DNA from: Archangium gephyra
GTDB taxonomy: Bacteria; Myxococcota; Myxococcia; Myxococcales; Myxococcaceae
Direction of reading: 5' to 3'
Assembly: GCF_001027285.1 (NCBI RefSeq)
Contig: NZ_CP011509.1
Location: 980,501-1,044,500, forward strand
DNA length: 64,000 bases
Shown: in pieces, positions 1 through 64,000 of the stretch
How positions within the stretch are numbered: position 1 is the stretch's first letter
Layout of the letters: each line of letters starts with the position of its first letter
Made by a program: the position numbers and the translations under genes
The notes under the pieces: generated by a model
Database searches by the model: none
The model's input: the letters and a program-made list of their open reading frames with translations, nothing else
What the model was told of the DNA's origin: nothing

Positions 1-1173
1 GAGCTGGCGGTGCGTGGACAGGGTGAACTCCTCGAGGACCAGGTGCGTGAGCCCCAGGTGCGAGATGAGCTCGTGATAGTTGCCATCCGCCACCTGCACG
101 TGCAGGCGCGCCAGGCGCCAGGAGGTGCCGTCCGCCGGGGTGAAGATGGGGTTGGAGCGGCCCGGCGTCTGCGAGCACTGGATGGCCACCGCGCGCAGCT
201 TCCGGTCGGACTGGCTCGCGGCGGGCACGGCGAACAGGGCGAGCGGCGCTTCGATGTACTTCTGCCCGCCCGAGGTCTGTCCGGTGGGAATGCCCTGGAA
301 GACGGCGTAGTCCAGCAGGTAGAGCCGTCCCTCACTGCCCGCGCGCGCCAGGGAGTCCTCCGGGCCCATCACGGCCTGGAACTGCGCGTCCGTCACCGGG
401 AACTTCTCGGGGAGCGCGTCGATGCCCTGGAGCAGCACCGGGTTGGGTCCGGCCAGCCGCATGCGCGCGAAGATGAGGTCGGTCTCGTAGTTGCTGGCGA
501 CCGACGGCGGCTGCAGCAGCGAGAACTGGTCCGCGTAGTCGGCGAGCGACGCCGCCTGGCCGAACAGTCCCAGGTACCGCAGGAACAGCTCACCGGCCTC
601 GGACAGCAGCTTCTTGAGCAGGGTGTCGACGAGGTCGAGGATGTCCTGCCCGATGGAGGGCGCATCCAGCGCGGCCTGGGTGGCGAGCTCGGAGACCAGC
701 GCGACACCGGCGGTGTCTTCCAGTATCTGGCCCGCCGCCTTGAGCAGCGTCCGGGGGCGCTCGATGACACCGGCGATGATCGCCACACCCGGCGAGCGCG
801 GGGCCTGGTGGAGCCGGGCGGTCCGGTCCGACAGCCGGCTGAAGCCCTCCGTCAGGTCCTGGTGGAAGTCCTCGACCTTCTGGAGCTCCGGCTCGGACAG
901 GTTGGCGTCGTTCTGGATCGCCTCTCCGTTGTCGAAGAGCTTCGCGCCGATGGCCAGCACGTTGCCCAGCAACTGCAGCGCGGTGGTGGCGATGCCATCC
1001 AACCAGACGAAGGAGAAGGAGTCCTGACGGGGAACCTGGGCCGCGATCCCCAGCGGGCTCAGCCTGCTGTCGAAGTTGTAGGCGTAGACCTGCCGCTGGG
1101 TCGTGAGCGTGGCGAGGCGCTGCTGCTGCTGGGTGGGCGAGTCATTCTGCGGAAGGGAGGGAATGAGAGACAT
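1..1173 (-). CDS. Lipoxygenase family protein, N-terminal part (cut by window edge)
   Basis: This open frame runs leftward off the window, giving 391 N-terminal residues. It is recognised by its last visible stretch, where H367 and H372 form the HxxxxH iron-ligand pair, followed by T376-H377 and an E-F-x3-T-x-R-x-L tail, the core signature of lipoxygenases. The family uses a non-haem iron to add O2 to polyunsaturated fatty acids. The remaining ligands and C-terminal Ile lie outside the window. There is no signal peptide. The ATG follows an AGGAG ribosome site. It begins 59 bases after the stop of the repeat protein at 1233-2117 and may be in the same transcript as the BlaI/BlaR-type genes. 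The family call is firm; the substrate is unknown. Confidence 0.85.
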   Translation of the reverse strand, partial: MSLIPSLPQNDSPTQQQQRLATLTTQRQVYAYNFDSRLSPLGIAAQVPRQDSFSFVWLDGIATTALQLLGNVLAIGAKLFDNGEAIQNDANLSEPELQKVEDFHQDLTEGFSRLSDRTARLHQAPRSPGVAIIAGVIERPRTLLKAAGQILEDTAGVALVSELATQAALDAPSIGQDILDLVDTLLKKLLSEAGELFLRYLGLFGQAASLADYADQFSLLQPPSVASNYETDLIFARMRLAGPNPVLLQGIDALPEKFPVTDAQFQAVMGPEDSLARAGSEGRLYLLDYAVFQGIPTGQTSGGQKYIEAPLALFAVPAASQSDRKLRAVAIQCSQTPGRSNPIFTPADGTSWRLARLHVQVADGNYHELISHLGLTHLVLEEFTLSTHRQL

Positions 1174-1232
1174 GGCGCTCCTGGGTGGTGGGGCCATGCA
1201 TCATCACCTGGGTACCCTTCCTTCCCAACCCG

Positions 1233-2117
1233 CTACTCCTTGCGGCCGCTTCCCTTGTTCTTGGAAAGAGAGCGGACGTAGTTCCCGTCGATGCCGTGGA
1301 TGCGCATGCCCACGAGTTGCTCGATCGTGACATGGGGATATCCGGCTTCGCGCATCTCCTGGACGAACTTGGGAGTGACGCCGTGGATGCGCATGGACAT
1401 CAGCTCGTCCAGGGTGGGATTCGTGAAGCCCAGGCCCTTCACCTCGCGGACGAACTGCGCGTTCAGCCCGTGGATGCGCGTGGCCACCAGGTCATCGAAG
1501 TCCAGCTTGCGCAAGCCCAGGTCCGCCATCTCGCGGATGTGCTCCGGCGTCACGCCGTGGATGCGCGAGGCCACCACCTCCTCCAGCGTGAGCTTGTCGT
1601 AGCCAGCCGCCTTCAGGGCGCGGATGTGCTCGGGCGTCACCTGGAAGATGGCCACCTGGAGCAGCTCGTCATGGGACAGCTTCGCGTAGCCGAGCTCCGC
1701 GAGCGCCTTCACCCGCGCCGGTCCCAGGTCGAAGAGCGCGAGCTGCAATTGCTCGTCCGGGGTGATGTTCGTGTAGCCGAGCTTCCCCATCTCCTCGAGG
1801 TATGCGGCGCTCGGCTCGAAGGTGTAGTGGCCCGCGCCCTCGCCATTGGCGAAGCGGCCCTCGAAGCGCAGGGTGCCCGCCTCGCGGGCGAGCTGGAACT
1901 TCGTGTCCGCGCCATCCTGCGTGTTCAGCCCCTGGAAGGCGGAGCGGGGGATGCTCAGCCCCAGGTTTCCGTGCTCCTGGACGCGGAAGTTCATCTGCAA
2001 CGTGTCCTCGCGCGGGGTGGCCGTCCACGTGCCGCTCTTGGGCGCGGCCAGCGCGGAGAAGGTCCACAGCAGCAGGGTGGAGATGAGCAGCGCGTACGTC
2101 GTGCGTGGGGTGGTCAT
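1233..2117 (-). CDS. Exported protein with ~27-residue repeats like those of the neighbouring BlaR-type sensor
   Basis: The 294-residue protein has an N-terminal signal peptide ending near ALAA, then about 75 residues that look like a beta-rich module. The rest, from about residue 105, is a tandem array of seven degenerate ~27-residue units of the pattern GVTPEHIRxLKAAGYDKLx-EEVVA. The BlaR-type sensor encoded upstream (2221-4254) ends with an array of the same type, so the two repeat regions are related by duplication or act together. The ATG is preceded by AAGGAG. It lies 103 bases downstream of the sensor gene on the same strand. Helical solenoid-like repeats of this kind suggest binding rather than catalysis; no enzymatic motif is seen. 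The function is unknown. Confidence 0.8.
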   Translation of the reverse strand: MTTPRTTYALLISTLLLWTFSALAAPKSGTWTATPREDTLQMNFRVQEHGNLGLSIPRSAFQGLNTQDGADTKFQLAREAGTLRFEGRFANGEGAGHYTFEPSAAYLEEMGKLGYTNITPDEQLQLALFDLGPARVKALAELGYAKLSHDELLQVAIFQVTPEHIRALKAAGYDKLTLEEVVASRIHGVTPEHIREMADLGLRKLDFDDLVATRIHGLNAQFVREVKGLGFTNPTLDELMSMRIHGVTPKFVQEMREAGYPHVTIEQLVGMRIHGIDGNYVRSLSKNKGSGRKE

Positions 2118-2220
2118 GGTTCAGGCTCCTTCGGGGAACTTCGGGCAAAAGGGAGCCCGGCGGCGCGCGCGCGAGGCGCGGCCGGGGGCTCGTGGGAGGT
2201 GAGGGGAAGGGGACTGCCGG

Positions 2221-4254
2221 TTACTGCTTCTTGCGCAGCTGGCGGATGAAGTCCGCGTCCACGCCACTGCTGCGCAGGCGGATCAGCTCATCCACGGAGA
2301 GCTTGTCCAGGCCCTCGTCGCGCAGCTTGCGGATGAAGGCCGCGTCCACGCCCTGGGCGCGCATCTCCACCACCTGCTCCGCGGGGAGCTTGTCGAAACC
2401 CGCCTCGCGCAGGGTGCGCAGGTACTCCGGCGACACGCCGAGCGCCTTGAACTGCGTCAGGTCCTCGGCGGAGAGCTTGTCGTAGCCCGCGGCCTTCAGC
2501 GCCTGCACGTACTCGCCATTCACGCCGAGCGCACGCAGCTCGACGAGGTCGTCGAACTCCAGCTTGTCGTAGCCGGCGGAGCGCAGCTCGTTGATGAAAC
2601 GCTCGTCCACGCCGAGCGCCGCCGCCTGCGTCAGGTCGTCGGCGGAGAGCTTGCCGTAGCCGGCCGCCGCGAGCCCCTTCACGCGCTCGGGCGTCACGCC
2701 GACGTGCCGCATCTCCACCAGCTCCTCGGCGGTGGGCTTGCGGCCGAGGCTGGCCGTCATCTCCTTCACGTACTCGGGCGTCATGTCGGCGTGGCCGAAC
2801 TGCACCAGGTTGGCCACCGTGGGCTCATAGCCGAGCGACTCCAGCTCCTTCACCCGCTCGGGGGTCACCCCGGCCACCTTGAGCGCGACGAGCTGATCCA
2901 CCGAGAGCGGCTTGTCGCCCACGCGGGTGGTGTCCTCGTCCGAGTCGTAGTCCGAGTCCGGATCCTCATCCATGTCCCGCTTCCCGGAGCTCATCGGCTT
3001 CGCAGCAGGCGCGGGAGCGGGAGCGGGAGCAGGGGCGGGCGCCTGGGCGAGCATCAGCGCCGGCGGCGCGGGCGGGGCCATCAGCGGAGCGGGAGCCGCG
3101 GCGGGGACGGGGAACGCGGGCGCCATCGGAGCGCTCACGGGAGCGGGGGGCTCGGGGGCCTCGGCCGTCGCCGTGGGAGGCGCGGGGGGAAGGGCGAGGG
3201 CCACGAGGGGACCGGCCACGGCCACGCCGCTCATCAGCGTGACGAGCGAGGCCCCCGCCACCCAGCGCGAGGAGCAGCGCGTCGCGGGAGCGGCCACCAG
3301 CCGGCGGACGCGGTCCGTGAGCGAGCCACCCAGGGCGGACATGGCCGGGCTCGCCGTGCCGAGGGGCAGCACGCGCAGGGACTCGAGCGCGGTGAGGGCG
3401 CGGGCGTAGGAGATGGCATTGCCGCTGGTGCCCACGGCGATGTCGTCGCAGCAGTGCTCGCGCTCGACGCGGATGACGCGCGACATCCACCACACGGCCG
3501 GGTGGTAGAAGAGCAGCGTCTCCACCAGTGTCTGCACCAGGTTGACGGTGAAGTCGTAGCGGCGGATGTGGGCCAGCTCGTGGGCGAGCACCATCTCCAG
3601 CTGGCGGGCGGACAGTCCGGTGAGCGCCGTCACGGGCAGCAGCACCACCGGCCGCAGCCAGCCCACCGCCGCGGGCACGTCCAGCGCCGCCGAGCGCAGC
3701 AGCCGCACCGGGCGCGACATGCCCAGACGCCGCGCCAGACGCTCCAGCGCTTCCTGCCACTCGGCGGGCGCGGGCTCGGCCTCGCGCACCAGGCGGCGCA
3801 GCTTCAGCCACCCGGAGAGCAGCCGCAGCGACGACACCGTCACGCCCAGCGCCCACGCGAACACCAGCCAGTGCATGTGCTCGCCGAGCAACGGCAGCGC
3901 CCGCTCCAGCACGGGCGTGGGCCTGGCGGCGAGCGGGGCCACCGGGGAGCGCTGGTCCACCGCGCGCTCCAGCACGAAGCCGGGAGCCTGGGTGACAGGG
4001 GCGGTCCGCTTCAGGGAGGCGGGGGCGAGCGGAAGGGGCTCGGCCTTCTGGAGGGAGACGTAGTGGTGCCAGCCGGTGAGGGCGGGCAGCACGAGCAGGA
4101 GGGCCAGGGCGCCACAGGAGAGCAGGTAGCGCACGGAGGCCGCGCGGCGGTCGAGCACGCGCAGCGCCACCGCCAGCGCCACGGCCACGAGAGTGCCCTG
4201 CCACAGCAGGTGCAGCAACGCCCAACCCAGGGACTGCGACACGGCTCCGTTCAT
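2221..4254 (-). CDS. BlaR1/MecR1-type M56 membrane metalloprotease sensor with C-terminal repeat array
   Basis: This 677-residue protein starts with membrane helices (first about residues 6-50) and carries the M56 zinc motif H225-E-L-A-H229. M56 sensors of the BlaR1/MecR1 type cleave a partner BlaI/MecI repressor after sensing a signal. Instead of the penicillin-binding sensor domain, this one has an Ala/Pro-rich linker (about residues 340-430), an acidic stretch and, from about residue 448, eight or more ~27-residue repeats of the pattern LGV-x2-EYV-x2-LRAAGYDKLS. The input is therefore probably not a beta-lactam. I chose the ATG at 4254 because it overlaps the repressor stop in an ATGA, indicating translational coupling; a longer upstream reading frame exists but would run through the repressor gene. 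Confidence 0.9.
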   Translation of the reverse strand: MNGAVSQSLGWALLHLLWQGTLVAVALAVALRVLDRRAASVRYLLSCGALALLLVLPALTGWHHYVSLQKAEPLPLAPASLKRTAPVTQAPGFVLERAVDQRSPVAPLAARPTPVLERALPLLGEHMHWLVFAWALGVTVSSLRLLSGWLKLRRLVREAEPAPAEWQEALERLARRLGMSRPVRLLRSAALDVPAAVGWLRPVVLLPVTALTGLSARQLEMVLAHELAHIRRYDFTVNLVQTLVETLLFYHPAVWWMSRVIRVEREHCCDDIAVGTSGNAISYARALTALESLRVLPLGTASPAMSALGGSLTDRVRRLVAAPATRCSSRWVAGASLVTLMSGVAVAGPLVALALPPAPPTATAEAPEPPAPVSAPMAPAFPVPAAAPAPLMAPPAPPALMLAQAPAPAPAPAPAPAAKPMSSGKRDMDEDPDSDYDSDEDTTRVGDKPLSVDQLVALKVAGVTPERVKELESLGYEPTVANLVQFGHADMTPEYVKEMTASLGRKPTAEELVEMRHVGVTPERVKGLAAAGYGKLSADDLTQAAALGVDERFINELRSAGYDKLEFDDLVELRALGVNGEYVQALKAAGYDKLSAEDLTQFKALGVSPEYLRTLREAGFDKLPAEQVVEMRAQGVDAAFIRKLRDEGLDKLSVDELIRLRSSGVDADFIRQLRKKQ

Positions 4255-4646
4255 GGCGTCTCCTCCCCTTCCAGAGTGTCCAGCAGCTTGCGCAACTCGG
4301 CGAGCTCCTCCGCCGAGGCCTTCTTCGTCGACAGCGCCTGCATCGCCAGCTGCGCCGGGGAGCCTCCGAAGGCCCGGTCCAGCAGGTCCGTCACGAGCTG
4401 CCGCTGCGTCTTCTGCTGTGTCGCCCGTGCCTTGTAGACGTGGGCTCGCTGGGACTCGTCGCGCTCGACGAGCCCTTTTTCCGTCATGATCTGCATCAGC
4501 TTGAGCACCGTGGTGTAGCCGGTGCCCTCCTGGCCCTTGTTGAGGGCCTCGTGCACGTCTCGCACGGTGCTGGGGCCTCGCTCCCACAGCACCCGGAGGA
4601 TGCCCAGCTCCGCGTCCGTCGGGCGCGGCAGCGTCGGTTCACTCAT
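4251..4646 (-). CDS. BlaI/MecI-family transcriptional repressor
   Basis: A 131-residue winged-helix protein of usual BlaI/MecI length. The N-terminal DNA-binding part (about residues 8-80) contains the family hallmarks LGILRVLWERGPSTV and GYTTVLKLM, and the C-terminal half is the helical dimerisation region. It is the first gene of a unit with the M56 sensor at 2221-4254, sharing a 4-base ATGA overlap. Such repressors are inactivated by cleavage when the sensor fires. A -35/-10 promoter with two matching inverted repeats lies directly upstream (4679-4719), so autoregulation is very likely. GGGAGGGAG provides the ribosome site. Confidence 0.93.
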   Translation of the reverse strand: MSEPTLPRPTDAELGILRVLWERGPSTVRDVHEALNKGQEGTGYTTVLKLMQIMTEKGLVERDESQRAHVYKARATQQKTQRQLVTDLLDRAFGGSPAQLAMQALSTKKASAEELAELRKLLDTLEGEETP

Positions 4647-4678
4647 CGCGACTCCCTCCCGTCAGCTTTCTCCTCCTG

Positions 4679-4706
4679 AATATACGAAGGGGTTCGTAGA
4701 TGTCAA
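4679..4706 (-). promoter_or_regulatory. Sigma-70-type promoter of the BlaI/BlaR-type unit
   Basis: Reading leftward, a perfect TTGACA (4706-4701) is followed after 16 bases by TATATT (4684-4679). In such GC-rich DNA this near-consensus pair stands out. It would start transcription near 4672, leaving a leader of about 25 bases before the repressor ATG at 4646. The spacer is filled by an inverted repeat (see operator entry). Confidence 0.75.
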
Positions 4707-4719
4707 CGAAGACCTTCGT
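4684..4719. promoter_or_regulatory. Twin operators ACGAA-N4-TTCGT, likely BlaI-type repressor sites
   Basis: Two inverted repeats with identical half-sites and spacing lie side by side. Site 1 (4684-4697) is extended by one more pair to TACGAA-GGGG-TTCGTA and sits inside the -35/-10 spacer. Site 2 (4706-4719) lies just upstream of the -35. Their centres are 22 bases apart, about two helical turns, which suits cooperative binding of dimers. The position over the repressor's own promoter supports autorepression. Confidence 0.7.
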
Positions 4720-4772
4720 AGATGGTGGGAGGGTTCCCTGGAGGGGACTCCTGCACGGCTGCTCTGCTTACT

Positions 4773-5120
4773 TCACCACCGTCCGTTTTCCGGTGGAGGA
4801 AGCCGGGCGTACCGTGCGCTGGGGGTATTGCGTGCGAGCGGCTCCAGACGAACAGAGTAGCCCATCGCGTACACCACCTTGAAGAGCGTCAACTCGGTGG
4901 CGTTGGCCCTACCCGACTCAATCTTGCTGATCTCACTCTGGGGCACACCGGAGCGCTCGGACAGCTGGTGTTGAGTGAGGCCCTGGGCTTTGCGTGCCTC
5001 GGCAAGTTCCCGGGCGATGCGGAAGCGAGCGCGCTCGGCCTGGAGCGCGGCCTGAGCGGCAGGGCCCTCGCTGGCTGCCTCCTTCTCCACGAACGCCGTC
5101 AAGTCCTTGAGATTGCGCAT
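4773..5120 (-). CDS. HigA-like XRE-family antitoxin
   Basis: A 115-residue protein whose centre (about residues 45-95) is a Cro/C1-type helix-turn-helix, with the typical GLTQHQLSERSGVPQSEISK stretch. It follows a HigB-like toxin gene on the same strand (toxin first, as in higBA loci) after a gap of about 50 bases. I chose the ATG at 5120, which has a GGAGCG ribosome site; an in-frame ATG at 5159 would add 13 residues. Antitoxins of this type bind the toxin and repress the shared promoter. Confidence 0.8.
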   Translation of the reverse strand: MRNLKDLTAFVEKEAASEGPAAQAALQAERARFRIARELAEARKAQGLTQHQLSERSGVPQSEISKIESGRANATELTLFKVVYAMGYSVRLEPLARNTPSARYARLPPPENGRW

Positions 5121-5171
5121 CGCTCCTCCGCTGACCCCTACGATATTCCTATAACCCATAAACCGCCACGC

Positions 5172-5663
5172 CTACTTCCGCTCCTGGGGTTTCGCGGCAG
5201 TGGGCTGCTTCCTGGCCTTGGCCTTCTCGCGCTGTTTGAAAAGAGCCAGACGCTCCTCGGCGAGGGCGATCTGCCGTTGCTGGTGCTTCTTGGAGGGGTT
5301 CTGTCCCTTGTCGTACCCGTGAAGAACCAACGCCTTCTTCTGTCCGTGAGGATGGAAGAAGACGCGCAGGAGGATGTCCTCGCCCTCGTCTTCCGGATGG
5401 AGTTGTTTCGGGGCCTTGCCCACGCGCTTGAGCACCTGCTCCTCGCTTTGGCGGATACGCAGCTCGATGACACCGCCCCCGAGGTTCTTGCCGAAGTCGG
5501 TCCGCACGACGTCGGGCCCCATATAGGCGACGAGCTCCTCCAGCGCGGCGGTCACGGAGCGGCGCTGGGCCGGGGAGAGTTCTTTGGTGATCCACCTGAA
5601 GACGGGCGAGGAGCCATCTTCGTCTTCGTAGAAACCAACATCGTAGAGAGGGGTCTCGGGCAT
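5172..5663 (-). CDS. RelE/HigB-superfamily (phage Gp49-like) toxin
   Basis: A 163-residue protein. Its first ~115 residues match the Gp49-like/HigB pattern: an early Tyr-Asp-Val-x-Phe-Tyr strand, a helix containing ELVAYMGPDVVRTDFGKNLG, then ELRIRQSEEQVLKRV and a strand with ILLRVFFHPHGQKKALVLHG. RelE-superfamily toxins cleave mRNA at the ribosome. The tail is long, Lys/Gln-rich and probably unstructured. It precedes the XRE antitoxin, which supports the assignment. Residue-level activity cannot be judged by eye. Confidence 0.78.
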   Translation of the reverse strand: MPETPLYDVGFYEDEDGSSPVFRWITKELSPAQRRSVTAALEELVAYMGPDVVRTDFGKNLGGGVIELRIRQSEEQVLKRVGKAPKQLHPEDEGEDILLRVFFHPHGQKKALVLHGYDKGQNPSKKHQQRQIALAEERLALFKQREKAKARKQPTAAKPQERK

Positions 5664-5885
5664 GGCGCCAGGAAGAGCCGGATGGAGTGTGCGGTATCGG
5701 CTCTAGGCCGGGGCGGAGGGGACGGCCAGTCCGAGGACGTGTGACTTCGGGGCGGAAAATTGACGAGCAGGCCTGTTGCCGACTGTCTGCCTGGCCGCAC
5801 CCGGACCGTACTGGGAGGGGACTACCGGCACCTGGGAGCGCGCCCCACCTTCCGGGGAGATCGGAATGTGGAGCAGGAGGCCGCG

Positions 5886-6254
5886 ATGGCGGACAAGCGC
5901 AAGGGTGGAGCGGGGAAGCAGAAGCGCACGGTGGTGCGCCGGCGCCGGACGGCGGGGAGCACCGCGGGACGCATCGCGGTGCGCCGGGATACCGCTCCGT
6001 ATCGCAGCGTCGCGATGGACGAGCACTCCGTGCAGGTGCGCGAGCAGATCAACGCCGCGCTCGCCGAGGCCCGGCGGATGCGCGAGGACATCGAGCAGCG
6101 CATCGAGGAGCGTCTGAAGGAGGATGACCAGGGGACGCCCGGTCAGGTCATGTCCCGGCTGACGGCCGAGTCCCGCCTGCACATGGTCAGGCCCCCGGGG
6201 CTCGACGCCCGTGGAAAGAGCGAGGACAAGGGCCGCTCGAAGAGCTCGAAGTAG
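5886..6254 (+). CDS. Small highly basic hypothetical protein
   Basis: A 122-residue protein preceded by a strong GGAGCAGGAGG ribosome site; this decides the ATG at 5886 rather than the upstream in-frame ATG at 5760. The first ~35 residues are Lys/Arg-rich (KRKGGAGKQKR, VVRRRRT), the middle (about 45-80) is a charged helix likely to coil, and the tail is Lys/Ser-rich. The composition suggests nucleic-acid or polyanion binding, but no family is recognised. It ends 12 bases before a perfect hairpin shared with the convergent gene at 6314. Confidence 0.7.
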   Translation: MADKRKGGAGKQKRTVVRRRRTAGSTAGRIAVRRDTAPYRSVAMDEHSVQVREQINAALAEARRMREDIEQRIEERLKEDDQGTPGQVMSRLTAESRLHMVRPPGLDARGKSEDKGRSKSSK

Positions 6255-6266
6255 GGGACGGCCCAC

Positions 6267-6295
6267 CGGCTCCAGCCAGGACGGCGCTGGAGCCG
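6267..6295. terminator. Bidirectional hairpin terminator between convergent genes
   Basis: A perfect 10-base stem (CGGCTCCAGC at 6267-6276 with GCTGGAGCCG at 6286-6295) and a 9-base loop lie between the stop at 6254 (+) and the stop at 6314 (-). There is no clear U-tract, which is common in high-GC genomes. Confidence 0.7.
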
Positions 6296-6313
6296 TGGGG
6301 AAACGTCAGTGCC

Positions 6314-8026
6314 TCAGTAGGCGGTGCCGTTGGCGCGCTTGCCGGGCGAGGACGCGGCGCTCGACAGGGTGGTGTGCAGCACGAAGGTGCCGCCGCTGGT
6401 GGCATCTGGGCTGCGGTTCATGGACACGCCGTCCGTGCCCGAGAGCGACGAGGGATAGGTGGTGGTGTCCACTGTCGTGCCCGAGGCGTTCTTCAGCGTC
6501 ACGGTGTCGCCGCTGTTGCCCAGCGTGAGGCCGCCCGTGGTGGAGGCCACCGCGTTGACCGTGCCCGTGGGGATGCCCGCGGCGGCGCCGAACACGACAA
6601 TCGCCTTGCCTGCGGCGAGCGAGGTGCCGCTCGCGAAGGTGTGGCGCACGCCCGCGCCGTCCAGGAGCGTCCAGCCGGAGAGGTCCGCGGCCGTGCCGCC
6701 CGAGTTGACGAGCTCCACGAACTCACCGTTCACGTCCGAGCCGGCCTCGTTGGCGAGGATCTCGTTGATGAACACCACGGCCGCGCCGCCCCCGCCGCCG
6801 GAGGTGGTGATGGAGAAGTTCGCGTTGCTGGTGTCGGTGATGGCGGAGTTGGAGGCATCGCTCACGCGCACCTTGGCGGTGGTGGTGGCGGTGCTCGGGA
6901 CCGTCCAGCCGTAGAAGCCGGTGGAGGCCGAGAAGCTCGAGGTGATGGTGCTCCAGGTGGTGCCATCGAGCGTGTACTCGAGCTTCACGTTCGTCACGCC
7001 CGTGGCCGTCCAGGAGATGCTCTGGGGGCTGCCGGCCGCCCAGCTCTCGCCGCCGTTGGGCGAGCCCACCGTGATGCTCGCGGTGGTGGTGTCGGACGGG
7101 ATGAGGAAGTCCTTGATGACGGCCATGTGCTGCATGTTGGTGGCGCCGCTGTCGGCGGCCAGCGCGGGAGAGATCTCGGAGATGGGCGAGTACACGCGGG
7201 TGTCGATCACCGTGCCGGCGGCGAAGGAGCTGGCGCCGATGACGGTGGACGTCTGGTAGGCGCGCAGGTCCGCGTCCACGAGCACGTGGTCATACGGGCT
7301 GCCACGGCTGGCGTTGGTGTTGGTGTTGCCGTTGCGGTCGGCCGGGTAGGGGCTGGCGGTGCTCACCACCTGGGAGAAGGTGGAGAAGCAGGACTCGCTG
7401 CGGCTGCTGGTGTTGAAGTCACCGGCGATGACCAGGTAGTCCGTCGTGGGGACGTTGCTCTTGATGAAGTTGACGAGGTTGGTGGCCTCGGTGTTGCGCA
7501 CGGTGCTGCTGGTGGTGAGCAGGTGCACGCTGATGACCCAGAGATCCTTGGGCCCCGGCACGTCGATGCGCGCCCAGGCGAAGTCGCGGTTGGACACCTG
7601 AGTGTCGTCCCACTCGCCCGAGGCGACGATGGGGTAGCGGCTGATGATGCCGTTGGGGATCTGCGCGCCGGCCTCGCGGTAGTAGGAGAAGCCCGTGCCG
7701 AAGGCGGTGTCGACGAAGCCGCGGATGGCGCTCGCCGAGTTGTCCCCGTAGTTGAACTCCTGGATGGCGACGACGTCCGGCCGGGTGCCCTGGAAGATGC
7801 GGGTGCCGTGGCCCGGGTCGTAGCTCTGCAGGGTGCCGCTGGTGGTGTTGGCCGCCATCACGCGCAGCCGCACGCTCAGCGGGGCCTCCTGGGTGCCCAG
7901 GGTGTCGTCACCGGCCTCCTCTGGCGGCAGGCCACCGCAGGCCGCCAGCGTGAGGGAGAGCACGGCCGCCAGCAGACGGCGGTCGAGGCGCGTGGGCCTC
8001 GACGCGGAGGTTTCTGTCTTTCGCAC
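6314..8026 (-). CDS. Secreted lipoprotein: endonuclease/exonuclease/phosphatase domain plus lamin-tail domain
   Basis: A 570-residue exported protein. The GTG start at 8026 gives a compact lipoprotein signal (LTLAAC) and has AGGAA upstream; a longer ATG frame begins at 8083. Residues about 45-310 form an endonuclease/exonuclease/phosphatase (EEP) fold with the metal motif GDFN, YDHVLVD and a late Asn-Met-Gln-His. Residues about 320-410 form an Ig-like module (GGESWAAGS..ISW). Residues about 415-540 are a lamin-tail (LTD) domain with INEILANEAG and the GEFVELVN core. EEP enzymes cut DNA or phosphodiesters; the LTD is often attached to secreted nucleases. A second secreted EEP protein with different C-terminal modules lies at 44886-46823. 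Confidence 0.88.
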   Translation of the reverse strand: MRKTETSASRPTRLDRRLLAAVLSLTLAACGGLPPEEAGDDTLGTQEAPLSVRLRVMAANTTSGTLQSYDPGHGTRIFQGTRPDVVAIQEFNYGDNSASAIRGFVDTAFGTGFSYYREAGAQIPNGIISRYPIVASGEWDDTQVSNRDFAWARIDVPGPKDLWVISVHLLTTSSTVRNTEATNLVNFIKSNVPTTDYLVIAGDFNTSSRSESCFSTFSQVVSTASPYPADRNGNTNTNASRGSPYDHVLVDADLRAYQTSTVIGASSFAAGTVIDTRVYSPISEISPALAADSGATNMQHMAVIKDFLIPSDTTTASITVGSPNGGESWAAGSPQSISWTATGVTNVKLEYTLDGTTWSTITSSFSASTGFYGWTVPSTATTTAKVRVSDASNSAITDTSNANFSITTSGGGGGAAVVFINEILANEAGSDVNGEFVELVNSGGTAADLSGWTLLDGAGVRHTFASGTSLAAGKAIVVFGAAAGIPTGTVNAVASTTGGLTLGNSGDTVTLKNASGTTVDTTTYPSSLSGTDGVSMNRSPDATSGGTFVLHTTLSSAASSPGKRANGTAY

Positions 8027-8212
8027 GATGTCGATTCCTGCCCCGGGACCCGGGAGCGGTGGGAGGGTTCGCGGAGACGCCACGTCTCCTCGGTGAAGCA
8101 GGCGAACGTCCGCCCGCTCCTCCTCCTCTCGTTATCGGCGAAAAAGCGAACTTTGTTGCGTGACGCTGTGTGAATTCCGCTACGGCTCAATGGGTGAGCG
8201 GAAACGGTGCAC

Positions 8213-9307
8213 TCAGCTCCCGACGCGGGTGGACTCGGGCAGGGGGGCCGGAGCGGGAGCGCCCGCGTCCTCCTGGCCCAGGGCCGCGAGCTTGCGCGCG
8301 AGCTGCTCGGCCTGGGCGCCCTTGGAGCCGGCATCGCCCCCCTTCACGCCCACCAGGGAGACCCGGGCGCGCTCCAGCAGGGCCACCTGTGCGTGCAGTT
8401 GCGCGAGCAGCCGCTCCCGCTTGCGGCCCAGCAAATCCAGGTGGTTGAGCTCCTCGCCCAGCGACGAGGCCGCCAATTCCAGCTGCCGGCGCGCCACCGA
8501 GTCCGTCGCCGCGGCCGCCTTGGCGCGCAGCTCCTGCACCTGGGCATCCACCTCTCCCTGGTGCACCGCGTGCAGCTGCGCTTCCAGCTCCGCGTGGGAC
8601 TCGGCGAGGGAGAACACCTCGCGCGCCATCTTCTCCAGCACGCCCACCAGCTCCGTCTTCCCGGGCCCCGGCGTCAGGCGTGCCGCTTCCTTCTGGCACT
8701 GCCGGTACAGCGTCACCGCGCGGGACACCAGGCCCTGGGCCTCGCCGGACAGCTGCTTCTCCAGCGCCGTGCCCCGCGCCTCCACCGCGTTGCCGTGCAC
8801 CGTCACGTGCGTGGCGAGCATGCCCACGCTCCAGAAGAGCGCCACCGCCGCCATGCCCAGCACCGCCCCCACCGCGCCCAGCCGCCCGTCGAAGAACCGC
8901 GCGTCCAGTACCGTCTTCACGTACAGCCCCAGGGGCACCAGCGCGCCCGCGCCCACCGCGCCGGCCAGCACCTGCAGCGGCTTGGGCTTCCACCGCGTCC
9001 CCAGCCAGCCCACCACCCCGGCCGCGAGCGCGCCCGTGCAGGCCTCGGACAGGGGGGAGGGGACGAAGAGCATGTCCGGGAGGTTCAGCAGCACGGGGAA
9101 GCCCAGCAGCATTCCCACGCGCACCTTCCAGTCCGCGCGCGCCCCGGCCAGCGCCGCGCCCGCCACCGCGAAGAAGGCCGCGTCGATGTGCAGGTTCAGC
9201 CGGGAGGCGGCTACCGCCAGCAGGCCCGCGGCCGCTCCGCCACCCAGCGCACGCAGGGTGCGCACCTCGAAGTCCTCGCGTTCCTGGAGCTGTATCGACA
9301 GGGGCAT
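8213..9307 (-). CDS. Membrane protein with long C-terminal coiled coil, function unknown
   Basis: A 364-residue protein. Residues about 18-190 contain several hydrophobic helices (LLAVAASRL, AAFFAVAGAAL, VGMLLGFPVLL, GALVPLGLYV, MAAVALFWSVGMLA). Residues about 200-330 are strongly helical, rich in Ala/Glu/Leu/Arg and predicted by eye to form a coiled coil, ending in a short Pro/Ala tail. No catalytic motif is seen. It lies 16 bases upstream of... that is, its start at 9307 faces the stop of the VWA gene (9324), so the two may be cotranscribed leftward. I recognise no family. Confidence 0.7.
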   Translation of the reverse strand: MPLSIQLQEREDFEVRTLRALGGGAAAGLLAVAASRLNLHIDAAFFAVAGAALAGARADWKVRVGMLLGFPVLLNLPDMLFVPSPLSEACTGALAAGVVGWLGTRWKPKPLQVLAGAVGAGALVPLGLYVKTVLDARFFDGRLGAVGAVLGMAAVALFWSVGMLATHVTVHGNAVEARGTALEKQLSGEAQGLVSRAVTLYRQCQKEAARLTPGPGKTELVGVLEKMAREVFSLAESHAELEAQLHAVHQGEVDAQVQELRAKAAAATDSVARRQLELAASSLGEELNHLDLLGRKRERLLAQLHAQVALLERARVSLVGVKGGDAGSKGAQAEQLARKLAALGQEDAGAPAPAPLPESTRVGS

Positions 9308-9323
9308 GGCCGGGCTTTCCTGA

Positions 9324-10739
9324 TCAGTCTGTACCGTAGGAGTTGTTCTGTCCGAAGGTCTTCAACGACTTGCGATGAAGCTGTAACGCCTCACGCTTCA
9401 CGGAGGTTTCATCCTGGGCGTTGAGGTAGGCTGCCTTCGTCCGGTCCACGTCCGCAAGCTCCCCCGCGAGCGCCGACGCGGAGCTGCCGAAGAGGGCCCG
9501 GGCGTTGTCCAGCATGCCCAGGGCCTTCTGGCGGTTGCCGCGCTTCATCTCCTCGGCGGCCGCCTGCATCTCCCGGGCCCCGAGCGCCCTCACCGCGTGC
9601 ACCCGCACGTCCTGGTCCAGGTTGGCCCGCACCAGCGCCTCGTCGTCCGTCACCTTCGCCGCCAGGGGGAGGTACGTCTCCACGGGCCGTGCGGCCTCCA
9701 CGTCCTGGTAGCGCAGCCGCACCCCCAGCACGCCCCGGTCCGCGCCCGGGGAGGCCCCCAGGTCCAGGGTCAGCTTCACCACCACCTGCGCGTCCTGCCC
9801 ACCCGCCAGGTCGTACAGGCGCACCACCCGGCTGTTCCCCTCGCGCCGCGCCGGCACGCCCATCACCTCGGCCTCTCCCACCCCCTCGGGCAGCTCCAGC
9901 CGCAGCTCCACCCCGCGCGCCAGTGTCCCCGCGGCCTGCTCCAGCTCGCGCCGGACGATCTCTCCCAGCTTCTCCGAGTCCTGGATGTAGCCGTAGAAGC
10001 CGCCGCCCTGCTCGGCCAGGCCCCGCATCAGCCGCTCGTTGAACTCATCGCCCACGCCCAGGCCGCTCACCGTCATGCCCTGGTGCTGGTACGTGTCCGC
10101 CAGCTTCAGCAGCTCCGAGTCCTCGACGAGGCCCTCGGTGGGCTGCCCGTCGCTCAGCAGGAGGATGCGGCTCACCCGGAAGTGCTCCACGTACGGGAGC
10201 AGCTGCTGGGCCGCCGCCTGCAGGCCGCCGCTGATGTTGGTGGCGCCCGCGTCCTCGATGGTGTCGACGAACGCCAACATCTGCTGACGCACCTCCTCCG
10301 TCACCTGCTGGCTGGGGAAGACGCGCACGTCCGAGCCGTAGTGCACCAGGGCCAGCCGGTCCTCTGCGCCCAGCTGTTGCACCAGCAGCCGCGCCGCCTG
10401 CTTCGCGTCCGCCAGCTTCTGTCCGCGCATGGAGCCCGAGCGGTCGATGACGAGCGCCAGGCTCACCGGCACGCGCGTCTGCTCGCGGGGCTTGTCCGCG
10501 CGCACCGTCAGCACGGCATAGGCCTCGCTGGGCCCGGTGATGAGGTAGGCCCCGGACAGCTTGCCCTCCAGCGTCACCGGGCCATTCTTCGCGGTGGCCA
10601 GGGGCAGCACCACGCCGGTGGGGGCCTCGCCGGGTTGGGCCAGGGTGTGGCTCGTGTCCTTCTGGCGGGGCAGGCCCACGACCGCCGCCGTCAGGGCGAG
10701 CAGTCCGGTGGTGGCCAGCAGCAGGGCGGTTCGGTTCAT
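9324..10739 (-). CDS. Exported von Willebrand factor A (VWA) domain protein
   Basis: A 471-residue protein with an N-terminal hydrophobic signal or anchor (residues 5-23). The VWA domain covers about residues 90-270 with the metal-site motif D99-R-S101-G-S103, followed by the expected Thr (ATNISGG) and a LLSDGQPTEG strand. The C-terminal part (about 280-470) resembles the beta-sandwich and helical end found in bacterial VWA proteins of the inter-alpha-trypsin-inhibitor type. VWA domains bind protein ligands through the metal. I chose the ATG at 10739 because the signal peptide starts there and GAGG lies upstream; the frame stays open to 10826. Partners are unknown. Confidence 0.85.
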   Translation of the reverse strand: MNRTALLLATTGLLALTAAVVGLPRQKDTSHTLAQPGEAPTGVVLPLATAKNGPVTLEGKLSGAYLITGPSEAYAVLTVRADKPREQTRVPVSLALVIDRSGSMRGQKLADAKQAARLLVQQLGAEDRLALVHYGSDVRVFPSQQVTEEVRQQMLAFVDTIEDAGATNISGGLQAAAQQLLPYVEHFRVSRILLLSDGQPTEGLVEDSELLKLADTYQHQGMTVSGLGVGDEFNERLMRGLAEQGGGFYGYIQDSEKLGEIVRRELEQAAGTLARGVELRLELPEGVGEAEVMGVPARREGNSRVVRLYDLAGGQDAQVVVKLTLDLGASPGADRGVLGVRLRYQDVEAARPVETYLPLAAKVTDDEALVRANLDQDVRVHAVRALGAREMQAAAEEMKRGNRQKALGMLDNARALFGSSASALAGELADVDRTKAAYLNAQDETSVKREALQLHRKSLKTFGQNNSYGTD

Positions 10740-10839
10740 CGGAAATCCTCGGGGGGCAGTCGGTGCGCGCAGCCTGACGCAGGTGCGTCGCTTTCCCCAT
10801 CCGTCACCAGGAGGAGGGTCCGACAACCGGAGGATGCCG

Positions 10840-13395
10840 TCAGGTTCCCACGGCGGCGGCGTTGTTGAGCACCAGCTCGCGCACCACGCGCCGCACGGCC
10901 GTCTCGTCGAAGGGCTTCTCCAGGGTGGGGTTGGGCACCCGGGCGAGGAAGTCCCGCGCCCCCTGGGTGAAGGCGCCGCCGGAGACGAAGACGAAGCGCC
11001 GCTCCAGCCCCGAGCCGGCCTGCTGGATGGCCTCGTACAGGTCCTTGCCGCCCAGGTCCGGCATCATCACGTCGCACAGCACGGCGTGGAAGCGGTTGTC
11101 CGTGGTCAGCTTCTCCAGGGCCTGCCGCCCGCTGGTGGCCAGCTCCACCTCGTGCTCGCGCAGAATGCGCCGCAGGGCGCGGCCGACGGCGGGCTCATCG
11201 TCCACGATGAGCACCCGTCCGCGCTGGGTGATGGGCACCTGGGGCGCCGCCACCGGCTTCTGCACCCGGGCGCCCTGCTCGGCCGCGGGCAGCACCACCC
11301 GCACCGTGGTGCCCCGGCCCGGCTGGCTCTCCACCGAAATCTCTCCGCCCAGGCTGGTGATGATGCCGTGGCAGATGGACAGGCCCAGGCCCGTGCCCAC
11401 GCCCACCGGCTTGGTGGTGAAGAACGGATCGAAGATGCGGCCCAGCACTTCGGGAGGGATGCCCGAGCCCGTGTCCTGCACCTCGGCGATCACCCGGCCC
11501 TGCTCGCCCTCGCGCGTCACCAGGCGGATCTCATTCTTCTCCGCCGCGCCCTCGGGGATGGCCTGCGCCGCGTTCACCACCAGGTTGAGGAACACCTGGC
11601 ACAGCCGGCCCTCGTTGCCCTTCACGTACGGCATCGGCCCGTACTCGCGCTTGAGCCGCGCCCGGTGCTTGATTTCATTGGCGGCCAGCATCACCGCCGA
11701 GTCCAGCACCGCGTGCAGATCCACCGCCTCCAGCCGCTCCTCGTCCGGGCGGGAGAAGGCCTTGAGCTGGCGGACAATCTGGCGCACGCGCTCGGCGCCC
11801 TCGCGGGCCTCCATGATGACCGAGCGCCACTCGTCCACCTCGGGCCGCGCCGCCAGCCCGCCCGGCATCATGGACGGCATGCGGCGCATCTCGTCCAGGA
11901 GGAAGCCCAGGTTGGAGATGACGAAGGCCAGCGGGTTGTTGATCTCGTGGGCGATGCCCGCGGCCAGCGTGCCCATGGAGGCCATGCGGTCCGCCAGCGA
12001 CAGCTGGGACTGCAACTTGCGCTGCTCGGTGACGTCGCGCGCGATGGACACCACGGCCGGCTCGCCGTCGAAGAGCAGCGGCAGCGAGGCGAACTCCACC
12101 ACCCGCACCTTGCCGTCCTGCCGCCGCATGCGCCGCTCGCCCGTCACCAGCGACACCATGCCCTCGGGCGTGGGCGGCTCGTCCACGAGGAACTCCTGCA
12201 GCCGCCGGCCCATCAAGTCATGGGGCCGCTCGAAGCCCAGCGCCGTCACCAGCGCCGAGTTGGCGTAGATGATGTGCTCGTCGCGCTGGATGGCCGCCGG
12301 CTCCGGCACGCCCTCCAGCAGCAGGCGGAAGCTGGCCTCGGACAGCTTGAGGGCCTCCTCGAACTGGCGGCGCTCGGTGATGTCCCGGGCGATGCCCTCC
12401 ACCGCCACGCACAGGCCGGTGGCGTCCAGCACCGGCGTCACCACGTGCTGCAACCACACCAGGCGCCCGTCGCGCCGGGTGAAGCGCACCACCACGGGCG
12501 TGTCCGCCATCCGCTCGGGGTCGGACAGCAGCTGCTCGAGCACCTGCAGGTCCTCCGAGTGCACCTGGCGGTGCCACAGCCCGGGGTCCCGGTAGTGCTC
12601 CTCCGGGGAGAAGCCCAGGTTGTTGGTCACCACGCCGCTGATGAAGGCGAAGCTGCGCGTGCCCGCCAGCTGGTAGCGGTACAGCACGTCCGAGGCGTTC
12701 TCCGCGATGCGCCGGAAGCGCAGCTCGCGCTCGCGCAGCGCCCGCTCGGACTGCCGCTGCTCCATGCACAGGGCGATGGCCCCCGCCGCCGCCCACAGCA
12801 GGTCCACCTCCAGCTTGTCCCACTCGCGCGCCTCGGCGCAGTTGTCGAAGCCGATGAAGCCCGCCAGCGTGCCATGCACCCACAGGGGCAGCGTCAGCAC
12901 CGAGAGGATCTGCTGCGGCTCCAGGACGGCCCGCTCCTCCGGGGGGAAGTTCTTCACCAGCCCCGTCAGCACCTGTCCGCGCGACAGCAGCTCGTACAGG
13001 CGGGGCATCTGCCGCTCCAGCGGCATGTCCTGCAGCATCGGGTTGTTCAGCTCCGGCTTCACCCCGGGCGCACACCACTCGGCACGTTGGCTGAAGAGCT
13101 GATTGCCGTCCGGCGAGCGGTGCGCCTCGAAGATGTAGGCGCGGCTGGCGCCAGAGGCCTCGCCCAGGGGGGCCACCAGCCGCTCGAAGATGCTCTCCGA
13201 GGCCGTGGCCGCCAGCAGCCGCTGCTGGATCTCCACCACGGCCGTCAGGTAGCGCTCGCGCCGGGCCAACGCGTCCGTCGTCGCCCGCCGCTCGTTGAGG
13301 TCATTGAGCGAGCCGCACGTCCCGAGGGTCGTGCCGTCTTCCGCGTCGGTCTGCTGGGGCTTCGGATGCATGAGGATGGGGAGCTTCGATTCCAC
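10840..13395 (-). CDS. Soluble hybrid histidine kinase (GAF-PAS-PAS-HisKA-HATPase-receiver)
   Basis: An 851-residue protein without membrane helices. By eye the order is GAF-like (about 55-210), PAS (about 225-345, ending VEGIARDITERR), PAS (about 350-460, ending VSIARDVTEQR), HisKA with phospho-acceptor H483 in AHEINNP, HATPase with DTGSGIPPE and GTGLGLSIC, and a C-terminal receiver with phospho-acceptor D775 in CDVMMPD. It autophosphorylates in response to an unknown cytoplasmic signal and passes phosphate to its own receiver. No output regulator is adjacent, an orphan arrangement common in myxobacteria. An internal Met at residue 9 is an alternative start. Confidence 0.93.
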   Translation of the reverse strand: MESKLPILMHPKPQQTDAEDGTTLGTCGSLNDLNERRATTDALARRERYLTAVVEIQQRLLAATASESIFERLVAPLGEASGASRAYIFEAHRSPDGNQLFSQRAEWCAPGVKPELNNPMLQDMPLERQMPRLYELLSRGQVLTGLVKNFPPEERAVLEPQQILSVLTLPLWVHGTLAGFIGFDNCAEAREWDKLEVDLLWAAAGAIALCMEQRQSERALRERELRFRRIAENASDVLYRYQLAGTRSFAFISGVVTNNLGFSPEEHYRDPGLWHRQVHSEDLQVLEQLLSDPERMADTPVVVRFTRRDGRLVWLQHVVTPVLDATGLCVAVEGIARDITERRQFEEALKLSEASFRLLLEGVPEPAAIQRDEHIIYANSALVTALGFERPHDLMGRRLQEFLVDEPPTPEGMVSLVTGERRMRRQDGKVRVVEFASLPLLFDGEPAVVSIARDVTEQRKLQSQLSLADRMASMGTLAAGIAHEINNPLAFVISNLGFLLDEMRRMPSMMPGGLAARPEVDEWRSVIMEAREGAERVRQIVRQLKAFSRPDEERLEAVDLHAVLDSAVMLAANEIKHRARLKREYGPMPYVKGNEGRLCQVFLNLVVNAAQAIPEGAAEKNEIRLVTREGEQGRVIAEVQDTGSGIPPEVLGRIFDPFFTTKPVGVGTGLGLSICHGIITSLGGEISVESQPGRGTTVRVVLPAAEQGARVQKPVAAPQVPITQRGRVLIVDDEPAVGRALRRILREHEVELATSGRQALEKLTTDNRFHAVLCDVMMPDLGGKDLYEAIQQAGSGLERRFVFVSGGAFTQGARDFLARVPNPTLEKPFDETAVRRVVRELVLNNAAAVGT

Positions 13396-13504
13396 GGGCT
13401 CGGGGGCGCCCGGGGGAACCGCCTCGCTGGAGAATTACGATAGCCTGACCTACATCCTTCTGCACCATCCTCCAAGAAAACGTGCCTTCCTGCTTGTTCG
13501 TGGA

Positions 13505-16012
13505 TCAGCTGGCCACAGCGGACACGGGGACGGCGGGTGCCTCGCGGGGCAGGCGGACGTGGAAGCAGCTGCCGAGCTGGGCCCCCGGGCTCTCGGCCCA
13601 GATGCTGCCGCCGTGGCGTTGGACGATCTCCCGGCAGATGAAGAGCCCCAGGCCCAGGCCGCCGAAGTGGCGCGCGGTGGCGTTGGAGGCGCGGGCGAAG
13701 GGCTGGAAGAGCAGGGCGATGCTCTCGGAGGGGATGCCGATGCCCTGGTCGCGCACCCGGAGCTCCACCGCCTCGGGGGACAGGTGGAAGCTCACGTGCA
13801 CGGTGCCGCCCTGGGGTGAGTACCGCACGGCGTTGGCCAGCAGGTTGGTGATGACCTGCTCCAGACGGGGGCCGTCCCAGAGGCCCTCCACCGCCTGGAC
13901 GGGGGCCTCCAGCACGAAGCGCAGCCCCTCGTTGCCCCGCATCTCGAAGCGCTCGATGACTTCACGCACCAGGGGCAGGAGGTCCAACGGTGCGCGCTCC
14001 AACTCGAAGCGGCCGGCTTGAATCCGCGAGGTGTCCAGCAGGTCATCCACCAGCCGGGTGAGGCGATCCGTCTGGCGGGCCATGGAGCGCAGGGCCTTGA
14101 GGGTGCGCTCGCGCTCGGGGAAGTCGCCGCCCTTCTCCATGCGGCTGAGGGTGAGGGCGGCGAAGCCCTTGAGGGGGGTGAGGGGCGTGCGCAGCTCGTG
14201 GCTGGCCACGGAGAGGAACTCCTCGCGCAGACGCACGGCCTCGCGCAGCTCGCCCTGGGCGGCCTCGGTGCGGGTGGCCATCTCGTTGAAGCCGCGGCAC
14301 AGCCCGCCCAGCTCGTCGTCCTCCTCCTCGGGGACGCGGCGCGACAGCTCGCCCCGGCCGATGGCGGCGGTGGCCTCCACCAGCGTCTCCAGGCGGCGGA
14401 TGATGTCGCGGGCGACGAACTGGGCCAGCGCCAGCATGAGCAGCACACCCAGCGCGAGGATGGCGATGAAGGCCACGCTGGTGCGGGTGATGGCGCGGTA
14501 GGCCACGCCCATGTCCTGGGCGACGACGACGCTCCACTCGGTGCCGGGCACGGGCGCGTCCGCGGCCAGGAGAATCCGCTGATCCTCCGGGCCGAACGTC
14601 TCCACCACGCCCTCCTCGCTGGTGGACAGCTGCTGGCGCAGGACGCCGGGCAGGTGGGCCTCGCTCAGCAGGGGCGCGCCGGGCTGGGTGTCGCGCAGGA
14701 GCAGCAGGCCGCGCCGGTCCAGCACCTGGACGCGGAAGCGCTGGGCGGCGGGAGTCACCGCGGCGGACAGGCGCTCCAGGGAGAGCAGGCCCACGAGGAT
14801 GCCCTCCAGCTTGCCCTCCTGCTTGAAGGGCAGGGCGATGGCGACATGGGGCAGGTCCATGATGCTGATGTAGGGGCGCGAGATGTAGGGAGCGCCGGTG
14901 CTCATCACGCCCGCGTAGTAGTCGCGGTGGGAGAAGCTGCCGAGGTTGCGGGTGCCGTAGGAGGCGGCGAAGCCCTCGCCCTCCTTGTCCACGACGATGG
15001 CGGCGTCGAAGGCGCGGGCCTGGGCGGGGAGGTTGCTCAGGTAGAGCGCCACCTGGGCGTGGTCCCGGTTGGCGTAGGCCTTGCGGAAGCCGGGAGACTC
15101 GAGCAGCAGCTGCAGGGACTCGCGCGCGTCGTCGAGGTAGCGCACGAGGAAGTCCGCCTCACCGGCGGCGGCGCGGATGGTGTCGTCGCGCACCTGGCGC
15201 TCGATGGCGTTCTGGGCCATCCACGCCGCGAAGCCGCCCAGGGCCAGCAGGGGCACCACGCCGGCGAAGGCCAGGCCGCGCAGCAGCTTGAAGCCGATGG
15301 TGCGGGGCGCGCGCGGGCGCAGGCCGAGCGCCGAGGCGACGCACGCCAGGGTGAGGATGAGGTAGATGCTGGAGCCCGGCCCCGTGCCGAGGCGGGCCAC
15401 GGCCCAGGCGAGCAGCGCGAAGTCCAGCGCGAGCACGCCCAGCAGCAGGCGCGGCAGCGGGGGCCAGCGGTGGACGGCGGGGGACAGCAGCCCCGCGCCG
15501 CAGCCCAGGAAGACGAGCCCCATGGGCACCAGCAGGGGCGCCACGGCGGCGTAGAAGACGGGGGGGAAGCGGTTGCCCGCCCCCAGCATGAGCAGGCCGA
15601 AGGCGAGCGCGACGAGCGCCACCACGCCGCGGAACACCTCGCGCCGCCGCCACGCCGGAGACGTCTCCAGGGCCAGGCCCGCCAGCAGCAGCGGGAAGAG
15701 GATGGCCCCGGTGAGGCCCCCGGTGCGCACGTGGAGCACCCACCAGTACAGCCCGGTGACGGCGCCGAAGCCCACGCGTCCCAGCACGTCCAGCCAGCGG
15801 GGCGCCTGGGCGTAGAGCATGGTGGCCATGAGCACCACGCTGCTGGCCAGGTACACCACGCCCATGGGGCGCACGTACGGGTAGAGGGGCCGGAAGTAGG
15901 CCGCGTGGAATTCGTACGGCACGTACGTCATCGCCACGCCGAAGATGAGACCGAACACCGCTGCGGGCCAGGTGAGGGGCAAAGGTGGCGGGCGCGGGGG
16001 CTCGTCTCTCAT
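13505..16012 (-). CDS. Membrane histidine kinase with multi-helix N-terminus, Cache sensor and HAMP
   Basis: An 835-residue kinase. The N-terminus (about 10-250) is a block of about eight hydrophobic helices. An extracytoplasmic Cache-like sensor (about 265-500; note YGTRNLGSFSHRDYY and DLPHVAIALPF) follows, then a membrane helix (about 505-530), HAMP (to about 580), HisKA with H605 in SHELRTPLTPL, and HATPase with DQGIGIPSE and GGLGLGLFIC. It would sense a small periplasmic ligand. The ATG at 16012 has GGAAGGGGGG just upstream; an in-frame ATG five codons earlier is less well placed. No response regulator is adjacent. Confidence 0.92.
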   Translation of the reverse strand: MRDEPPRPPPLPLTWPAAVFGLIFGVAMTYVPYEFHAAYFRPLYPYVRPMGVVYLASSVVLMATMLYAQAPRWLDVLGRVGFGAVTGLYWWVLHVRTGGLTGAILFPLLLAGLALETSPAWRRREVFRGVVALVALAFGLLMLGAGNRFPPVFYAAVAPLLVPMGLVFLGCGAGLLSPAVHRWPPLPRLLLGVLALDFALLAWAVARLGTGPGSSIYLILTLACVASALGLRPRAPRTIGFKLLRGLAFAGVVPLLALGGFAAWMAQNAIERQVRDDTIRAAAGEADFLVRYLDDARESLQLLLESPGFRKAYANRDHAQVALYLSNLPAQARAFDAAIVVDKEGEGFAASYGTRNLGSFSHRDYYAGVMSTGAPYISRPYISIMDLPHVAIALPFKQEGKLEGILVGLLSLERLSAAVTPAAQRFRVQVLDRRGLLLLRDTQPGAPLLSEAHLPGVLRQQLSTSEEGVVETFGPEDQRILLAADAPVPGTEWSVVVAQDMGVAYRAITRTSVAFIAILALGVLLMLALAQFVARDIIRRLETLVEATAAIGRGELSRRVPEEEDDELGGLCRGFNEMATRTEAAQGELREAVRLREEFLSVASHELRTPLTPLKGFAALTLSRMEKGGDFPERERTLKALRSMARQTDRLTRLVDDLLDTSRIQAGRFELERAPLDLLPLVREVIERFEMRGNEGLRFVLEAPVQAVEGLWDGPRLEQVITNLLANAVRYSPQGGTVHVSFHLSPEAVELRVRDQGIGIPSESIALLFQPFARASNATARHFGGLGLGLFICREIVQRHGGSIWAESPGAQLGSCFHVRLPREAPAVPVSAVAS

Positions 16013-16112
16013 GCACCCCCCTTCCAATCAGCTTGCCCGTCTCAAATCCACCGCCCCCGAGTGATTCGTCCATCGCCCGACAACGCGGGGGTGTGGGGAA
16101 GGGTGCTCTGGC

Positions 16113-17789
16113 TCAGTGGGTGGCCTCGAGGGGGAGCTGGACGGTGAAGGTGGCGCCGGCTCCCGGGGTGCTGGTGACGCTCACGGTGCCGCCCAGGGCC
16201 TCGACGATTTGACGGGTGATGTAGAGGCCGAGGCCGAGGCCGCCGTAGTGGCGATCGGAGACGGCGCGCTCGAAGCGGCCGAAGAGGCGCGGGAGGCTCT
16301 CGGGGGAGATGCCGATGCCCTCGTCGCGCACCTCGAGGCGGGCGCCCGAGGCGTCGCAGGACACCTTGAGGCGCACGGGCTTGCCGGCGCCGTACTTGAG
16401 GGCATTGGAGAGCAGGTTGGTGACGACCTGCTCCAGGCGGAGCCGGTCCCAGGAGCCCACGGTGGAGCCGGAGAGCTCCAGGAGGATGGGGCTGTGGGCC
16501 TGGGTGGCGGGCAGCTCGAAGCGGGCGGCCACGTCCTGGACGAGCGCGGCGAGGTCCACCGGCTCCAGGTCCAGGCGCAGGCGGCCGGCGTGGATGCGGG
16601 TGACGTCCAGCAGCTCGTTGACGAGCGCGTTGAGGCGGCCGGCGTTGCGGTCGATGTTCTCCAGCTTGGCCATGAGGGCGGCGGGGGGCTGGCCGGACTC
16701 GGCGCGGCGGGCCCCGCGCAGCAGGGACTGGACGTTGAGCTTGAGGGAGGTGGTGGGGGTGCGCAGCTCGTGGGCGGCGACGGTGAAGAACTCATCGCGC
16801 TGGGCCACGGCCTGGCGGGCCTCGCGGAAGAGCAGGGCGTTGTCCACCGAGAGGGCCACGCGGTCGGCGAGGTCCTCGGCGAAGCGCAGGTCCTCCCGGC
16901 CGAAGGAGCGGGGGGCGAAGGTGAAGAGGACGAGCGCGCCGAGGATGCGTCCGCGCGCGCGCAGGGGCACGGCCACCAGGGAGCGGGGCCCGAGTGCCTG
17001 CATGAGGCGCAGGTGCTCGGGGTCGCGGGTGAGGGACTGGAGGAGGGAGGGCGTCAGCTCGGTGAGGAGCTGGGGCACGTCCTGGGGCAGCAGCAGGCCC
17101 AGGAGGCCGGGCTCGCCGGGGGCGCCGCCGGGGGCTTCGGCCGAGCGCCGCAGGACCTCGACGAGCAGGGCCTCCTGGACGGGCTCGGTGGCGACGGTCT
17201 CGAGCAGGAGGGGCTGGCCGCGGCTGTCCATGACCTGGAGGACGCAGGCGTCGGCGAAGGCGGGGACGCCGCGGCGGGCCAGCTCGTGCAGGGCGCTCTC
17301 CACGTCGAGGGAGGCGGTGAGCAGGTGGCTGGCCTCGGCGAGGAAGGAGGCCTCGCGCTCCTCGCGCTTGCGGCGGGTGATGTCGTTGAACCAGACGGAG
17401 AGCCCATCGCCGCGCTTGAGGGCGACGAGGCGGAACCAGCGCTCGTGGTTCTCCAGGGGGAAGTACACCTCGTCCACGTAGGGCTGGCCGGTCTCCACCA
17501 CGAGGGCGAAGCGGGAGTGGATGCCGCGGCTGCGCGCGTCGGGGAGCAGCTCGACGATGCCCCGGCCGAGCACGAAGGCCAGGCTCATGCCCATCATGGT
17601 CTCGGCGGCGGGGTTGGCGTACAGCCAGCGGAAGTCCACCAGGGCGCCGGAGTCATCGCGCACGGCGGACACGGCCATGTAGCCATCCGGGTGGTCCGCG
17701 GCGAAGGACCAGTCGTCCACGGCCATGGGAGAGGACGCCTCCGGAAGCTCCGGACGGAAGCTCTTCGCGGCTCCACGGGATTGAGACAT
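16113..17789 (-). CDS. Soluble histidine kinase (PAS-GAF-HisKA-HATPase)
   Basis: A 558-residue cytoplasmic kinase. A PAS domain covers about residues 20-145 (ending VWFNDITRRKR), a GAF domain about 150-325, HisKA has H340 in AHELRTPTTSL, and the HATPase domain has DEGIGISPE and GGLGLGLYIT. It lacks a receiver. The AGGAGG ribosome site decides the ATG at 17789. It lies 100 bases upstream of the membrane kinase gene on the same strand, so three kinases in a row (10840-17789) are oriented together. The signal and partner regulators are unknown. Confidence 0.92.
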   Translation of the reverse strand: MSQSRGAAKSFRPELPEASSPMAVDDWSFAADHPDGYMAVSAVRDDSGALVDFRWLYANPAAETMMGMSLAFVLGRGIVELLPDARSRGIHSRFALVVETGQPYVDEVYFPLENHERWFRLVALKRGDGLSVWFNDITRRKREEREASFLAEASHLLTASLDVESALHELARRGVPAFADACVLQVMDSRGQPLLLETVATEPVQEALLVEVLRRSAEAPGGAPGEPGLLGLLLPQDVPQLLTELTPSLLQSLTRDPEHLRLMQALGPRSLVAVPLRARGRILGALVLFTFAPRSFGREDLRFAEDLADRVALSVDNALLFREARQAVAQRDEFFTVAAHELRTPTTSLKLNVQSLLRGARRAESGQPPAALMAKLENIDRNAGRLNALVNELLDVTRIHAGRLRLDLEPVDLAALVQDVAARFELPATQAHSPILLELSGSTVGSWDRLRLEQVVTNLLSNALKYGAGKPVRLKVSCDASGARLEVRDEGIGISPESLPRLFGRFERAVSDRHYGGLGLGLYITRQIVEALGGTVSVTSTPGAGATFTVQLPLEATH

Positions 17790-17879
17790 GGCGCGCGACC
17801 TCCTGTGGCGCAGGACCCCCCAGCGCCTGCTCACCCTGGAAGCGTGAGAGGAGTCGGGGCGGGGATCAAGCCGGGGGGG

Positions 17880-18392
17880 TCAGGCGACCTCGAGGACCGT
17901 CCACTCGCGTACCTCCCCGGCGAGGGTCACCTCGATGGTGTCACCCGCCCGACGTCCCAGGAGGGCGCGGCCCACGGGGGAGGCGGGGGTGATGACGGAG
18001 AGGAAGCCATCGCCACCGGGGCCGGTGAGCTCGGTGCCGGCGCCGACGGGGAGGAGGAAGAAGGTGCGCTCGGAGAAGCCCTCCTCGTCCTCGGTGGACA
18101 CGTCGATGAGGGCGCCGAGGGCGACGGGGCTCTTGCGGGAGAAGCGGGGGAGGCCTTCCTGCTGGAAGTCGGAGAGGGCCTTGAGCTCCTCCTGGACGCG
18201 GCGGGCGCGCTGGGCCTGGCCGGTGGCGAGGCTGCCGTACTCGATGACGGCGCGGCCGTCTTCCTTCTTCTCGGACTCGGTGGCGAGGGTGCGGGCGGCC
18301 TCACGGGCCTCGAGCTCGGCGCGGTGGGCGAGGCGGTCGCTCTGGTGGAGCCGTTCGGCGAGCTGGTCGAGCAGGGCGTGTTTGTCCAACAT
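17880..18392 (-). CDS. GreA/GreB-family transcript cleavage factor homologue
   Basis: A 170-residue protein with the two-part layout of Gre factors: an N-terminal helical hairpin (about 1-85, charged, with an acidic tip region near SEKKEDG) and a C-terminal FKBP-like domain (about 90-168) containing the signature VITPASPVGRALLGRRAGDTI, very close to the GreA/GreB C-terminal motif. Gre factors stimulate RNA cleavage in backtracked RNA polymerase. The hairpin sequence departs from canonical GreA, so it may be one of the variant Gre paralogues. The start is assigned at ATG 18392; no strong ribosome site is seen. It is divergent from the rhodanese gene 63 bases away. Confidence 0.82.
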   Translation of the reverse strand: MLDKHALLDQLAERLHQSDRLAHRAELEAREAARTLATESEKKEDGRAVIEYGSLATGQAQRARRVQEELKALSDFQQEGLPRFSRKSPVALGALIDVSTEDEEGFSERTFFLLPVGAGTELTGPGGDGFLSVITPASPVGRALLGRRAGDTIEVTLAGEVREWTVLEVA

Positions 18393-18455
18393 GATGCGAC
18401 GGGACTGTAGCGCCGTGGAACGAGGGCTCCAGTTTCCGGCTACAGTCCGGCGCCC

Positions 18456-18737
18456 ATGACGCCGAAAGAACTGTCGGAGAAGGCCCGGGAGCTGGTGGGG
18501 CAGGGGTGGGTCTTGCTGGACGTGAGGACGCCGGAGGAGTTCCGGATGGGGCATCCGGAGCCGGCGAGGAACATTCCGGTGCAGGAGCTGCCCAAGCGGG
18601 TGGGGGAGGTGGGCCCGCCGGGGACGAAGGTGGTGGTGTACTGTCAGGCGGGAGGGCGCAGCGCGATGGCGACGCAGATCCTCCAGGCGCACGGCATCAC
18701 GGACATCTTCGATCTGAAGTCCGTGAACTACTGGTAG
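18456..18737 (+). CDS. Single-domain rhodanese
   Basis: A 93-residue protein made of one rhodanese domain. The hallmarks are LLDVRTPEEF near residue 20 and the active-site loop C63-Q-A-G-G-R-S. The family carries sulfur as a cysteine persulfide and moves it to acceptors. There is no signal peptide, so it is cytoplasmic. It is divergent from the Gre homologue and followed 20 bases after its stop by a copy of the hairpin repeat family, which may end its transcript. Confidence 0.92.
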   Translation: MTPKELSEKARELVGQGWVLLDVRTPEEFRMGHPEPARNIPVQELPKRVGEVGPPGTKVVVYCQAGGRSAMATQILQAHGITDIFDLKSVNYW

Positions 18738-18756
18738 CGGGAGCGCGCGAGACCCT

Positions 18757-18812
18757 CCCTCTCCCCCCGGGAGAGGGTCGGGGTGAGGGTATCCGGACCC
18801 GGGGTCGAGCCC
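18757..18812 (+). repeat. Intergenic hairpin repeat, copy 1
   Basis: CCCTCTCCC (18757-18765), three bases, GGGAGAGGG (18769-18777), then TCGGGGTGAGGGTATCC and a CGGACCCGGGG block. It is one of at least ten related copies in the window and lies just downstream of the rhodanese stop. Confidence 0.8.
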
Positions 18813-18888
18813 GTGAGAGCGCCTCGTGGACCCCAGGGCCCCGTGCTCCACCGTGAGCAGGGGCCGTGGCTCCAAGCACCGCCCGTGC

Positions 18889-20169
18889 TCAAGACAGCGC
18901 GGGCTCGGGGGACGGCTTGGGAGCGGGAGCGGACTGCTCGCGGATGCCGGCGAGCACGAGCAGGGCGGCGGCGACGAGCGCACCGAGCATGAAGTGGAAG
19001 CCGGTGGCGTAGTCATTGCCGTTCCACTCGATGACCTTGCCGATGAGGATGTTGGTGAGGAAGCCGCCGATCTGCCCGCCGGTGTTGATGAAGCCGGAGC
19101 CCGAGCCCATGAGCTTGGGGGGGACGAGAATCATGGGGAGGGTCCAGATGGCGCCGGCGGCCATGAAGAGGAGGAAGCCGGCGATGCACTGGGCGATCAT
19201 GTACAGGACGGGATCGTTGATCTGCGTGAAGAGGAAGAGGCAGATGCCGCCGAGCGCCTGGCAGCCGAAGACGAGGTACTTGCGGCGGCCGCGGAACCAG
19301 CGATCGGACACGTAGCCGGCGAGGGTGCAGCCGATGCCGCCGAAGAGGAAGGGCAGGGCGCCGAGGAGGCCGGTCTTGGTGAGGGAGAGCTTCTTGACCT
19401 CGAGCAGGTACGTGGGCAGCCAGTTGAGCCAGCCGTACATGGTGAGGTTGTAGATGAGGGCGACGAAGAAGAGGACCCAGATGGCGGGGGAGCTGAGCAG
19501 CTGACCGAAGCTGGCCTTCTCGAGGGTCTGCTCGGCGTTGGCGGCCTGGGAGCGGCTGTCGCGCTCGAACTCCTCGAGCTCCTCGCGGGAGACCTTGGGG
19601 TTGTCCTGGATGGAATTGGTGATGTAGAGCCAGGCGCCGATCAAGCAGATGACGCCGGCGCCGCCGAGGGCGAAGAAGCTGCCGCGCCAGCCGAGGATGG
19701 GCAGGAACCAGGCCAGCAGGAGGGAGGAGATGGCGGGTCCGAACGCCACGGACGAGAGGATGATGGCGTTGGCGGTGCCGCGGTTCTTCTTGGTGTACCA
19801 GTTGCCGATGACCTTCCAGACGGCGGCGGGGAAGATGCCCTCACCGATGCCGAAGAGGAAGCGCACGGCGAGCATGCTGGCGAGGCCGCCGACGACGCCG
19901 GTGAGGGCGGTGAAGACGGACCACCAGGCGAGCGCGAAGAGGATGACCTTCCGGGGCCCGATGCGGTCGGCGAGCATGCCGCCGGGAATCTGGAAGAGGG
20001 CGTAGCCGAGGAAGAAGGCGCTGAGGATCCACCCGATGCGCTCCGGCCCGACGTTGAGCTCCGTGCGGATGAACGGGATGGTCATGTTGATGGCCATCCG
20101 GTCCAGCCAGGCGACGAGGTAGCACAGGAGGACCGCGAGCCCGACCTTGTAGCTGGTCTTGAAAGTCAT
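18889..20169 (-). CDS. MFS transporter, anion:cation symporter (ACS) type
   Basis: A 426-residue membrane protein with about 12 hydrophobic helices in two halves separated by a charged loop near residues 195-225. The RxxAWLDRMAINMTIPFI start, the GGMLADRIGPRKV loop between helices 2 and 3 and GIGEGIFPAA match the ACS branch of the major facilitator superfamily, which takes up organic anions such as hexuronates, galactonate or phthalate. The ATG at 20169 starts just before the first helix; the frame stays open upstream to 20247. The substrate cannot be told from sequence and no sugar-acid catabolic gene is next to it. Confidence 0.88.
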   Translation of the reverse strand: MTFKTSYKVGLAVLLCYLVAWLDRMAINMTIPFIRTELNVGPERIGWILSAFFLGYALFQIPGGMLADRIGPRKVILFALAWWSVFTALTGVVGGLASMLAVRFLFGIGEGIFPAAVWKVIGNWYTKKNRGTANAIILSSVAFGPAISSLLLAWFLPILGWRGSFFALGGAGVICLIGAWLYITNSIQDNPKVSREELEEFERDSRSQAANAEQTLEKASFGQLLSSPAIWVLFFVALIYNLTMYGWLNWLPTYLLEVKKLSLTKTGLLGALPFLFGGIGCTLAGYVSDRWFRGRRKYLVFGCQALGGICLFLFTQINDPVLYMIAQCIAGFLLFMAAGAIWTLPMILVPPKLMGSGSGFINTGGQIGGFLTNILIGKVIEWNGNDYATGFHFMLGALVAAALLVLAGIREQSAPAPKPSPEPALS

Positions 20170-20276
20170 GGGGCGGGAGCATATCCGCCCGGTTCGCTGA
20201 CAGGTAGGTGCTCCGAGGAGCAGACGCGGCGTATTGGGGGCTGGCACCGCGCGTAGGGGAGGGTGGGGCCGGGCGG

Positions 20277-21185
20277 CTACTCCGCGCGAAGCGAGTGCAG
20301 GAACCGCTTCACGTCCTCGACGAAGCGCTCGGGCAGCTCGACGTGGGGGGCGTGGCCGGTCTCTGTGTAGAGCGCGAGGGTGGCGTGGGGCAGGGCCTGG
20401 GCGAGGGCCTGCTGTTCGGGGACGGAGAAGAACCCATCGTGGTCGCCGCCGACGACGAGGGTGGGGACGGAGAGGTCGCGGAGGCGGGAGGAGTGGTCCT
20501 CGGCGATGAGCCCGTCGAGAGCGGCCTTCCAGACGCGAGCGGGGACCTTGAGGCTCTCGGAGACGGCGGTGTCGAGGAAGGAGGGGGGGATGGGGCGGTA
20601 GAAGGTGCCGGCCTGGAACTCGCGGACGAAGGCGGGGTCGATGGGGTCGGAGAGGGTGTCCACGACGGACTTCAGCTCGGCGGCGACGGCGTTGCCGTGG
20701 ACGGTGGGAGCCGAGCCGACGAGGACGAGGGCCTCGACACGCTGGGGGTGCTCGAGGGCGACCTGCTGGGCGATGAAGCTGCCCATGGAGTGGCCGACGA
20801 GGACGGCGCGCGGGATGCCCTGGGAGTCGAGGAAGGCGGCGACATCGGAGGCGAAGTCGGATTGGGAGTAGCAGCAGTCGGGGCGCGAGGAGTCACCATG
20901 GCCGCGCTGGTCGAGCGCGTAGACGTGGAAGCTCCTGGGGAGGAGGGGGAGGACGCGCTCGAAGGAGAGATACGAGTCGGTGTAGCCGTGGAGGAGGACG
21001 AGGACGGGACCGTCCTGACGGCCCTGCTCGACGTAGTGCATGCGGACGCCGGTGGAGAGCTGGACGGAGGCGTGGCGGAAGGAAGCGGCCTCGGAGGCGA
21101 GCGAGGGGGTGGAGGCCTGGCTGGCGTGAGCGCCGCAGGCGAGCAGGGCGGTGGAGGCGAGCATCAAGGCGACATGAAGTGTCAT
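20277..21185 (-). CDS. Exported lipoprotein alpha/beta hydrolase
   Basis: A 302-residue protein with a lipoprotein-type signal (lipobox LLAC, Cys17) and an alpha/beta-hydrolase fold. It shows the oxyanion HG of LLHGYTD, the nucleophile S133 in GHSMGS, an acid candidate in VVGGDHDGFF and the catalytic His in ETGHAPH near the C-terminus. It would hydrolyse esters or similar bonds in the envelope; the substrate is unknown. The ATG at 21185 begins the signal peptide. It is divergent from the FAD oxidoreductase/ECF41 pair, with a hairpin repeat in between. Confidence 0.88.
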   Translation of the reverse strand: MTLHVALMLASTALLACGAHASQASTPSLASEAASFRHASVQLSTGVRMHYVEQGRQDGPVLVLLHGYTDSYLSFERVLPLLPRSFHVYALDQRGHGDSSRPDCCYSQSDFASDVAAFLDSQGIPRAVLVGHSMGSFIAQQVALEHPQRVEALVLVGSAPTVHGNAVAAELKSVVDTLSDPIDPAFVREFQAGTFYRPIPPSFLDTAVSESLKVPARVWKAALDGLIAEDHSSRLRDLSVPTLVVGGDHDGFFSVPEQQALAQALPHATLALYTETGHAPHVELPERFVEDVKRFLHSLRAE

Positions 21186-21200
21186 GGGTTCCAATCTCCT

Positions 21201-21249
21201 CCCTCTCCCCTCGGGAGAGGGTCGGGGTGAGGGTATCTCGGGCCCCGGA
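21201..21249 (+). repeat. Intergenic hairpin repeat, copy 2
   Basis: CCCTCTCCC (21201-21209), CTC, GGGAGAGGG (21213-21221), then TCGGGGTGAGGGTATC and a GGGCCCCGG block. Unlike most copies it sits between two divergent starts (21185 and 21334), so here it cannot be a terminator for either. Confidence 0.8.
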
Positions 21250-21333
21250 ATCCCCCTGTGTAACCTTTCCGAGTCCCCCGTCGTGGTCTCTGTGAGCCCG
21301 AGAAAAAACGGCTCACGACAAGGGGAGCGGACG

Positions 21334-22626
21334 ATGAAGAAGAAGACGGACGTGGTGGTGGTGGGAGGGGGGCTGGGCGGGCTGGCGGTGGCCGTGATGC
21401 TGGCGCGAGGGGGGAGGAAGGTGACGCTGTTGGAGAAGTCGAAGCACCTGGGGGGCCGGGCGCACACGACGGAGGTGGAGGGCTACCATTTCAACCTGGG
21501 GCCGCACGCGCTGTACCTGGGAGGAGCGGCGGCGCGGGTGCTGGGGAAGCTGGGAGTGCCGATGCCAGGAAGGAGCCCGGGGGAGGGCAGCTACGCGCTG
21601 CGAGGGGGGCGTCTGCACCCGATACCGGCGGGAGCGGTGTCGCTGCTGATGACGGACCTGCTGGGAGCGGCGGGGAAGCTGGAGCTGGGCCGGGTGATGA
21701 CGGGCCTGATGAAGACGGACGCGGGGGCGCTGGAGGGCCGGAGCGTGAGCGAGTGGCTGGACGAGCACGTGACGAGGAAGGAGGTGCGCGAGGTGGTGGA
21801 GGCCTTCTTCCGGGTGTCGACGTACTGCGCGGACATGAGCGCGATGGCGGCGGACGTGGCGGTGGAGCAGTTCCAGCTGGCGAGGAAGGGTGTGCGCTAC
21901 CTCGACGGAGGCTGGAGCGAGCTGGTGCGAGCGCTGGCGGGGATGGCGCGGGAGGCGGGAGTGGAAGTGGTGGGCTCGGCGAAGGTGGAGTCGGTGGAGT
22001 CGGTGGAGCGGGAGGCGGGAGCGGAGCCCGGCCGGGTGCGAGGCGTGCGGCTGGCGGACGGAACGGAATACGAGGCGGAGGCGGTGGTGGTGGCGGGAGG
22101 GCCGAGGGACGTGGCGGCGCTGCTGCCGGGGGACGAGGGGGTGGCGGGGTGGGTGGCGGAGTCGAGGCCGGTGAAGGCGGCGACGCTGGACGTGGGGCTG
22201 TCGACGCTGCCGAAGCCGAGGGCGCTGTTCGCGTTGGGGATGGATCGGCCGTGGTACGTGTCGGTGCACTCGGCGTTCGCGAAGCTGGCGCCGGAGGGGG
22301 GCGCGATGGTGCACGTGGCCAAATACCTCGGAGGAGCGGAGGAGACGGCGGACGAGGCGGAGCTGGAGGGGGTGCTGGACGTGCTGCAGCCGGGGTGGAG
22401 GGAGCACGTGGTGACGAAGCGCTTCCTGCCGGGGCTGACGGTGATGAACGCACTGCCGGCGAGGAGCCTGGAGAAGAGGCCGGGGCCGCGGGTGGAGCAC
22501 GTGCGAGGGCTGTACGTGGTGGGGGACTGGGTGGGGGGAGAGGGGCTGCTGGTGGACGCGTCGTTGGCGAGCGCGGAGACGGTGTCACGGCTGCTGAGCA
22601 CGGAGGCGGGAGCGCGAGCGGCATGA
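21334..22626 (+). CDS. FAD-dependent oxidoreductase of the phytoene desaturase/amine oxidase type
   Basis: A 430-residue flavoprotein. The N-terminal dinucleotide fold is VVVGGGLGGLAVA (about residues 7-19), followed by GGRAHT, the mark of the CrtI/NOWAD-like group, and a C-terminal VVGDWVGGEGLLVDASLASA loop that closes over FAD. The start at 21334 has AGGGGAG upstream. Its stop overlaps the start of an ECF41-type sigma gene by 4 bases (ATGA). ECF41 sigma factors are known to sit beside oxidoreductase, epimerase or carboxymuconolactone decarboxylase genes and to control them, so this gene is probably the target. No other carotenoid genes are nearby, so a role in carotenoid synthesis is not supported. 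Confidence 0.87.
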   Translation: MKKKTDVVVVGGGLGGLAVAVMLARGGRKVTLLEKSKHLGGRAHTTEVEGYHFNLGPHALYLGGAAARVLGKLGVPMPGRSPGEGSYALRGGRLHPIPAGAVSLLMTDLLGAAGKLELGRVMTGLMKTDAGALEGRSVSEWLDEHVTRKEVREVVEAFFRVSTYCADMSAMAADVAVEQFQLARKGVRYLDGGWSELVRALAGMAREAGVEVVGSAKVESVESVEREAGAEPGRVRGVRLADGTEYEAEAVVVAGGPRDVAALLPGDEGVAGWVAESRPVKAATLDVGLSTLPKPRALFALGMDRPWYVSVHSAFAKLAPEGGAMVHVAKYLGGAEETADEAELEGVLDVLQPGWREHVVTKRFLPGLTVMNALPARSLEKRPGPRVEHVRGLYVVGDWVGGEGLLVDASLASAETVSRLLSTEAGARAA

Positions 22627-23585
22627 AGCAGACGGCACACGAGGCGCTGGAGCGTGCGGCGCGGGAGCACGAGAAGTTCCTCTGGGGCCTGTGCTACCGG
22701 ATGACGGGGGTGTCGGCGGACGCGGACGAGCTGGTGCAGGAGACGTACGCGAGGGCGCTGACGAGCCCTCCAGGGAGACTGGAAGAGGTGCGCCCGTGGC
22801 TGACGCGGGTGGCGATGAACCTGGCGAGGGACAGGCTGCGCAGGAGGAAGCGGGAGGGGTACGTGGGCCCGTGGCTGCCCTCGCCGGTGGACACGGGGGA
22901 GGAGGCGGTGGCGGCGGTGGAGGCGGAGCTGCCGGGGGGAGGGACGACGGAGGGCCGCTACGAGCTGTTGGAGAGCGTGTCGTACGCGTTCCTGCTGGCG
23001 CTGGAGGCGCTGACGCCGAGGCAGCGGGCGGTGCTGTTGCTGAGGGACGTGTTCGACTACTCGGGGCGGGAGGTGGGGGAGTGCCTGGGGATGAGCGAGA
23101 CGAACGTGAAGGTGACGCACCACCGGGCGAGGCAGGCGATGGCGCGGTACGACCGGGCGAGGTGCGTGCCGACGAAGGCGTTGCAGGAGCGGACGCGGGA
23201 GGCGCTGGTGGGCTTCCTGGGGGCGCTGGCGTCGGGGGACGTGGAGGCGGCGGAGGCGTTGCTGGCGGAGCCGGTGCGAGCGCTGTCGGACGGGGCCGGC
23301 GAGACCTACGCGGCGCGGGTGCCGGTGGTGGGGCTGAAGAGGGTATCGCTCTTCTACCGCCGGGTGCAGGAGATGAGAGGCACGCCGGACGTGGTGGAGC
23401 TGAGGATGTTCAACGGCCTGCCGGCGGTGGTGGCCGAGTGGCGGAACAGCCCACCGCGACTACCCGTGCGCATGGTCATCCGGGTGGAGCTCGACGCGGA
23501 GGGAAGAATCGCGGAGGTGCACTCGGTGCTGGCGAGCCGCAAGCTGGCCCATCTCCCCTCGCCCCCCGGGAGAGGGACGGGGTGA
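22623..23585 (+). CDS. ECF41-type RNA polymerase sigma factor with SnoaL-like C-terminal domain
   Basis: A 320-residue sigma factor: sigma-2 (about 10-80, ADELVQETYARAL), a linker with the ECF41 mark GPWLPSPVDTG (about residue 82), sigma-4 (about 120-180, SGREVGECLGMSETNVKV) and a SnoaL-like domain (about 195-310) containing DGAGETYAARVPVVG, corresponding to the conserved DGGGK motif of the group. In ECF41 the C-terminal domain replaces a separate anti-sigma factor. The start overlaps the oxidoreductase stop. The last nine residues, PSPPGRGTG, and the stop are encoded by a hairpin repeat, extending a C-terminus that would otherwise end near RKLAHL. Confidence 0.92.
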   Translation: MKQTAHEALERAAREHEKFLWGLCYRMTGVSADADELVQETYARALTSPPGRLEEVRPWLTRVAMNLARDRLRRRKREGYVGPWLPSPVDTGEEAVAAVEAELPGGGTTEGRYELLESVSYAFLLALEALTPRQRAVLLLRDVFDYSGREVGECLGMSETNVKVTHHRARQAMARYDRARCVPTKALQERTREALVGFLGALASGDVEAAEALLAEPVRALSDGAGETYAARVPVVGLKRVSLFYRRVQEMRGTPDVVELRMFNGLPAVVAEWRNSPPRLPVRMVIRVELDAEGRIAEVHSVLASRKLAHLPSPPGRGTG

Positions 23586-23613
23586 GGGTATCCGGGTCCC
23601 GGGTTGAACCCGA
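23553..23613 (+). repeat. Intergenic hairpin repeat, copy 3 (overlaps sigma gene end)
   Basis: A CTCCCCTCGCC-CCC-GGGAGAGGG arm pair, then ACGGGGTGAGGGTATCC and a second small inverted repeat, CGGGTT-G-AACCCG (about 23600-23612). It encodes the end of the ECF41 sigma factor, and its GGGGTGAGGG block supplies the TGA. Confidence 0.8.
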
Positions 23614-23621
23614 GTCACGCG

Positions 23622-23655
23622 CCCTCTCCCTCTGGGAGAGGGCTGGGGTGAGGGT
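23622..23655 (+). repeat. Intergenic hairpin repeat, copy 4
   Basis: CCCTCTCCC (23622-23630), TCT, GGGAGAGGG (23634-23642), then CTGGGGTGAGGGT. It is in direct tandem with copy 3, only about 10 bases away, the only tandem pair in the window. It lies between the sigma gene and the convergent Lgt-family gene. Confidence 0.8.
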
Positions 23656-23679
23656 CAGTCACCCCGGGCCTCGTGGAAC

Positions 23680-24492
23680 CTACCGGACCTGGGGCTGAAC
23701 CCCTGTGCCCGTGCCGACAGACGGCGAATCCTTGCGCTCGGGGGCGTGCCACTTCGCCAGGCCATAAAGCCCGAAGGCGACAAGAGCGAAGCATCCGAAC
23801 TGAGCGGGCGTCAGGCCGAGGTAGCGGGCATCGACATACGAAAGGTCGGTGGCGCGGAGGGAGTCGAAGAAGAACCGTCCGCCCGCGTAGAGGAGGGAGA
23901 GCAGGGGCAGCAACCTGCCGCGCAGTGCCCCCGCGTTGCGCAGCAGGAGCAGCAGGCCGGAGATGGCGAAGAGGAAGGCGGCGTCATACATGCCCAGGTC
24001 GTGGCGGGGCCCGAGGGGCAGGGGGAAGTTGACGGCGAGGAAGAAGTCGGTGCGCACGCCGGGGTGGTCGTGGACGGCGAAGCAGCCGAGGCGGGCGATG
24101 GCCCAGCCGGGGGCGACGGCGAGGGCGAAGGAGTCCGCGTAGTCGCGGAAGCGCAGCTTGCGGACCTTGAAGAAGACGACGGCGGCGAGGATGCCGCCAA
24201 TCAGCCCGCCGAAGGAGGACAGCCCGTCCCACACCTTCAAGATCTGGAAGGGGCTCTTGGAGAGCTCCTCGGGGTGGTAGGCGAAGAGGTGGAAGAGGTG
24301 TCCGACGACGACGCCCACCCCGACGCCCCAGGGGGCGTAGTCGGCCAGGGGGTTGGAGTCGAGGCCCTCGCGCTCGGCGTGGCGGGCCAGCATGCGGGCG
24401 GCGAAGAGGACGCCCAGCGCCACGAAGATGCCGAAGGGCTCGATGGTGAAGGGGCCGAGCGGGATGGAAGGCGGTTTGATGTAGGGAATCAA
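23680..24492 (-). CDS. Lgt-family (prolipoprotein diacylglyceryl transferase-like) membrane protein
   Basis: A 270-residue membrane protein with about seven helices. The N-terminus (IPYIKPPSIPLGPFTIEPFG), the WDGLSSFGGLIGG loop and ARLGCF with R134 follow Lgt, which transfers diacylglycerol to the lipobox cysteine of prelipoproteins. The Lgt loop normally reads S-x-H-G-G; here Phe94 stands where the His (His103 in E. coli) is expected, so this may be a divergent or inactive paralogue. I chose the TTG at 24492, with GGAGAGACTC upstream and the typical IPY start; an ATG at 24555 would add 21 atypical residues. It converges on the sigma gene. Confidence 0.75.
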   Translation of the reverse strand: MIPYIKPPSIPLGPFTIEPFGIFVALGVLFAARMLARHAEREGLDSNPLADYAPWGVGVGVVVGHLFHLFAYHPEELSKSPFQILKVWDGLSSFGGLIGGILAAVVFFKVRKLRFRDYADSFALAVAPGWAIARLGCFAVHDHPGVRTDFFLAVNFPLPLGPRHDLGMYDAAFLFAISGLLLLLRNAGALRGRLLPLLSLLYAGGRFFFDSLRATDLSYVDARYLGLTPAQFGCFALVAFGLYGLAKWHAPERKDSPSVGTGTGVQPQVR

Positions 24493-24923
24493 GAGTCTCT
24501 CCGGCGGGCGGACGGGCAACAGCCATAGTCCGCCTTGCCAACGGGTGGCGAACAAATGTGGGGGTGGGGCGCTTCCCCCGGTTCACCCCGAGAGCAGGCG
24601 GGCGAGCGCAATCTCTCCAGCGGACATTCCGTGCGGCCGCTATTTTCCGGCCTGTCGCGGCTCGTATTACGCTTTCGCGAAGTGAATGGTTTCCGGTTTC
24701 GTACGTTGGGACAGTCATCCACTGGAACACACGGGGGGCCGATGGCGTCCAGAGCGGGAAGGCCCGCGCTTCATGTCAGGGGGGGCCGCTCTAGTCACAC
24801 TGTGAGCCAATGGTGTGAACGAAGACGGTGTCCCACCCCGACTCCGCCTGGGCGCGGCGGGAGTCAGACCGTGGCCGCCGGGCAGTCCGAGCAGTCGGTA
24901 TCGAGTAAAGGAGCGAACCCATC
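24493..24923. other. 431-base gap without a recognised gene
   Basis: Holds the upstream regions of the Lgt-like gene (leftward) and the subtilase (rightward). Short frames exist on both strands, but none has a ribosome site plus a plausible protein. The stretch around 24650-24720 (CGTATTACGC, GAAGTGAATGG) is less GC-rich than its surroundings and is a possible promoter zone; I could not fix -35/-10 elements. Confidence 0.5.
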
Positions 24924-26354
24924 ATGAAGTCCTACCTCCTGGTTCCGAAGGAGTCGATCGAGACCCACGCCCATCCCGGCGTGCGGGGCACGGAGCAAGG
25001 AGAGCGCGTGCTGCAGCGCAGCACCGCCCTTCAGTTCATGATCAGCGGGCGGGCGCCGGACATGCTGCGCAGCCTCGGGTTGCGCTCCGCCACGCTGCCC
25101 GGGCGTCTGCCCGAGGTGAGCGCGCCTCCCACCTCTTCGAAGAAGAAGAAGACGGCGAAGCCGGCTAGGGGCCGCGGCGGCAAGAACGAAGTCCAGGTGG
25201 CGGTGAACAACGACGGCCCGGTGATGGAGCCGGCCACGGCCTCGGAGGTGGGCACCTACCGCCACATGCCGCTCATCGGCGCGACCATGGCGCACTTCAC
25301 CTCGGAGCAGGCCGAGCGCGTGGCCAAGGAGGAGCTGGGGCGCGACTTCGAGTTCATCCCGGACACGGTGCAGCTCACCTTCCCGGGCCCGGTGTCCGCG
25401 GGGCAGCTGGGCCCGCGCAACCAGGGCCTCTCCTCGCTCATCAACCGCGAGTGGCCCGAGGAGTGCGGCGTCAACTCCGCCCACGCCCAGGGCATCAAGG
25501 GCGCCGGCGTGATGCTCGGCATCCTCGACACCGGCGTGGACGCGGACCACCCCGAGCACCAGAACCGCCTCATCCAGTTCCGCTACGTCTCGCTCTTCCC
25601 CAACTCGCCGCACAACCCGGCGCGGGACGTGCGCGGCTTCGACCCGGATGGGCACGGCACGCACGTGGCTGGTATCGCCGCCGGCCAGTTCCACGGCGTG
25701 GCCCCCGAGGTGGACCTCTACGTCGCCTCCGTCATCGAGTCCGAAAGCATACGCACGAGCCTGGGCCGTGTAGCCGCCGGCATGGAATGGCTGCTACACC
25801 AGTTCTCACGTCCTGAGAACGCCACCCGTCCCGCGGTGGTGAACATGTCCCTGGGGTTCCCCGTGCAGCCACCTCAAGGTGTCAGTGACATGGAGTACCG
25901 TCTCAACATCCGCGCGCTGCAGACGCTGCTGCGCCGGTTGGTGGACTCCAACGTCCTGCCCATCGTGGCGGCCGGCAATGGAGGCGCTGGGACGGCTGGC
26001 TACCCAGCGGCCTTCCCAGAGGCCCTGGCCGTGGGGGCGGTCGACTTCTCGCGGCGGGTGGCCAGCTTTTCGGCCAGCGGCGTGGTGAATCAGCGATCTG
26101 TTCCCGACGTGATGGGTTATGGCGTGAACGTCTACTCGAGCACAGAACGAAGGTGTAACAACCAGGCGTTCTATGAACGAATGAGCGGAACGAGCATGGC
26201 CGCCCCTTACGTCGCGGGTCTCGCCGCGCTATATCGCTGCCGTTCCCCGGACTTGACGGCACTTGAAGTCAGGGATTTGATTCTGGACAATGTGCTGAAG
26301 CTGCCCAAGACGCCCACGGGGCGCGCGGGCAGGGGTCTGGCGGTCTACAAGTGA
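24924..26354 (+). CDS. Subtilisin-like (S8) serine protease with N-terminal prodomain
   Basis: A 476-residue peptidase with an intact catalytic set: D202 (ILDTGVD), H244 (DGHGTHVAG), oxyanion N352 (AAGNGG) and S424 (SGTSMAAPYVAG). No clear signal peptide is visible at the start. Residues about 105-155 (TSEQAERVAKE..FEFIPDTVQL) resemble an I9-type prodomain that would fold and inhibit the enzyme until cleaved. A Lys-rich stretch (SKKKKTAKPARGRGG, about residues 70-85) precedes it. The gene is followed after 55 bases by a small basic protein on the same strand. The absence of a signal peptide raises the possibility of intracellular action or export by another route. Confidence 0.93.
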   Translation: MKSYLLVPKESIETHAHPGVRGTEQGERVLQRSTALQFMISGRAPDMLRSLGLRSATLPGRLPEVSAPPTSSKKKKTAKPARGRGGKNEVQVAVNNDGPVMEPATASEVGTYRHMPLIGATMAHFTSEQAERVAKEELGRDFEFIPDTVQLTFPGPVSAGQLGPRNQGLSSLINREWPEECGVNSAHAQGIKGAGVMLGILDTGVDADHPEHQNRLIQFRYVSLFPNSPHNPARDVRGFDPDGHGTHVAGIAAGQFHGVAPEVDLYVASVIESESIRTSLGRVAAGMEWLLHQFSRPENATRPAVVNMSLGFPVQPPQGVSDMEYRLNIRALQTLLRRLVDSNVLPIVAAGNGGAGTAGYPAAFPEALAVGAVDFSRRVASFSASGVVNQRSVPDVMGYGVNVYSSTERRCNNQAFYERMSGTSMAAPYVAGLAALYRCRSPDLTALEVRDLILDNVLKLPKTPTGRAGRGLAVYK

Positions 26355-26409
26355 TGGCGGCTACCAGGGCCGGCGGCAGGTGAGCGCCGGGCCTGCGGGA
26401 GGAAGCAGG

Positions 26410-26808
26410 ATGAGCAGGAAGACAGCCACATCGCCGCGCCGGGCCTCCGGCCGCTTCCCGAAGATCTCCGCGGTCACTCCGCTGCCGGGCTCCCGTGTGG
26501 AGAGCGCGCAGGGGTGGATCGAGGCCATGGTCATGCCCCGGGAAGAGCCCGGAGCCACCTGGCAGCCCTCCATCTCGCGCGACCGCTCGCACGTGCACAA
26601 GAGCGCGTGTGAGCAGAGCAAGCACTTCCGCGACGCGGTGCTGAACTACCTGCAGGCGCACCACCTCATGGGCGCCGTACGGTGGATCAGCGAGCCGGGC
26701 TCCACGGAGATGGTGACGCTCTACTGCACGCCCCGCGTGTTGGAGCAGCTCCAGCGCTCGCGCGAATTCGATGCCGGCCGCACCGCTGCTCTCGAGATGT
26801 ACACCTGA
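26410..26808 (+). CDS. Small conserved-looking partner of the subtilase, function unknown
   Basis: A 132-residue protein with GGAGGAAG upstream of the ATG at 26410 (the frame is open to 26380). A basic N-terminus (SRKTATSPRRASGRFPK) precedes a compact C-terminal half (about 65-130) with a helix (SKHFRDAVLNYLQAHHL), a strand (GAVRWISEPGSTEMVTLYC) and a helix (TPRVLEQLQRSREFDAGR). The strand-helix order and the EFDAGRTA end loosely recall the small alpha/beta fold of S8 propeptide-type inhibitors. Together with its position after the subtilase, this makes an inhibitor or folding partner possible, but this is inference only. Confidence 0.65.
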   Translation: MSRKTATSPRRASGRFPKISAVTPLPGSRVESAQGWIEAMVMPREEPGATWQPSISRDRSHVHKSACEQSKHFRDAVLNYLQAHHLMGAVRWISEPGSTEMVTLYCTPRVLEQLQRSREFDAGRTAALEMYT

Positions 26809-27222
26809 GCCAGCCCCTCAGTTGTGACACCTGAGCGGGGCTCGAGGTTCCCCTCGGCGCCGGGAGTAGCGGACTGCGTGCGGTTCGCTCGGCTCCCTCG
26901 ACTCGCGGAGCTCGCTGCCCTGGGTGGGCGTGCCCCGCCTGCCGTGCTCGACCTTCCGAGCGTCCCGTCTATTCCCGACTGGAAATGATTTACTCACTTG
27001 ACTTCCGAGCGGCAACCCCCTGAACGCCTGTTGCGGTTGCATTTGAGCGAAGAAGTCCCACCTTGCACCCTTTTTTCCCGGCCTTGGTTTTCAGGGGCCC
27101 CCCGCGGGCTCCCTCTCCCACGGGGAGAGGGTTGGGGGAGGGTGTTCCCTCCTCCCTTTGCTTGAAACGAACGGGCCGGGCGGTTGGGTCTGACCCGTTT
27201 CCGCGCCGGCCTGTTGACTCAC
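26809..27222. other. 414-base gap without a recognised gene
   Basis: Lies between the stop of the subtilase partner (26808) and the stop of the convergent SDR gene (27223). It contains copy 5 of the hairpin repeat and a C/T-rich stretch near 27070 (CCCTTTTTTCCCGG). No frame has a credible start and protein; the region from 26990 to 27060 is somewhat less GC-rich. Confidence 0.5.
27111..27145 (+). repeat. Intergenic hairpin repeat, copy 5
   Basis: CCCTCTCCC (27111-27119), ACG, GGGAGAGGG (27123-27131), then TTGGGGGAGGGTG. It sits in the gap between convergent genes, about 80 bases past the end of the SDR gene. Confidence 0.75.
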
Positions 27223-27969
27223 CTACATCGTGAGGCCGCCGTCCACATCGATGGTGCGGCCGTTGAAGTAGTCGCACTCGAGGACGAACTTCACCGCCAG
27301 CCACAGGTCCTCGGGCAGGCCGATGCGGCCCACGGGGATGTTGGCCACCAGGGCGTCACGGGCCTTCTGGTTCATGCCCTGCGTCATGGGCGTCTCCACC
27401 ATGCCGGGGGCCACGGCGCCCACGCGGATGCCGAAGGGAGCGAACTCGCGCGCCCAGGTGAAGGTGTTGGCGGCCAGCGCGGCCTTGGCGGACACGTAGT
27501 TGCTCTGCCCGCGGTTACCGTGCCGGGCAATGGAGCTCATGTTGACGATGACGCCGGGCTTCTGGTCCGTCTGCACCATCTTCGCCACCACCTCGCGCAC
27601 CATGAAGGTGGCGCCGGTGAGGTTGACGCCGATGACGGCGTTCCAGTCCGCAGTGGACAGCTTCTTGATCTCTCCCGTGGTCCGGTCCTTCTTCACCAGC
27701 AGTGAGTCGCGCAGGATGCCGGCGTTGTTGATGAGGCCGTTGAGGCCGCCCATGGACTCGTGAGCCCACTGCACGAAGGCGATGCAGTCCTCCTCCTTGG
27801 ACACGTCCAGGCGGCGGCGGTGGATGCCCGAGGGCAGCGCGGCGAGCTTCTCGTCGTTCACGTCACCCACGGCCACCTGGGCGCCGGCCTCGTGGAGCCG
27901 CGTGGCGAAGTGAGCGCCCATGCCCTGGGCGCCGCCCGTGACGATGACCTTCAAGTCCTTGAGCTGCAT
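27223..27969 (-). CDS. Short-chain dehydrogenase/reductase (FabG-like)
   Basis: A 248-residue classical SDR: nucleotide-binding TGGAQGMGAH near residue 11, NNAG at about 81, catalytic S145/S146, Y158 and K162 (NYVSAKAAL), and a C-terminal DVDGGLTM end typical of FabG-like enzymes. The NADP preference is not certain. It is divergent from a TetR/KAS III-like/acyl-CoA ligase operon, sharing a 105-base control region with a strong inverted repeat, so a common pathway of acyl-chain or beta-hydroxyacyl metabolism is likely. The ATG follows AGAGGGAAC, a usable ribosome site. Confidence 0.9.
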   Translation of the reverse strand: MQLKDLKVIVTGGAQGMGAHFATRLHEAGAQVAVGDVNDEKLAALPSGIHRRRLDVSKEEDCIAFVQWAHESMGGLNGLINNAGILRDSLLVKKDRTTGEIKKLSTADWNAVIGVNLTGATFMVREVVAKMVQTDQKPGVIVNMSSIARHGNRGQSNYVSAKAALAANTFTWAREFAPFGIRVGAVAPGMVETPMTQGMNQKARDALVANIPVGRIGLPEDLWLAVKFVLECDYFNGRTIDVDGGLTM

Positions 27970-27986
27970 GAGTTCCCTCTCGTGGC

Positions 27987-28017
27987 TGACGCAATGCGTT
28001 GCATGATGGGTGCGTCA
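27987..28017. promoter_or_regulatory. Candidate TetR operator in divergent control region
   Basis: TGACGCA (27987-27993) and TGCGTCA (28011-28017) form a perfect 7-base inverted repeat with a 17-base spacer, and the left arm continues into ACGCA-A-TGCGT (27989-27999), a second compact inverted repeat. The region lies between the SDR start (27969) and the TetR start (28075), 18 bases from the SDR ATG, so the TetR protein is the natural candidate binder. Confidence 0.55.
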
Positions 28018-28033
28018 GTGATGGATGACGGTT

Positions 28034-28064
28034 TTTGACAATACCGCGAGGGGAGTGTTACGCA
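28034..28064 (+). promoter_or_regulatory. Possible promoter of the TetR operon
   Basis: TTGACA (about 28036-28041) is followed after about 17 bases by TTACGC, a weak -10. Only the -35 is convincing. It lies downstream of the inverted repeats and about 35 bases before the TetR ATG. Confidence 0.35.
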
Positions 28065-28074
28065 AGGTTGAAAG

Positions 28075-28761
28075 ATGAATCGGTCTTCAACTTCGCCAGC
28101 CGAGCGCATTGTTCCAGCGACCCCGCGAGGCCAGCGCACGCGCCAGCGGCTGCTGCTGGCGGCGGAGACCGTCTTCGGAGAGAAGGGTTACGAGCACGCC
28201 TCCATCGCGGATATTACCCGCGAGGCGGAGGTCGCGCTGGGAACTTTCTACGTCTATTTCCCGGACAAGCAGTCCATCTTCGTCGAGGTGGTGGACGAGC
28301 TGGGGGCGCGGTTGCGCCGGCTCATCGCCGAGGCGGTGGTGGAGTGCGAGGACCGGATTGAAGTGGAGCGCGAGGGTCTGCGCACCTTCTTCCAGTTCGT
28401 GAGCCGCCACCACAACCTGTACCGGATTGTCCGGCAGGCGGAGTTCGTGGACGAGGCGTGCTACCGGCGCTACTACGACCGCTTCGCCGAGGGCTACGTG
28501 TCGGGCCTGGAGCGGGCCATGGCCCAGGGCGAGGTGCGGCGCATGGACTCGGAGGCGCTGGCCTACTGCCTGATGGGCATTGGCGACTTCCTGGGCATGC
28601 GTTGGGTGCTCTGGGACAAGAAGGGTGGCCTGGAGCACGTGCTGGACACCGCGATGGAGTTCATCCGCCACGGCATGGACGCACGTCCTGCTGGAGGCGA
28701 CACCGGCAGCAAGAAGGGGCCGCGCAAGGTGCGCGCTCCGCGGAGCAAGACGAACCGATGA
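28075..28761 (+). CDS. TetR-family transcriptional regulator
   Basis: A 228-residue regulator. The TetR DNA-binding helices cover about residues 20-65 (RLLLAAETVFGEKGYEHASI, then DITREAEVALGTFYVYFPDK). The rest is the ligand-binding and dimerisation part, ending in a basic tail. Its stop overlaps the KAS III-like start by 4 bases (ATGA), so regulator and enzyme are translated together. It probably controls its own operon and the divergent SDR gene through the inverted repeats at 27987-28017. By neighbourhood the ligand is likely an acyl-CoA or fatty acid; this is inference. Confidence 0.92.
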   Translation: MNRSSTSPAERIVPATPRGQRTRQRLLLAAETVFGEKGYEHASIADITREAEVALGTFYVYFPDKQSIFVEVVDELGARLRRLIAEAVVECEDRIEVEREGLRTFFQFVSRHHNLYRIVRQAEFVDEACYRRYYDRFAEGYVSGLERAMAQGEVRRMDSEALAYCLMGIGDFLGMRWVLWDKKGGLEHVLDTAMEFIRHGMDARPAGGDTGSKKGPRKVRAPRSKTNR

Positions 28762-29753
28762 GATACGCCAACATCCTGGCCACCGGCCGCTATGTCCCCG
28801 AGAAGGTCCTCACCAACGCCGACGTGGAGCGCATCATCGGCGAGCCGGTGGACGCATGGCTCCAGCAGAACGTGGGCATCAAGCAGCGCCACCTGATGGC
28901 GGACAACCAGGTGACGTCCGACTTGTGCGTGGAGGCCGCGAAGCAGGCCATGGAGCGCGCGGGCGTGAAGCCCCAGGACCTGGACCTCATCATCATCTCC
29001 ACGGACACGCCGGACTACCTGAGCCCGGCCACGGCCTCGGCGGTGCAGGCCAAGCTGGGCGCGAGCAACGCGGGCACGTACGACATCAACGCCGCGTGCG
29101 CGGGCTGGGTGACGGCGCTGGACGTGGCGAGCAAGACGATCGCCGCGGACGACAGCTACCAGCGCATCCTGGTGGTGGGCGCGTACGGGATGAGCCGGTA
29201 CATCAACTGGAAGGACAAGAAGACCTGCACGCTCTTCGCGGACGGCGCGGGCGCGGTGGTGCTGGGCGCCAGCGACAAGCCGGGTTTCATGGGCGCGAAG
29301 TTGCTGGCGGCCGGCGAGTACCATGACGCGCTGGGCGTCTACACGGGCGGCACGTACCGGCCGGCCACGGCGCAGACGCTGGAGCTCACCAACGGCAAGC
29401 CGTCGGTGCAGTTCGTGCGCAAGTTCCCCGCCACCTTCAACACCGAGCGCTGGCCCATGCTGCTCAAGCAGCTGCTGGAGCGCGCGAAGCTGACGATGAA
29501 CGACGTGGACCACTTCGTCTTCACCCAGCTGAACCTGCGCACCATCGAGGCGACGATGAAGGTGCTGGAGCAGCCCATGTCCAAGACGAACTGGACCATG
29601 GACAAGTGGGGCTACACCGGCTCGGCGTGCATCCCCATGACGCTGGATGACGCGGTGGTGCAGGGCCGCATCAAGAAGGGCGACCTGGTGGCGCTGTGCG
29701 CCAGCGGCGGCGGCCTCGCGATGGCCTCGGCGCTCTACCGCTGGACGGCCTGA
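28758..29753 (+). CDS. KAS III/FabH-like thiolase-fold enzyme lacking the usual His and Asn
   Basis: A 331-residue thiolase-fold protein. The nucleophile Cys114 (INAACAGWV) is present, and the duplicated fold and GGGLAMASALYRW end fit the 3-oxoacyl-ACP synthase III family. The two partners that assist decarboxylative condensation appear changed: the HQAN motif aligns with FTQLN (T256 in place of His), and the GNTS motif with GYTG (Y286 in place of Asn). The enzyme may be an acyl transferase or use another chemistry. It overlaps the TetR gene by 4 bases and precedes an acyl-CoA ligase gene by 33 bases. Confidence 0.85.
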   Translation: MRYANILATGRYVPEKVLTNADVERIIGEPVDAWLQQNVGIKQRHLMADNQVTSDLCVEAAKQAMERAGVKPQDLDLIIISTDTPDYLSPATASAVQAKLGASNAGTYDINAACAGWVTALDVASKTIAADDSYQRILVVGAYGMSRYINWKDKKTCTLFADGAGAVVLGASDKPGFMGAKLLAAGEYHDALGVYTGGTYRPATAQTLELTNGKPSVQFVRKFPATFNTERWPMLLKQLLERAKLTMNDVDHFVFTQLNLRTIEATMKVLEQPMSKTNWTMDKWGYTGSACIPMTLDDAVVQGRIKKGDLVALCASGGGLAMASALYRWTA

Positions 29754-29786
29754 GCGGACCGGCAACACCCAGGGAGGGGATGACGC

Positions 29787-31334
29787 ATGTTCATCGGCGA
29801 TTGGATGAGCCGGGGGGCCATGTACTGGCCCGAGCACACCGCGGTGGTGGACGTGGCCAAGGCAGAGGCGGGCCGCTTCACCTACCGGGCGATGAACGCG
29901 CGCGCCGAGGCGCTCGCGGGCTGGCTGCGCGACGTGGCCGGCGTGGCCCCGGGGGACCGGGTGGGCCTGGTGGCCCACAACGGCGTGGAGTACCTGGACG
30001 CCTTCTTCGCCTGCGGCAAGCTGGGCGCCATCTTCGTCCCCTACAACTGGCGCCTGCACGCGCAGGAGCTCTCGGAGCTGGTGCGCGACACCGGCCCGCG
30101 CGTGCTCCTCTACGGCGATGACTTCCGCGACGGCGTGGCCACCGTGCGCCAGCAGGTGGGCAGCGGGCTGCAGCTCGTCCACCTGGAGGGGCAGGGGGTG
30201 CTCGGGAGCGTCCCGTACACCCAGGCTCTCTCGCACGTGTCCGCCTCGAAGGTGGCGAACCCGCGGGTGAGCGAGGAGGACATCATCTGCCTGCTCTTCA
30301 CCGGCGGCACCACGGGCAAGAGCAAGGGCGCGCGCATCAGCTACCGGATGGTGGCGTGGAACACGCTCAACACCCTCATCCACGAGCTGCTGCCCGGGGA
30401 CGTCACGGTGACGCACACGCCCATGTTCCACACGGGCGGACTGCTCGTCTACACGGTGCCGATCCTCTCCAGCGGGGGCACCGTGGTGCTCATGCGCCGC
30501 TGGGACGCCGAGGAGATGCTGCGGCTGGTGGAGCGCGAGAAGGTGACGCTCTTCTTCGCGGTGCCCACGCAGTACCAGCAGATGTATGACTCGCCGCGCT
30601 TCCGCTCGGCGGACCTCTCCAGCGTGCGCTTCGTGACGAGCGGTGGCGCGCCCCTGCCGGTGCCGCTGCTGCAGGCGTGGCAGGCGGTGCACAAGGTGCC
30701 CTTCAAGCAGGGCTTCGGCATGACGGAGTTCGGCCCGGGCCTCTTCAGCATGGGCCCCGAGTTCGCCGTGTCCAAGGCGGGCTCCATCGGCCGGCCCAAC
30801 TACTTCATCGACGCGCGCCTGGTGGATGACGACGGCCGCGACGTGCCCGAGGGCGCCACGGGCGAGCTCGTCCTCAAGGGCCCCTCCATGTGCTCGGGCT
30901 ACTTCGAGAACGCGGAGGCCACGGCCGAGGCCATCGACAAGGACGGCTGGCTGCACACGGGCGACCTGGCGCACCGCGACGCGGACGGCTTCTACTTCAT
31001 CAACGGGCGCAAGAAGGACATGTTCATCTCCGGCGGGGAGAACGTGTACCCGCTCGAGCTGGAGACGGTCCTCTACGAGCACCCCGCCGTGCAGTCCTGC
31101 GCGGTGGTGGGCGTGCCCGACCCCAAATGGGGCGAGGTGGGCCGGGCCTTCGTGGTGCTCAAGCCCGACGCGCAGGCCACGTCCGAGGCGCTGCTGGAGC
31201 ACCTGCGCGGCCGGGTGGCGCGCTACAAGGTGCCCAAGCAGGTGGAGCTGGTGGCGTCCCTGCCGGTGTCCGCGGCGGGAAAGATTCTCAAGCGCGAGTT
31301 GCGTGAGCGGGCCATCAAGGCTGGCGTAAGCTGA
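29787..31334 (+). CDS. Acyl-CoA ligase (AMP-forming, fatty-acid type)
   Basis: A 515-residue adenylating enzyme. The AMP-binding P-loop motif is LLFTGGTTGKSKGARI (about residue 170), with the later motifs GFGMTEFGPG, the YFENAEATAEA-x-DGWLHTGDLA stretch and the C-terminal catalytic Lys in SAAGKILKRELRE. It activates a carboxylic acid to its CoA thioester; the length and motifs fit medium or long-chain acids. GGGAGGGG precedes the ATG. It is last in the TetR/KAS III-like operon and is closed by a hairpin 7 bases after its stop. A paralogue lies at 58559-60079. Confidence 0.92.
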   Translation: MFIGDWMSRGAMYWPEHTAVVDVAKAEAGRFTYRAMNARAEALAGWLRDVAGVAPGDRVGLVAHNGVEYLDAFFACGKLGAIFVPYNWRLHAQELSELVRDTGPRVLLYGDDFRDGVATVRQQVGSGLQLVHLEGQGVLGSVPYTQALSHVSASKVANPRVSEEDIICLLFTGGTTGKSKGARISYRMVAWNTLNTLIHELLPGDVTVTHTPMFHTGGLLVYTVPILSSGGTVVLMRRWDAEEMLRLVEREKVTLFFAVPTQYQQMYDSPRFRSADLSSVRFVTSGGAPLPVPLLQAWQAVHKVPFKQGFGMTEFGPGLFSMGPEFAVSKAGSIGRPNYFIDARLVDDDGRDVPEGATGELVLKGPSMCSGYFENAEATAEAIDKDGWLHTGDLAHRDADGFYFINGRKKDMFISGGENVYPLELETVLYEHPAVQSCAVVGVPDPKWGEVGRAFVVLKPDAQATSEALLEHLRGRVARYKVPKQVELVASLPVSAAGKILKRELRERAIKAGVS

Positions 31335-31341
31335 GCCCCTC

Positions 31342-31362
31342 CCCTCTCCCGCTGGGAGAGGG
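31342..31362. terminator. Hairpin repeat core acting as likely terminator, copy 6
   Basis: A perfect 9-base stem (CCCTCTCCC at 31342-31350, GGGAGAGGG at 31354-31362) with a 3-base loop lies 7 bases after the ligase stop. The flanking GGGGTGAGGG block of other copies is missing, so only the hairpin core is kept. Confidence 0.65.
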
Positions 31363-31420
31363 CTGCAATCCCAGACACATTGCGTCAACGGAGCCGGCAC
31401 ACGCCGGAGGAGAGAGTCAC

Positions 31421-32017
31421 ATGAAGAAGCAACTGCTGTCGGCGGTGGTGCTGTGTTCGCTGGGCGCGGTGGGCTGTGGAGATCCGGTGGAGCCGACCCC
31501 GGTGGACCCCAACACGCAGGTGGGCACGAAGCTCGAGGGCAAGACGCTGGTGATGCAGGGCGATAACATCCCCAGCCACCCCAATGGCTTCGACGAGGAC
31601 ATGAACCTCGAGGGCTCCACCCAGTGCTACACCAAGACCACCATGCAGGTGGGCAACAACACCTATACCGTCAGCAGCACCCTGGGGACGCTGCGTGACG
31701 CGCCCAAGAAGTTCAACGTGGGCACCTGTGACCACACCGCCCCGGGCGCGACGTTGCAGTTCACCACCACGGCCGTGCTCATCGAGAACGCCAAGGCGGA
31801 CCTGAGCTGCTTCGACGCCACGTTCACCTACAACGGCTTCGGCCAGGAGGGCCGTGGCAGCCTGAGCGCGGATGGCTCGATTCTCAAGCTGGAGCTCTTC
31901 TTCACCGGCACCGCCACCGGCCACCGCTGCGCGGATGGCGAGGTGGGCGCGGCGACGGTGAAGCTCAACGGCAACGCCTTCACCGGCAACGCCGTGCAGA
32001 CGTTCATCGCCCAGTAG
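31421..32017 (+). CDS. Lipoprotein, function unknown
   Basis: A 198-residue exported lipoprotein (MKKQLLSAVVLC start, Cys19 in GAVGCG), with a Pro-rich spacer and then a beta-rich body. Five further cysteines in the mature part may form disulfides (QCYTK, GTCDHT, LSCFDA, HRCADG). GGAGGAGAGAG precedes the ATG. It starts a three-gene unit with an outer-membrane barrel (32070) and a lipoprotein hydrolase (33737). I recognise no family. Confidence 0.8.
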   Translation: MKKQLLSAVVLCSLGAVGCGDPVEPTPVDPNTQVGTKLEGKTLVMQGDNIPSHPNGFDEDMNLEGSTQCYTKTTMQVGNNTYTVSSTLGTLRDAPKKFNVGTCDHTAPGATLQFTTTAVLIENAKADLSCFDATFTYNGFGQEGRGSLSADGSILKLELFFTGTATGHRCADGEVGAATVKLNGNAFTGNAVQTFIAQ

Positions 32018-32069
32018 CCGGCGCTGTCCTGGCGCGCATCCTCCTTCCCCCTCCGGAGACGAGACACGT

Positions 32070-33734
32070 ATGACGTGGCGGTGGCTTCCTGAAGCAACCT
32101 GCAGGACTGCGGTACGCGGATGCGCGCTGGCGCTGACCCTGGGCTCGGCCGTGCTCTCCTTCCCCGCCTGGGGACAGAGCACCCCGCTGCCCGGGGCCTA
32201 CGGCGCCTGGTACGAGGCCAAGAACCGCGAGGAGGACGCGGAGCCTCGCGAGTTCGTCCTCATCAACTACTTCTTCACCCGTGTCTCCGCCTCCAACCAG
32301 CTCGGCGACCCGACGGGCCTCAAGGGCGTGTCCCTGGGGCCCATCGGCCAGGTGGCCGGCAGTGCCGTGCGCGTGGAGAACGCCCCGGCCTTCTTCGTCG
32401 AGCAGCGCTGGATTCCGGTCATCGAATACAGCCCGCACTTCGTCGATGGCCTGGCCAGCTTCCGCGCCCAGTTCGAGGTGGACTACCTCTGGGGCCGCTC
32501 CGCCAATGCCGTGCAGCAGAACGAGGGCGGCGGCTTCAACGCCGACCAGGTCAACCTCCAGACGAAGAACGTCAACGTCGCCCTCTACCCGACGAAGAAC
32601 CCCAACCAGCTCACCCTGCTGATTGGCACCCAGCCCGTCTACGACTCGGTCTACGATCCAACGCGCGCCCCGCTCGGCGACATCATCCGCACGGGCTACA
32701 AGCTGACCTTCCTGGGGAGCGACGCCACCGGCCTGTCCGTCTTCAGCAACCACCTCAAGGGCCAGTCGCGCCTGAGCCTGCTGCCGCTGGGCAGCGTGCA
32801 GGCGGACAAGGCGGAGTTCAACGATCCCCGGCTCAAGTTCGTCTGGCTGGGCATGGCCGATTACACCTACCCGGTGGCGCCCGGCACGAACGTGGGCGCG
32901 TCGCTGTGGTACCTGCGCGACGACACCAAGGGCGATGCCTACGCTTTCGAGGGCCTGGTGAAGAGCGGCCCGTCCTCCAGCGGCCTGGGCAACTTCACCG
33001 GCGTGCCGCGGTTGTCCATCGACCGGCCCTCGGGTTGGGTCGGCTGGGCGGGCCTCAACTTCAACCACAACATCGACTTCCGCACCGGCCGGTTCGGCGC
33101 CTCCGGCTTCCTCATGTACAACGGCGGCCAGTTCGTCGCCAACCGCGCGGACACCACCCTCAACCGCCAGGTGGACATCAGCGGCCTCTCCGCCAACCTG
33201 GAGCTGCTCTACAACTTCGGGCGCACCAGCAGCGACCTGGTGACGCTCGAGGGCCTGTTCTCCACGGGTGACGCGAACCTCGATGACAACCGCTACTCCA
33301 GCGCCTTCACCCTCAACCAGTACGGCCTGCCGGGCGCGGTGTGGTTCAACCACAAGATGCTCATCCTGTTCCCCTTCACCAGCACGGTGAACAACTACAC
33401 GGGCGCGGTGACGGACATCTCCAACCAGGGCTTCGGTCTGCAGACCGTCATCGCCACCGGCGCGTATGACCTCATCCCCAACAAGCTCAACCTCAAGCTG
33501 GGCGTGGGCCATGCGCGCAGCAGCGTCACTCCGCCCGAGGAGACGGCGGGTGTCGCCCGCGGGCGCGTCATCGGCACGGAGCTCAACGCCGAGCTGCGCT
33601 ACACCTTCCGCTACCTCATGACCGTGGGCCTGCACGGCGGCTACATGTTCCGTGGCAACTTCTACGACGGGAACCCGCGCGTCACCGCCAACCCGTGGGC
33701 CGCCTTCACCACCTTCACCTGGTACGCGTTCTGA
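32070..33734 (+). CDS. Outer-membrane beta-barrel protein
   Basis: A 554-residue protein with a signal peptide ending near PAWGQS. The mature part is a long series of amphipathic strands with aromatic girdles (for example DYTYPVAPGTNVGASLWYLR, GRFGASGFLMYNGGQFV), and it ends in Phe (TFTWYAF), as outer-membrane barrels usually do. The size suggests 16 or more strands. It may transport or bind hydrophobic or organic compounds, but no family-specific motif is seen. The hydrolase gene follows after 2 bases, so the two products very likely work together. Confidence 0.85.
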   Translation: MTWRWLPEATCRTAVRGCALALTLGSAVLSFPAWGQSTPLPGAYGAWYEAKNREEDAEPREFVLINYFFTRVSASNQLGDPTGLKGVSLGPIGQVAGSAVRVENAPAFFVEQRWIPVIEYSPHFVDGLASFRAQFEVDYLWGRSANAVQQNEGGGFNADQVNLQTKNVNVALYPTKNPNQLTLLIGTQPVYDSVYDPTRAPLGDIIRTGYKLTFLGSDATGLSVFSNHLKGQSRLSLLPLGSVQADKAEFNDPRLKFVWLGMADYTYPVAPGTNVGASLWYLRDDTKGDAYAFEGLVKSGPSSSGLGNFTGVPRLSIDRPSGWVGWAGLNFNHNIDFRTGRFGASGFLMYNGGQFVANRADTTLNRQVDISGLSANLELLYNFGRTSSDLVTLEGLFSTGDANLDDNRYSSAFTLNQYGLPGAVWFNHKMLILFPFTSTVNNYTGAVTDISNQGFGLQTVIATGAYDLIPNKLNLKLGVGHARSSVTPPEETAGVARGRVIGTELNAELRYTFRYLMTVGLHGGYMFRGNFYDGNPRVTANPWAAFTTFTWYAF

Positions 33735-33736
33735 CC

Positions 33737-34771
33737 ATGAAGACTCGTGCTCTGGGCCTGCTCGCGCTCGCCGCCCTCTCCACCGCGTGCGCCACCTCGT
33801 ACTCCTCGCGCGCGCCCCTGTCCTTCCAGGACTTCGACTACTCCTCCACCGACGGCAAGCCCTGGCCCGTCCAGCGCCTGGCCCTGCCCGGCACCGCCGC
33901 CACCCACGGTACGCAACACGTGCCCGAGGTCGCCTACGTCGAGCTCAACCCCCAGGGACAGCAGACCGTCCTCTTCATCCACGGCCTGGGCTCGTACCTG
34001 AAGTTCTGGCGCTACCAGCTCGATGCCTTCGCCGCCCAGGGCTACCGCGTCATCGCCGTGGACCTGCCCGGCTATGGCAAGTCCGACAAGCCCGCCTCCT
34101 TCCCCTACACCATGGAGGCCATGGGTGACGCCGTGCACGAGCTCGCCCAGAAGCTGGGCGTCCAGAAGCCCATCCTCGTGGGCCACTCCATGGGCGGGCA
34201 GACGTCCCTCTCCTACGCCCTGCGCTACCCCGAGGACGTGAAGGCCCTCGTGCTCACGTCCCCCGCTGGCTTCGAGAAGTTCAGCGCCCGCGAGAAGGCC
34301 TGGTTCAAGCGCTCCTTCAGCACCGCCCTCATCAAGGGCTCGCCCGAGTACGGCATCTGGGGCAGCGTGCGCCAGAGCAACTTCGAGCGCTGGCGCCCCG
34401 AGCTCGACTGGCTCATCGAGGAGCGCGTGCGCGTGGCCAAAAGCCCCGAGTTCGACTCCTACGCCTACGCCAACGTGCGCACCGTGAATGGGCTCGCGAA
34501 CAACGACTTCGTGCGCGACAGCCTCCACCGCGTCTCCGTCCCCACCCTCATCATCTACGGCGAGGACGACCGCCTCATCCCCAATCCCTTCCTCCACGGG
34601 GGCGAGGTGCGCGACATCATGAGCTACGGGCACGAGAACATCCCCGGCTCGAAGCTGGTGGGCCTGGAGCGCTGCGGCCACACCGTCCAGATGGACTGCC
34701 CCCAGGACTACAACACCCAGGTGCTCGCGTTCCTCCAGGGGCTCGGGTCCGGCGGCGGCTCGCCCCCGTAA
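33737..34771 (+). CDS. Lipoprotein alpha/beta hydrolase
   Basis: A 344-residue lipoprotein (LSTAC, Cys18) with an alpha/beta-hydrolase fold: LFIHGLGSYLKFW oxyanion region, DLPGYGKSDKP, nucleophile in GHSMGGQ, acid in YGEDDRLIPN and a late His in LERCGHTVQ. The order and motifs are those of small-ester or lipid hydrolases. It begins 2 bases after the stop of the barrel gene at 32070, so it is cotranslated, and it is likely anchored at the outer membrane beside it. A hairpin follows its stop. Confidence 0.9.
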   Translation: MKTRALGLLALAALSTACATSYSSRAPLSFQDFDYSSTDGKPWPVQRLALPGTAATHGTQHVPEVAYVELNPQGQQTVLFIHGLGSYLKFWRYQLDAFAAQGYRVIAVDLPGYGKSDKPASFPYTMEAMGDAVHELAQKLGVQKPILVGHSMGGQTSLSYALRYPEDVKALVLTSPAGFEKFSAREKAWFKRSFSTALIKGSPEYGIWGSVRQSNFERWRPELDWLIEERVRVAKSPEFDSYAYANVRTVNGLANNDFVRDSLHRVSVPTLIIYGEDDRLIPNPFLHGGEVRDIMSYGHENIPGSKLVGLERCGHTVQMDCPQDYNTQVLAFLQGLGSGGGSPP

Positions 34772-34780
34772 AGCCAGACA

Positions 34781-34814
34781 CCGGGGCGGGGGAACCCAGA
34801 CGTCCCCCGCCCGG
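34781..34814. terminator. Bidirectional hairpin terminator
   Basis: CCGGGGCGGGGGA pairs with TCCCCCGCCCGG around a 9-base loop, with one bulged G. It lies between the convergent stops at 34771 (+) and 34831 (-). Confidence 0.7.
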
Positions 34815-34830
34815 TGGCGCTCCCGTGTGA

Positions 34831-35874
34831 CTACGGGATGAGGTGGTTCCTCACCATGTTGAACTGCACGTTCTGCGTGAGGTCCTTCGAGTTGAAGTGG
34901 CCATACGGGTAGCCCGAGTAGACCTTCTCACCCGTCTGCCCCGGGATGCGCGGGGTGTAGCTGCCGTAGACGAGCCCGTCGTAGCCGATGATCTCATCCG
35001 AGGTGGACCAGATGGTGTAGCGGAAGGCGCCCTCGTAGCCGCTGCTGGCCAGCAGGTTGTTGAGATACGCCGAGCGGCCGCTCACGCCGACGCCGTTCCA
35101 GTAGCCGGGGTACAGGCCGTTGGTGCTGCCGCACGTGGGAGTGCCGGGGCCCGTCTGGTAGCAGGAGACCAGGCCGAGGTTGGCGCCCGCGATGCCCACG
35201 AAGGTGTCCACCGAGGCCGTCAGCGGCGCGCCCACGTAGTACTGGCCACCCTCCAGCGAGTCCGTGGCGTAGCCGCCGAGCACCGCCTTGCGCGCCAGCG
35301 TCACGCCCATGGAGTGCGCGATGATGTCCACCTTGGCGGCGCCCGTATAGGCCTTCACCGCCTCGATGAACTTGCGCACCTTCATCACGTTCGTCTTCGA
35401 GTGGTACTGGTACGCCGACAGCGAGGCGTCCGCCGGGCCCCACGTCGTCGCGTACAGCTCGCTCGTCTTGTAGCCCTTGGACTGGAAGAACTCGATGGAG
35501 GCATTCCAGCCCGACTGGCCCGCCGTGCCCGTGCCAATGGCCTTGTCCGAGTTGCCGTGGATGAAGATGACCGGCTGGTTCACCACCGTGTCCGTGCTGC
35601 TCGCCTTGCCGCCGTAGCTGCCGCCCACCAGGTCCGCGCGGACCAGGTTGTACGCGGGCTCATAGCCGTTGGCCGACAGCCACGTGCGGAAGTGCGAGGT
35701 AAAGCCAGACGTGGACACCACCGCCTGCTCCGTGCCGCCCGTCTCCTCCGCGGGCACCGCCTGCTGCACGGGGGCCTGCGCCGGGACGTCCACCTCCTCG
35801 GCGGGACCACAACCAGGAACCAGCGCGCCCAACAACAGCGCACCCGTCAGTGAAAGGGAATGACGCAGCCGCAT
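34831..35874 (-). CDS. Secreted lipoprotein triacylglycerol lipase-like hydrolase
   Basis: A 347-residue lipoprotein (lipobox VPGC, Cys22) with a disordered linker to about residue 55. The alpha/beta-hydrolase core has FIHGNSDKAIG as oxyanion region, the nucleophile S188 in AHSMGVT, an acid candidate in STSDEIIGYDG and a His near the C-terminus (YGHFNSKDL). The lipase-class-2-like layout (HGN, AHSMG) suggests action on extracellular lipids or esters. AAGGAG precedes the ATG, and a TATAAT-containing region lies upstream. It converges on the barrel/hydrolase unit, sharing a terminator. Confidence 0.87.
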   Translation of the reverse strand: MRLRHSLSLTGALLLGALVPGCGPAEEVDVPAQAPVQQAVPAEETGGTEQAVVSTSGFTSHFRTWLSANGYEPAYNLVRADLVGGSYGGKASSTDTVVNQPVIFIHGNSDKAIGTGTAGQSGWNASIEFFQSKGYKTSELYATTWGPADASLSAYQYHSKTNVMKVRKFIEAVKAYTGAAKVDIIAHSMGVTLARKAVLGGYATDSLEGGQYYVGAPLTASVDTFVGIAGANLGLVSCYQTGPGTPTCGSTNGLYPGYWNGVGVSGRSAYLNNLLASSGYEGAFRYTIWSTSDEIIGYDGLVYGSYTPRIPGQTGEKVYSGYPYGHFNSKDLTQNVQFNMVRNHLIP

Positions 35875-35937
35875 GATTGCTACTCCTTGTTTTTGATGGG
35901 GGGCATGCGCGCACGGGGACTGTGCCGCATTGCACGA

Positions 35938-35958
35938 TTATAACGTTTTTCACGTTTC
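35938..35958 (-). promoter_or_regulatory. Promoter region of the lipase gene with inverted repeat
   Basis: Reading leftward, a perfect TATAAT (about 35943-35938) stands out in the GC-rich background; the matching -35 is weak. Directly upstream and touching it is AACGT-N5-ACGTT (about 35943-35957), an inverted repeat that could bind a regulator. It lies about 65 bases before the ATG at 35874. Confidence 0.5.
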
Positions 35959-36014
35959 ATTGCCCGTGCGATGGAGTTGCTGGGTCAGAGCCTGCTGCAT
36001 AGGTTGGGTGACGC

Positions 36015-36904
36015 ATGAGGTCAGGACTAACGCAGATGACTCTCTGCGTCATGCTGTTCCTGACCACGCGTGTCTCCGCTGAGGGGCAGGAGGCGCGGCA
36101 AGGCCCACGAAGGCCGAGGCTGCGCGCAGTCCGGGTGACGGGTCGGGCCGAGGAGGTACGCGTGGCCGCCAGGACGGCGACGCGGATCCGTTTCGACACC
36201 GCCCTGGACGCGGAGCGCACGCGTCTGGAGGACGGGCTCGGGCGATTCGAGCCGCTCCTGGTGGGCAATGGCTTCCTCGTCGTCACCCCGCGCGAGGAGC
36301 TGCCCGGCGGTGAGCACGTGACGCTGCGGGTGGTGCTCTCCGATGGCACCGAGGTGCCCTTCGTGCTCGCCACCAGCGACTCCGAGGTGGACGTGCAGGT
36401 GCGGGTTTCCCGCTACGAGCCTCCCATGCGCGGGAGGGTGGAGGCGCCCACGGTGGTGTCCGCGGTGTGGCGCGAGCGCGTGTGGGGGCCTCGCGGTGCG
36501 GGCGTGGAGTGGCCCGAGCGGCGGCGCTCGCGCCGGGACGAGGGCCGGGCCGGACGGCTCGCGGAGTCCATGCTGGTGCTCGCCGCGCGCTCCGGGCCGC
36601 TGCCCCCGCCAGTGCCGGGCACGGGGCTCGAGGTGGAGCGGCGCGTGTTCCACGCCGGCGGCCTGTCCGGCTTCGTGGTGCGCGTGAGGAATCCGGACCC
36701 GCTGCGCTCCTGGGAGCCCGGCGATGTCCGGGTGCGTCATGCGGACGGTGGAGGGGAGGTGGAGGTGCTGGCCCTGCGCATGGGGCCCGGGTCGCTCCCG
36801 CCCGGTGGGGGGGATGGCTCGTCGTCGTCACGCCGGCACTGCCCGAGGACGGGCAGGCCCGGTTCGAGCTGGAGCTGCGGGGTCGGATGGGCGTCGCGCT
36901 GTGA
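36015..36904 (+). pseudogene. DUF2381-like (TIGR02268-type) exported protein, frame broken at a G7 run
   Basis: The first ~265 codons read as a signal peptide (ending VSA) plus a beta-rich protein of the kind found in the myxobacterial DUF2381 family (VTPREELPGGEHVTLRVVLSDG, then LEVERRVFHAGGLSGFVVRVRN). At the run of seven G at 36807-36813 the frame leaves this pattern. A -1 shift, or one extra G, restores a WLVVVTPALPEDG ending and a stop at 36902-36904, the expected end of the family. Without the shift the frame runs on into the next gene to 37115. It may be a real frameshift mutation, a sequencing error or -1 slippage on the G heptamer. Confidence 0.75.
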
Positions 36905-36941
36905 GAGCGCCGTGTGTGCAGTCGTGAGCCCGGAGGACGTC

Positions 36942-37115
36942 ATGAAAATGAACAAGAAGACGTACTGGCGCCGTTGGATGTTGGCCCTTGGTGCTGCCGC
37001 TGCTCTCGCCGGAGGCGCGGCCTACGCCATGCAGAAGGAGTGCTGGCAGTGCTCGCCCTGCGGCTCCTCGTCGGATGGTGGCTACCTCATGTGTTGTGAC
37101 GTCTACGCTTGCTGA
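36942..37115 (+). CDS. Tiny exported cysteine-rich peptide
   Basis: A 57-residue protein with GGAGG before the ATG. A basic start and hydrophobic helix (RRWMLALGAAAALAGGAAYA) form a signal peptide or anchor; cleavage after AYA would leave about 28 residues with six cysteines (CWQC, SPC, MCC, YAC). Six cysteines in such a short chain suggest a disulfide-stabilised peptide or a metal-binding one. It lies 37 bases after the DUF2381-like gene and ahead of a Cys-rich anchored protein. I recognise no family. Confidence 0.7.
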   Translation: MKMNKKTYWRRWMLALGAAAALAGGAAYAMQKECWQCSPCGSSSDGGYLMCCDVYAC

Positions 37116-37256
37116 GCGAGGCGCGCGGCTCATGAAGATTGGTGCGGAACCCGGGCACGTCTTCCTTCAATAATCTCGAGGAAGGCGTGCCTGGAGGCAT
37201 CGCACCGTGGATGGACTCGCCACCTCACGGAGGGGATGACATGAGAGGCGCAGCAC

Positions 37257-38390
37257 ATGCGTGAGCGGACACGCTCGAAACGGGTCGCGCTCGCGTTCGC
37301 CTTTGGCGGTGTCGCGGTCTTCCTCTGGCAGCTCGCCACCGCTTCCCCGGGCCCCGTTCCGTGGGACCCGCCTTCCGGCCCGCTCTTCGTCCCCCGAGCG
37401 TCCGCGCGGCCCCGGGCCCTGCTCCAGGGCGCCTCGGTGCTCGATGCCCGCTTCGCGGCCTCCTCGGCCTCGCGTCTGGTGAGGGCCGTCCCCGCCTGGG
37501 TGCAGTCCCATCCCTTACAGGGCGTCGTGGCTCCTCCTCCCGAGGCGCCTCCGTCACCTCCTCCTCCGCTCGCCAGCGTGCTGCCGCTGTCCTCGCGGGA
37601 GCTCGCGCCGGAGGGACTTCCCGTCTCGGCGATGCGCTGCTCGTGGACGGGTGAGGGGCTCGACTGTGGGAGCTGCCGCACGGATGGGGACTGTGCCGCC
37701 GGCCAGGGGTGCGTGGCCAACCGCGAGACGCGCCGCTTCGAGTGCATGGCCTCCGAGTGCGAGGTGGATGACCATTGTTTCCCGGGCAACGTGTGCCGCG
37801 CCGTCACCACCGGCGCCACGGGCACCGTCGTCCGCCGCTGTGTCCCCGAGGGCGTGCGCCGCGAGGGGGAGTCCTGTGACGCGCTGCCCGTGTCGCCGGC
37901 CAGCTCCTGCCGCGAGGGCCTGCGCTGCGTCAACCAGGTCTGCTCCGCGCCGTGCTCACTGGATGGCGCCGTGCGCTGTGCCCAGGGCTTCGTCTGTACC
38001 GACAGCCGCGAGGGTCCCGGTTGTGTCCCGGACTGTCAGCGGCTCGGGTGCCCCGACGGGCAACAGTGCAGCCGCGTCGGGGAGGAGCAGTACCAATGTC
38101 TCGCGGCCTCCCAGGGAGATTGCCGCGACACCCCATGCCCCGAGGGCGAGCGCTGCAACATGCGCATGTCCCGGGGCCGTGCCGTCTTCTGGTGCGCACA
38201 GGTCTGCAACCCCGTGCTGCCCGGCGCGTGCTCCACCGGGAACGTCTGCGGCATGGGCAGCTCCACCGCCAGCACCTGCTTCCGCCAGTGCGACCCCGGG
38301 GACCCCCAGTCCTGCGGCTCCGGTTGGTCCTGCTCCACCGTCACCGAGGACATGTCTGTCTTTGGGTGTACCCCGGAGTTGAGCCGGTAG
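37257..38390 (+). CDS. Membrane-anchored or secreted cysteine-rich protein
   Basis: A 377-residue protein with an N-terminal hydrophobic helix (about 10-28), a Pro/Ala-rich linker (to about 120) and a Cys-rich C-terminal region with over 30 cysteines arranged in short repeats of the C-x-DGDCAAGQGC-x type (CRTDGDCAAGQGCV, SECEVDDHCFPGNVC, CPDGQQCS, CPEGERCN). This is the disulfide-rich EGF/Dickkopf-like style common in myxobacterial surface proteins. A related protein lies just downstream on the other strand (38406-39086). A 7-codon frame, 37241-37264, with a better ribosome site overlaps its start. The function is unknown; binding or adhesion is likely. Confidence 0.82.
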   Translation: MRERTRSKRVALAFAFGGVAVFLWQLATASPGPVPWDPPSGPLFVPRASARPRALLQGASVLDARFAASSASRLVRAVPAWVQSHPLQGVVAPPPEAPPSPPPPLASVLPLSSRELAPEGLPVSAMRCSWTGEGLDCGSCRTDGDCAAGQGCVANRETRRFECMASECEVDDHCFPGNVCRAVTTGATGTVVRRCVPEGVRREGESCDALPVSPASSCREGLRCVNQVCSAPCSLDGAVRCAQGFVCTDSREGPGCVPDCQRLGCPDGQQCSRVGEEQYQCLAASQGDCRDTPCPEGERCNMRMSRGRAVFWCAQVCNPVLPGACSTGNVCGMGSSTASTCFRQCDPGDPQSCGSGWSCSTVTEDMSVFGCTPELSR

Positions 38391-38405
38391 GGCCGGCCCG
38401 TGGGC

Positions 38406-39086
38406 TCAGCGCCCTTCCGACGACAAGCGCTGCATCAACTCGTCGTACACCACGGGCTCCCGAGGCTGGGAGGAATCGGCCTCGGCGGACCGGGTGGGCT
38501 CGGCCGGCCGGGGCGTTCCTCCGCTCGAGTCCAGGCAGTACGCGCGCATCTCCGCGTTGCCTCTCGGGTCACTGGAGTAACCCGAGAGGGCACAGAGCTG
38601 CCCGCCGGGACAGTCGTGCCGGGTGCGGCACGCGACGTTCTCTCGCGGCACGCAGTGGTCCAGCACACAGGCCTCGTTCGTGGAACAGTCCGAGTCCGTT
38701 CCGCACGGCCCACACCGCCCCTCCGTACAGGAGGCGGCGAGGCCGCAGTGGTTGGCTTCTCCGCACATCGCCCGCACCGACAGGTCCACCTGCATGCCCT
38801 GCCACTCCTGGGGAGCCCTCGCATGGGGCATCCGGGGTGGCAGGGCTCCGGGCCCCTGCTCCTGCCGTGCGGTGGGCACCGGGGTGCCTCCGGCGTTGGC
38901 CTCGAGCACGGGCCGCGCGCCCGGGGACCGCGCCGCCACCTGGGGCGCGGAGGAGGGCTCCGGCGTGAGGGACGGAGTGGCTCCGGGCGAGTCCGGAGTG
39001 AAGGCCATCCGGAAGCCCATCACCGCGAGGGCTCCGAGCAGGACCGCTCCGAGCCGCAGGGAACGTTTGACGTAGGTGCGTGGCAT
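38406..39086 (-). CDS. Anchored cysteine-rich protein, related in design to 37257-38390
   Basis: A 226-residue protein: basic start, one membrane helix (about 12-28), Ser/Pro/Ala linker (to about 95), then a Cys-rich part (about 105-185) with CGPCGTDSDCSTNEACV and CRTRHDCPGGQLC units like those of the convergent neighbour. It ends in a polar tail. It is the third gene of a leftward unit (40930-38406), starting 15 bases after the stop of the HExxH metalloprotease gene. The shared design implies duplication of the Cys-rich surface protein. The function is unknown. Confidence 0.8.
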   Translation of the reverse strand: MPRTYVKRSLRLGAVLLGALAVMGFRMAFTPDSPGATPSLTPEPSSAPQVAARSPGARPVLEANAGGTPVPTARQEQGPGALPPRMPHARAPQEWQGMQVDLSVRAMCGEANHCGLAASCTEGRCGPCGTDSDCSTNEACVLDHCVPRENVACRTRHDCPGGQLCALSGYSSDPRGNAEMRAYCLDSSGGTPRPAEPTRSAEADSSQPREPVVYDELMQRLSSEGR

Positions 39087-39101
39087 GGGAGTGCTCTCTC
39101 T

Positions 39102-40388
39102 TTACGGAGGGCTGCAGTTGCGGGAGTACGGGACGTAGACGCTCGTCCCGTTCTTGTTGAAGTAGTTCAGGCGGTACGAGTAGCTGCCGCGCCCGTCCCA
39201 GTTGTCGATGGCCGAGTAGTTGGAATTCCAGGGCTCGCTGATCTGCAGGCTCTCCGTGCCGTTGTCGTAGAGGGCCATCACGTTGAGCATCTTCCAGTAG
39301 TTGCCGGCTCCTTCCGCCACGCTCTCCTGGTCGTCCACGGAGTCATAGACGTCCCAGAGGAAGCGCATCGCGGTGAGCGGCCAGCGGTTCTCGCCCGAGG
39401 CACACGCGGAGCCGCTGCTGGTCTCCAGGTTGAACTGGCCCGGCGCGCACGGCGCCGCCGAGGCGAGGCAGCTGTGGGGCGCGGGCGCATTGGGGTAGTA
39501 CAGAGCGCTGTCCGCCAGGAAGGTCGCGAGCGCCTCCTCGAAGGCGGCACTCCCGTGCTCGGCGGTGTTGAGGGTCCACCACTGGCACTTATCGGGGAAG
39601 TTGCTGGTGCTCGGGTAGCAGTAGCCGTTGCCGCCCGTGCCCGAGTAGGGATGGGCCAGATAGGACGCGATGTGCCCCATCTCGTGCATCACGCGGCCCT
39701 GCGGCGCGTACGCGGCGCCCACGTCCAGCTGCACCCGCTTGGAGTAGCCGTTGGCGCAGCTCGTGGGGCACTCGCCGTTGAAGCCCGGCATGTCGTTGGC
39801 GAACCCGCGAATCTCCACGTTCGTGAAGTTCGACTGCATCACGCCGAAGTAGTTGAGGCCCTCGCGCCACATCAGCTCCGCGCCGTCGTAGGTATTGGCC
39901 CACTCGTCCGCGTAGCTGGAGCTTCCCCAGGCCGCCGTCCCGATGTTCTGCGGGCTGGTGGACGTGGTCCCGTTCAGGAGCGTGAAGTAGCCGGTGGGGT
40001 ACCAGCGGTAGGTGCCGTTGGAGTAGCGGATGTAGAAACGGCCATCCTTGTGGTCCGGCACCCAGTACACGTACACGCCCGTGGGCGGCGTGGTGCCCGC
40101 GTAGTACCAGGAGATGGTGTAGTCGCCGTTGAGGTCCGTCGCGCCCTGCCCGATGACGGCATTGGCCTGGTCGCTCCAGACATAGACGCGCGCGTTGCGC
40201 ACCGGCTGGTACGTCTGGAATTGCGCCTGCGTGTACACCGCGCCGGTACAGTCGCGCGTGTTCGGGCAGTAGTTGCCCTGGTTCTGCCAGAACTGCATGC
40301 GTCCGCGCACATAGCCGGAGGCCGCCTGCGTGGAGCTGGCACCGAGCATGGTGCCCAGGACCACGAGACCGAGGAGCAGGTTCTTCAT
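39102..40388 (-). CDS. Exported HExxH metalloprotease-like protein
   Basis: A 428-residue protein with a signal peptide (ending TQA). The zinc motif is H235-E-M-G-H239, and E286/E287 in AAFEEALATF is the likely third ligand, giving a gluzincin-type site. The N-terminal 150 residues look like a beta-rich carbohydrate- or protein-binding module (VRNARVYVWSD, TDLNGDYTISWYYAG). Several cysteine pairs fit an extracellular protein. The start overlaps the stop of the upstream gene (40385-40930) as ATGA. Its place in a unit divergent from the sigma/CHAT genes suggests co-regulation. The substrate is unknown. Confidence 0.82.
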   Translation of the reverse strand: MKNLLLGLVVLGTMLGASSTQAASGYVRGRMQFWQNQGNYCPNTRDCTGAVYTQAQFQTYQPVRNARVYVWSDQANAVIGQGATDLNGDYTISWYYAGTTPPTGVYVYWVPDHKDGRFYIRYSNGTYRWYPTGYFTLLNGTTSTSPQNIGTAAWGSSSYADEWANTYDGAELMWREGLNYFGVMQSNFTNVEIRGFANDMPGFNGECPTSCANGYSKRVQLDVGAAYAPQGRVMHEMGHIASYLAHPYSGTGGNGYCYPSTSNFPDKCQWWTLNTAEHGSAAFEEALATFLADSALYYPNAPAPHSCLASAAPCAPGQFNLETSSGSACASGENRWPLTAMRFLWDVYDSVDDQESVAEGAGNYWKMLNVMALYDNGTESLQISEPWNSNYSAIDNWDGRGSYSYRLNYFNKNGTSVYVPYSRNCSPP

Positions 40389-40930
40389 CGCATCACCCCC
40401 TGGTTGGACCGCGAGCGCATGTGCCAGTCATCCCCCTCGAGCAGCTGAACCTCGCCGCCCCGGACCTCGACGAACACCTGCACCAGCTCCGACACCTGGG
40501 TGCGGCCGCCCGACGCCGCCACCTGCACGGTGCCGCGGTAGAAGCCATCCGCCAGGCCCGCGGGAATGAGGAGCGGCTCCGCCGTGCCCTGCTCCCCCGC
40601 CATCAGCCTCACCGCCGGCGAGTAGCGCGTGTCCTGGACGATGTTGCCCACGTCATCCGTCAGCCGGAACGCATACATCGCACGTACGGGCTCGCCGAGG
40701 CGGCTCGTCAGCGTGGGACGCAGCTCCAGCGAGTGGCCGTCGCGTCCGACGCGGTAGGCCTCGGGCGAGAGCTCCAGCTTCAGCCCGCTCTCCATACCGC
40801 CGATGCACTGGATGTTCGGCTGGGTCGAGGGCGCGGCCACCGGTGCGGCGGGTGCGGGTTGTTGGAGGAGGGCGGAACCGCCCAGCCCCCCCAGGGCAAA
40901 GCAGAGCGCCCAGGAAGTGAATTCCTTCAT
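40385..40930 (-). CDS. Exported protein of unknown function, first gene of the leftward arm
   Basis: A 181-residue protein with a short hydrophobic start (LCFALGGLGGSALL), an Ala/Pro spacer and a beta-rich body (LKLELSPEAYRVGRDGHSLELRP, then FYRGTVQVAASGGRTQVSELVQVFVEVRGGEV). It looks like one or two Ig-like sandwiches. The ATG at 40930 has GGAGATACGC before it; the frame stays open far upstream, but that part lies under the sigma gene. Its stop overlaps the metalloprotease start (ATGA), so the two are cotranslated. Expression from the shared region 40931-41152 is likely. Confidence 0.78.
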   Translation of the reverse strand: MKEFTSWALCFALGGLGGSALLQQPAPAAPVAAPSTQPNIQCIGGMESGLKLELSPEAYRVGRDGHSLELRPTLTSRLGEPVRAMYAFRLTDDVGNIVQDTRYSPAVRLMAGEQGTAEPLLIPAGLADGFYRGTVQVAASGGRTQVSELVQVFVEVRGGEVQLLEGDDWHMRSRSNQGVMR

Positions 40931-40952
40931 GCGTATCTCCTGAAATGGATTG

Positions 40953-40987
40953 GAGAGCCGTGCGGGACGGCATTCGCATCGGCTCTC
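40953..40987. promoter_or_regulatory. Inverted repeat in the divergent region of the sigma/CHAT locus
   Basis: GAGAGCCG (40953-40960) and CGGCTCTC (40980-40987) form a perfect 8-base inverted repeat with a 19-base spacer. It lies 23 bases before the ATG of the leftward arm, so it could be an operator for that arm or a hairpin in its leader. The rest of 40931-41152 contains an odd stretch with GGCGCATTTTCCGGGGCATTTTTTTT near 41025-41050. Confidence 0.4.
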
Positions 40988-41152
40988 GTGAAGGATGACG
41001 ACGAGACCCCGCGCATCTTCCCGGCGCATTTTCCGGGGCATTTTTTTTCGTGGGCCCGGGGAAGATCTCCACCCCCCCGTCGTCACCTCATGGTGATGCC
41101 AGGGAGCCCCGCGTTGATCCATCCTCACGAGCCGTGCCAGGGTACGGGACGG

Positions 41153-41680
41153 ATGTTCGTCACCCACCTCAGCACTGAGCGTTCCTTCCGGGAGCTGGCG
41201 CGGACGCTGGATCCGATCCTCTACAAGGTCGCCCTGCGCGCCTGCAGGGATCCGGCGGTCGCTCGCGACCTGGTGCAGGACACGTTCGAGCGCGGGCTGA
41301 GGAGTCTTCCGCAGCTGCCCCCGGACACGCAGATGCGGGCCTGGCTCACCACCGTGCTGCACAACCGCATCGTGGACCACTGCCGGGTCCAGGCCCGGCG
41401 GCAGTCCGAGCCGCTCGAGGCCGCGGAGGAGATCGCCCAGCCCCCCGTGGATGACGAGGCCTGGGCCCATATCACCCCCGAGGACCTGGAGCGGGCGCTG
41501 GCCAGGCTTCCCGAGAAGTTCCAGAGCGTGTGCCAGCTCTTCCTCATCGAGCGACTCTCCTATGACGCCATCGCCCGCAGACTGGGTATTCCCAAGAACA
41601 CCGTGGGGACCCGGCTCACCCGTGGCCGCGAGAAGCTCCGCGCCCTGCTGCTCGGCGGCACCGAGGAGGAGGTGGAATGA
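41153..41680 (+). CDS. ECF-type RNA polymerase sigma factor partnered with a CHAT anti-sigma protein
   Basis: A 175-residue ECF sigma factor: sigma-2 (about 10-80, ARDLVQDTFERGLRSL, then MRAWLTTVLHNRIVDHCR) and sigma-4 (about 110-165, QSVCQLFLIERLSYDAIARR followed by LGIPKNTVGTRLTRGREKLR). I chose the ATG at 41153 by family length; an in-frame ATG at 41090 would add 21 residues, and neither has a strong ribosome site. Its stop overlaps the start of the 958-residue ZAS-TPR-CHAT protein (ATGA), the classic layout of a sigma/anti-sigma pair. Targets probably include the divergent exported genes. Confidence 0.9.
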   Translation: MFVTHLSTERSFRELARTLDPILYKVALRACRDPAVARDLVQDTFERGLRSLPQLPPDTQMRAWLTTVLHNRIVDHCRVQARRQSEPLEAAEEIAQPPVDDEAWAHITPEDLERALARLPEKFQSVCQLFLIERLSYDAIARRLGIPKNTVGTRLTRGREKLRALLLGGTEEEVE

Positions 41681-44553
41681 GCTCCCCCTGTGAGAACCTC
41701 GAGCGTTTCTCGGATGGAGAGATGCCGGATGCGGAAGCGGCCTCCTTCCAGGTCCATCTGGCCTCGTGCTCCCGGTGTCAGGCCCGGATGCTGGACCTGA
41801 TGCAGCTGGACGTGCTGGGACAGGAGGTGGCCGCGCGCTCGAAGTCCCGCCGGTGGGTCCCCCTGGCCCTGGCCGCCTCGCTGCTCGCCGCCGTGCTGGG
41901 CGCGGCGGTGGCTTCACGCATGGGCTCGCCGTCGCCCGCTCCGCTCACGGTGGCGGTGCATCGCCCCATCGAGGCGCGTCTCACCCATCCCGGTGCCCGC
42001 GAGCACCGCCGCTATGGCGTGGAGCGGGCAGGGGAGGGCGCCTCCGGAGAGGCCGTGCCCGAGGACGTGCTCGCCCGGTTGATCCACGACAAGGACTTCC
42101 ACGGCGTGGCCACGGTCTACCTGCTCATGGGGGCTCCCAAGCTGGCGGCGGATGCGCTGGCCAAGGCTCCGCCGTCACCGGACGTGGACTGTGACCGCGC
42201 CGTGGTGGCGCTGCTCCAGGGCGCTCCCAACGAGGCGCTCCGGCTGCTGGAGGGTGTGCTGTCCTCGCAACCCCAGCATGCGCAGGCGCTCTGGAACCGG
42301 GCGCTCGTCCTGCGGGAGCTGCAACTGCCTCGCGCCGCGGCGGAGGCCTTCTCCCGGGTGGCCACGCTCGCCGAGTCCGGTTGGGCCTCGGAAGCCGAGG
42401 AGCGTGCCCGGGAGCTGCGGCGCGAATCGGACGGGCTGCGCCAGGTGTGGCGGGACCTGGATGCGCGCTCCCTGGAGATGGTGAAGGGCGGGCCCGCGCT
42501 CTCGGAGGAGGACGCCCGGCGCAACCCCGGCTTCTCCCGGCTGCGTCTGTATGACGCGGCCCGCGCCGCTGTGTCCGCGGACGAGGTGCGCAGGCTCCTG
42601 CCCCTCGCCCGGAGCCTGGATCTCGAGTACCGCACGAGCGTCCTGGAGCGCTACGTGGGCCAGCTCGCCCAGGCCGACTTCCAGCGCCGTGCCCCGGCCG
42701 CACGGGACTATCGCGAGCTCGTCCTCGGCAATGCCGGCGCGGACACCGAGGGACTGCTCGCGCGGCTGCGAGCCTCCGGCCAGGAGGACATCGAGCTGGG
42801 CGCGATGCTGCTCACCGGGAGCACCAGCCGCCACCTCGAGCGCTACCGCGCGCTGGTGGCCCGGGCCGCGGAGCCCTGGTTCGACATCCTGGCGCTGCAC
42901 GAGCAGGCGAAGCAGATGCTCCTGCGCGACGAGTACCCCGAGGCGGAGTCGGTGCTGCTCACCGCGCTCTCCCGGTGCGAGCAGGAGCGGCTCGACTACC
43001 GCTGCGCCCGGCTCGAGCTGGAGCTGGCGGGGCTCTACAACACCGTGCACCGCATCGAGGAGGCCCTGCTCCAGGCGCGGCGCGGACGCGAGCGCGTGCG
43101 GCGCGTCCATGAGTGGGAGCTGGAGCAGATCTTCCTCCAGCGGCTGGCGCAGATCGCCCGGTTCCAGGATGACTTCCCACTCGCGCGCGCCTACCTCGAG
43201 GAGGTGCTGCTCGAGAGCGAGGGCGGCAAGGACGCCTGCACCACCGCCAACTACGTGCACGAGACGCTCGCCAACATGGCGCTCATCCGCGTGGACCGGG
43301 AGACGGGGCTGCGCGAGTTGAAGCAGGCGCCCACCTGTGGCGCGCCTCCGACACTGTTCCGCGCCGCCATCCTCGCGGACCTCGTCCGTCTGGGCGCGCC
43401 GGACGTCGAGCCCGAGTTCTGGAGTGCCCTGTCCACGCTCCGGGCCGACCGGGACACCAGCGAGGGGACGCGCTCCTTCCTCGACTATCTGGAGGGACGG
43501 GTCGTCATCGAGCGGGACGCCGCGCGTGGCCGGCAGCTGCTCCAGGAAGCCATCTCCCGGGCGGAGCGGCTGCCCGAGAGTCATATCCAGGCGCGCAAGA
43601 CACGTGTGTCCAGCCTGGCCGTGCTCGCGCTCGACGCGCTCCGGAGGCAGGAGCCCGCGGGCGCGCTGGACGCCATCTCGCGGGTGATGGAGGTGCCCAC
43701 TCCCGAGCGCTGTGCGCTGGGCTTCGTGATGGATGACGAGCGGCTGGTCGTGGTGGCGCGGGACGCGCAGGGGCGCACCCTGGGCCACCTCCAGGAGCTC
43801 GTTCCCTCGGGCCCGCTGGAGACCGGGAAGCTCGTCCCCGAGAACCTGAAGGCGCAGCTCTCCGCGTGTCCGCGCGTGGAGGTGCTCGCGCCCGCGCCCA
43901 TCCAGGGACGGCCAGCGCTGCTGCCGCCGGAGATGGCCTGGAGCTACCGGCTCAAGTCCGGACAGGCTCCCAAGGCCCCGGGCCTGCCGGAGCGCCGCCT
44001 CGTCGTGCATGACGTCCAGGCTCCGGCGTCGTTGAACCTCCCGCTGCTCGGGCGCTGGACTCCTGGACGCAGCACGTCCGGGCTCGTCGAGCTCCAGGGC
44101 TCCGAGGCCACGCCCTCGCGCGTGCTGGACGCGATGGGGGAGGCCACCGTCATCGAGCTGCACGTCCACGGGCTGGTGGACTGGGCCGAGGCCTCCGCCC
44201 TGGTGCTCTCTCCGGACAGGGAGGGCCGCTTCACCTTGAAGGCGCGGGAGGTCCGTCAGCGCCCGCTCAAGGGGGCGCCGCTCGTCATCCTCGGCGCCTG
44301 CGACGCCGCGCGCACGCTGCCCTGGAAGCACCAGGCCTGGAGCCTGCCGGCCGCCTTCCTGGAGGCGGGGGCCCACGCGGTGCTCGCCTCGACGTCGCGG
44401 GTGCAGGACGCGGATGCGAATGCGTTCTTCGATGCGGTCCGTGCTCGTATCCAGGCCGGTGCCGCGCCCGCCGCCGCCCTGCGGGACGTCCGCCTCGAGT
44501 GGCTTTCCCGCGAGCCCCGGAGCTGGGTGCGGGACGTGATGTTGTTCGAGTAG
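41677..44553 (+). CDS. Anti-sigma/TPR/CHAT-protease fusion protein with one membrane helix
   Basis: A 958-residue protein in four parts. Residues 1-50 hold a zinc anti-sigma (ZAS, zf-HC2-like) motif, H27-x3-C31-x2-C34. Residues 60-80 are a single membrane helix. From about 120 to 640 are TPR-like helical repeats (ALRLLEGVLSSQPQHAQALW). The C-terminal ~280 residues are a CHAT domain with an intact His831 (HVHG) and Cys875 (LGACDAA) dyad. CHAT proteases are caspase-like; TPR-CHAT proteins act as regulated proteases. I infer that the ZAS part holds the upstream sigma factor and the protease part controls its release or acts on another substrate. The start overlaps the sigma stop. Confidence 0.88.
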   Translation: MSSPCENLERFSDGEMPDAEAASFQVHLASCSRCQARMLDLMQLDVLGQEVAARSKSRRWVPLALAASLLAAVLGAAVASRMGSPSPAPLTVAVHRPIEARLTHPGAREHRRYGVERAGEGASGEAVPEDVLARLIHDKDFHGVATVYLLMGAPKLAADALAKAPPSPDVDCDRAVVALLQGAPNEALRLLEGVLSSQPQHAQALWNRALVLRELQLPRAAAEAFSRVATLAESGWASEAEERARELRRESDGLRQVWRDLDARSLEMVKGGPALSEEDARRNPGFSRLRLYDAARAAVSADEVRRLLPLARSLDLEYRTSVLERYVGQLAQADFQRRAPAARDYRELVLGNAGADTEGLLARLRASGQEDIELGAMLLTGSTSRHLERYRALVARAAEPWFDILALHEQAKQMLLRDEYPEAESVLLTALSRCEQERLDYRCARLELELAGLYNTVHRIEEALLQARRGRERVRRVHEWELEQIFLQRLAQIARFQDDFPLARAYLEEVLLESEGGKDACTTANYVHETLANMALIRVDRETGLRELKQAPTCGAPPTLFRAAILADLVRLGAPDVEPEFWSALSTLRADRDTSEGTRSFLDYLEGRVVIERDAARGRQLLQEAISRAERLPESHIQARKTRVSSLAVLALDALRRQEPAGALDAISRVMEVPTPERCALGFVMDDERLVVVARDAQGRTLGHLQELVPSGPLETGKLVPENLKAQLSACPRVEVLAPAPIQGRPALLPPEMAWSYRLKSGQAPKAPGLPERRLVVHDVQAPASLNLPLLGRWTPGRSTSGLVELQGSEATPSRVLDAMGEATVIELHVHGLVDWAEASALVLSPDREGRFTLKAREVRQRPLKGAPLVILGACDAARTLPWKHQAWSLPAAFLEAGAHAVLASTSRVQDADANAFFDAVRARIQAGAAPAAALRDVRLEWLSREPRSWVRDVMLFE

Positions 44554-44573
44554 TGCCTCACAGAGGAGCCTCC

Positions 44574-44858
44574 ATGAAAGCGCTGTCCCGGGTCACCCCG
44601 TTGCTCGTTGTCCTGATGACTGAGGGTCTCGCCCTCGCCGCCGAGAACAAAGGCAGCGCCAAGGGCGGCGCCACCGCACCGCGGCCTGGTGCTGGCTCGG
44701 TCGAGGACATGAGCAAGCCGTCCACCGGCTGTCTCACCTGTCTGACCCAGGACACCATTCCCAAGCAGACGGGCCAGGGCACGGGCGGCGAGGATCCCGA
44801 CAAGAAGAAGAAGCCGAACGTGAAGGTCCCGAACGCCGCGCCGGTGAAGACGAAGTAG
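44574..44858 (+). CDS. Small exported protein after the CHAT gene
   Basis: A 94-residue protein with AGAGGAG before the ATG, 20 bases after the CHAT gene stop. A signal peptide (ending LALA) is followed by a low-complexity Gly/Ala/Lys body, one CLTC pair (about residues 53-56) and a Lys-rich tail (DKKKKPNVKVPNA). It is unlike any family I recognise. Being the last gene of the sigma/CHAT unit, it could be a substrate, signal or ligand of the CHAT protein, but nothing in its sequence proves that. Confidence 0.7.
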   Translation: MKALSRVTPLLVVLMTEGLALAAENKGSAKGGATAPRPGAGSVEDMSKPSTGCLTCLTQDTIPKQTGQGTGGEDPDKKKKPNVKVPNAAPVKTK

Positions 44859-44885
44859 CACCCGGCGCGGACTCACCTGCCGCCG

Positions 44886-46823
44886 TCAGTACCGGGACAG
44901 GTAGGCGCGGGAGCCACCGTCTGCCGCGCCGTAGTTCCAGTAGATCTGGTCCGCCGCCCCGCTTCCGTCGAGGTCGGCGAAGAAGTACTGCGTGTTGGCG
45001 GACTGGCTATAGCCCGGGTTGTTCATCAGGGGGCCTCCCGAGAAGCCCGTGGCCGAGCCGAGGTACACCTGGATGCGGCCCTCGCGGTAGTCCGGGCGCC
45101 AGAAGAGCTTGTCGGCGTGGCCGTCGCCGTTGACGTCGGCGAAGTAGAGCCGCGTCTCGGGATTGCCGCTGGAGCCGCCCATGTGCGAGGTGAGGAAGGT
45201 GAACGTGCCGTTGCCGTTCGAGGCGTAGACGCGCGTGCGCCCCGAGTCCGCCGCCACGTCCCAGACAAGCTTGTCCGCCCGGCCGTCCCCGGTGACGTCC
45301 GCGAAGTAGAAGTGCGCGTCGGCGTTCTGGCTGCTCCCCGCGTCGGTGTTCGTGTTGGACCACGCGAAGGTCCCGTCACAGTTGGACAGGTAGACGCGCG
45401 CCCGGCCCGAGTCGAAGGTCGGGTTCCAGTAGATCTTGTCCGCGCACTTGTCCCCGGTGAGGTCCGCGAAATAGAAGGTGGTCGCGGCAGACTCGCTCCC
45501 GCCGTTCTCGTTCGAGTTCGTCCAGCGGAACGTCCCGTCACAGTTCGACAGGTAGACGCGCGTGTGGCCCGTGTCGAAGGTCGGGTTCCAGTAGATCTTG
45601 TCCGCGCACGCGTCCCCGTTCACATCCGCGAAGTAGAAGGCCGTCCCCGTGGACGCGCTCCCGCCGTTGTCGTGCACGATCGCCGGCCCGAAGGTCCCGT
45701 TGCAGTTGCCGCGGAAGGCCTGCGTCGCTCCGCCCAGCAGCGTGGGGTTCCACGAGAGCTTGTCCGCGCAGCCATCCCCCGTCACGTCGGCGAAGTAGAG
45801 CCGCGTGCTCGCCGAGGTCCCGTTGCCCTGCGCATCCGTCGTCGAGCCCGCGTTGAACACCGCCGGACGGATGGTGGCCATCACCGCGAAGTGGTCCGAG
45901 GGCGAGATGCCGTCGTACTCGCTCGTGTCGATGAGCTGGTCCGACGTGGTCATGTCCCCGCCACTCACGAGGATGTAGTCGAGCCGGTTGTAGTTGGTGC
46001 TCGGGCTCTTCCAGGAGCTGTTGAACGTCGCCGTGTCCGCCGTCGTGGCTCCGGTGTGACGCGCCGAGCGGTACAGCGCCGGCGAGCCCCCCTCGAGCAT
46101 CGCGATGGAGTCGTCGTTGGTCGAGGCCGGGTTCTGCGGGTCGGAGTTGAAGTCTCCGAACACGATGACGGAGCGGCCCAGGGACTTCTGGGTGATGACT
46201 CCGCGAATCAGCTCGGCGTTCTTCTCGCGCGCCAGGCCACAGTTCACGCCGTGCGCCGGGTGCGAGTTGACCAGGAAGTACTGGCGGCCCGACAGCTTGT
46301 CATCGAGCTTGATCCACGCCGCCGTCCGCCCGGAGGCGTTCGGGTAGCACGCGTCGGACGTGGCGTACGGATTGGTGATGCTGAAGTAGCCCTGCACGTC
46401 CGTGCCCGCCGCCAGCCCGAACCGGCTCCGGCGATAGAAGATCATCTTCGGGCTTCCGTTCGACGGCTTGTAGTAGTCGTAGTTCGCCTGGAAGGCGTTG
46501 ATGAGATCGTTCTGGATCGCCGCCGCCGAGGCCTCCTGCACACCAAAGATGTCCGGGTTCCTCGCGGAGATGAGCTTGATGACGTCCGGGCTGCGCTGCG
46601 TCCAGCTGTAGAGGCCCGTGTCCTCCGCGTTCACCTGACGCACGTTGTACGTCATCACCGTGAACGGCCGGTGGTCCACCGTCACCGCGGACTCGAGCCC
46701 GGCGAGCTCCTGGGGCTCGGCGTCTTCCAGCGTCGCGGGTCCACAGCTGGACCACAGCGTGCTCAGGGCCACCAGGGCCGAACCCTGGAGATGACTGCGA
46801 AGCCAGCGCGTCTCGATCTTCAT
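44886..46823 (-). CDS. Secreted endonuclease/exonuclease/phosphatase-domain protein with VCBS/FG-GAP-like repeats
   Basis: A 645-residue lipoprotein (Cys at LWSSC). Residues about 55-325 are an EEP domain with FTVMTYNVRQV, GVQEAS, GDFNSDP, RLDYILVSGG and SPSDHFAV. Residues about 345-645 are six copies of a ~48-residue repeat containing YFADVTGDGCADK-x-x-W, the metal-loop (DxTGDGxxDK) type seen in FG-GAP/VCBS propellers. It therefore joins a phosphodiesterase or nuclease with a calcium-dependent binding propeller. AGGAG decides the ATG at 46823. The only other EEP protein here (6314-8026) has different added modules. Confidence 0.9.
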   Translation of the reverse strand: MKIETRWLRSHLQGSALVALSTLWSSCGPATLEDAEPQELAGLESAVTVDHRPFTVMTYNVRQVNAEDTGLYSWTQRSPDVIKLISARNPDIFGVQEASAAAIQNDLINAFQANYDYYKPSNGSPKMIFYRRSRFGLAAGTDVQGYFSITNPYATSDACYPNASGRTAAWIKLDDKLSGRQYFLVNSHPAHGVNCGLAREKNAELIRGVITQKSLGRSVIVFGDFNSDPQNPASTNDDSIAMLEGGSPALYRSARHTGATTADTATFNSSWKSPSTNYNRLDYILVSGGDMTTSDQLIDTSEYDGISPSDHFAVMATIRPAVFNAGSTTDAQGNGTSASTRLYFADVTGDGCADKLSWNPTLLGGATQAFRGNCNGTFGPAIVHDNGGSASTGTAFYFADVNGDACADKIYWNPTFDTGHTRVYLSNCDGTFRWTNSNENGGSESAATTFYFADLTGDKCADKIYWNPTFDSGRARVYLSNCDGTFAWSNTNTDAGSSQNADAHFYFADVTGDGRADKLVWDVAADSGRTRVYASNGNGTFTFLTSHMGGSSGNPETRLYFADVNGDGHADKLFWRPDYREGRIQVYLGSATGFSGGPLMNNPGYSQSANTQYFFADLDGSGAADQIYWNYGAADGGSRAYLSRY

Positions 46824-46872
46824 CTCTGCTCCTCTTGGGGGGAGGCGCATCCTCGAAGAGCGAGACGGTGAT

Positions 46873-46902
46873 TAAAAGTAATTCTTGAATTAAATACCTG
46901 TG
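46873..46902. promoter_or_regulatory. AT-rich promoter region of the secreted EEP gene
   Basis: A 30-base AT-rich island, unusual here, includes the perfect inverted repeat AATTC-TT-GAATT (46880-46891). On the leftward strand it reads TATTTAATTC then TTTTAATC, both possible -10 elements. It lies 50-80 bases before the ATG at 46823. Confidence 0.4.
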
Positions 46903-46922
46903 GTTGGGATTGGAGCCGTGGC

Positions 46923-48128
46923 TCAGGGAACCACGACCCGGCGCAGGTGCGCGCCCAGCCGCGTCGCGAACTCGTAGTGGATGGTCTGCGCCCAGTCCGC
47001 CAGGTTCTCCACGTGCAGGTGCTCGTCGCCGTCCTTGCCGATCAGCGTCGCCGTCAGCGGCCGCTCGTCATGCGTCGCCCTCGTCACGTCCACGATGATG
47101 TGGTTCATCATCACCCGCCCCAGCACCGGGCACCTCCGCCCGTTCACCAGCACGTGCGCCTTCCCCGACATCAGCCGCGCGTACCCGTCGAAGTACCCCA
47201 CCGGTAGCACCGCCACCCGCGTCGCCTCCGCGCACCGGTACGTGCACCCGTACCCCACGTAGCTCCCCGCCGGCAGCCACTTCACCACCTGGCTCGGGCA
47301 CCTCCACGACAGCACCGGCCTCAGCTCCGGCACCCGCCCCAGCACCAGCCGCGCCGACAGCCGCGTCTCCGTCGACGGCCACAGCCCATACAGCGAGATG
47401 CCCACCCGCTGGGCGTCGTAACGCGCCCTCGGCAGCACCAGCGTCGCCGCGCTCGCCGCCATGTGCCGCTGCAACGGCTCCTCCACCGGCACGCTCGCCT
47501 TCAGCGCCATCAGCCCACCCTCGAAGACGTCGAGCTGGGACTCGGCGTACGTCTGCTCCGTCACGTCCTCCGTGTTCGAGAAGTGGCTCAGCACCCCCAC
47601 CACCCGCAGCACGTCCGCCGCCTCGCGCAGGAAGTCCAGCTCGCCTCCCGCGATCTGCCCCGGCGTGAAGCCCTCGCGCCCCAGCCCCGTGTCCACGTGC
47701 ACGTGCACCCGCAGCGGCTGCTCCAGCTTCGCCCGGCGCAGCTCCTCCGCCGTGTCCTTCCACGAGCCGTCCCCCACCACCGCCTCCACCCCCGCTCGCG
47801 CCAGCGCCACCGCCTCCTCCGCGTCCATGGCGCCAATCACCAGCACCTGCTTGCGCTTCAGGCCCTTCGCCTGCTCGAAGGCCCGCACCGTCAGCGCGTC
47901 CCCCGGCGTGATGAAGTACAGGACGTCCACCAGCGGGTGCACCAGCGGCAACATCTGCGTCAGCCCGTGGCCGTACGCGTTGCCCTTCAACACCGCCCCC
48001 AGCGCCCTCGGCCCGTTCGTGTCCGCGGACAGCTTGCGCAGCGTCGCCACGTTCGCCGCCAGCGCTCCCGCCGACAGCTCCAGCCTCGACGCCACCTTCC
48101 CCGGTGCTCCCGCAGTCACTTCGTGCAT
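46923..48128 (-). CDS. alr: Alanine racemase
   Basis: A 401-residue PLP enzyme. The PLP lysine is K48 in AVLKGNAYGHG, with the barrel motif VHVHVDTGLGREGF and the catalytic Tyr probably Y293 in YVGYGCTY, then MNHIIVDVT near the C-terminus. It interconverts L- and D-alanine for peptidoglycan. The ATG at 48128 gives a normal-length enzyme; the frame is open to 48293 but the added part looks non-coding. No signal peptide is present, so it is cytoplasmic. It lies alone between convergent and divergent neighbours. Confidence 0.93.
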   Translation of the reverse strand: MHEVTAGAPGKVASRLELSAGALAANVATLRKLSADTNGPRALGAVLKGNAYGHGLTQMLPLVHPLVDVLYFITPGDALTVRAFEQAKGLKRKQVLVIGAMDAEEAVALARAGVEAVVGDGSWKDTAEELRRAKLEQPLRVHVHVDTGLGREGFTPGQIAGGELDFLREAADVLRVVGVLSHFSNTEDVTEQTYAESQLDVFEGGLMALKASVPVEEPLQRHMAASAATLVLPRARYDAQRVGISLYGLWPSTETRLSARLVLGRVPELRPVLSWRCPSQVVKWLPAGSYVGYGCTYRCAEATRVAVLPVGYFDGYARLMSGKAHVLVNGRRCPVLGRVMMNHIIVDVTRATHDERPLTATLIGKDGDEHLHVENLADWAQTIHYEFATRLGAHLRRVVVP

Positions 48129-48316
48129 CGTCCGCCTGACCGTCCTTCGCGCCCGCCGGCGCCCTGGGTGATTCTTTTCGTCCAAAGCGTGCCCCATTGC
48201 ACGCGCCATCCGAGCGGGCGGCCATGGGAGCGTCCGATGCTTCGCGTGGGCAGGGCCCTCACGGTTCACTGCCTCCGCTCCTCCCGTGCGCATCCTCTCT
48301 GTCAGGAGGTCTCCCC

Positions 48317-48511
48317 ATGAGCATCTGGCAGAAGCTGTCCTCGCGTTTCCGTGACCATTCCGAAGAAGAGGCGTCTCGTCCCGAGCCCGAGTCCCCCGGC
48401 ATGACCTACGCCGACCTCGAGCGCGACAAGGACCTCAAGGAACGGCAGCTCTCCGGCGCCTTCGAGCCTCCCTTCGGCAAGGACGCCTCCGCCATCGAGC
48501 AGGACGAGTAG
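48317..48511 (+). CDS. Small acidic hypothetical protein
   Basis: A 64-residue protein with a perfect AGGAGG before the ATG. It is highly charged ([15 protein letters not shown], then [12 protein letters not shown]) and ends in IEQDE; there is no membrane segment or motif. The strong ribosome site and clean frame support a real gene. It is followed 20 bases later by a hairpin repeat. The function is unknown. Confidence 0.65.
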
Positions 48512-48530
48512 GGGCACGGGCAGGAGAACG

Positions 48531-48578
48531 GGGACGGGCACCCTCACCCCGTCCCTCTCCCGGAGGGCGAGGGGAGGG
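48531..48578 (-). repeat. Intergenic hairpin repeat, copy 7
   Basis: Opposite orientation: CACCCTCACCCCGTCCC, then TCTCCCGGAGGGCGAGGGGAGGG. The GC hairpin is imperfect. It lies between the small acidic protein and the amidohydrolase; its GGGGAGGG end could serve as a ribosome site for the alternative GTG start at 48586. Confidence 0.75.
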
Positions 48579-48639
48579 ATGGCGAGTGAGGAGTCCTGTG
48601 ATAGGTCGCTCGCTCGTTCCTCCTTCCTCCCTGCTCTCC

Positions 48640-49923
48640 ATGCGCCTCCTGCCTGCTCTCCTCGCCGCGCTGCTCTGTGCCGTGCCTTCCGTGGCCTCCG
48701 CCCAGGCTCCCAGCCCCCCTGTGTTCCTCCTGCGCCCCGCCCGTGTCTTCGACGGCGTCTCCGCGAAGGCCCAGGAGGGTTGGGTCGTGCTCGTCCGCGG
48801 TGACCGCATCGCCGCCGTCGGGCCCGCCTCCCAGGTCACCGCTCCCCTCGGGACGGAGGTCGTCGAGCTCCCCGGTACCACCCTCGTCCCCGGTCTCATC
48901 GAGGGGCATTCGCACCTGCTTCTTCACCCCTACAACGAGACCTCCTGGAATGATCAGGTGCTCCGCGAGCCGCTCGCCCTCCGCGTCGCCCGCGCCACCA
49001 ACCACGCCCGTGACACGCTGCTCGCCGGCTTCACCACCGTGCGAGATCTCGGCACCGAGGGCGCCGCCGATGCCGATGTCGGTCTCAAGCAGGCCATCCA
49101 GCAGGGCATCATCCCCGGGCCCCGCGTCCTCGCCACCACCCGCGCCCTCGTCGCGACCGGCTCCTATGCGCCCAAGGGTTTCGCTCCGGAATGGCATGTC
49201 CCCCAGGGCGCCGAGGAGGCCGATGGGGTCGATGCCCTCATCCGCGCCGTGCGCGGTCAGATGGGCAAGGGCGCTGATTGGATCAAGGTCTACGGCGACT
49301 ACCGCTGGGGCCCTCGCGGCGAGGCGCTCCCGTCCTACTCCCTCGAGGAGATGAAACTCATCGTCCAGACGGCTCGCGATGGGGGCCGCCCCGTCGTCGT
49401 TCATGCCAGCACTCCCGAGGGCATGCGCCGCGCGGTGCTCGCTGGTGCGGAGACCATCGAGCACGGGGACGGAGGCACCCCCGAGGTCTTCAAGCTCATG
49501 GCCGAGCGCGGCGTCTTCCTCTGCCCCACGCTCGCCGCTGGTGACGCCATCCACCAGTACGGCGGTTGGAAGAAGGGCACCGATCCCGAGCCCGCCGCCA
49601 TCCAGCAGAAGCGCGCCAGCTTCCGCGCCGCCCTCGCCGCCGGTGTCACCATCTGCAATGGCAGCGACGTGGGTGTTTTCGCTCACGGAGACAACGCCCG
49701 CGAGCTGGAGCTCCTGGTCGCCTACGGCATGACGCCCGTGCAGGTGTTGAAGGCCGCCACCTCCGTCAACGCCCGCATGCTCCACATGGAGGACCGCATC
49801 GGCCAGGTGAAGGAGGGGCTGCTCGCCGACCTCGTCGCCGTCGAGGGCGACCCCACCCGCGACATCTCCGCGCTGCGCCAGGTCCGCTTCGTCATGAAGG
49901 GTGGCACCGTTTTTCGGCGGTAG
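48640..49923 (+). CDS. Exported amidohydrolase-superfamily metal-dependent hydrolase
   Basis: A 427-residue protein with a signal peptide (ending VASA). The amidohydrolase metal motif is GHSHLLL after PGLIE (about residue 85), with the later barrel residues [14 protein letters not shown] and the Asp in [12 protein letters not shown]. The order fits imidazolonepropionase-like or prolidase-like members that hydrolyse amide or peptide bonds in the periplasm. I chose the ATG at 48640 because it starts the signal peptide; a GTG at 48586, with GGGAGGG upstream from a hairpin repeat, is an alternative start. The substrate is unknown. Confidence 0.88.
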
Positions 49924-49949
49924 CTTCCTCGATGCTAGGGTGCGCCGCC

Positions 49950-50219
49950 GTGCCCCGCATCACCTTCACCTCGAGCCTCCAGCGTCATGTCTCGTGCCCC
50001 TCCGAGCAGGTGGGGGGCGCCACCGTGCGCGAGGCCCTCGAGCAATACTTCGCCCGTCATCCGCAGGTGCGAAGCTATGTGCTGGATGATCAGGGGGCGC
50101 TGCGCCATCACGTCGTCGTCTTCGTGGATGGCGGCCAGCTTCGCGATCGCTCCGGCCAGCAGGAGCCCGTCAGCGAGGCCTCCGACCTCTACGTCATGCA
50201 GGCACTCTCCGGGGGTTGA
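49950..50219 (+). CDS. MoaD/ThiS-type ubiquitin-like protein with C-terminal Gly-Gly
   Basis: An 89-residue beta-grasp protein (GTG start; an ATG at 49932 would add 6 residues). ITFTSSLQRHV, the helix VREALEQYFARHP, the strand HHVVVFVDGG and the end MQALSGG follow the MoaD/ThiS fold. The terminal Gly-Gly is the part that is adenylated and carries sulfur in such proteins. It lies 2 bases before a propeller-type protein gene, an association I recall from other bacteria. No E1-like or molybdopterin gene is nearby, so the function is open. Confidence 0.8.
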   Translation: MPRITFTSSLQRHVSCPSEQVGGATVREALEQYFARHPQVRSYVLDDQGALRHHVVVFVDGGQLRDRSGQQEPVSEASDLYVMQALSGG

Positions 50220-50221
50220 GC

Positions 50222-51313
50222 ATGTCGGATCGCATCTTCGTCGCCACGCGTAAGGGTCTCTTCGAGCTCCGGCGCTCCCAGGGCCGCTGGCGCATCGCCC
50301 AGACGTCCTTCCTCGGTGACCCGGTCTCGCTCGTCGCGAAGTCTCCCGGGGACGGCACCCTCTATGCCGCGCTCCACCTGGGCCACTTCGGCGTGAAGCT
50401 GCGCGCCTCCTCCGATGGCGGCCAGCGCTGGGACGAGCTCACCGCCCCCGCCTTCCCCAAGATGCCGGAGGGGCTCGAGGAGAAGCTCCCCGATGGCAAG
50501 CCCTGGCCGTGGCGCGTCGAGCAGATCTGGGCCCTCGAGGTCGTGGACGGCACCCTCTGGTGCGGCACCGTCGGTGGCGGGCTCTTCCGCTCGCGAGACC
50601 GGGGCCAGTCCTGGGAGCTGTGCCGGGGTCTCTGGGAGCACCCGCTGCGCAAGCAGTGGTTCGGCGGCGGCACGGACCTGCCCGGCATCCACTCCATCTG
50701 CCCGCACCCGAAGAACCCGAAGGAGCTCGCCGTGGGCGTCTCGTGCGGCGGCGCGTGGCTCACGCGCGATGGGGGCGAGCACTGGGAGGTGAGCCACGGC
50801 ATGTTCGCCGCGTACATGCCTCCCGAGCTGCGCGAGAATCCGGCCACGCAGGATCCGCACCTGCTCGCGCGCTGCGCCTCGCACCCGGACCGCCTCTGGG
50901 CCCAGCACCACAACGGCGTCTTCCGCTCCGATGACGGGGGCTCCCGCTGGGTATCCATCCCCGAGAGCGCTCCGAGCGTCTTCGGCTTCGCCATCGCGGC
51001 CCACCCGTCCAACCCGGACATCGCCTGGCGCGTCCCCGCCATCAAGGACGAGCAGCGCTTCCCCGTGGACGGCCGCGTCGTCGTCTCGCGCACCCGCGAC
51101 GGCGGCAAGAGCTGGGAGGTGCTGCGCGAGGGGCTCCCCCAGGAGCACGCCTATGATCTCACCCTGCGCCACGCGCTCGACGTGGACGCCTCGGGAGAGC
51201 GGCTCGCCTTCGGTAGCACTACGGGCTCGCTCTGGGTCTCGGAGAACAGCGGAGACTCCTGGGTGCACCTCTCCGCGCACCTGCCTCCGATCTACGCCGT
51301 CCGCTTCGCCTGA
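50222..51313 (+). CDS. BNR/sialidase-like beta-propeller protein
   Basis: A 363-residue protein made of repeated strands with Asp-box-like motifs (SSDGGQRWDEL, SRDRGQSWEL, TRDGGEHWEV, SDDGGSRWVSI, TRDGGKSWEVL, SENSGDSWVHL). Asp boxes mark BNR/sialidase-like propellers. The usual sialidase Arg triad is not evident, so it is probably a binding or unknown enzyme. No signal peptide is seen. The start is 2 bases after the ubiquitin-like gene, so the pair is cotranslated. The propeller call is sure, the function unknown. Confidence 0.82.
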   Translation: MSDRIFVATRKGLFELRRSQGRWRIAQTSFLGDPVSLVAKSPGDGTLYAALHLGHFGVKLRASSDGGQRWDELTAPAFPKMPEGLEEKLPDGKPWPWRVEQIWALEVVDGTLWCGTVGGGLFRSRDRGQSWELCRGLWEHPLRKQWFGGGTDLPGIHSICPHPKNPKELAVGVSCGGAWLTRDGGEHWEVSHGMFAAYMPPELRENPATQDPHLLARCASHPDRLWAQHHNGVFRSDDGGSRWVSIPESAPSVFGFAIAAHPSNPDIAWRVPAIKDEQRFPVDGRVVVSRTRDGGKSWEVLREGLPQEHAYDLTLRHALDVDASGERLAFGSTTGSLWVSENSGDSWVHLSAHLPPIYAVRFA

Positions 51314-51319
51314 GCGTCT

Positions 51320-51880
51320 CTACTCCGCGGAGTCGATGATCTTCTTGGCGATGGTGAAGGAGAACCCCGCCCTCGCCAGCGCGGCGAGGTCCCGCTGACG
51401 GTTCTCCTCGCGCGTCTTCGTGTTCGTCCGGAAGGGGCCCAGCCGCTTCTTGCGCGCCCAGATCTTCGCCGCCTCTTCCTCCGAGAGCTCCGCGGTGGCG
51501 TCCGCCAGCTTCTTCGCCACCACTTCCGCCGAGACGCCCTTCATCCGCAGCTTCTGGGCGATGACCCGCGCGCTCCGGCCCGAGCTGCGCAGCGAGTGCG
51601 CCTTCATCCCCGCGTAGGTCTCGTCGTTGATGAGCCCGCCGCGCGTGAGCTTCTCGACGAGCTCGTCCACCCAGCCCACGGCCTCGGTCCGCTCGCCCCC
51701 GTGCGCCTTGAGGGAGCGGTCCACCCGGCGCATCAGCACGCGCTTGAGCTGGCTCACCGTCGCCGCGTACCGCTTGAGGTAGTGCAGCGCCGCGTTCTCC
51801 AGATAGCGGGGAGACACCTTCCTCGGCTTCTTCTGCGGACGCGCGGGCTTGCGTCCCTGTTCTCCCAGCTGCTCGTCCAT
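51320..51880 (-). CDS. recX: Regulatory protein RecX
   Basis: A 186-residue three-helix-repeat protein. The first repeat has ALHYLKRYAATVSQLKRVL and the second GLINDETYAGMKAHSLRSSG, a RecX mark; the third contains WARKKRLGPF. RecX binds and inhibits RecA filaments. The Lys/Pro-rich start (KPARPQKKPRKV) is an extra. The ATG at 51880 is chosen; a GTG at 51898 is upstream in frame. recA is not in the window, so the gene is separate from it here. It converges on the propeller gene with only 6 bases between stops. Confidence 0.9.
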   Translation of the reverse strand: MDEQLGEQGRKPARPQKKPRKVSPRYLENAALHYLKRYAATVSQLKRVLMRRVDRSLKAHGGERTEAVGWVDELVEKLTRGGLINDETYAGMKAHSLRSSGRSARVIAQKLRMKGVSAEVVAKKLADATAELSEEEAAKIWARKKRLGPFRTNTKTREENRQRDLAALARAGFSFTIAKKIIDSAE

Positions 51881-51972
51881 GGGAGGGGGATGTAACACCC
51901 GGGTCAGACGTCCGGCAGCGGTTCCGGAGTTGATGGCCTGGAGGGCAGACGGTCAGGCACAGGGGGGATGCA

Positions 51973-52029
51973 CGGGTTCAACCTGGGACCCGGGCACCCT
52001 CACCCCGTCCCTCTCCCGGGGGGAGAGGG
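51973..52029 (-). repeat. Intergenic hairpin repeat, copy 8
   Basis: Opposite orientation: a CGGGTTCAACCTG block, ACCCGGGCACCCTCACCCCG, then CCCTCTCCC (52009-52017), GGG, GGGAGAGGG (52021-52029). It lies 9 bases after the end of the acyl-CoA dehydrogenase gene and may act as its terminator. Confidence 0.8.
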
Positions 52030-52038
52030 GATATGGGC

Positions 52039-53856
52039 TCAGAAGGCTTCTTCGGGTACCTCCATCAGGTCGAGCGTGCTCTGCTCCACCATGCGCGCGG
52101 CGTGGGCCAGCCCCGGCAACACCTCGCGGCAGAACCAGCGCGCACTGGCGAGCTTGCCCATGTAGAAGGTCTTGTCGCCCGGGTTCGTCTTCATGCGCTC
52201 CAGCGCCACCGCCGCGTGCCGCACCAGCAGCCAGCCGACGACCAGGTCCGCCAGACCCAGCAGCACCCGGTTGCCCTGCAGGCCCACGTGGTAGATGGAC
52301 TCGCCCATCTTCCCCAGCAGCGCCCCCAGCATCGTCTCCAGGTCCGCCAGCCCCTTGCCCAGCGCCGCCCGCTCGGCCTCCAGCTCCTTGCCGCCCTCGC
52401 CCGACTCCACCGTCTCGCGCACCTGCCCCAGCAGCCGTTGCAGGGTCGCTCCTCCGTCCCTCGCCACCTTGCGCAGCAGCAGGTCGAGCGACTGGATGTG
52501 TGTGGTGCCCTCGTAGAGCGAGTCGATCTTCTGGTCCCGGATGTACTGCTCCATCGGGTAGTCCTTCAGGTACCCCGAGCCCCCGAAGCACTGCAGGGCC
52601 GTGCCCAGCAGCTCGTAGCCCCTGTCCGAGCAGTAGCCCTTCACCAGCGGCAGGAGCAGATCGTTGAGCGAGTCGTACTCGGCGGCCTCGAGCGCCCGGT
52701 GCCCGCCCTTGAGCTCCACCTGGTCCTGGATGGAGGCGGTGTAGAGGCAGAGCGCCCGCATGCCCTCGGCGTGCGCCTTCTGCGCCATCAGCATCCGCCG
52801 CACGTCCGGGTGGTGCAGAATCGTCACGCGCGGGGCCTTGGCGTCGCGCGCCTGCATCAGGTCCGAGCCCTGCTTGCGATCCTTCGCGAACTCCAGCGCG
52901 TTGAGGTACGCCGTGGACACCGTGGCCATGGACTTGATGCCCACCGCCATGCGCGCCTGCTCGATGATGTGGAACATCTGCCGGATGCCGTCGTGCACCT
53001 CGCCCAGCAGCAGGCCGCGCGCCGGCTTGCCGTCACCGAAGGTCAGCTCGCATGTCACCGAGCCCTTCAGCCCCATCTTCTCTTCGATCTTGGTGCACAC
53101 CACGCCGTTGCGCTCGCCCAGCGCGCCGCCCTCCTCCACCCAGAACTTGGGCACGATGAAGAGCGAGAGCCCCTTGGTGCCCGGACCCGCGCCCTCGGGC
53201 CTCGCCAGCACCATGTGGACGATGTTCTCCGTGCTGTCCGTCTCCGCGCTGGTGATGAAGCGCTTCACACCCTCGATTTCCCAGACGTCCCCGCCCACGT
53301 GCCGGGCCTTGGCGCGCGCCGCTCCCACGTCGCTGCCCGCGTCCGGCTCGGTGAGCACCATGGTGCCCACCCAGCGCCGCTCCATCATCGCCGGCAGGAA
53401 GCGCTTCTTCTGGGCCTCGGTGCCCAGCCGGTCGATGACGCGCGCCAGCACGCCGGCCAGCGTGTAGAAGGCCACCGCCGGGTTGGCGCCCACCATCAGC
53501 TCGAAGGCCGCCCAGCCCAGCGAGGGCGGTGCTCCCATGCCTCCCTGGTGCACCGGTAGCTCCAGCTGGCTCATCCCCGATTCGTGATAGGCCGCGATCG
53601 CCTTCTGGAGGCCCGGCGGCAGCGTCACCGTCCCGTTGTGCAGCGTGGGCGGGTTGTGCTCGGGCTCGGAGAAGCTCGGCGCCATCTCCTTGAGGCACAC
53701 CTCGGCGAACGTCTCCAGCGTCTGCCTCGCCGCCGTCTCGTCGAAGTCCCCGAAGGGCGCCTTGTTCAGGGAGGTCCGCCCGATGTCCAGGAACTCGAAG
53801 AGGTTGAAGCTCAGGTCGCGGACGTTGGGCTTGTAGTGGTTGGGCGCGGACGACAT
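52039..53856 (-). CDS. Acyl-CoA dehydrogenase (large, with C-terminal extension)
   Basis: A 605-residue flavoenzyme. It has the N-terminal helical domain, the beta-barrel middle with MVLTEPDAGSDVGAA, FITSAE and GLKGS, and the C-terminal helical domain with DPR-type contacts and the catalytic base in YEGTTHIQ. At 600 residues it is the long form found for several bacterial FadE-like enzymes, with an extra C-terminal helical domain (about 470-605). It oxidises acyl-CoA to enoyl-CoA in beta-oxidation. The ATG at 53856 has GGAGGCCGAG before it. A hairpin repeat follows the stop. Confidence 0.93.
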   Translation of the reverse strand: MSSAPNHYKPNVRDLSFNLFEFLDIGRTSLNKAPFGDFDETAARQTLETFAEVCLKEMAPSFSEPEHNPPTLHNGTVTLPPGLQKAIAAYHESGMSQLELPVHQGGMGAPPSLGWAAFELMVGANPAVAFYTLAGVLARVIDRLGTEAQKKRFLPAMMERRWVGTMVLTEPDAGSDVGAARAKARHVGGDVWEIEGVKRFITSAETDSTENIVHMVLARPEGAGPGTKGLSLFIVPKFWVEEGGALGERNGVVCTKIEEKMGLKGSVTCELTFGDGKPARGLLLGEVHDGIRQMFHIIEQARMAVGIKSMATVSTAYLNALEFAKDRKQGSDLMQARDAKAPRVTILHHPDVRRMLMAQKAHAEGMRALCLYTASIQDQVELKGGHRALEAAEYDSLNDLLLPLVKGYCSDRGYELLGTALQCFGGSGYLKDYPMEQYIRDQKIDSLYEGTTHIQSLDLLLRKVARDGGATLQRLLGQVRETVESGEGGKELEAERAALGKGLADLETMLGALLGKMGESIYHVGLQGNRVLLGLADLVVGWLLVRHAAVALERMKTNPGDKTFYMGKLASARWFCREVLPGLAHAARMVEQSTLDLMEVPEEAF

Positions 53857-54023
53857 CTCGGCCTCCAGCTGGTACGGGTTGTGCGGGTAGAGTCCCAGGC
53901 TACTGCGTGTGACGGGCCCGGTCCCCCATGTTTTCGAGGGGGGGTCGCAACCGGGGCCCACTCGCTGCGACAATAGACAAGAGGAGAACGAAGCACCTCC
54001 CGTGCGTCCAGCGAGGACCTCCC

Positions 54024-54977
54024 ATGAGCATCCGACGGATCGGCTTCAACCCCTTCGTCCAGACCGCGAACATCATCGAGGCCCAGCGGCGCATCGAGGC
54101 GCAGCATCGCGTCGAGGCCGTCGAGAAGCACGTTGGAGCCGACGACCCGGCGCTGATGACCGAGGAGCAGGCGCTGGAGGCCCTCAACGCCCAGCACCGC
54201 GCCGAGATGGAGGCCCTGGAGGCCGAGCGCGCGCAGAAGGAGCGTGAGGGCGAGGCGCTGCGGGCCCAGCTGACACTCGCCGATGGGTACGAGACGGCCC
54301 AGCGCGAGCTGGTGGACCTCAAGGGGGGCAAGGAGGCCGCGAAGGAGGCGCCCCCGAGCGCCCGTGCGGACACACCGGGCGTGTCGCTCGCGCACCTGGC
54401 CCGGGCCAATGTGTACGCGTCGGTGACCCGGGCCGAGCGCGCCGCGGCGGAGCAGCTGGCGGCGTTGGAGCGGGCCGCGGCGGAGCAGGCCGCCACCGGT
54501 GGGCCCGGGGTGGAGGACGACTGGATGGCGGCGGAGGTGGCCGCGCTCCAGGTGGACGGTGGGGCCGAGGTGGCGGCGGGGGAGGACAACTCCTGGATGG
54601 CGGCGGAGCTGTCCGCGCTCGAGGCACAGGCCGAGGCACTCGAGGAGGACGAGGCGGTCTACAGCGATCCGGGGGCGGACACGTTCTTCGCGAGCCTGGA
54701 TGACATCGAGAACCTGGAGCAGGGCAGGGGAGCGTTCGATGACGCGGGGGCCAATGCCTTCGTCGCGAGCATGGACGACATCGCCCTGCTCGTGCCCGAC
54801 GCCGCGCCCGAGGCCGTGCCACCGGTTGGCGCGGAGCCCGTGGCGCTGGAGCCCTCCGTGATTCTCGCGGCGGCGGAGGTGGTCCCGGAGGCCGGGCCTG
54901 TTCCCGAGGAGGCCCCCGCTGCCGCTGCCGGTGCGCAGCAGGCGCCGGCCCTGGGGCTCCCGTTCGACGACGCGTAA
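54024..54977 (+). CDS. Acidic repeat and coiled-coil protein, function unknown
   Basis: A 317-residue protein, GAGGA before the ATG at 54024. Residues about 15-110 are a charged helical stretch likely to form a coiled coil (HRAEMEALEAERAQKEREG). The acidic middle has two internal duplications: DDWMAAEVAALQ with NSWMAAELSALE, then SDPGADTFFASLDDIENL with DDAGANAFVASMDDIALL. The tail is Ala/Pro/Glu-rich. No enzyme motif or signal is seen. It may be a scaffold or peptide-recognition protein. I recognise no family. Confidence 0.75.
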   Translation: MSIRRIGFNPFVQTANIIEAQRRIEAQHRVEAVEKHVGADDPALMTEEQALEALNAQHRAEMEALEAERAQKEREGEALRAQLTLADGYETAQRELVDLKGGKEAAKEAPPSARADTPGVSLAHLARANVYASVTRAERAAAEQLAALERAAAEQAATGGPGVEDDWMAAEVAALQVDGGAEVAAGEDNSWMAAELSALEAQAEALEEDEAVYSDPGADTFFASLDDIENLEQGRGAFDDAGANAFVASMDDIALLVPDAAPEAVPPVGAEPVALEPSVILAAAEVVPEAGPVPEEAPAAAAGAQQAPALGLPFDDA

Positions 54978-54980
54978 AAC

Positions 54981-54999
54981 TTGTCCAACAGTTGGACAA
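54981..54999. promoter_or_regulatory. Perfect palindrome, candidate operator of the MDR dehydrogenase gene
   Basis: TTGTCCAA (54981-54988), CAG, TTGGACAA (54992-54999) make an 8-3-8 inverted repeat, 42 bases before the ATG at 55041 and 4 bases after the previous gene's stop. Its right arm overlaps a TTGGACA that could be a -35. It suggests a repressor whose gene is not in view. Confidence 0.55.
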
Positions 55000-55040
55000 C
55001 TTGGTGAAGAGCGCGCCCGGAGCGGGGGTATATCCGGGCC

Positions 55041-56072
55041 ATGCGCAAGGTGGTCATCCCCCGCGCCGGTGGTTACGACCGGCTCACGCTCCAGACGCAG
55101 CCCGATCCCACGCCCGCTCCCGAGGAGGTCGTCGTCACCTCGGAGGCCATTGGCGTCAACTACGCTGATTGCGTCATCCGCATGGGGCTGTATGCCTCGG
55201 CCAAGGAGTACGTCGGCTGGCCCATCACCCCGGGCTTCGAGTTCGCCGGGACCGTGAGCGCGGTGGGCTCCGCCGTCACGGACCTCGCGGTGGGAACCCG
55301 GGTGTTCGGCGTCACGCGCTTTGGCGGCTACTCCACCCACGTCGCGGTGCCCCGCCACCAGGTGTTCCCCCTGCCCGCGCGCTTCGACATGGCCCAGGCC
55401 GCGGGCTTTCCCACCGTCTTCCTCACCGCCTACTACGCACTCTTCGAGCTGGCCCACCCGCGCCCGGGCAGCACGCTGCTCGTGCACTCGGCCGCGGGCG
55501 GCGTGGGTGGGGCCCTGTTGCAGCTGGGGCGCATCGCCGGTTGCCGGACGGTGGGCGTCGTCGGCTCCAGCCACAAGGTGGAGACCGCGCGGGCATTGGG
55601 GGCCGAGGTCGTCATCGACAAGAGCCGCGAGGACCTCTGGGGCGCCGCCGAGAAGGCCGCTCCCAAGGGCTATGACGTGGTGCTGGATGCCAATGGCGTC
55701 TCCACGCTGCGCGACAGCTACCGGCACCTCGCGCGGCCCGGCAAGCTCGTCATCTATGGCTTCCACTCCATGTTGCCGCGGGAAGGCGGACGGCCCAACT
55801 GGGTGAAGCTCGCCGCGGACTTCCTGCGCACCCCCCGGTTCGATCCGCTCTCGCTCACCAACGCGAACGCGAGTGTGCTTGCCTTCAATCTCTCCTACCT
55901 GTTTGAGAGCCGGGGCGTGCTCGAGGAGGCCATGGGGCGGCTGCTCGCGTGGGTGGACGAGGGCCGTATCACTCCGCCGCCCGTCACCCGCTTCCCCCTG
56001 GAGCGCGTCGCCGAGGCGCACCGCGCGCTGGAGTCCGGCTCCACCGTGGGCAAACTCGTGCTGGTGCCGTGA
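55041..56072 (+). CDS. MDR-family quinone oxidoreductase/VAT-1-like dehydrogenase
   Basis: A 343-residue medium-chain dehydrogenase/reductase without the catalytic zinc motif. The GroES-like N-terminal half has GVNYADCVIRMGLY and PGFEFAGTV; the nucleotide-binding half has HSAAGGVGGALLQLG. The layout and length suit VAT-1-like or quinone-reductase-like NADPH oxidoreductases. The product probably reduces quinones, enones or enals. A perfect palindrome upstream (54981-54999) suggests repression, perhaps relieved by a reactive compound; this is inference. Confidence 0.9.
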   Translation: MRKVVIPRAGGYDRLTLQTQPDPTPAPEEVVVTSEAIGVNYADCVIRMGLYASAKEYVGWPITPGFEFAGTVSAVGSAVTDLAVGTRVFGVTRFGGYSTHVAVPRHQVFPLPARFDMAQAAGFPTVFLTAYYALFELAHPRPGSTLLVHSAAGGVGGALLQLGRIAGCRTVGVVGSSHKVETARALGAEVVIDKSREDLWGAAEKAAPKGYDVVLDANGVSTLRDSYRHLARPGKLVIYGFHSMLPREGGRPNWVKLAADFLRTPRFDPLSLTNANASVLAFNLSYLFESRGVLEEAMGRLLAWVDEGRITPPPVTRFPLERVAEAHRALESGSTVGKLVLVP

Positions 56073-56082
56073 GGCGCGTGGG

Positions 56083-56568
56083 CTAGACCTCCGCTGTCCA
56101 GCCTTGCTTGCGTGGCTTGAGGCGCACCCGGAGCGGCGCGGGTTTCGAGGTCGCCACGTGTTCGAGCTGTTCGAGCGGGTATTCCTCCACGGGTTGCTCG
56201 TGCACGGCCATCAGCCGGAGGAGCCGCTCCGCCGTCGCTCCCATGGAGAGGGGCTTGTCGAGCCGCTCCCACCGCGACACGGTCTCCTTGGCCACGCCCA
56301 TCCGTTTCGCCAGGTCCGTGCTCGACAGGCCCAGCCAGGTGCGCAGGAAGCGGATCTCCCGGGGGGTGAGTGCTGCTTCCTTCCGTGCGAGTTGCAGCGC
56401 CAGTTGCGCGTGGAGTTGCTCGACGTTCGAGTAGCTCAGCTCCTCCTCACCGCACTCCGGGCAATGGCGGACCTGGACCCCCTCGATGATGACGCCTTCC
56501 AGTCCCGCGTAGGCGCGTCGCGTCTCGTGCCGGACCGTCATCTTCCCCCCGCACTGCAGGCATTTCAT
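56083..56568 (-). CDS. MqsA/YgiT-type antitoxin with zinc finger and XRE helix-turn-helix
   Basis: A 161-residue protein with two CxxC pairs (C3-C6 and C36-C39) forming the YgiT-type zinc finger, then an HTH (about 70-125; GLSSTDLAKRMGVAKETVSR). Such antitoxins bind the toxin through the N-terminal part and DNA through the C-terminal part. Its start overlaps the stop of the DUF4258-type toxin gene as ATGA. The C-terminal tail (about 135-161) is basic. It is the second toxin-antitoxin module in the window. Confidence 0.88.
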   Translation of the reverse strand: MKCLQCGGKMTVRHETRRAYAGLEGVIIEGVQVRHCPECGEEELSYSNVEQLHAQLALQLARKEAALTPREIRFLRTWLGLSSTDLAKRMGVAKETVSRWERLDKPLSMGATAERLLRLMAVHEQPVEEYPLEQLEHVATSKPAPLRVRLKPRKQGWTAEV

Positions 56569-56864
56569 CGCTTCCTCCAGACCGTCACGACCACCAGCTC
56601 CGTCTCACCCCGGAAGGCCACCACCACCCAGATGGTGTTGGTGTGCACCCGGTACCTCCAGGTGCCCTTCTCGTTCTCCGCGGGCTCGGTGATGTGCCCG
56701 CCTCGCAGCACGTTCGTCACGTCGACTTCCGTGAGGTCGTCCTTCTCCATCTCCTCCCGCGAATGGCGAGTGTACGTGAGCTGGCCGCTCCTCAGCAGGA
56801 GCGAGATGCGCTTGCGCGCGGCATTGGCGTCCAATGGCTTGGACGGATCCTGAATTGATCTCAC
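56565..56864 (-). CDS. DUF4258-type toxin of the MqsR/YgiT-like pair
   Basis: A 99-residue protein (GTG at 56864, with AGAGG upstream; a longer GTG start at 56900 is possible). The stretch QLTYTRHSREEMEKDDLTEVDV followed by VLRGGHI is that of DUF4258 proteins, then RYRVHTNTIWVVVAFRGETELVVVTVW gives the strands and the conserved aromatic pair. DUF4258 proteins fold like RelE/MqsR RNases. The toxin-first order and ATGA overlap with the YgiT-type antitoxin support the assignment. The region from 56850 to 56885 (GAATTGATC, CAATATAGCC) is less GC-rich and probably holds the promoter. Confidence 0.83.
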   Translation of the reverse strand: MRSIQDPSKPLDANAARKRISLLLRSGQLTYTRHSREEMEKDDLTEVDVTNVLRGGHITEPAENEKGTWRYRVHTNTIWVVVAFRGETELVVVTVWRKR

Positions 56865-57074
56865 GTCAATATAGCCTCTTTCTCCCAGCCGCAACACCAC
56901 GTCACGTGTCGAGCTGGATGCCTGCCGGCGTTCTTCCGGCGAGGGAGGCTGTCTTCGTTGGGCAATGGGCAGCTCCTGGCCGGTAGCCGCTTCCTTGCAG
57001 TCCTGATGCCCAGCCAGGACCGAGGAGCGGGGGCCGAAGAGCGTCTCGCTCGGTGGACGGGAATCCTTCCCGCG

Positions 57075-58430
57075 CTACCGGTTCGTCCGGCTCCGCTGCT
57101 TCATCGCCTCGTCCACCCGGCGGCCCAGCTCCGCGATGCTCTGCGTGAAGCCGATCGCCGTCACCGTCCCGGGAAAGCCGTTCTCCTCGTCCGCGAAGTT
57201 CGCCGTCCCCGCCACGCCCTCGTCGTAATAGCGGTAACCCAGGTTCGACAGGAACGCGATGACGTAGTGCCTCGGTGCCTTCCCCGGCAGCGCTCGCACG
57301 ATTCCCGCGTCACTCCCGTAGTTCTCCGTCTGCCCCGTCTTGTGCAGGAACTCCACCTCCGCCGCCGCGTTGCACGGCCGCGTGTCCCGCTTGAACGCCG
57401 TCCCCCCCACCGTCGCCGTCCCGTCCGCCGCCAGCCACCTCGCCGGCACCGCCGTGGGGATCCCCGGCCTCGCGTTCGCGTCTCCGCACACCAGCGTCGA
57501 GCTCAAGCCCTCCGCGTACCCCTGGTCCGCCAACAGCTTCTTCAGGAAGTTCCTCGCGGGCTCGGACAGTTCCGCCGCCGTCACCGCGCGTCCTTCCCTC
57601 GTCCTCCACAGCACCCCCGGCCCTCCGTTGATGAGCAGGAACAGCCGCGCTGTATCCAGCGCCGTCATGTGGATGCTCCCCGGCTGCCAGTTCCTCCCCG
57701 TCACCGGTGAGGTTCCGTTCACCTGCAGCGTCCCCAATCCCAACGCCGCGTACTCCGCGTTCAGCTCCTCCATCGCGCCTCGCTCGTGCAGCAGCTTCAC
57801 CAGCGCCTCCGTCGAGCCGTTGTCTGATTCGACGATCATCGGCTCCAGCCAGCCCCTCAGCGGCCGCTCGCCCTTGTCCACCGTGTCCCGCAGGAAGCGG
57901 TACGGGGTGTCCAGTGTCAGCTCCCCCCGGTCCACACGCTTCATCACTCCGTACGCGATGAGGATCTTGAAGAGTGACGCGGGGTAGGGCGCCATGAAGC
58001 GCAGCGGTGCTTTCTCACGTCCGGGGACCAGGTCATCCCCGGCCGGTGCGTCCGACCAGCCCTTCTGCCCGTCCCAGCGCTCCAGGTCCCACCGCGTGAA
58101 GCGCACCGCCTGCGTTCCCAGTGTCTGGGGGTCGATCGGCACCGTCTTCCCCTTTGGGTAGTCCCTCGACAGCAGCACGTTCGCCGCCGCCACCGGCCGG
58201 CCCTCCGCGTCCAGCTCGATGACCGCGACGTCCACGTTCGGTGGGTGGGCGATGCGCTCGCCCTGGTGTCTCCAGTCACGCACCTGGTCGAAGCCCACCT
58301 TGCGCACCGCGTCGAGCAGCTCCGTCTCCAGGGCTCGTGAGCGGGTGGGGGAGAGGCGGGGCTGGGCATCCGGGCCGGCCACGGCGGCCGTGCACAGCAG
58401 CAGGGCGAGGCAGAGGGGGGTGGGGTTCAT
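57075..58430 (-). CDS. Exported SxxK serine hydrolase (beta-lactamase/PBP fold)
   Basis: A 451-residue protein with a signal peptide (ending AVAG). All three active-site motifs of the beta-lactamase/penicillin-binding fold are present: S152-x-x-K155 (PASLFKI), S202-D-N204 (ESDNGSTE) and K364-T-G366 (LHKTGQTE). The Glu expected about 36 residues after SDN in class A beta-lactamases is not seen, so I favour a peptidase or esterase over an antibiotic-degrading enzyme. A large N-terminal part (about 25-145) precedes the SxxK. It acts in the periplasm. The substrate is unknown. Confidence 0.88.
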   Translation of the reverse strand: MNPTPLCLALLLCTAAVAGPDAQPRLSPTRSRALETELLDAVRKVGFDQVRDWRHQGERIAHPPNVDVAVIELDAEGRPVAAANVLLSRDYPKGKTVPIDPQTLGTQAVRFTRWDLERWDGQKGWSDAPAGDDLVPGREKAPLRFMAPYPASLFKILIAYGVMKRVDRGELTLDTPYRFLRDTVDKGERPLRGWLEPMIVESDNGSTEALVKLLHERGAMEELNAEYAALGLGTLQVNGTSPVTGRNWQPGSIHMTALDTARLFLLINGGPGVLWRTREGRAVTAAELSEPARNFLKKLLADQGYAEGLSSTLVCGDANARPGIPTAVPARWLAADGTATVGGTAFKRDTRPCNAAAEVEFLHKTGQTENYGSDAGIVRALPGKAPRHYVIAFLSNLGYRYYDEGVAGTANFADEENGFPGTVTAIGFTQSIAELGRRVDEAMKQRSRTNR

Positions 58431-58457
58431 GGGGCTCCTGGTGGAGGCGACGGTAGT

Positions 58458-58514
58458 GGGCTCAACCCGTGAACCGCTATACCCTCACCCCGTCCCTCTC
58501 CCGGCGGGAGAGGG
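58458..58514 (-). repeat. Intergenic hairpin repeat, copy 9
   Basis: Opposite orientation: GGGCTCAACCCGTGAACC, TATACCCTCACCCCG, then CCCTCTCCC (58494-58502), GGC, GGGAGAGGG (58506-58514). It lies between two divergent starts, 28 bases before the serine hydrolase ATG and 44 before the acyl-CoA ligase start. Confidence 0.8.
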
Positions 58515-58558
58515 GTGTGGTCTCCCCTCCTCTACGTGTTGGCGTTACGGAGTGACTC

Positions 58559-60079
58559 GTGCCCATCGTCCACGACTGGCTTGCCCGCAGGGCCTCGCTC
58601 GCCCCCGATCGCACCGCGCTCATCGACTCCCTCCGCGGTGACCGCTCCATCTCCTGGCGCGAGTGGAACTCCTCCGCCAACCGCACCGCCCGCCTCCTTC
58701 ATGACGTCCTCGGTGTCCGCCGCGGCGACCGCGTCGCCGTGCTCGCCATGAACTGCACCGAGTTCCTCGATCTCCTCTTCGCCTGCGGCAAGCTCGGCGC
58801 CATCCTCCAGCCCCTCAACTGGCGCCTCAGCTCCCCCGAGCTCTCCTCCCTCCTCGCCGATGCCGAGCCCGTCGTCCTCGTCCACGGCTCCGACTTCCAG
58901 GCCCAGGTCCAGGCCGTCCGCCCCTCGGCCCGCAGCGTCCGGCACTTCGTCCACCTCGACGAGTCCTCCGCCCGCCTGCCCGACGACATCCCCTTCAGCC
59001 GCCGCGACTCCCTCTCGGACTCGCCCCTGCCTCACGTGGACGTGGAGCCCGAGGACCCCTGGGTGCTCTGCTACACCGGCGGCAGCACCGGCATCCCCAA
59101 GGCCGCCATCCTCACCCACCGCTCCATCACCGCCAACGCCGCCAACACCGTCGTGAGCTGGGGCCTCACCGCCGACGACACCGCGCTCCTCAACGCGCCC
59201 CTCTTCCACACCGGCGGCCTCAACGTCTTCACCACCCCGCTCGTCTACGTGGGGGGCACCACCGTCGTCGCCCGCGCCTTCGCCCTCGAGCAGGTCTTCG
59301 AGCTCATCCACCGCGGCACCATCAACCTCTTCTTCGGTGTGCCCACCATGTTCATCGAGATGCAGCGCCACCCGCGCTTCGACTCGGTGGACTTCTCCCG
59401 CCTCAAGCTGCTCGTCAGCGGCGGTGCTCCCTGCCCCCAGCCCGTCTTCGAGCGCTTCTTCGCTCGCGGCATCGACTTCAAGACCGGCTATGGCCTCACC
59501 GAGGCCGGGCCCAACAACTTCTGGCTCCCCTCGGGCGACGTGCGCCGCAAGCCCGGCTCCGTCGGCGTGCCCCTGTTCCATGTCGAGGCCCGGCTCGAGG
59601 GGGATGGCGAGGAGGGCGAGCTGCTCCTGCGCGGGCCCCACCTGTGCGCCGGCTACTGGCGCCGCCCCGAGGAGACCGCGAAGACCTTCGCCGACGGCTG
59701 GCTCCACACCGGAGACCTCGCCCGGCGTGACGCGGAGGGGTGCTTCTCCATCATTGGCCGCAGCAAGGACCTCATCATCTCCGGCGGAGAGAACATCTAC
59801 CCCTCCGAGGTGGAGAACGTGCTCGCCGCGCACCCCGAGGTCGCCGAGGTGTGTGTGATTGGCGTGCCCGACTCCAAGTGGGGCGAGGTGCCCCGGGCCC
59901 TCGTGGTGCCCCGCCCCGGCGCGGACCTCACCGAGGCCCAGGTGCTCGACTTCTGCCAGGGCCGGCTCGCCCGCTACAAGCAGCCCCGCTCCGTGCGCTT
60001 CCTGGACGCGTTGCAGCGCACCAGCGCCGGCAAGGTGGATCGCCGCTCGCTCTCCGCGAAGCACGGCACTCCGGGTTGA
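58559..60079 (+). CDS. Acyl-CoA ligase (AMP-forming)
   Basis: A 506-residue adenylating enzyme from a GTG start preceded by GGAGTGA. The P-loop motif is CYTGGSTGIPKAAILTH, with FKTGYGLTEAGPNN, WLHTGDLARRD and the C-terminal Lys in TSAGKVDRRSLS. It activates a carboxylic acid to a CoA thioester. It resembles the ligase at 29787-31334 throughout (LFACGKLGAI, NWRLSSPELS), so the two are paralogues. No biosynthetic cluster surrounds it; a 609-residue unknown protein follows 27 bases later on the same strand. Confidence 0.92.
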   Translation: MPIVHDWLARRASLAPDRTALIDSLRGDRSISWREWNSSANRTARLLHDVLGVRRGDRVAVLAMNCTEFLDLLFACGKLGAILQPLNWRLSSPELSSLLADAEPVVLVHGSDFQAQVQAVRPSARSVRHFVHLDESSARLPDDIPFSRRDSLSDSPLPHVDVEPEDPWVLCYTGGSTGIPKAAILTHRSITANAANTVVSWGLTADDTALLNAPLFHTGGLNVFTTPLVYVGGTTVVARAFALEQVFELIHRGTINLFFGVPTMFIEMQRHPRFDSVDFSRLKLLVSGGAPCPQPVFERFFARGIDFKTGYGLTEAGPNNFWLPSGDVRRKPGSVGVPLFHVEARLEGDGEEGELLLRGPHLCAGYWRRPEETAKTFADGWLHTGDLARRDAEGCFSIIGRSKDLIISGGENIYPSEVENVLAAHPEVAEVCVIGVPDSKWGEVPRALVVPRPGADLTEAQVLDFCQGRLARYKQPRSVRFLDALQRTSAGKVDRRSLSAKHGTPG

Positions 60080-60106
60080 GGCGGACTCGAACCTTCAGGA
60101 GGCACC

Positions 60107-61936
60107 ATGGGGCTGATGGACTGGTGGAAGGGCCGGAAGACGGAGAAGGGCACGGAGGCGTCCGCTCCGGGTGACACGCAGCGCGAGACCCCTCCCTCTC
60201 CGGGACTGGCCCGCATCGTCTCCTTCGACAGGGCGGATGGTATCGGCACGCTCGAGCTGGAGAGTGGGACACAGCTGCGGTTCGGCCGCTCCGCCTGCCG
60301 CGAGGGGCTCGAGCCCGTGCCCTCGCTGCGCGTGCTCGTGACCGAGATAGAGCCCCACCCGCGGGGCGGTTGGCGGGCGCGTGCGCTCCAGCCCGCTCCG
60401 GGCGCGGACGCCACGGCGGACACGTTGCTCGATGCGCAGGACTCGGCGCACGGTGTTGCGCCACCTTCCCTCGAGGAGGCGGTGGCGACCGCCCTCCACA
60501 TGGGGGCGCTCACCCTGCTGCTGGAGCAGGCGCCGGAGCCGGGGCGCGCGGGCATCCGGAAGCTCCTGTCTCCCGAGCTGCTCGGGCCGCTGGGGGCCAC
60601 CCTCGAGTTCTCTCCCTCGCCCGTCCTCCACTTCGGTGGCTCCGCCTCCGTGCGGCTCCTCGTCGGCCATGGCCCCTTTCCCGCGAACGGGATGGATCGA
60701 CGCCTCGTGCCACCCGGCCTTCCGCTGGGGGCCGGCTTCCTCACGCTCCTGGGCGGCGTGCCGGGCATGGGGCTCAAGCTGCGGCACCTCTCGCCGAACC
60801 ACCGGGATGACTTCGGTCCCCAGGGCCAGCTGCGCGTGCTCGGCAGGGTGGCCCAACGGCTGCTCCAGTCGGGCGCCGCCCACGCGGTTCTCGTCCACCG
60901 CTCCGGGCAGGTCCTCTTCGAGGGGCAGGAGTGGCTGCGGCGGCTCGGAAACACGGACGACCCGCGCTGCCGCCCCATCGGGGCGTGGATCGACCTTGGT
61001 GAATCGCAGGGTCTGCTGTCCTCGTATGGCATGGAGGTGGCGGACCTGCCGGATGTGTCCGTGGCGACCTCGAGCCCCGGGCTCCCGGAGGGAGAGGCCT
61101 ACTCGCGAGCCCATGAGGCGGTCATGGTCGCCTGCCACACCATGGTGCATGGCAACCGCCTGCTGGCTGACGGCGAGGAGCTCGTCGTTCCCCTGGGCGT
61201 CGCCGTGGGCGCTTTTCCCCTCGAGGCCGACAACCCCGGCCTCACGGAGGCGTTCGCCCCCCGCTACCGCGTGCAGCCGGGAGGCAGGGGATTGCAGCTC
61301 GTCCCGGTGGTCCCGGTGCCGAAGCTCGCCGACGTGTGGGCTCGCACGGCCTCGGCTCCCGGTGAGCGCATGCCCTTCCCCGCCTACCGGCAATTGCTGC
61401 TCTCCCAGATGGAGGCCAAGGGGCTGCGGAAGGTGGCGTCCATCACCCGTGACAACCTGCCGGCTCCACAGCCACCGCATGAGGTGCTCGTGCTGCGCAG
61501 CCAGAATGGCCGCTTCGTCACCATGACGTGTGGCATTGGCCGCGTCCCCCAGCCGCGGGGCACCGTCGAGCAGGACTCCGCCCACCTGGAGTTCCTCCTC
61601 AACCTGCCCACCCACAGCCCGATGATCGCCGAGAGTCTGTCGTTGCTCGGGCGCATGCTCCACGCGCGCGGGCCCGACGCTCCGGCCTGGGCTCCCGAGC
61701 ACCGCGTGCGTTTCGAGGAGCCCACCGGTCCCATGGGCATGAAGAGCGTGGCGCTCGCCTGGTCCGGGCACGTGGAGCTCGGTGCCGGTCCTCCCGTGGG
61801 CCTGCTCGTGCCGATCCTGATGACCGACGCGGAGCATGCCTCCGTTCCCGTGAACATGGTTCCGCACTGGCTCGAGCAGAACTCCCTGTCACCCGAGGTG
61901 TACGGGCGCTGGCTTCAGAAGGTTCCCACAGCCTGA
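60107..61936 (+). CDS. Large cytoplasmic protein of unknown function
   Basis: A 609-residue protein, AGGAGG before the ATG. Residues about 33-95 (ARIVSFDRADGIGTLELESG..RFG) look like a small cold-shock-type beta-barrel. The rest appears to be repeated alpha/beta modules: about 120-280, about 290-420 and about 440-605, with LLVGHGPFP and LLEQAP early on and VLVHRSGQVLF later. There is no signal or membrane helix. It probably forms part of the acyl-CoA ligase transcript. The family is not recognised. Confidence 0.75.
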   Translation: MGLMDWWKGRKTEKGTEASAPGDTQRETPPSPGLARIVSFDRADGIGTLELESGTQLRFGRSACREGLEPVPSLRVLVTEIEPHPRGGWRARALQPAPGADATADTLLDAQDSAHGVAPPSLEEAVATALHMGALTLLLEQAPEPGRAGIRKLLSPELLGPLGATLEFSPSPVLHFGGSASVRLLVGHGPFPANGMDRRLVPPGLPLGAGFLTLLGGVPGMGLKLRHLSPNHRDDFGPQGQLRVLGRVAQRLLQSGAAHAVLVHRSGQVLFEGQEWLRRLGNTDDPRCRPIGAWIDLGESQGLLSSYGMEVADLPDVSVATSSPGLPEGEAYSRAHEAVMVACHTMVHGNRLLADGEELVVPLGVAVGAFPLEADNPGLTEAFAPRYRVQPGGRGLQLVPVVPVPKLADVWARTASAPGERMPFPAYRQLLLSQMEAKGLRKVASITRDNLPAPQPPHEVLVLRSQNGRFVTMTCGIGRVPQPRGTVEQDSAHLEFLLNLPTHSPMIAESLSLLGRMLHARGPDAPAWAPEHRVRFEEPTGPMGMKSVALAWSGHVELGAGPPVGLLVPILMTDAEHASVPVNMVPHWLEQNSLSPEVYGRWLQKVPTA

Positions 61937-61953
61937 GCCGGTGGGGGCCCGGT

Positions 61954-62012
61954 GGGAACCCCGGGTCCTCGACACCCTCACCCCGTCCCTCTCCCGGAGG
62001 GCGAGGGGAGGG
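61954..62012 (-). repeat. Intergenic hairpin repeat, copy 10 (overlaps chemoreceptor gene end)
   Basis: Opposite orientation: GGGAACCCCGGGTCC, ACACCCTCACCCCG, then TCCCTCTCCCGGAGGGCGAGGGGAGG. It encodes the last residues and stop of the chemoreceptor gene in the same frame as copy 3 does for the ECF41 sigma factor, and closes the gap to the convergent gene ending at 61936. Confidence 0.8.
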
Positions 62013-63708
62013 GGGCGGAGGGGCGGTGGGGCTCGGGCTTCTCCTCCTGCGAGAGGGGGGCCTCCGGGCGCTCCACCTGGAAGTGGGTCACCAGCTCCCT
62101 CAGCTGGCGTGCCCGCGCCTCCAGGTCCTCCACCGCCTTCGTGATCTGCTCCACGTCCGCCGCGGACTCCACCGCCTGGTTCGACAGCGCGTGGATTCGC
62201 AACGTGAGCGCCTCGCCCGTCTCCGCCTGCGTGGCGTGCGCTTTCGCCGTGTCCTTCACCCGCCGCTGGATCTCCTCCGCCCCCGCGACGATCCGCTCCA
62301 GCGCCTTGCCCGTCTCCGCCGACAGCGCCAGCCCCTCGCTCACCTTCAGGCGCCCCTGCTTCATCTGCGCCGCCGCCGCCTCCGTCTCCGTCTGGCTCTC
62401 CTTCATCAGCGTGCCGATCCGCTCCGCCGCCGTCCGCGCCCGCTCCGCCAGGTTGCGCACCTCCAGCGCCACCACCGCGAAACCCTTCCCGTTCTCCCCC
62501 GCCCGCATCGCCTCGATGGCCGTGTTCACCGCCAGCACCCGCGTCTGATCCGCCACGTCGGAGATGAGCTCCACCGCCCGCTCCACCTCCTCGCTCCACT
62601 CCGTCAGCCGCTCCACCATGCGCGCCGAGCGCTCCACCACCCGGGCGATCTCCTTCATCTTCTCCCCCGTCCCCCGCACCACCGCGCCGCCCTCGCGTGC
62701 CGCCTGCTCGTTCGCCTCCGCCGCCCGCGCCGCCAGCTCCGCCTGGCTCGCCCCCATCGCCAGCTCCTGCGTCATCCCCATCACCGCGTCCGTCATGGTC
62801 CGCAGCGATCTCGACTGCTCCTGCGCCGCCTGTCTCAGCCCGGCCGCCGAGCGGTGGATGTGCCGCGCGTCCGTCTCCGTCGCCCGCGACACCTCCCCCA
62901 TCTCCCGCAGCATCCGCTGCACGTCTCCCACCATCGCGTTGAAGGCCCGGCCCAGGTCCCCCACCTCGTCATGCGACGGCGCCACCACCGTCACCTTCAA
63001 GTCCCCTCGGGCCACCTTCCCCGCCGCGTCCACCAGCGCGCGCACCGGCCTGAGCACCCGTCTCGAGAAGTACACCCCCGCCAGCCCCGCCAGCGCGACG
63101 CCCGACAGCAGCGCCACCCACAGCCGCCGCTGCACCGCCGCCACCTCCTGCTCGATGTCCTCCACGTACACGCCCGTCCCCAGCACCCAGCCCCACGGCG
63201 CGAACAGCTTCACGTAGGACACCTTGGGGATCGGTTGCGGCTCACGCGGACGCGTCGCCAGGTACTCCACCGCGCCCTCTCCCTCCTGGCGCGCCAGCTC
63301 CACGATGTCCACGAACACCCGCTTGCCCGTCACGTCCTGGTACCCCTTCATGTCCTCGCCGATCCGCCCCGGCAGGAAGGGGTGCATCACCAGCCGTGTC
63401 TCCAGGTCGTTGATCCAGTAGTACTCGGCGTTCGCGTAGCGCAGGCCCTCCAGCATCGCCGCCGCCTTGAGCTGGGCCTCCCGCGGGGTCAGCTCGCCCG
63501 CGCGCACCCGCGCCTCGTAGGACTCGAGGATGCCGTGGCCCGCTTCCACCAACTGCCGCACCGAGCGGATGCGATCGTCCCGCAGCTGCTGCCGGATGGC
63601 GGGCAACACGTACAGCTGCTGCAGCAGCAACAGCGGCAGCACGGCGATCAGCAGCGCCACGTAGAATTTCGTCAGCAGGCTGCGCCTTCGTCCGAACCCG
63701 AGCGCCAT
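61978..63708 (-). CDS. Methyl-accepting chemotaxis protein with Cache-type sensor
   Basis: A 576-residue receptor: membrane helix (about 14-34), single-Cache sensor (about 40-185; [18 protein letters not shown], then [18 protein letters not shown]), second helix (about 193-212), HAMP (to about 270), then a long signalling hairpin with [25 protein letters not shown] at the tip, which binds CheW/CheA. It senses small ligands in the periplasm. The C-terminal PSPSGRGTG and the TGA come from a hairpin repeat. No CheA/CheW gene is near. A heptad-rich cytoplasmic part supports dimerisation. Confidence 0.93.
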
Positions 63709-63779
63709 CCCACCCAGCCTAGGGCAAACCCGAGCGGATGTTCAGGAGCCCACGGCCGGCTTCCCCGCTCCCCGGGGGC

Positions 63780-64000
63780 TCAGCAGCGCGGCAGGTTCGC
63801 GTCCGGCGGGCAGTTCCACTCCGCGTGGCAGCACTCGCCCCCCTCGCGGCCACAGGGCAACTGGCACGTCTCCACCCAGTCACAGGGGTGGCGGCTCTCC
63901 AGCCCCGCCGACGGGGGCACCGGCTGCTCCGCCTCCAGTGCTCCGCAGTCCCCCGAGCCCGGCTCGCACGTCACCCCGGACGGAGCGGGCTCCGTGGACA
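63780..64000 (-). CDS. Cys-rich, probably secreted protein (C-terminal part, cut by window edge)
   Basis: Only the last 73 codons are inside the window; the start lies beyond 64000. The visible part is Pro/Ser-rich, then Cys-rich with ten cysteines (CDWVETCQLPCGREGGECCH, ending in NLPRC). Disulfide-rich tails of this type are common in myxobacterial exported proteins and recall those at 37257-39086. Nothing more can be said without the N-terminus. Confidence 0.6.
   Translation of the reverse strand, partial: STEPAPSGVTCEPGSGDCGALEAEQPVPPSAGLESRHPCDWVETCQLPCGREGGECCHAEWNCPPDANLPRC

Follow-up and report, generated by a model that had tools for sequence, protein, structure and literature searches.

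A DdvA-type membrane anti-sigma factor with a CHAT domain beside an ECF sigma gene of Archangium gephyra, and its predicted secreted-protein regulon

How might a sigma factor be set free when its inhibitor appears to be built into the same membrane protein as a caspase-like CHAT domain, and what would it then transcribe? The question is raised by an operon in the window analysed here, a stretch of 64,000 nt of the Archangium gephyra contig NZ_CP011509.1 (GCF_001027285.1; 980,501 to 1,044,500), and all coordinates below are window positions. The operon has the following features.

41153..41680, + strand: ECF sigma factor, 175 aa (Sigma70_r2 and Sigma70_r4_2 over cut-off; TIGR02937)
41677..44553, + strand: DdvA-type ZAS-TM-TPR-CHAT anti-sigma factor, 958 aa (Pfam, PDB sequence match, fold comparison)
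41689..41778, + strand: ZAS core, residues 5-34, with C5, H27, C31 and C34 (zf-HC2 over cut-off; 8rlz match)
41857..41913, + strand: membrane helix, residues 61-79, expected N-in/C-out (hydropathy, charge bias)
42025..42027, + strand: Arg117 codon, hypothetical cleavage point in the linker 111-130 (conservation pattern)
42061..43686, + strand: TPR/helical-repeat region, residues about 129-670 (AlphaFold2 helices, TPR models, 8rot alignment)
43696..44550, + strand: CHAT region, residues about 674-958 (CHAT Pfam match; fold)
44167..44169, + strand: His831 codon, dyad (kept in 49/49 fused and 40/40 complete unfused members)
44299..44301, + strand: Cys875 codon, dyad (kept in the same 49/49 and 40/40 members)
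44574..44858, + strand: small exported Lys-rich protein, 94 aa, third operon gene (Shine-Dalgarno-like site; signal-peptide-like start)

The sigma protein matches Sigma70_r2 (49.8 bits) and Sigma70_r4_2 (43.6 bits), both above the cut-off, as well as TIGR02937 (E 2.1e-28). An earlier note on this DNA had described its gene as overlapping that of the 958-residue protein by ATGA, and the sequence, read directly, confirms this at 41677-41680. The same note had suggested looking for the fusion beside ECF sigma genes elsewhere, and 49 complete fused members were found, each adjoined by a sigma gene whose stop lies <=30 nt from the script-chosen start (49/49), with an overlap of 4 nt in 22 and of 1 nt in 14. 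In the list of family rows a sigma ORF lies upstream of all rows with the ZAS motif and of no row without it, and because the two track each other row by row the linkage is not due to chance.

The proposal of the earlier note that an anti-sigma part, a membrane helix and a TPR-CHAT part are united in one protein is borne out. The profile searches that it called for place zf-HC2 on residues 12-35 (27.1 bits, cut-off 22.2) and CHAT on residues 804-946 (62.1 bits, cut-off 24), with His831 and Cys875 where it had put them. The zinc motif H27-x3-C31-x2-C34 is present as it was read, and H27, C31 and C34 are kept in 49/49 fused members; C5, absent from the earlier list, is likely the fourth ligand, judging from an aligned position that holds C in 39 of the 49, H in 9 and a gap in 1. 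Residues 2-52, the ZAS domain, match PDB 8rlz, 'Antisigma factor DdvA'. The single helix expected at 60-80 corresponds to a hydropathic segment at 61-79 (mean hydropathy 2.27; best later window 1.31), and the TPR-like helices appear in the AlphaFold2 model (pLDDT 91.4, pTM 0.87) and in the 8rot alignment, the matches to TPR models lying below their cut-offs.

Lys and Arg charge is greater before the helix than after it in 46/49 fused members and equal in 3/49, and among unfused members it is greater before in 22/41, equal in 4/41 and greater after in 15/41; the bias fits a predicted N-in/C-out topology for the fused proteins and is unclear for the unfused ones. The pair C679/C731 is found in 89/90 rows (one gap), and C434/C443 reads CC in 86 of the 90, SS in 2, SC in 1 and a gap in 1. 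Both pairs could form disulfides outside the cytoplasm, and together with the charge bias they fit a periplasmic CHAT part, which is where the earlier note had expected it if the ZAS part is N-in.

The arrangement is not new. It is that of Myxococcus xanthus DdvA (PDB 8rot, 8rw5 and 8rlz), a transmembrane anti-sigma factor whose cryo-EM structure was released in 2024, and the idea of a system of a new kind was dropped on this PDB match. Sequence and structure comparison establish the kinship: residues 2-958 align with 3-991 of 8rot at 464.7 bits, the dyad His and Cys pairing with their DdvA counterparts, Foldseek relates the predicted model to DdvA at 2.2e-48, and the model superposes on 8rot_A with Z 43.7 and rmsd 3.4 over 862 residues (36% identity in the structural alignment). 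Next among the fold families is Csx29 (7y83_D, Z 23.2, 445 aligned, rmsd 9.1), a score that supports the likeness of the TPR-CHAT part to Csx29 drawn in the earlier note. The window pair is almost certainly a DdvA-type membrane anti-sigma system.

Phage defence in M. xanthus is controlled by a DdvA-type switch, and the shared architecture and fold would allow the window protein to be DdvA itself, serving that role in this species. This we regard as most improbable. The likely DdvA orthologue (locus L053) scores 1338.3 bits against DdvA, versus 464.7 bits for the window protein, and in a FastTree tree the starred branch of 13 rows that forms the DdvA clade includes L053 and leaves the window protein out. 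Moreover, a C25-like protease is found in 10/13 and a SAVED-CHAT protein in 8/13 loci of that clade, whereas each was found in 0/37 other fused loci, window included, the lengths of the flanks being variable; the six CBASS-type neighbour families of the clade have no match among the window ORFs. By these comparisons the window protein is a distant paralogue of DdvA, not its orthologue.

What the sigma factor may transcribe is suggested by the sequence on its left, where a divergent operon faces a second copy of its promoter.

41060..41084, + strand: ECF-type promoter GGAAGA-N12-CGTCGTC of the sigma/anti-sigma operon (exact match; in a block well aligned with L184)
40997..41021, - strand: second, divergent copy of GGAAGA-N12-CGTCGTC (exact match)
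40385..40930, - strand: EXP1, 181 aa, exported; opens the divergent operon and is a predicted target (signal-like start, promoter copy)
39102..40388, - strand: exported 428-aa protein with an HEMGH (HEXXH) motif in its sequence, predicted target (ATGA overlap with EXP1)
38406..39086, - strand: Cys-rich, exported-looking 226-aa protein, 15 nt beyond the HEXXH gene and a probable operon member from its spacing

The + promoter ends 68 nt from the sigma ATG, the - copy lies 66 nt ahead of the ATG at 40930, and the same two exact divergent copies are present at the nearest relative, L184 (49% identical). The genome (12.49 Mb) has 8 exact matches of this type with N11-13, of which the 6 that do not belong to the window pair all lie inside ORFs, and shuffling the intergenic sequences produced a match in 0/20000 (window) and 1/20000 (L184) cases. 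The pattern was built on the + site and its relative; independent evidence for it comes only from the - strand copies. A looser pattern shows no enrichment genome-wide (94 matches vs 188 for the reversed control), nor does the pattern at 2 mismatches within the window (5 vs 4.32 expected). Given the exact divergent copies in both the window and L184, the window copy probably controls itself and the secreted-protein operon, and a local regulon made up of these two operons is predicted with good confidence. The 428-aa HEXXH protein has no family over cut-off and no PDB relative. In the window copy a DdvA-type switch would thus be linked to secreted proteins, through a predicted regulon with two promoters, as against phage defence for DdvA.

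The DdvA-type family is large in Myxococcaceae, and relatives occur in which the two parts are separate. On the starred branches of the FastTree tree (fragment L060 left out) the fused or unfused state changed at least three times; the midpoint root serves for drawing only, so the tree does not give the direction from fused to split, and the window row is a long branch joining another, L079, a join that the program warns may be false. A sigma gene and a ZAS-TM-TPR half lie within the fetched stretch for 21/57 unfused TM-TPR-CHAT genes, and these 21 pairings suggest protease action in trans. One such split pair is the L111 type of M. xanthus. The other 36/57 have no sigma gene or half in the fetched stretch, many being cut short by contig ends, and CHAT parts may therefore also work outside sigma control. 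Counted from the other side, 21/25 ZAS halves have a CHAT gene at the same locus, a figure biased upward because most loci were fetched for holding a CHAT match (in two of the 25, L057 and L066, the match covers no more than profile positions 1-61 and 1-64). Where the half itself was matched, a CHAT gene is present in 6/8 loci (L047, L048, L050, L054, L056 and L058) and was not found at L055 and L057; two further N-terminal matches, in L042 and L043 where the contig ends, are left out of this count.

Sixteen sigma/half genes are preceded by an ECF-like element, AAG-N15-CGTCTT, and L152 by a form that is one base longer. At L105, L110 and L128, and more weakly at L047, a related CAAGGATTC-type element stands before the unfused CHAT gene.

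A plausible scenario, to which we give a probability of about 0.68 as a whole, is a DdvA-type switch with release by cleavage and a secreted regulon. The cytoplasmic zinc domain would hold the ECF sigma factor, one helix would cross the membrane, and the periplasmic TPR-CHAT part, probably a dimer, would sense a signal. On that signal the CHAT domain would cut an adjacent subunit close to the membrane (site 1, with the linker at Arg117 as a candidate), and site-2 cleavage of the RseP type together with cytoplasmic proteolysis would free the sigma factor, which would transcribe its own operon and the divergent exported-protein operon, one product of which carries HEXXH. The gating is best read as a first cut in the periplasm and a second by a site-2 protease, and the genome encodes two RseP-type proteins over cut-off. 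That CHAT proteolysis is the trigger is an even bet. For DdvA the zinc ligand set is reportedly CHCC and the CHAT part is said to be periplasmic and dimeric; signal-induced cleavage has reportedly only been proposed, the authors are said to describe the active site as incomplete, and CHAT trans-cleavage was reportedly raised as a possibility in the 2024 structure study.

In an alignment of 60 diverse rows 33 columns are invariant, the His831/Cys875 dyad among them, and with the retention of the dyad in all complete members, fused or unfused, this argues against a CHAT part that is a non-proteolytic sensor or scaffold acting by a change of shape, or that leaves the first cut to another periplasmic protease, with release as in RseA-type systems. 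We consider such an arrangement unlikely, with some evidence on its side: the juxtamembrane block is mostly as conserved where no cut is needed, RseP-type proteases are present, and RseA depends on a separate site-1 protease, as stated in PMC10028731.

Where a cut by the CHAT domain might fall is suggested by the linker, residues 111-130, modelled at low confidence (pLDDT 63-70). R117 is Arg in 37/49 fused members, 22/23 ZAS halves and 14/22 other unfused proteins, and in 1/18 CHAT partners at split loci, a loss found mostly in one clade; across the family Arg prevails at this position, with Met in those DdvA-clade proteins that were read. Its retention in ZAS-bearing proteins and loss in split-locus CHAT partners would fit a cleavage site. 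R96 is Arg in 48/49 fused members, 23/23 halves, 3/18 split-locus CHAT proteins and 21/22 other unfused ones. Unfused CHAT proteins, which would need no cut for the release of a sigma factor, conserve E99, R101 and R111 at least as well as the fused ones (40/40 each), and this counts against the cleavage scenario. Arg or Lys occurs somewhere in 113-127 in 48/49 fused members, 23/23 halves and 38/40 unfused proteins, and with the spread of R117 this makes the residue a candidate only; a cut at 117 itself is doubtful.

The third gene bears on what else a CHAT protease might cut. The earlier note's small exported Lys-rich protein is confirmed, its ATG 20 nt after the anti-sigma stop; it has no Pfam or NCBIfam family, and relatives were not found among the window ORFs, the L046-L080 ORFs or L184. 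A short gene of varying sequence, its product often exported-looking, follows 46/49 fused members (three loci with doubtful gene calls, L062, L135 and L157, were excluded, and L078 stayed in although its call is also marked doubtful), and a PP-x(0,7)-PG motif is present in 24/46 of the products (shuffled mean 5.1, highest 10 in 200 rounds; 8/136 control ORFs), the rows of this count not being independent of one another. Both observations would suit a CHAT protease with another periplasmic substrate, such as the third-gene product or its counterparts, the sigma factor answering to that event or merely controlling the operon. We think this rather improbable, as the motif is missing from the window's 94-aa protein, the counterpart looks cytosolic in ten DdvA-clade loci (eight of group CYT, L053 and L154), and the motif excess, besides the dependence among rows, changes with stricter or looser forms (14/46 and 18/46 vs shuffled means of 3.4 and 9.7). 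Profile comparison joins several third-gene groups (e.g. 98.9% and 97.3%) and joins the 94-aa protein and other tiny products to none; no structural comparison with the predicted fold of the L063 product (pLDDT 61.7) exceeded Z 5.9.

More tentatively, DdvA may be one branch of a large family of periplasmic caspase-type signalling proteins in Myxococcaceae, of which one genome often encodes several, in which each sigma factor would drive its own gene and local cargo where examined, and the CHAT part would act in trans on the partner that binds the sigma factor, cutting it at the linker position of Arg117. New here are the extent of the family, the three or more (>=3) changes between fused and unfused forms, the split pairs, the promoter pair and the Arg117 candidate; the split loci supply natural protease/anti-sigma pairs, and a candidate residue, for direct tests of trans-cleavage.

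Among known systems, DdvA/DdvS of M. xanthus shares with the window pair its architecture, with a ZAS domain, one membrane helix, a TPR-CHAT part and a partner ECF sigma factor, whereas the window protein differs in its 36% identity, its place outside the DdvA clade, its lack of the six neighbour families and its predicted secreted-operon target. Csx29/Csx30/CASP-sigma has the TPR-CHAT fold (far below DdvA at Z 23.2) and, according to PMC10028731, likewise ties a CHAT protease to an ECF sigma inhibitor; there Csx29 works together with Cas7-11, and the inhibitor it acts on, Csx30, is a protein of its own, whereas in the window anti-sigma and CHAT parts form one membrane protein. In CalpL/CalpT/CalpS, as set out in PMC11417357, a protease also cuts an anti-sigma factor and frees an ECF sigma factor, but the protease is of Lon type with a SAVED sensor and three proteins are involved. 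RseA/DegS/RseP, according to PMC10028731, offers a membrane anti-sigma factor with a site-1 cut followed by RseP; its site-1 protease is separate, whereas the window protein carries the CHAT domain itself.

The sigma/anti-sigma genes and the operon divergent from them are arranged as follows.

39102-40388, minus strand: exported protein with an HEMGH motif (the HEXXH protein)
40385-40930, minus strand: EXP1, an exported 181-residue protein, first gene of the divergent operon
41153-41680, plus strand: ECF sigma gene, its stop overlapping the start of the next gene by ATGA
41677-44553, plus strand: the 958-residue window protein

The anatomy described in the earlier note is borne out. The ATGA overlap is read directly from the sequence, and Pfam places CHAT (62.1 bits, cut-off 24) and zf-HC2 (27.1 bits, cut-off 22.2) in the 958-residue protein, with TPR models matching below their cut-offs. 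The single membrane helix claimed near residues 60-80 corresponds to a 19-residue segment at 61-79 with a mean hydropathy of 2.27 (best segment further on, 1.31), His831 and Cys875 are where they were said to be, and Cys5 is probably the fourth zinc ligand. The small Lys-rich exported protein said to follow is encoded by a third gene, starting 20 nt past the stop; its 94-residue product has no known family in Pfam or family profile searches. Downstream of the fused CHAT gene, 46 of the 49 loci examined have a short gene of varying sequence, encoding a lipoprotein or an exported, cytosolic, or tiny and disordered-looking product, and a Pro/Gly motif is common to 24 of these 46 products. At 44886-46850 on the minus strand a single protein combines an endonuclease/exonuclease/phosphatase domain with FG-GAP repeats.

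The window protein is a DdvA-type anti-sigma factor, because it matches the Myxococcus xanthus anti-sigma factor DdvA over its full length in sequence and as its top structural hit. In a sequence search 8rot/8rw5 is the sole full-length relative among solved structures (residues 2-958 against 3-991, 464.7 bits); the zinc domain also matches 8rlz, 'Antisigma factor DdvA'. An AlphaFold2 model built from 60 family members (pLDDT 91.4) aligns with 8rot ('Cryo-EM structure of the transmembrane anti-sigma factor DdvA') at Z 43.7 over 862 residues, followed by Csx29 (Z 23.2) and human separase (Z 19.5); Foldseek likewise ranks 8rot first. The earlier interpretation therefore stands as to anatomy but not as to novelty, as DdvA, of the same architecture, is already solved. 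In the 2024 work of Bernal-Bernal, DdvA reportedly forms transmembrane dimers with a periplasmic TPR-CHAT part whose His-Cys site is incomplete, and the authors are said to have raised the possibility that autoproteolysis occurs in trans before RseP acts. In the literature searched for a link between CHAT and anti-sigma or sigma factors, PMC10028731 was the only paper for two term combinations, and a further one also brought up PMC8999054. The names DdvA and DdvS occur in 49 and 21 papers, with other meanings in most of the 15 listed for each, and PMC8156234 names neither. Three things are usefully added to this known kind: the split forms, a candidate site of cleavage and a predicted regulon of compact size; the family survey is not claimed as unpublished.

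The same fusion beside ECF sigma genes, for which the earlier note had proposed a search, recurs across Myxococcaceae/Archangiaceae relatives. A single conserved peptide pattern, run once over the genome collection, gave 91 relatives; the 80 retained all have Myxococcaceae/Archangiaceae titles. One search matched 17 of 59 relatives, and another 66 of 145 genomes of the class, all but one of these 66 within the window's own family; four genomes reached through loci hold 4, 8, 8 and 5 matches, halves counted. In its own genome, which has 23 CHAT matches (22 over cut-off), the window protein is the sole DdvA-type match of full length, and the nearest relative found, in locus L184 of genome G099, is 49% identical.

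Among complete, non-identical sequences (49 fused, and 41 unfused that lack the zinc anti-sigma (ZAS) domain, one a fragment), all 49 fused members retain the ZAS ligands H27/C31/C34, and H831 and C875 are found in these and in all 40 complete unfused ones. C679 and C731 are both conserved in 89 of 90 rows, the remaining row having a gap; at C434/C443, 86 rows have two Cys, two have two Ser, one has Ser/Cys and one has a gap. More K/R residues precede than follow the helix in 46/49 fused members (equal in three); the unfused members show no clear bias (22/41 more before, 4 equal, 15 more after). The paired cysteines and the charge bias of the fused members fit an N-in orientation that would place the bulk of the protein in the periplasm.

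Split loci carry two kinds of gene, ZAS-TM-TPR without CHAT (the half) and TM-TPR-CHAT without ZAS. We found 25 non-identical shorter proteins matching the N-terminal part, each after a sigma gene, and 23 extend past the ZAS part; at locus L047 both halves match DdvA. The simplest reading is that the halves would form a heterodimer with CHAT acting in trans, since the juxtamembrane and first TPR regions are present in both. The tree needs four changes between fused and unfused forms, at least three of them forced by its starred branches, and does not give their direction. A sigma gene with a half occurs in the fetched stretch for 21/57 unfused CHAT genes, and for 13 of the 29 with at least 5 kb on each side; of the other 16, 14 have cupin-like genes nearby and two have neither, and cupin genes are near 0/50 fused members. 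A general protease-for-anti-sigma rule is weakened, because some of the unfused CHAT proteins have no visible sigma link. Cupin_8/JmjC-like genes, one to three per locus, lie near 41/57 unfused TPR-CHAT genes (L047, L048, L051, L052, L056, L058 and others). In L047, L105, L110, L111, L115, L116, L122, L128 and L152 the aligned sigma start is preceded, at a distance of 33-65 nt, by a CAAGGA-N13..14-CGTC element; L047, L105, L110 and L128 also have related elements, a few hundred nt ahead of the unfused CHAT gene.

In the stretch linking the juxtamembrane block to the first TPR helix, the AlphaFold2 pLDDT falls to 70 (residues 111-120) and 63 (121-130). Position 117 is Arg in 37/49 fused members, 22/23 halves and 14/22 other unfused proteins but in 1/18 split-locus CHAT proteins (15 Gly), and R96 shows a similar contrast (48/49, 23/23, 21/22 and 3/18). 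Within split pairs both arginines persist in the sigma-holding half and have largely disappeared from the protease partner, although most pairs form one clade and the losses represent few events. Clan-CD proteases often cleave after Arg. The Met of DdvA aligns with Arg117, and L049, L053, L070 and L071, of the DdvA clade, have MG there. A cut at residue 117 is conceivable, if on balance unlikely. According to PMC10028731, Csx30 is cut between residues 427 and 429, and deletion of M427 prevents the cut.

In the favoured mechanism the ZAS domain would hold the sigma factor and the periplasmic TPR-CHAT part would receive a signal, upon which CHAT could make a first cut near the membrane in the partner subunit, with RseP-type cleavage then releasing sigma; we infer all steps after sigma binding. 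Two RseP-type proteins score over cut-off in the own genome.

GGAAGA-N12-CGTCGTC occurs once per strand in the 222 bp that separate the sigma gene from EXP1, 68 nt and 66 nt before their respective start codons. The plus-strand site lies in a block well aligned with L184, where the same pair (one per strand, spacers 12 and 11) precedes the sigma gene and an unrelated divergent gene; the switch is conserved, whereas the divergent cargo and third gene differ. The 12.49 Mb genome contains eight exact N11-13 matches, compared with 20 when the pattern is reversed, and the six outside the window pair all lie within open reading frames. Among 20000 shuffled gaps any match arose in 0 (window) and 1 (L184), and matches on both strands in 0. 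Given this divergent pair, the sigma factor probably transcribes the operon it belongs to as well as that of EXP1 and the HEXXH protein, whose genes overlap by ATGA, although a looser pattern gave no excess over controls genome-wide or in the window, which counts against it. The HEMGH protein has no family over cut-off and no PDB relative.

The window protein is distant from DdvA itself. Against DdvA the L053 protein reaches 1338.3 bits, almost three times the score of the window protein, and in a FastTree phylogeny (89 rows) a starred clade comprising 13 fused proteins contains L053 and excludes the window protein. C25-like protease and SAVED-CHAT genes, present in 10 and 8 of the 13 DdvA-clade loci, are neighbours that the window locus lacks (0/37 other fused loci for each, the flank being the whole 64 kb for the window and of varying length elsewhere). 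In the window, PADLOC models covered two proteins. At DdvA-clade loci, PADLOC models and sequence searches place CBASS cyclase genes beside the sigma/anti-sigma pair in L049 and L053, an E1-E2 family match in these and L074, JAB in L074, and SAVED-CHAT genes in L053 and L074; L053 adjoins both a SMODS cyclase gene and a SAVED-CHAT gene. The L074 member of the family of L070:10517-12019 (also in L049 and L071), which has matches in 10/13 DdvA-clade loci, matches Peptidase_C25 at 28.6 bits (cut-off 23). By analogy with the SAVED-CHAT protease cascade mentioned in PMC11229360, the proteases at DdvA-clade loci may form a chain.
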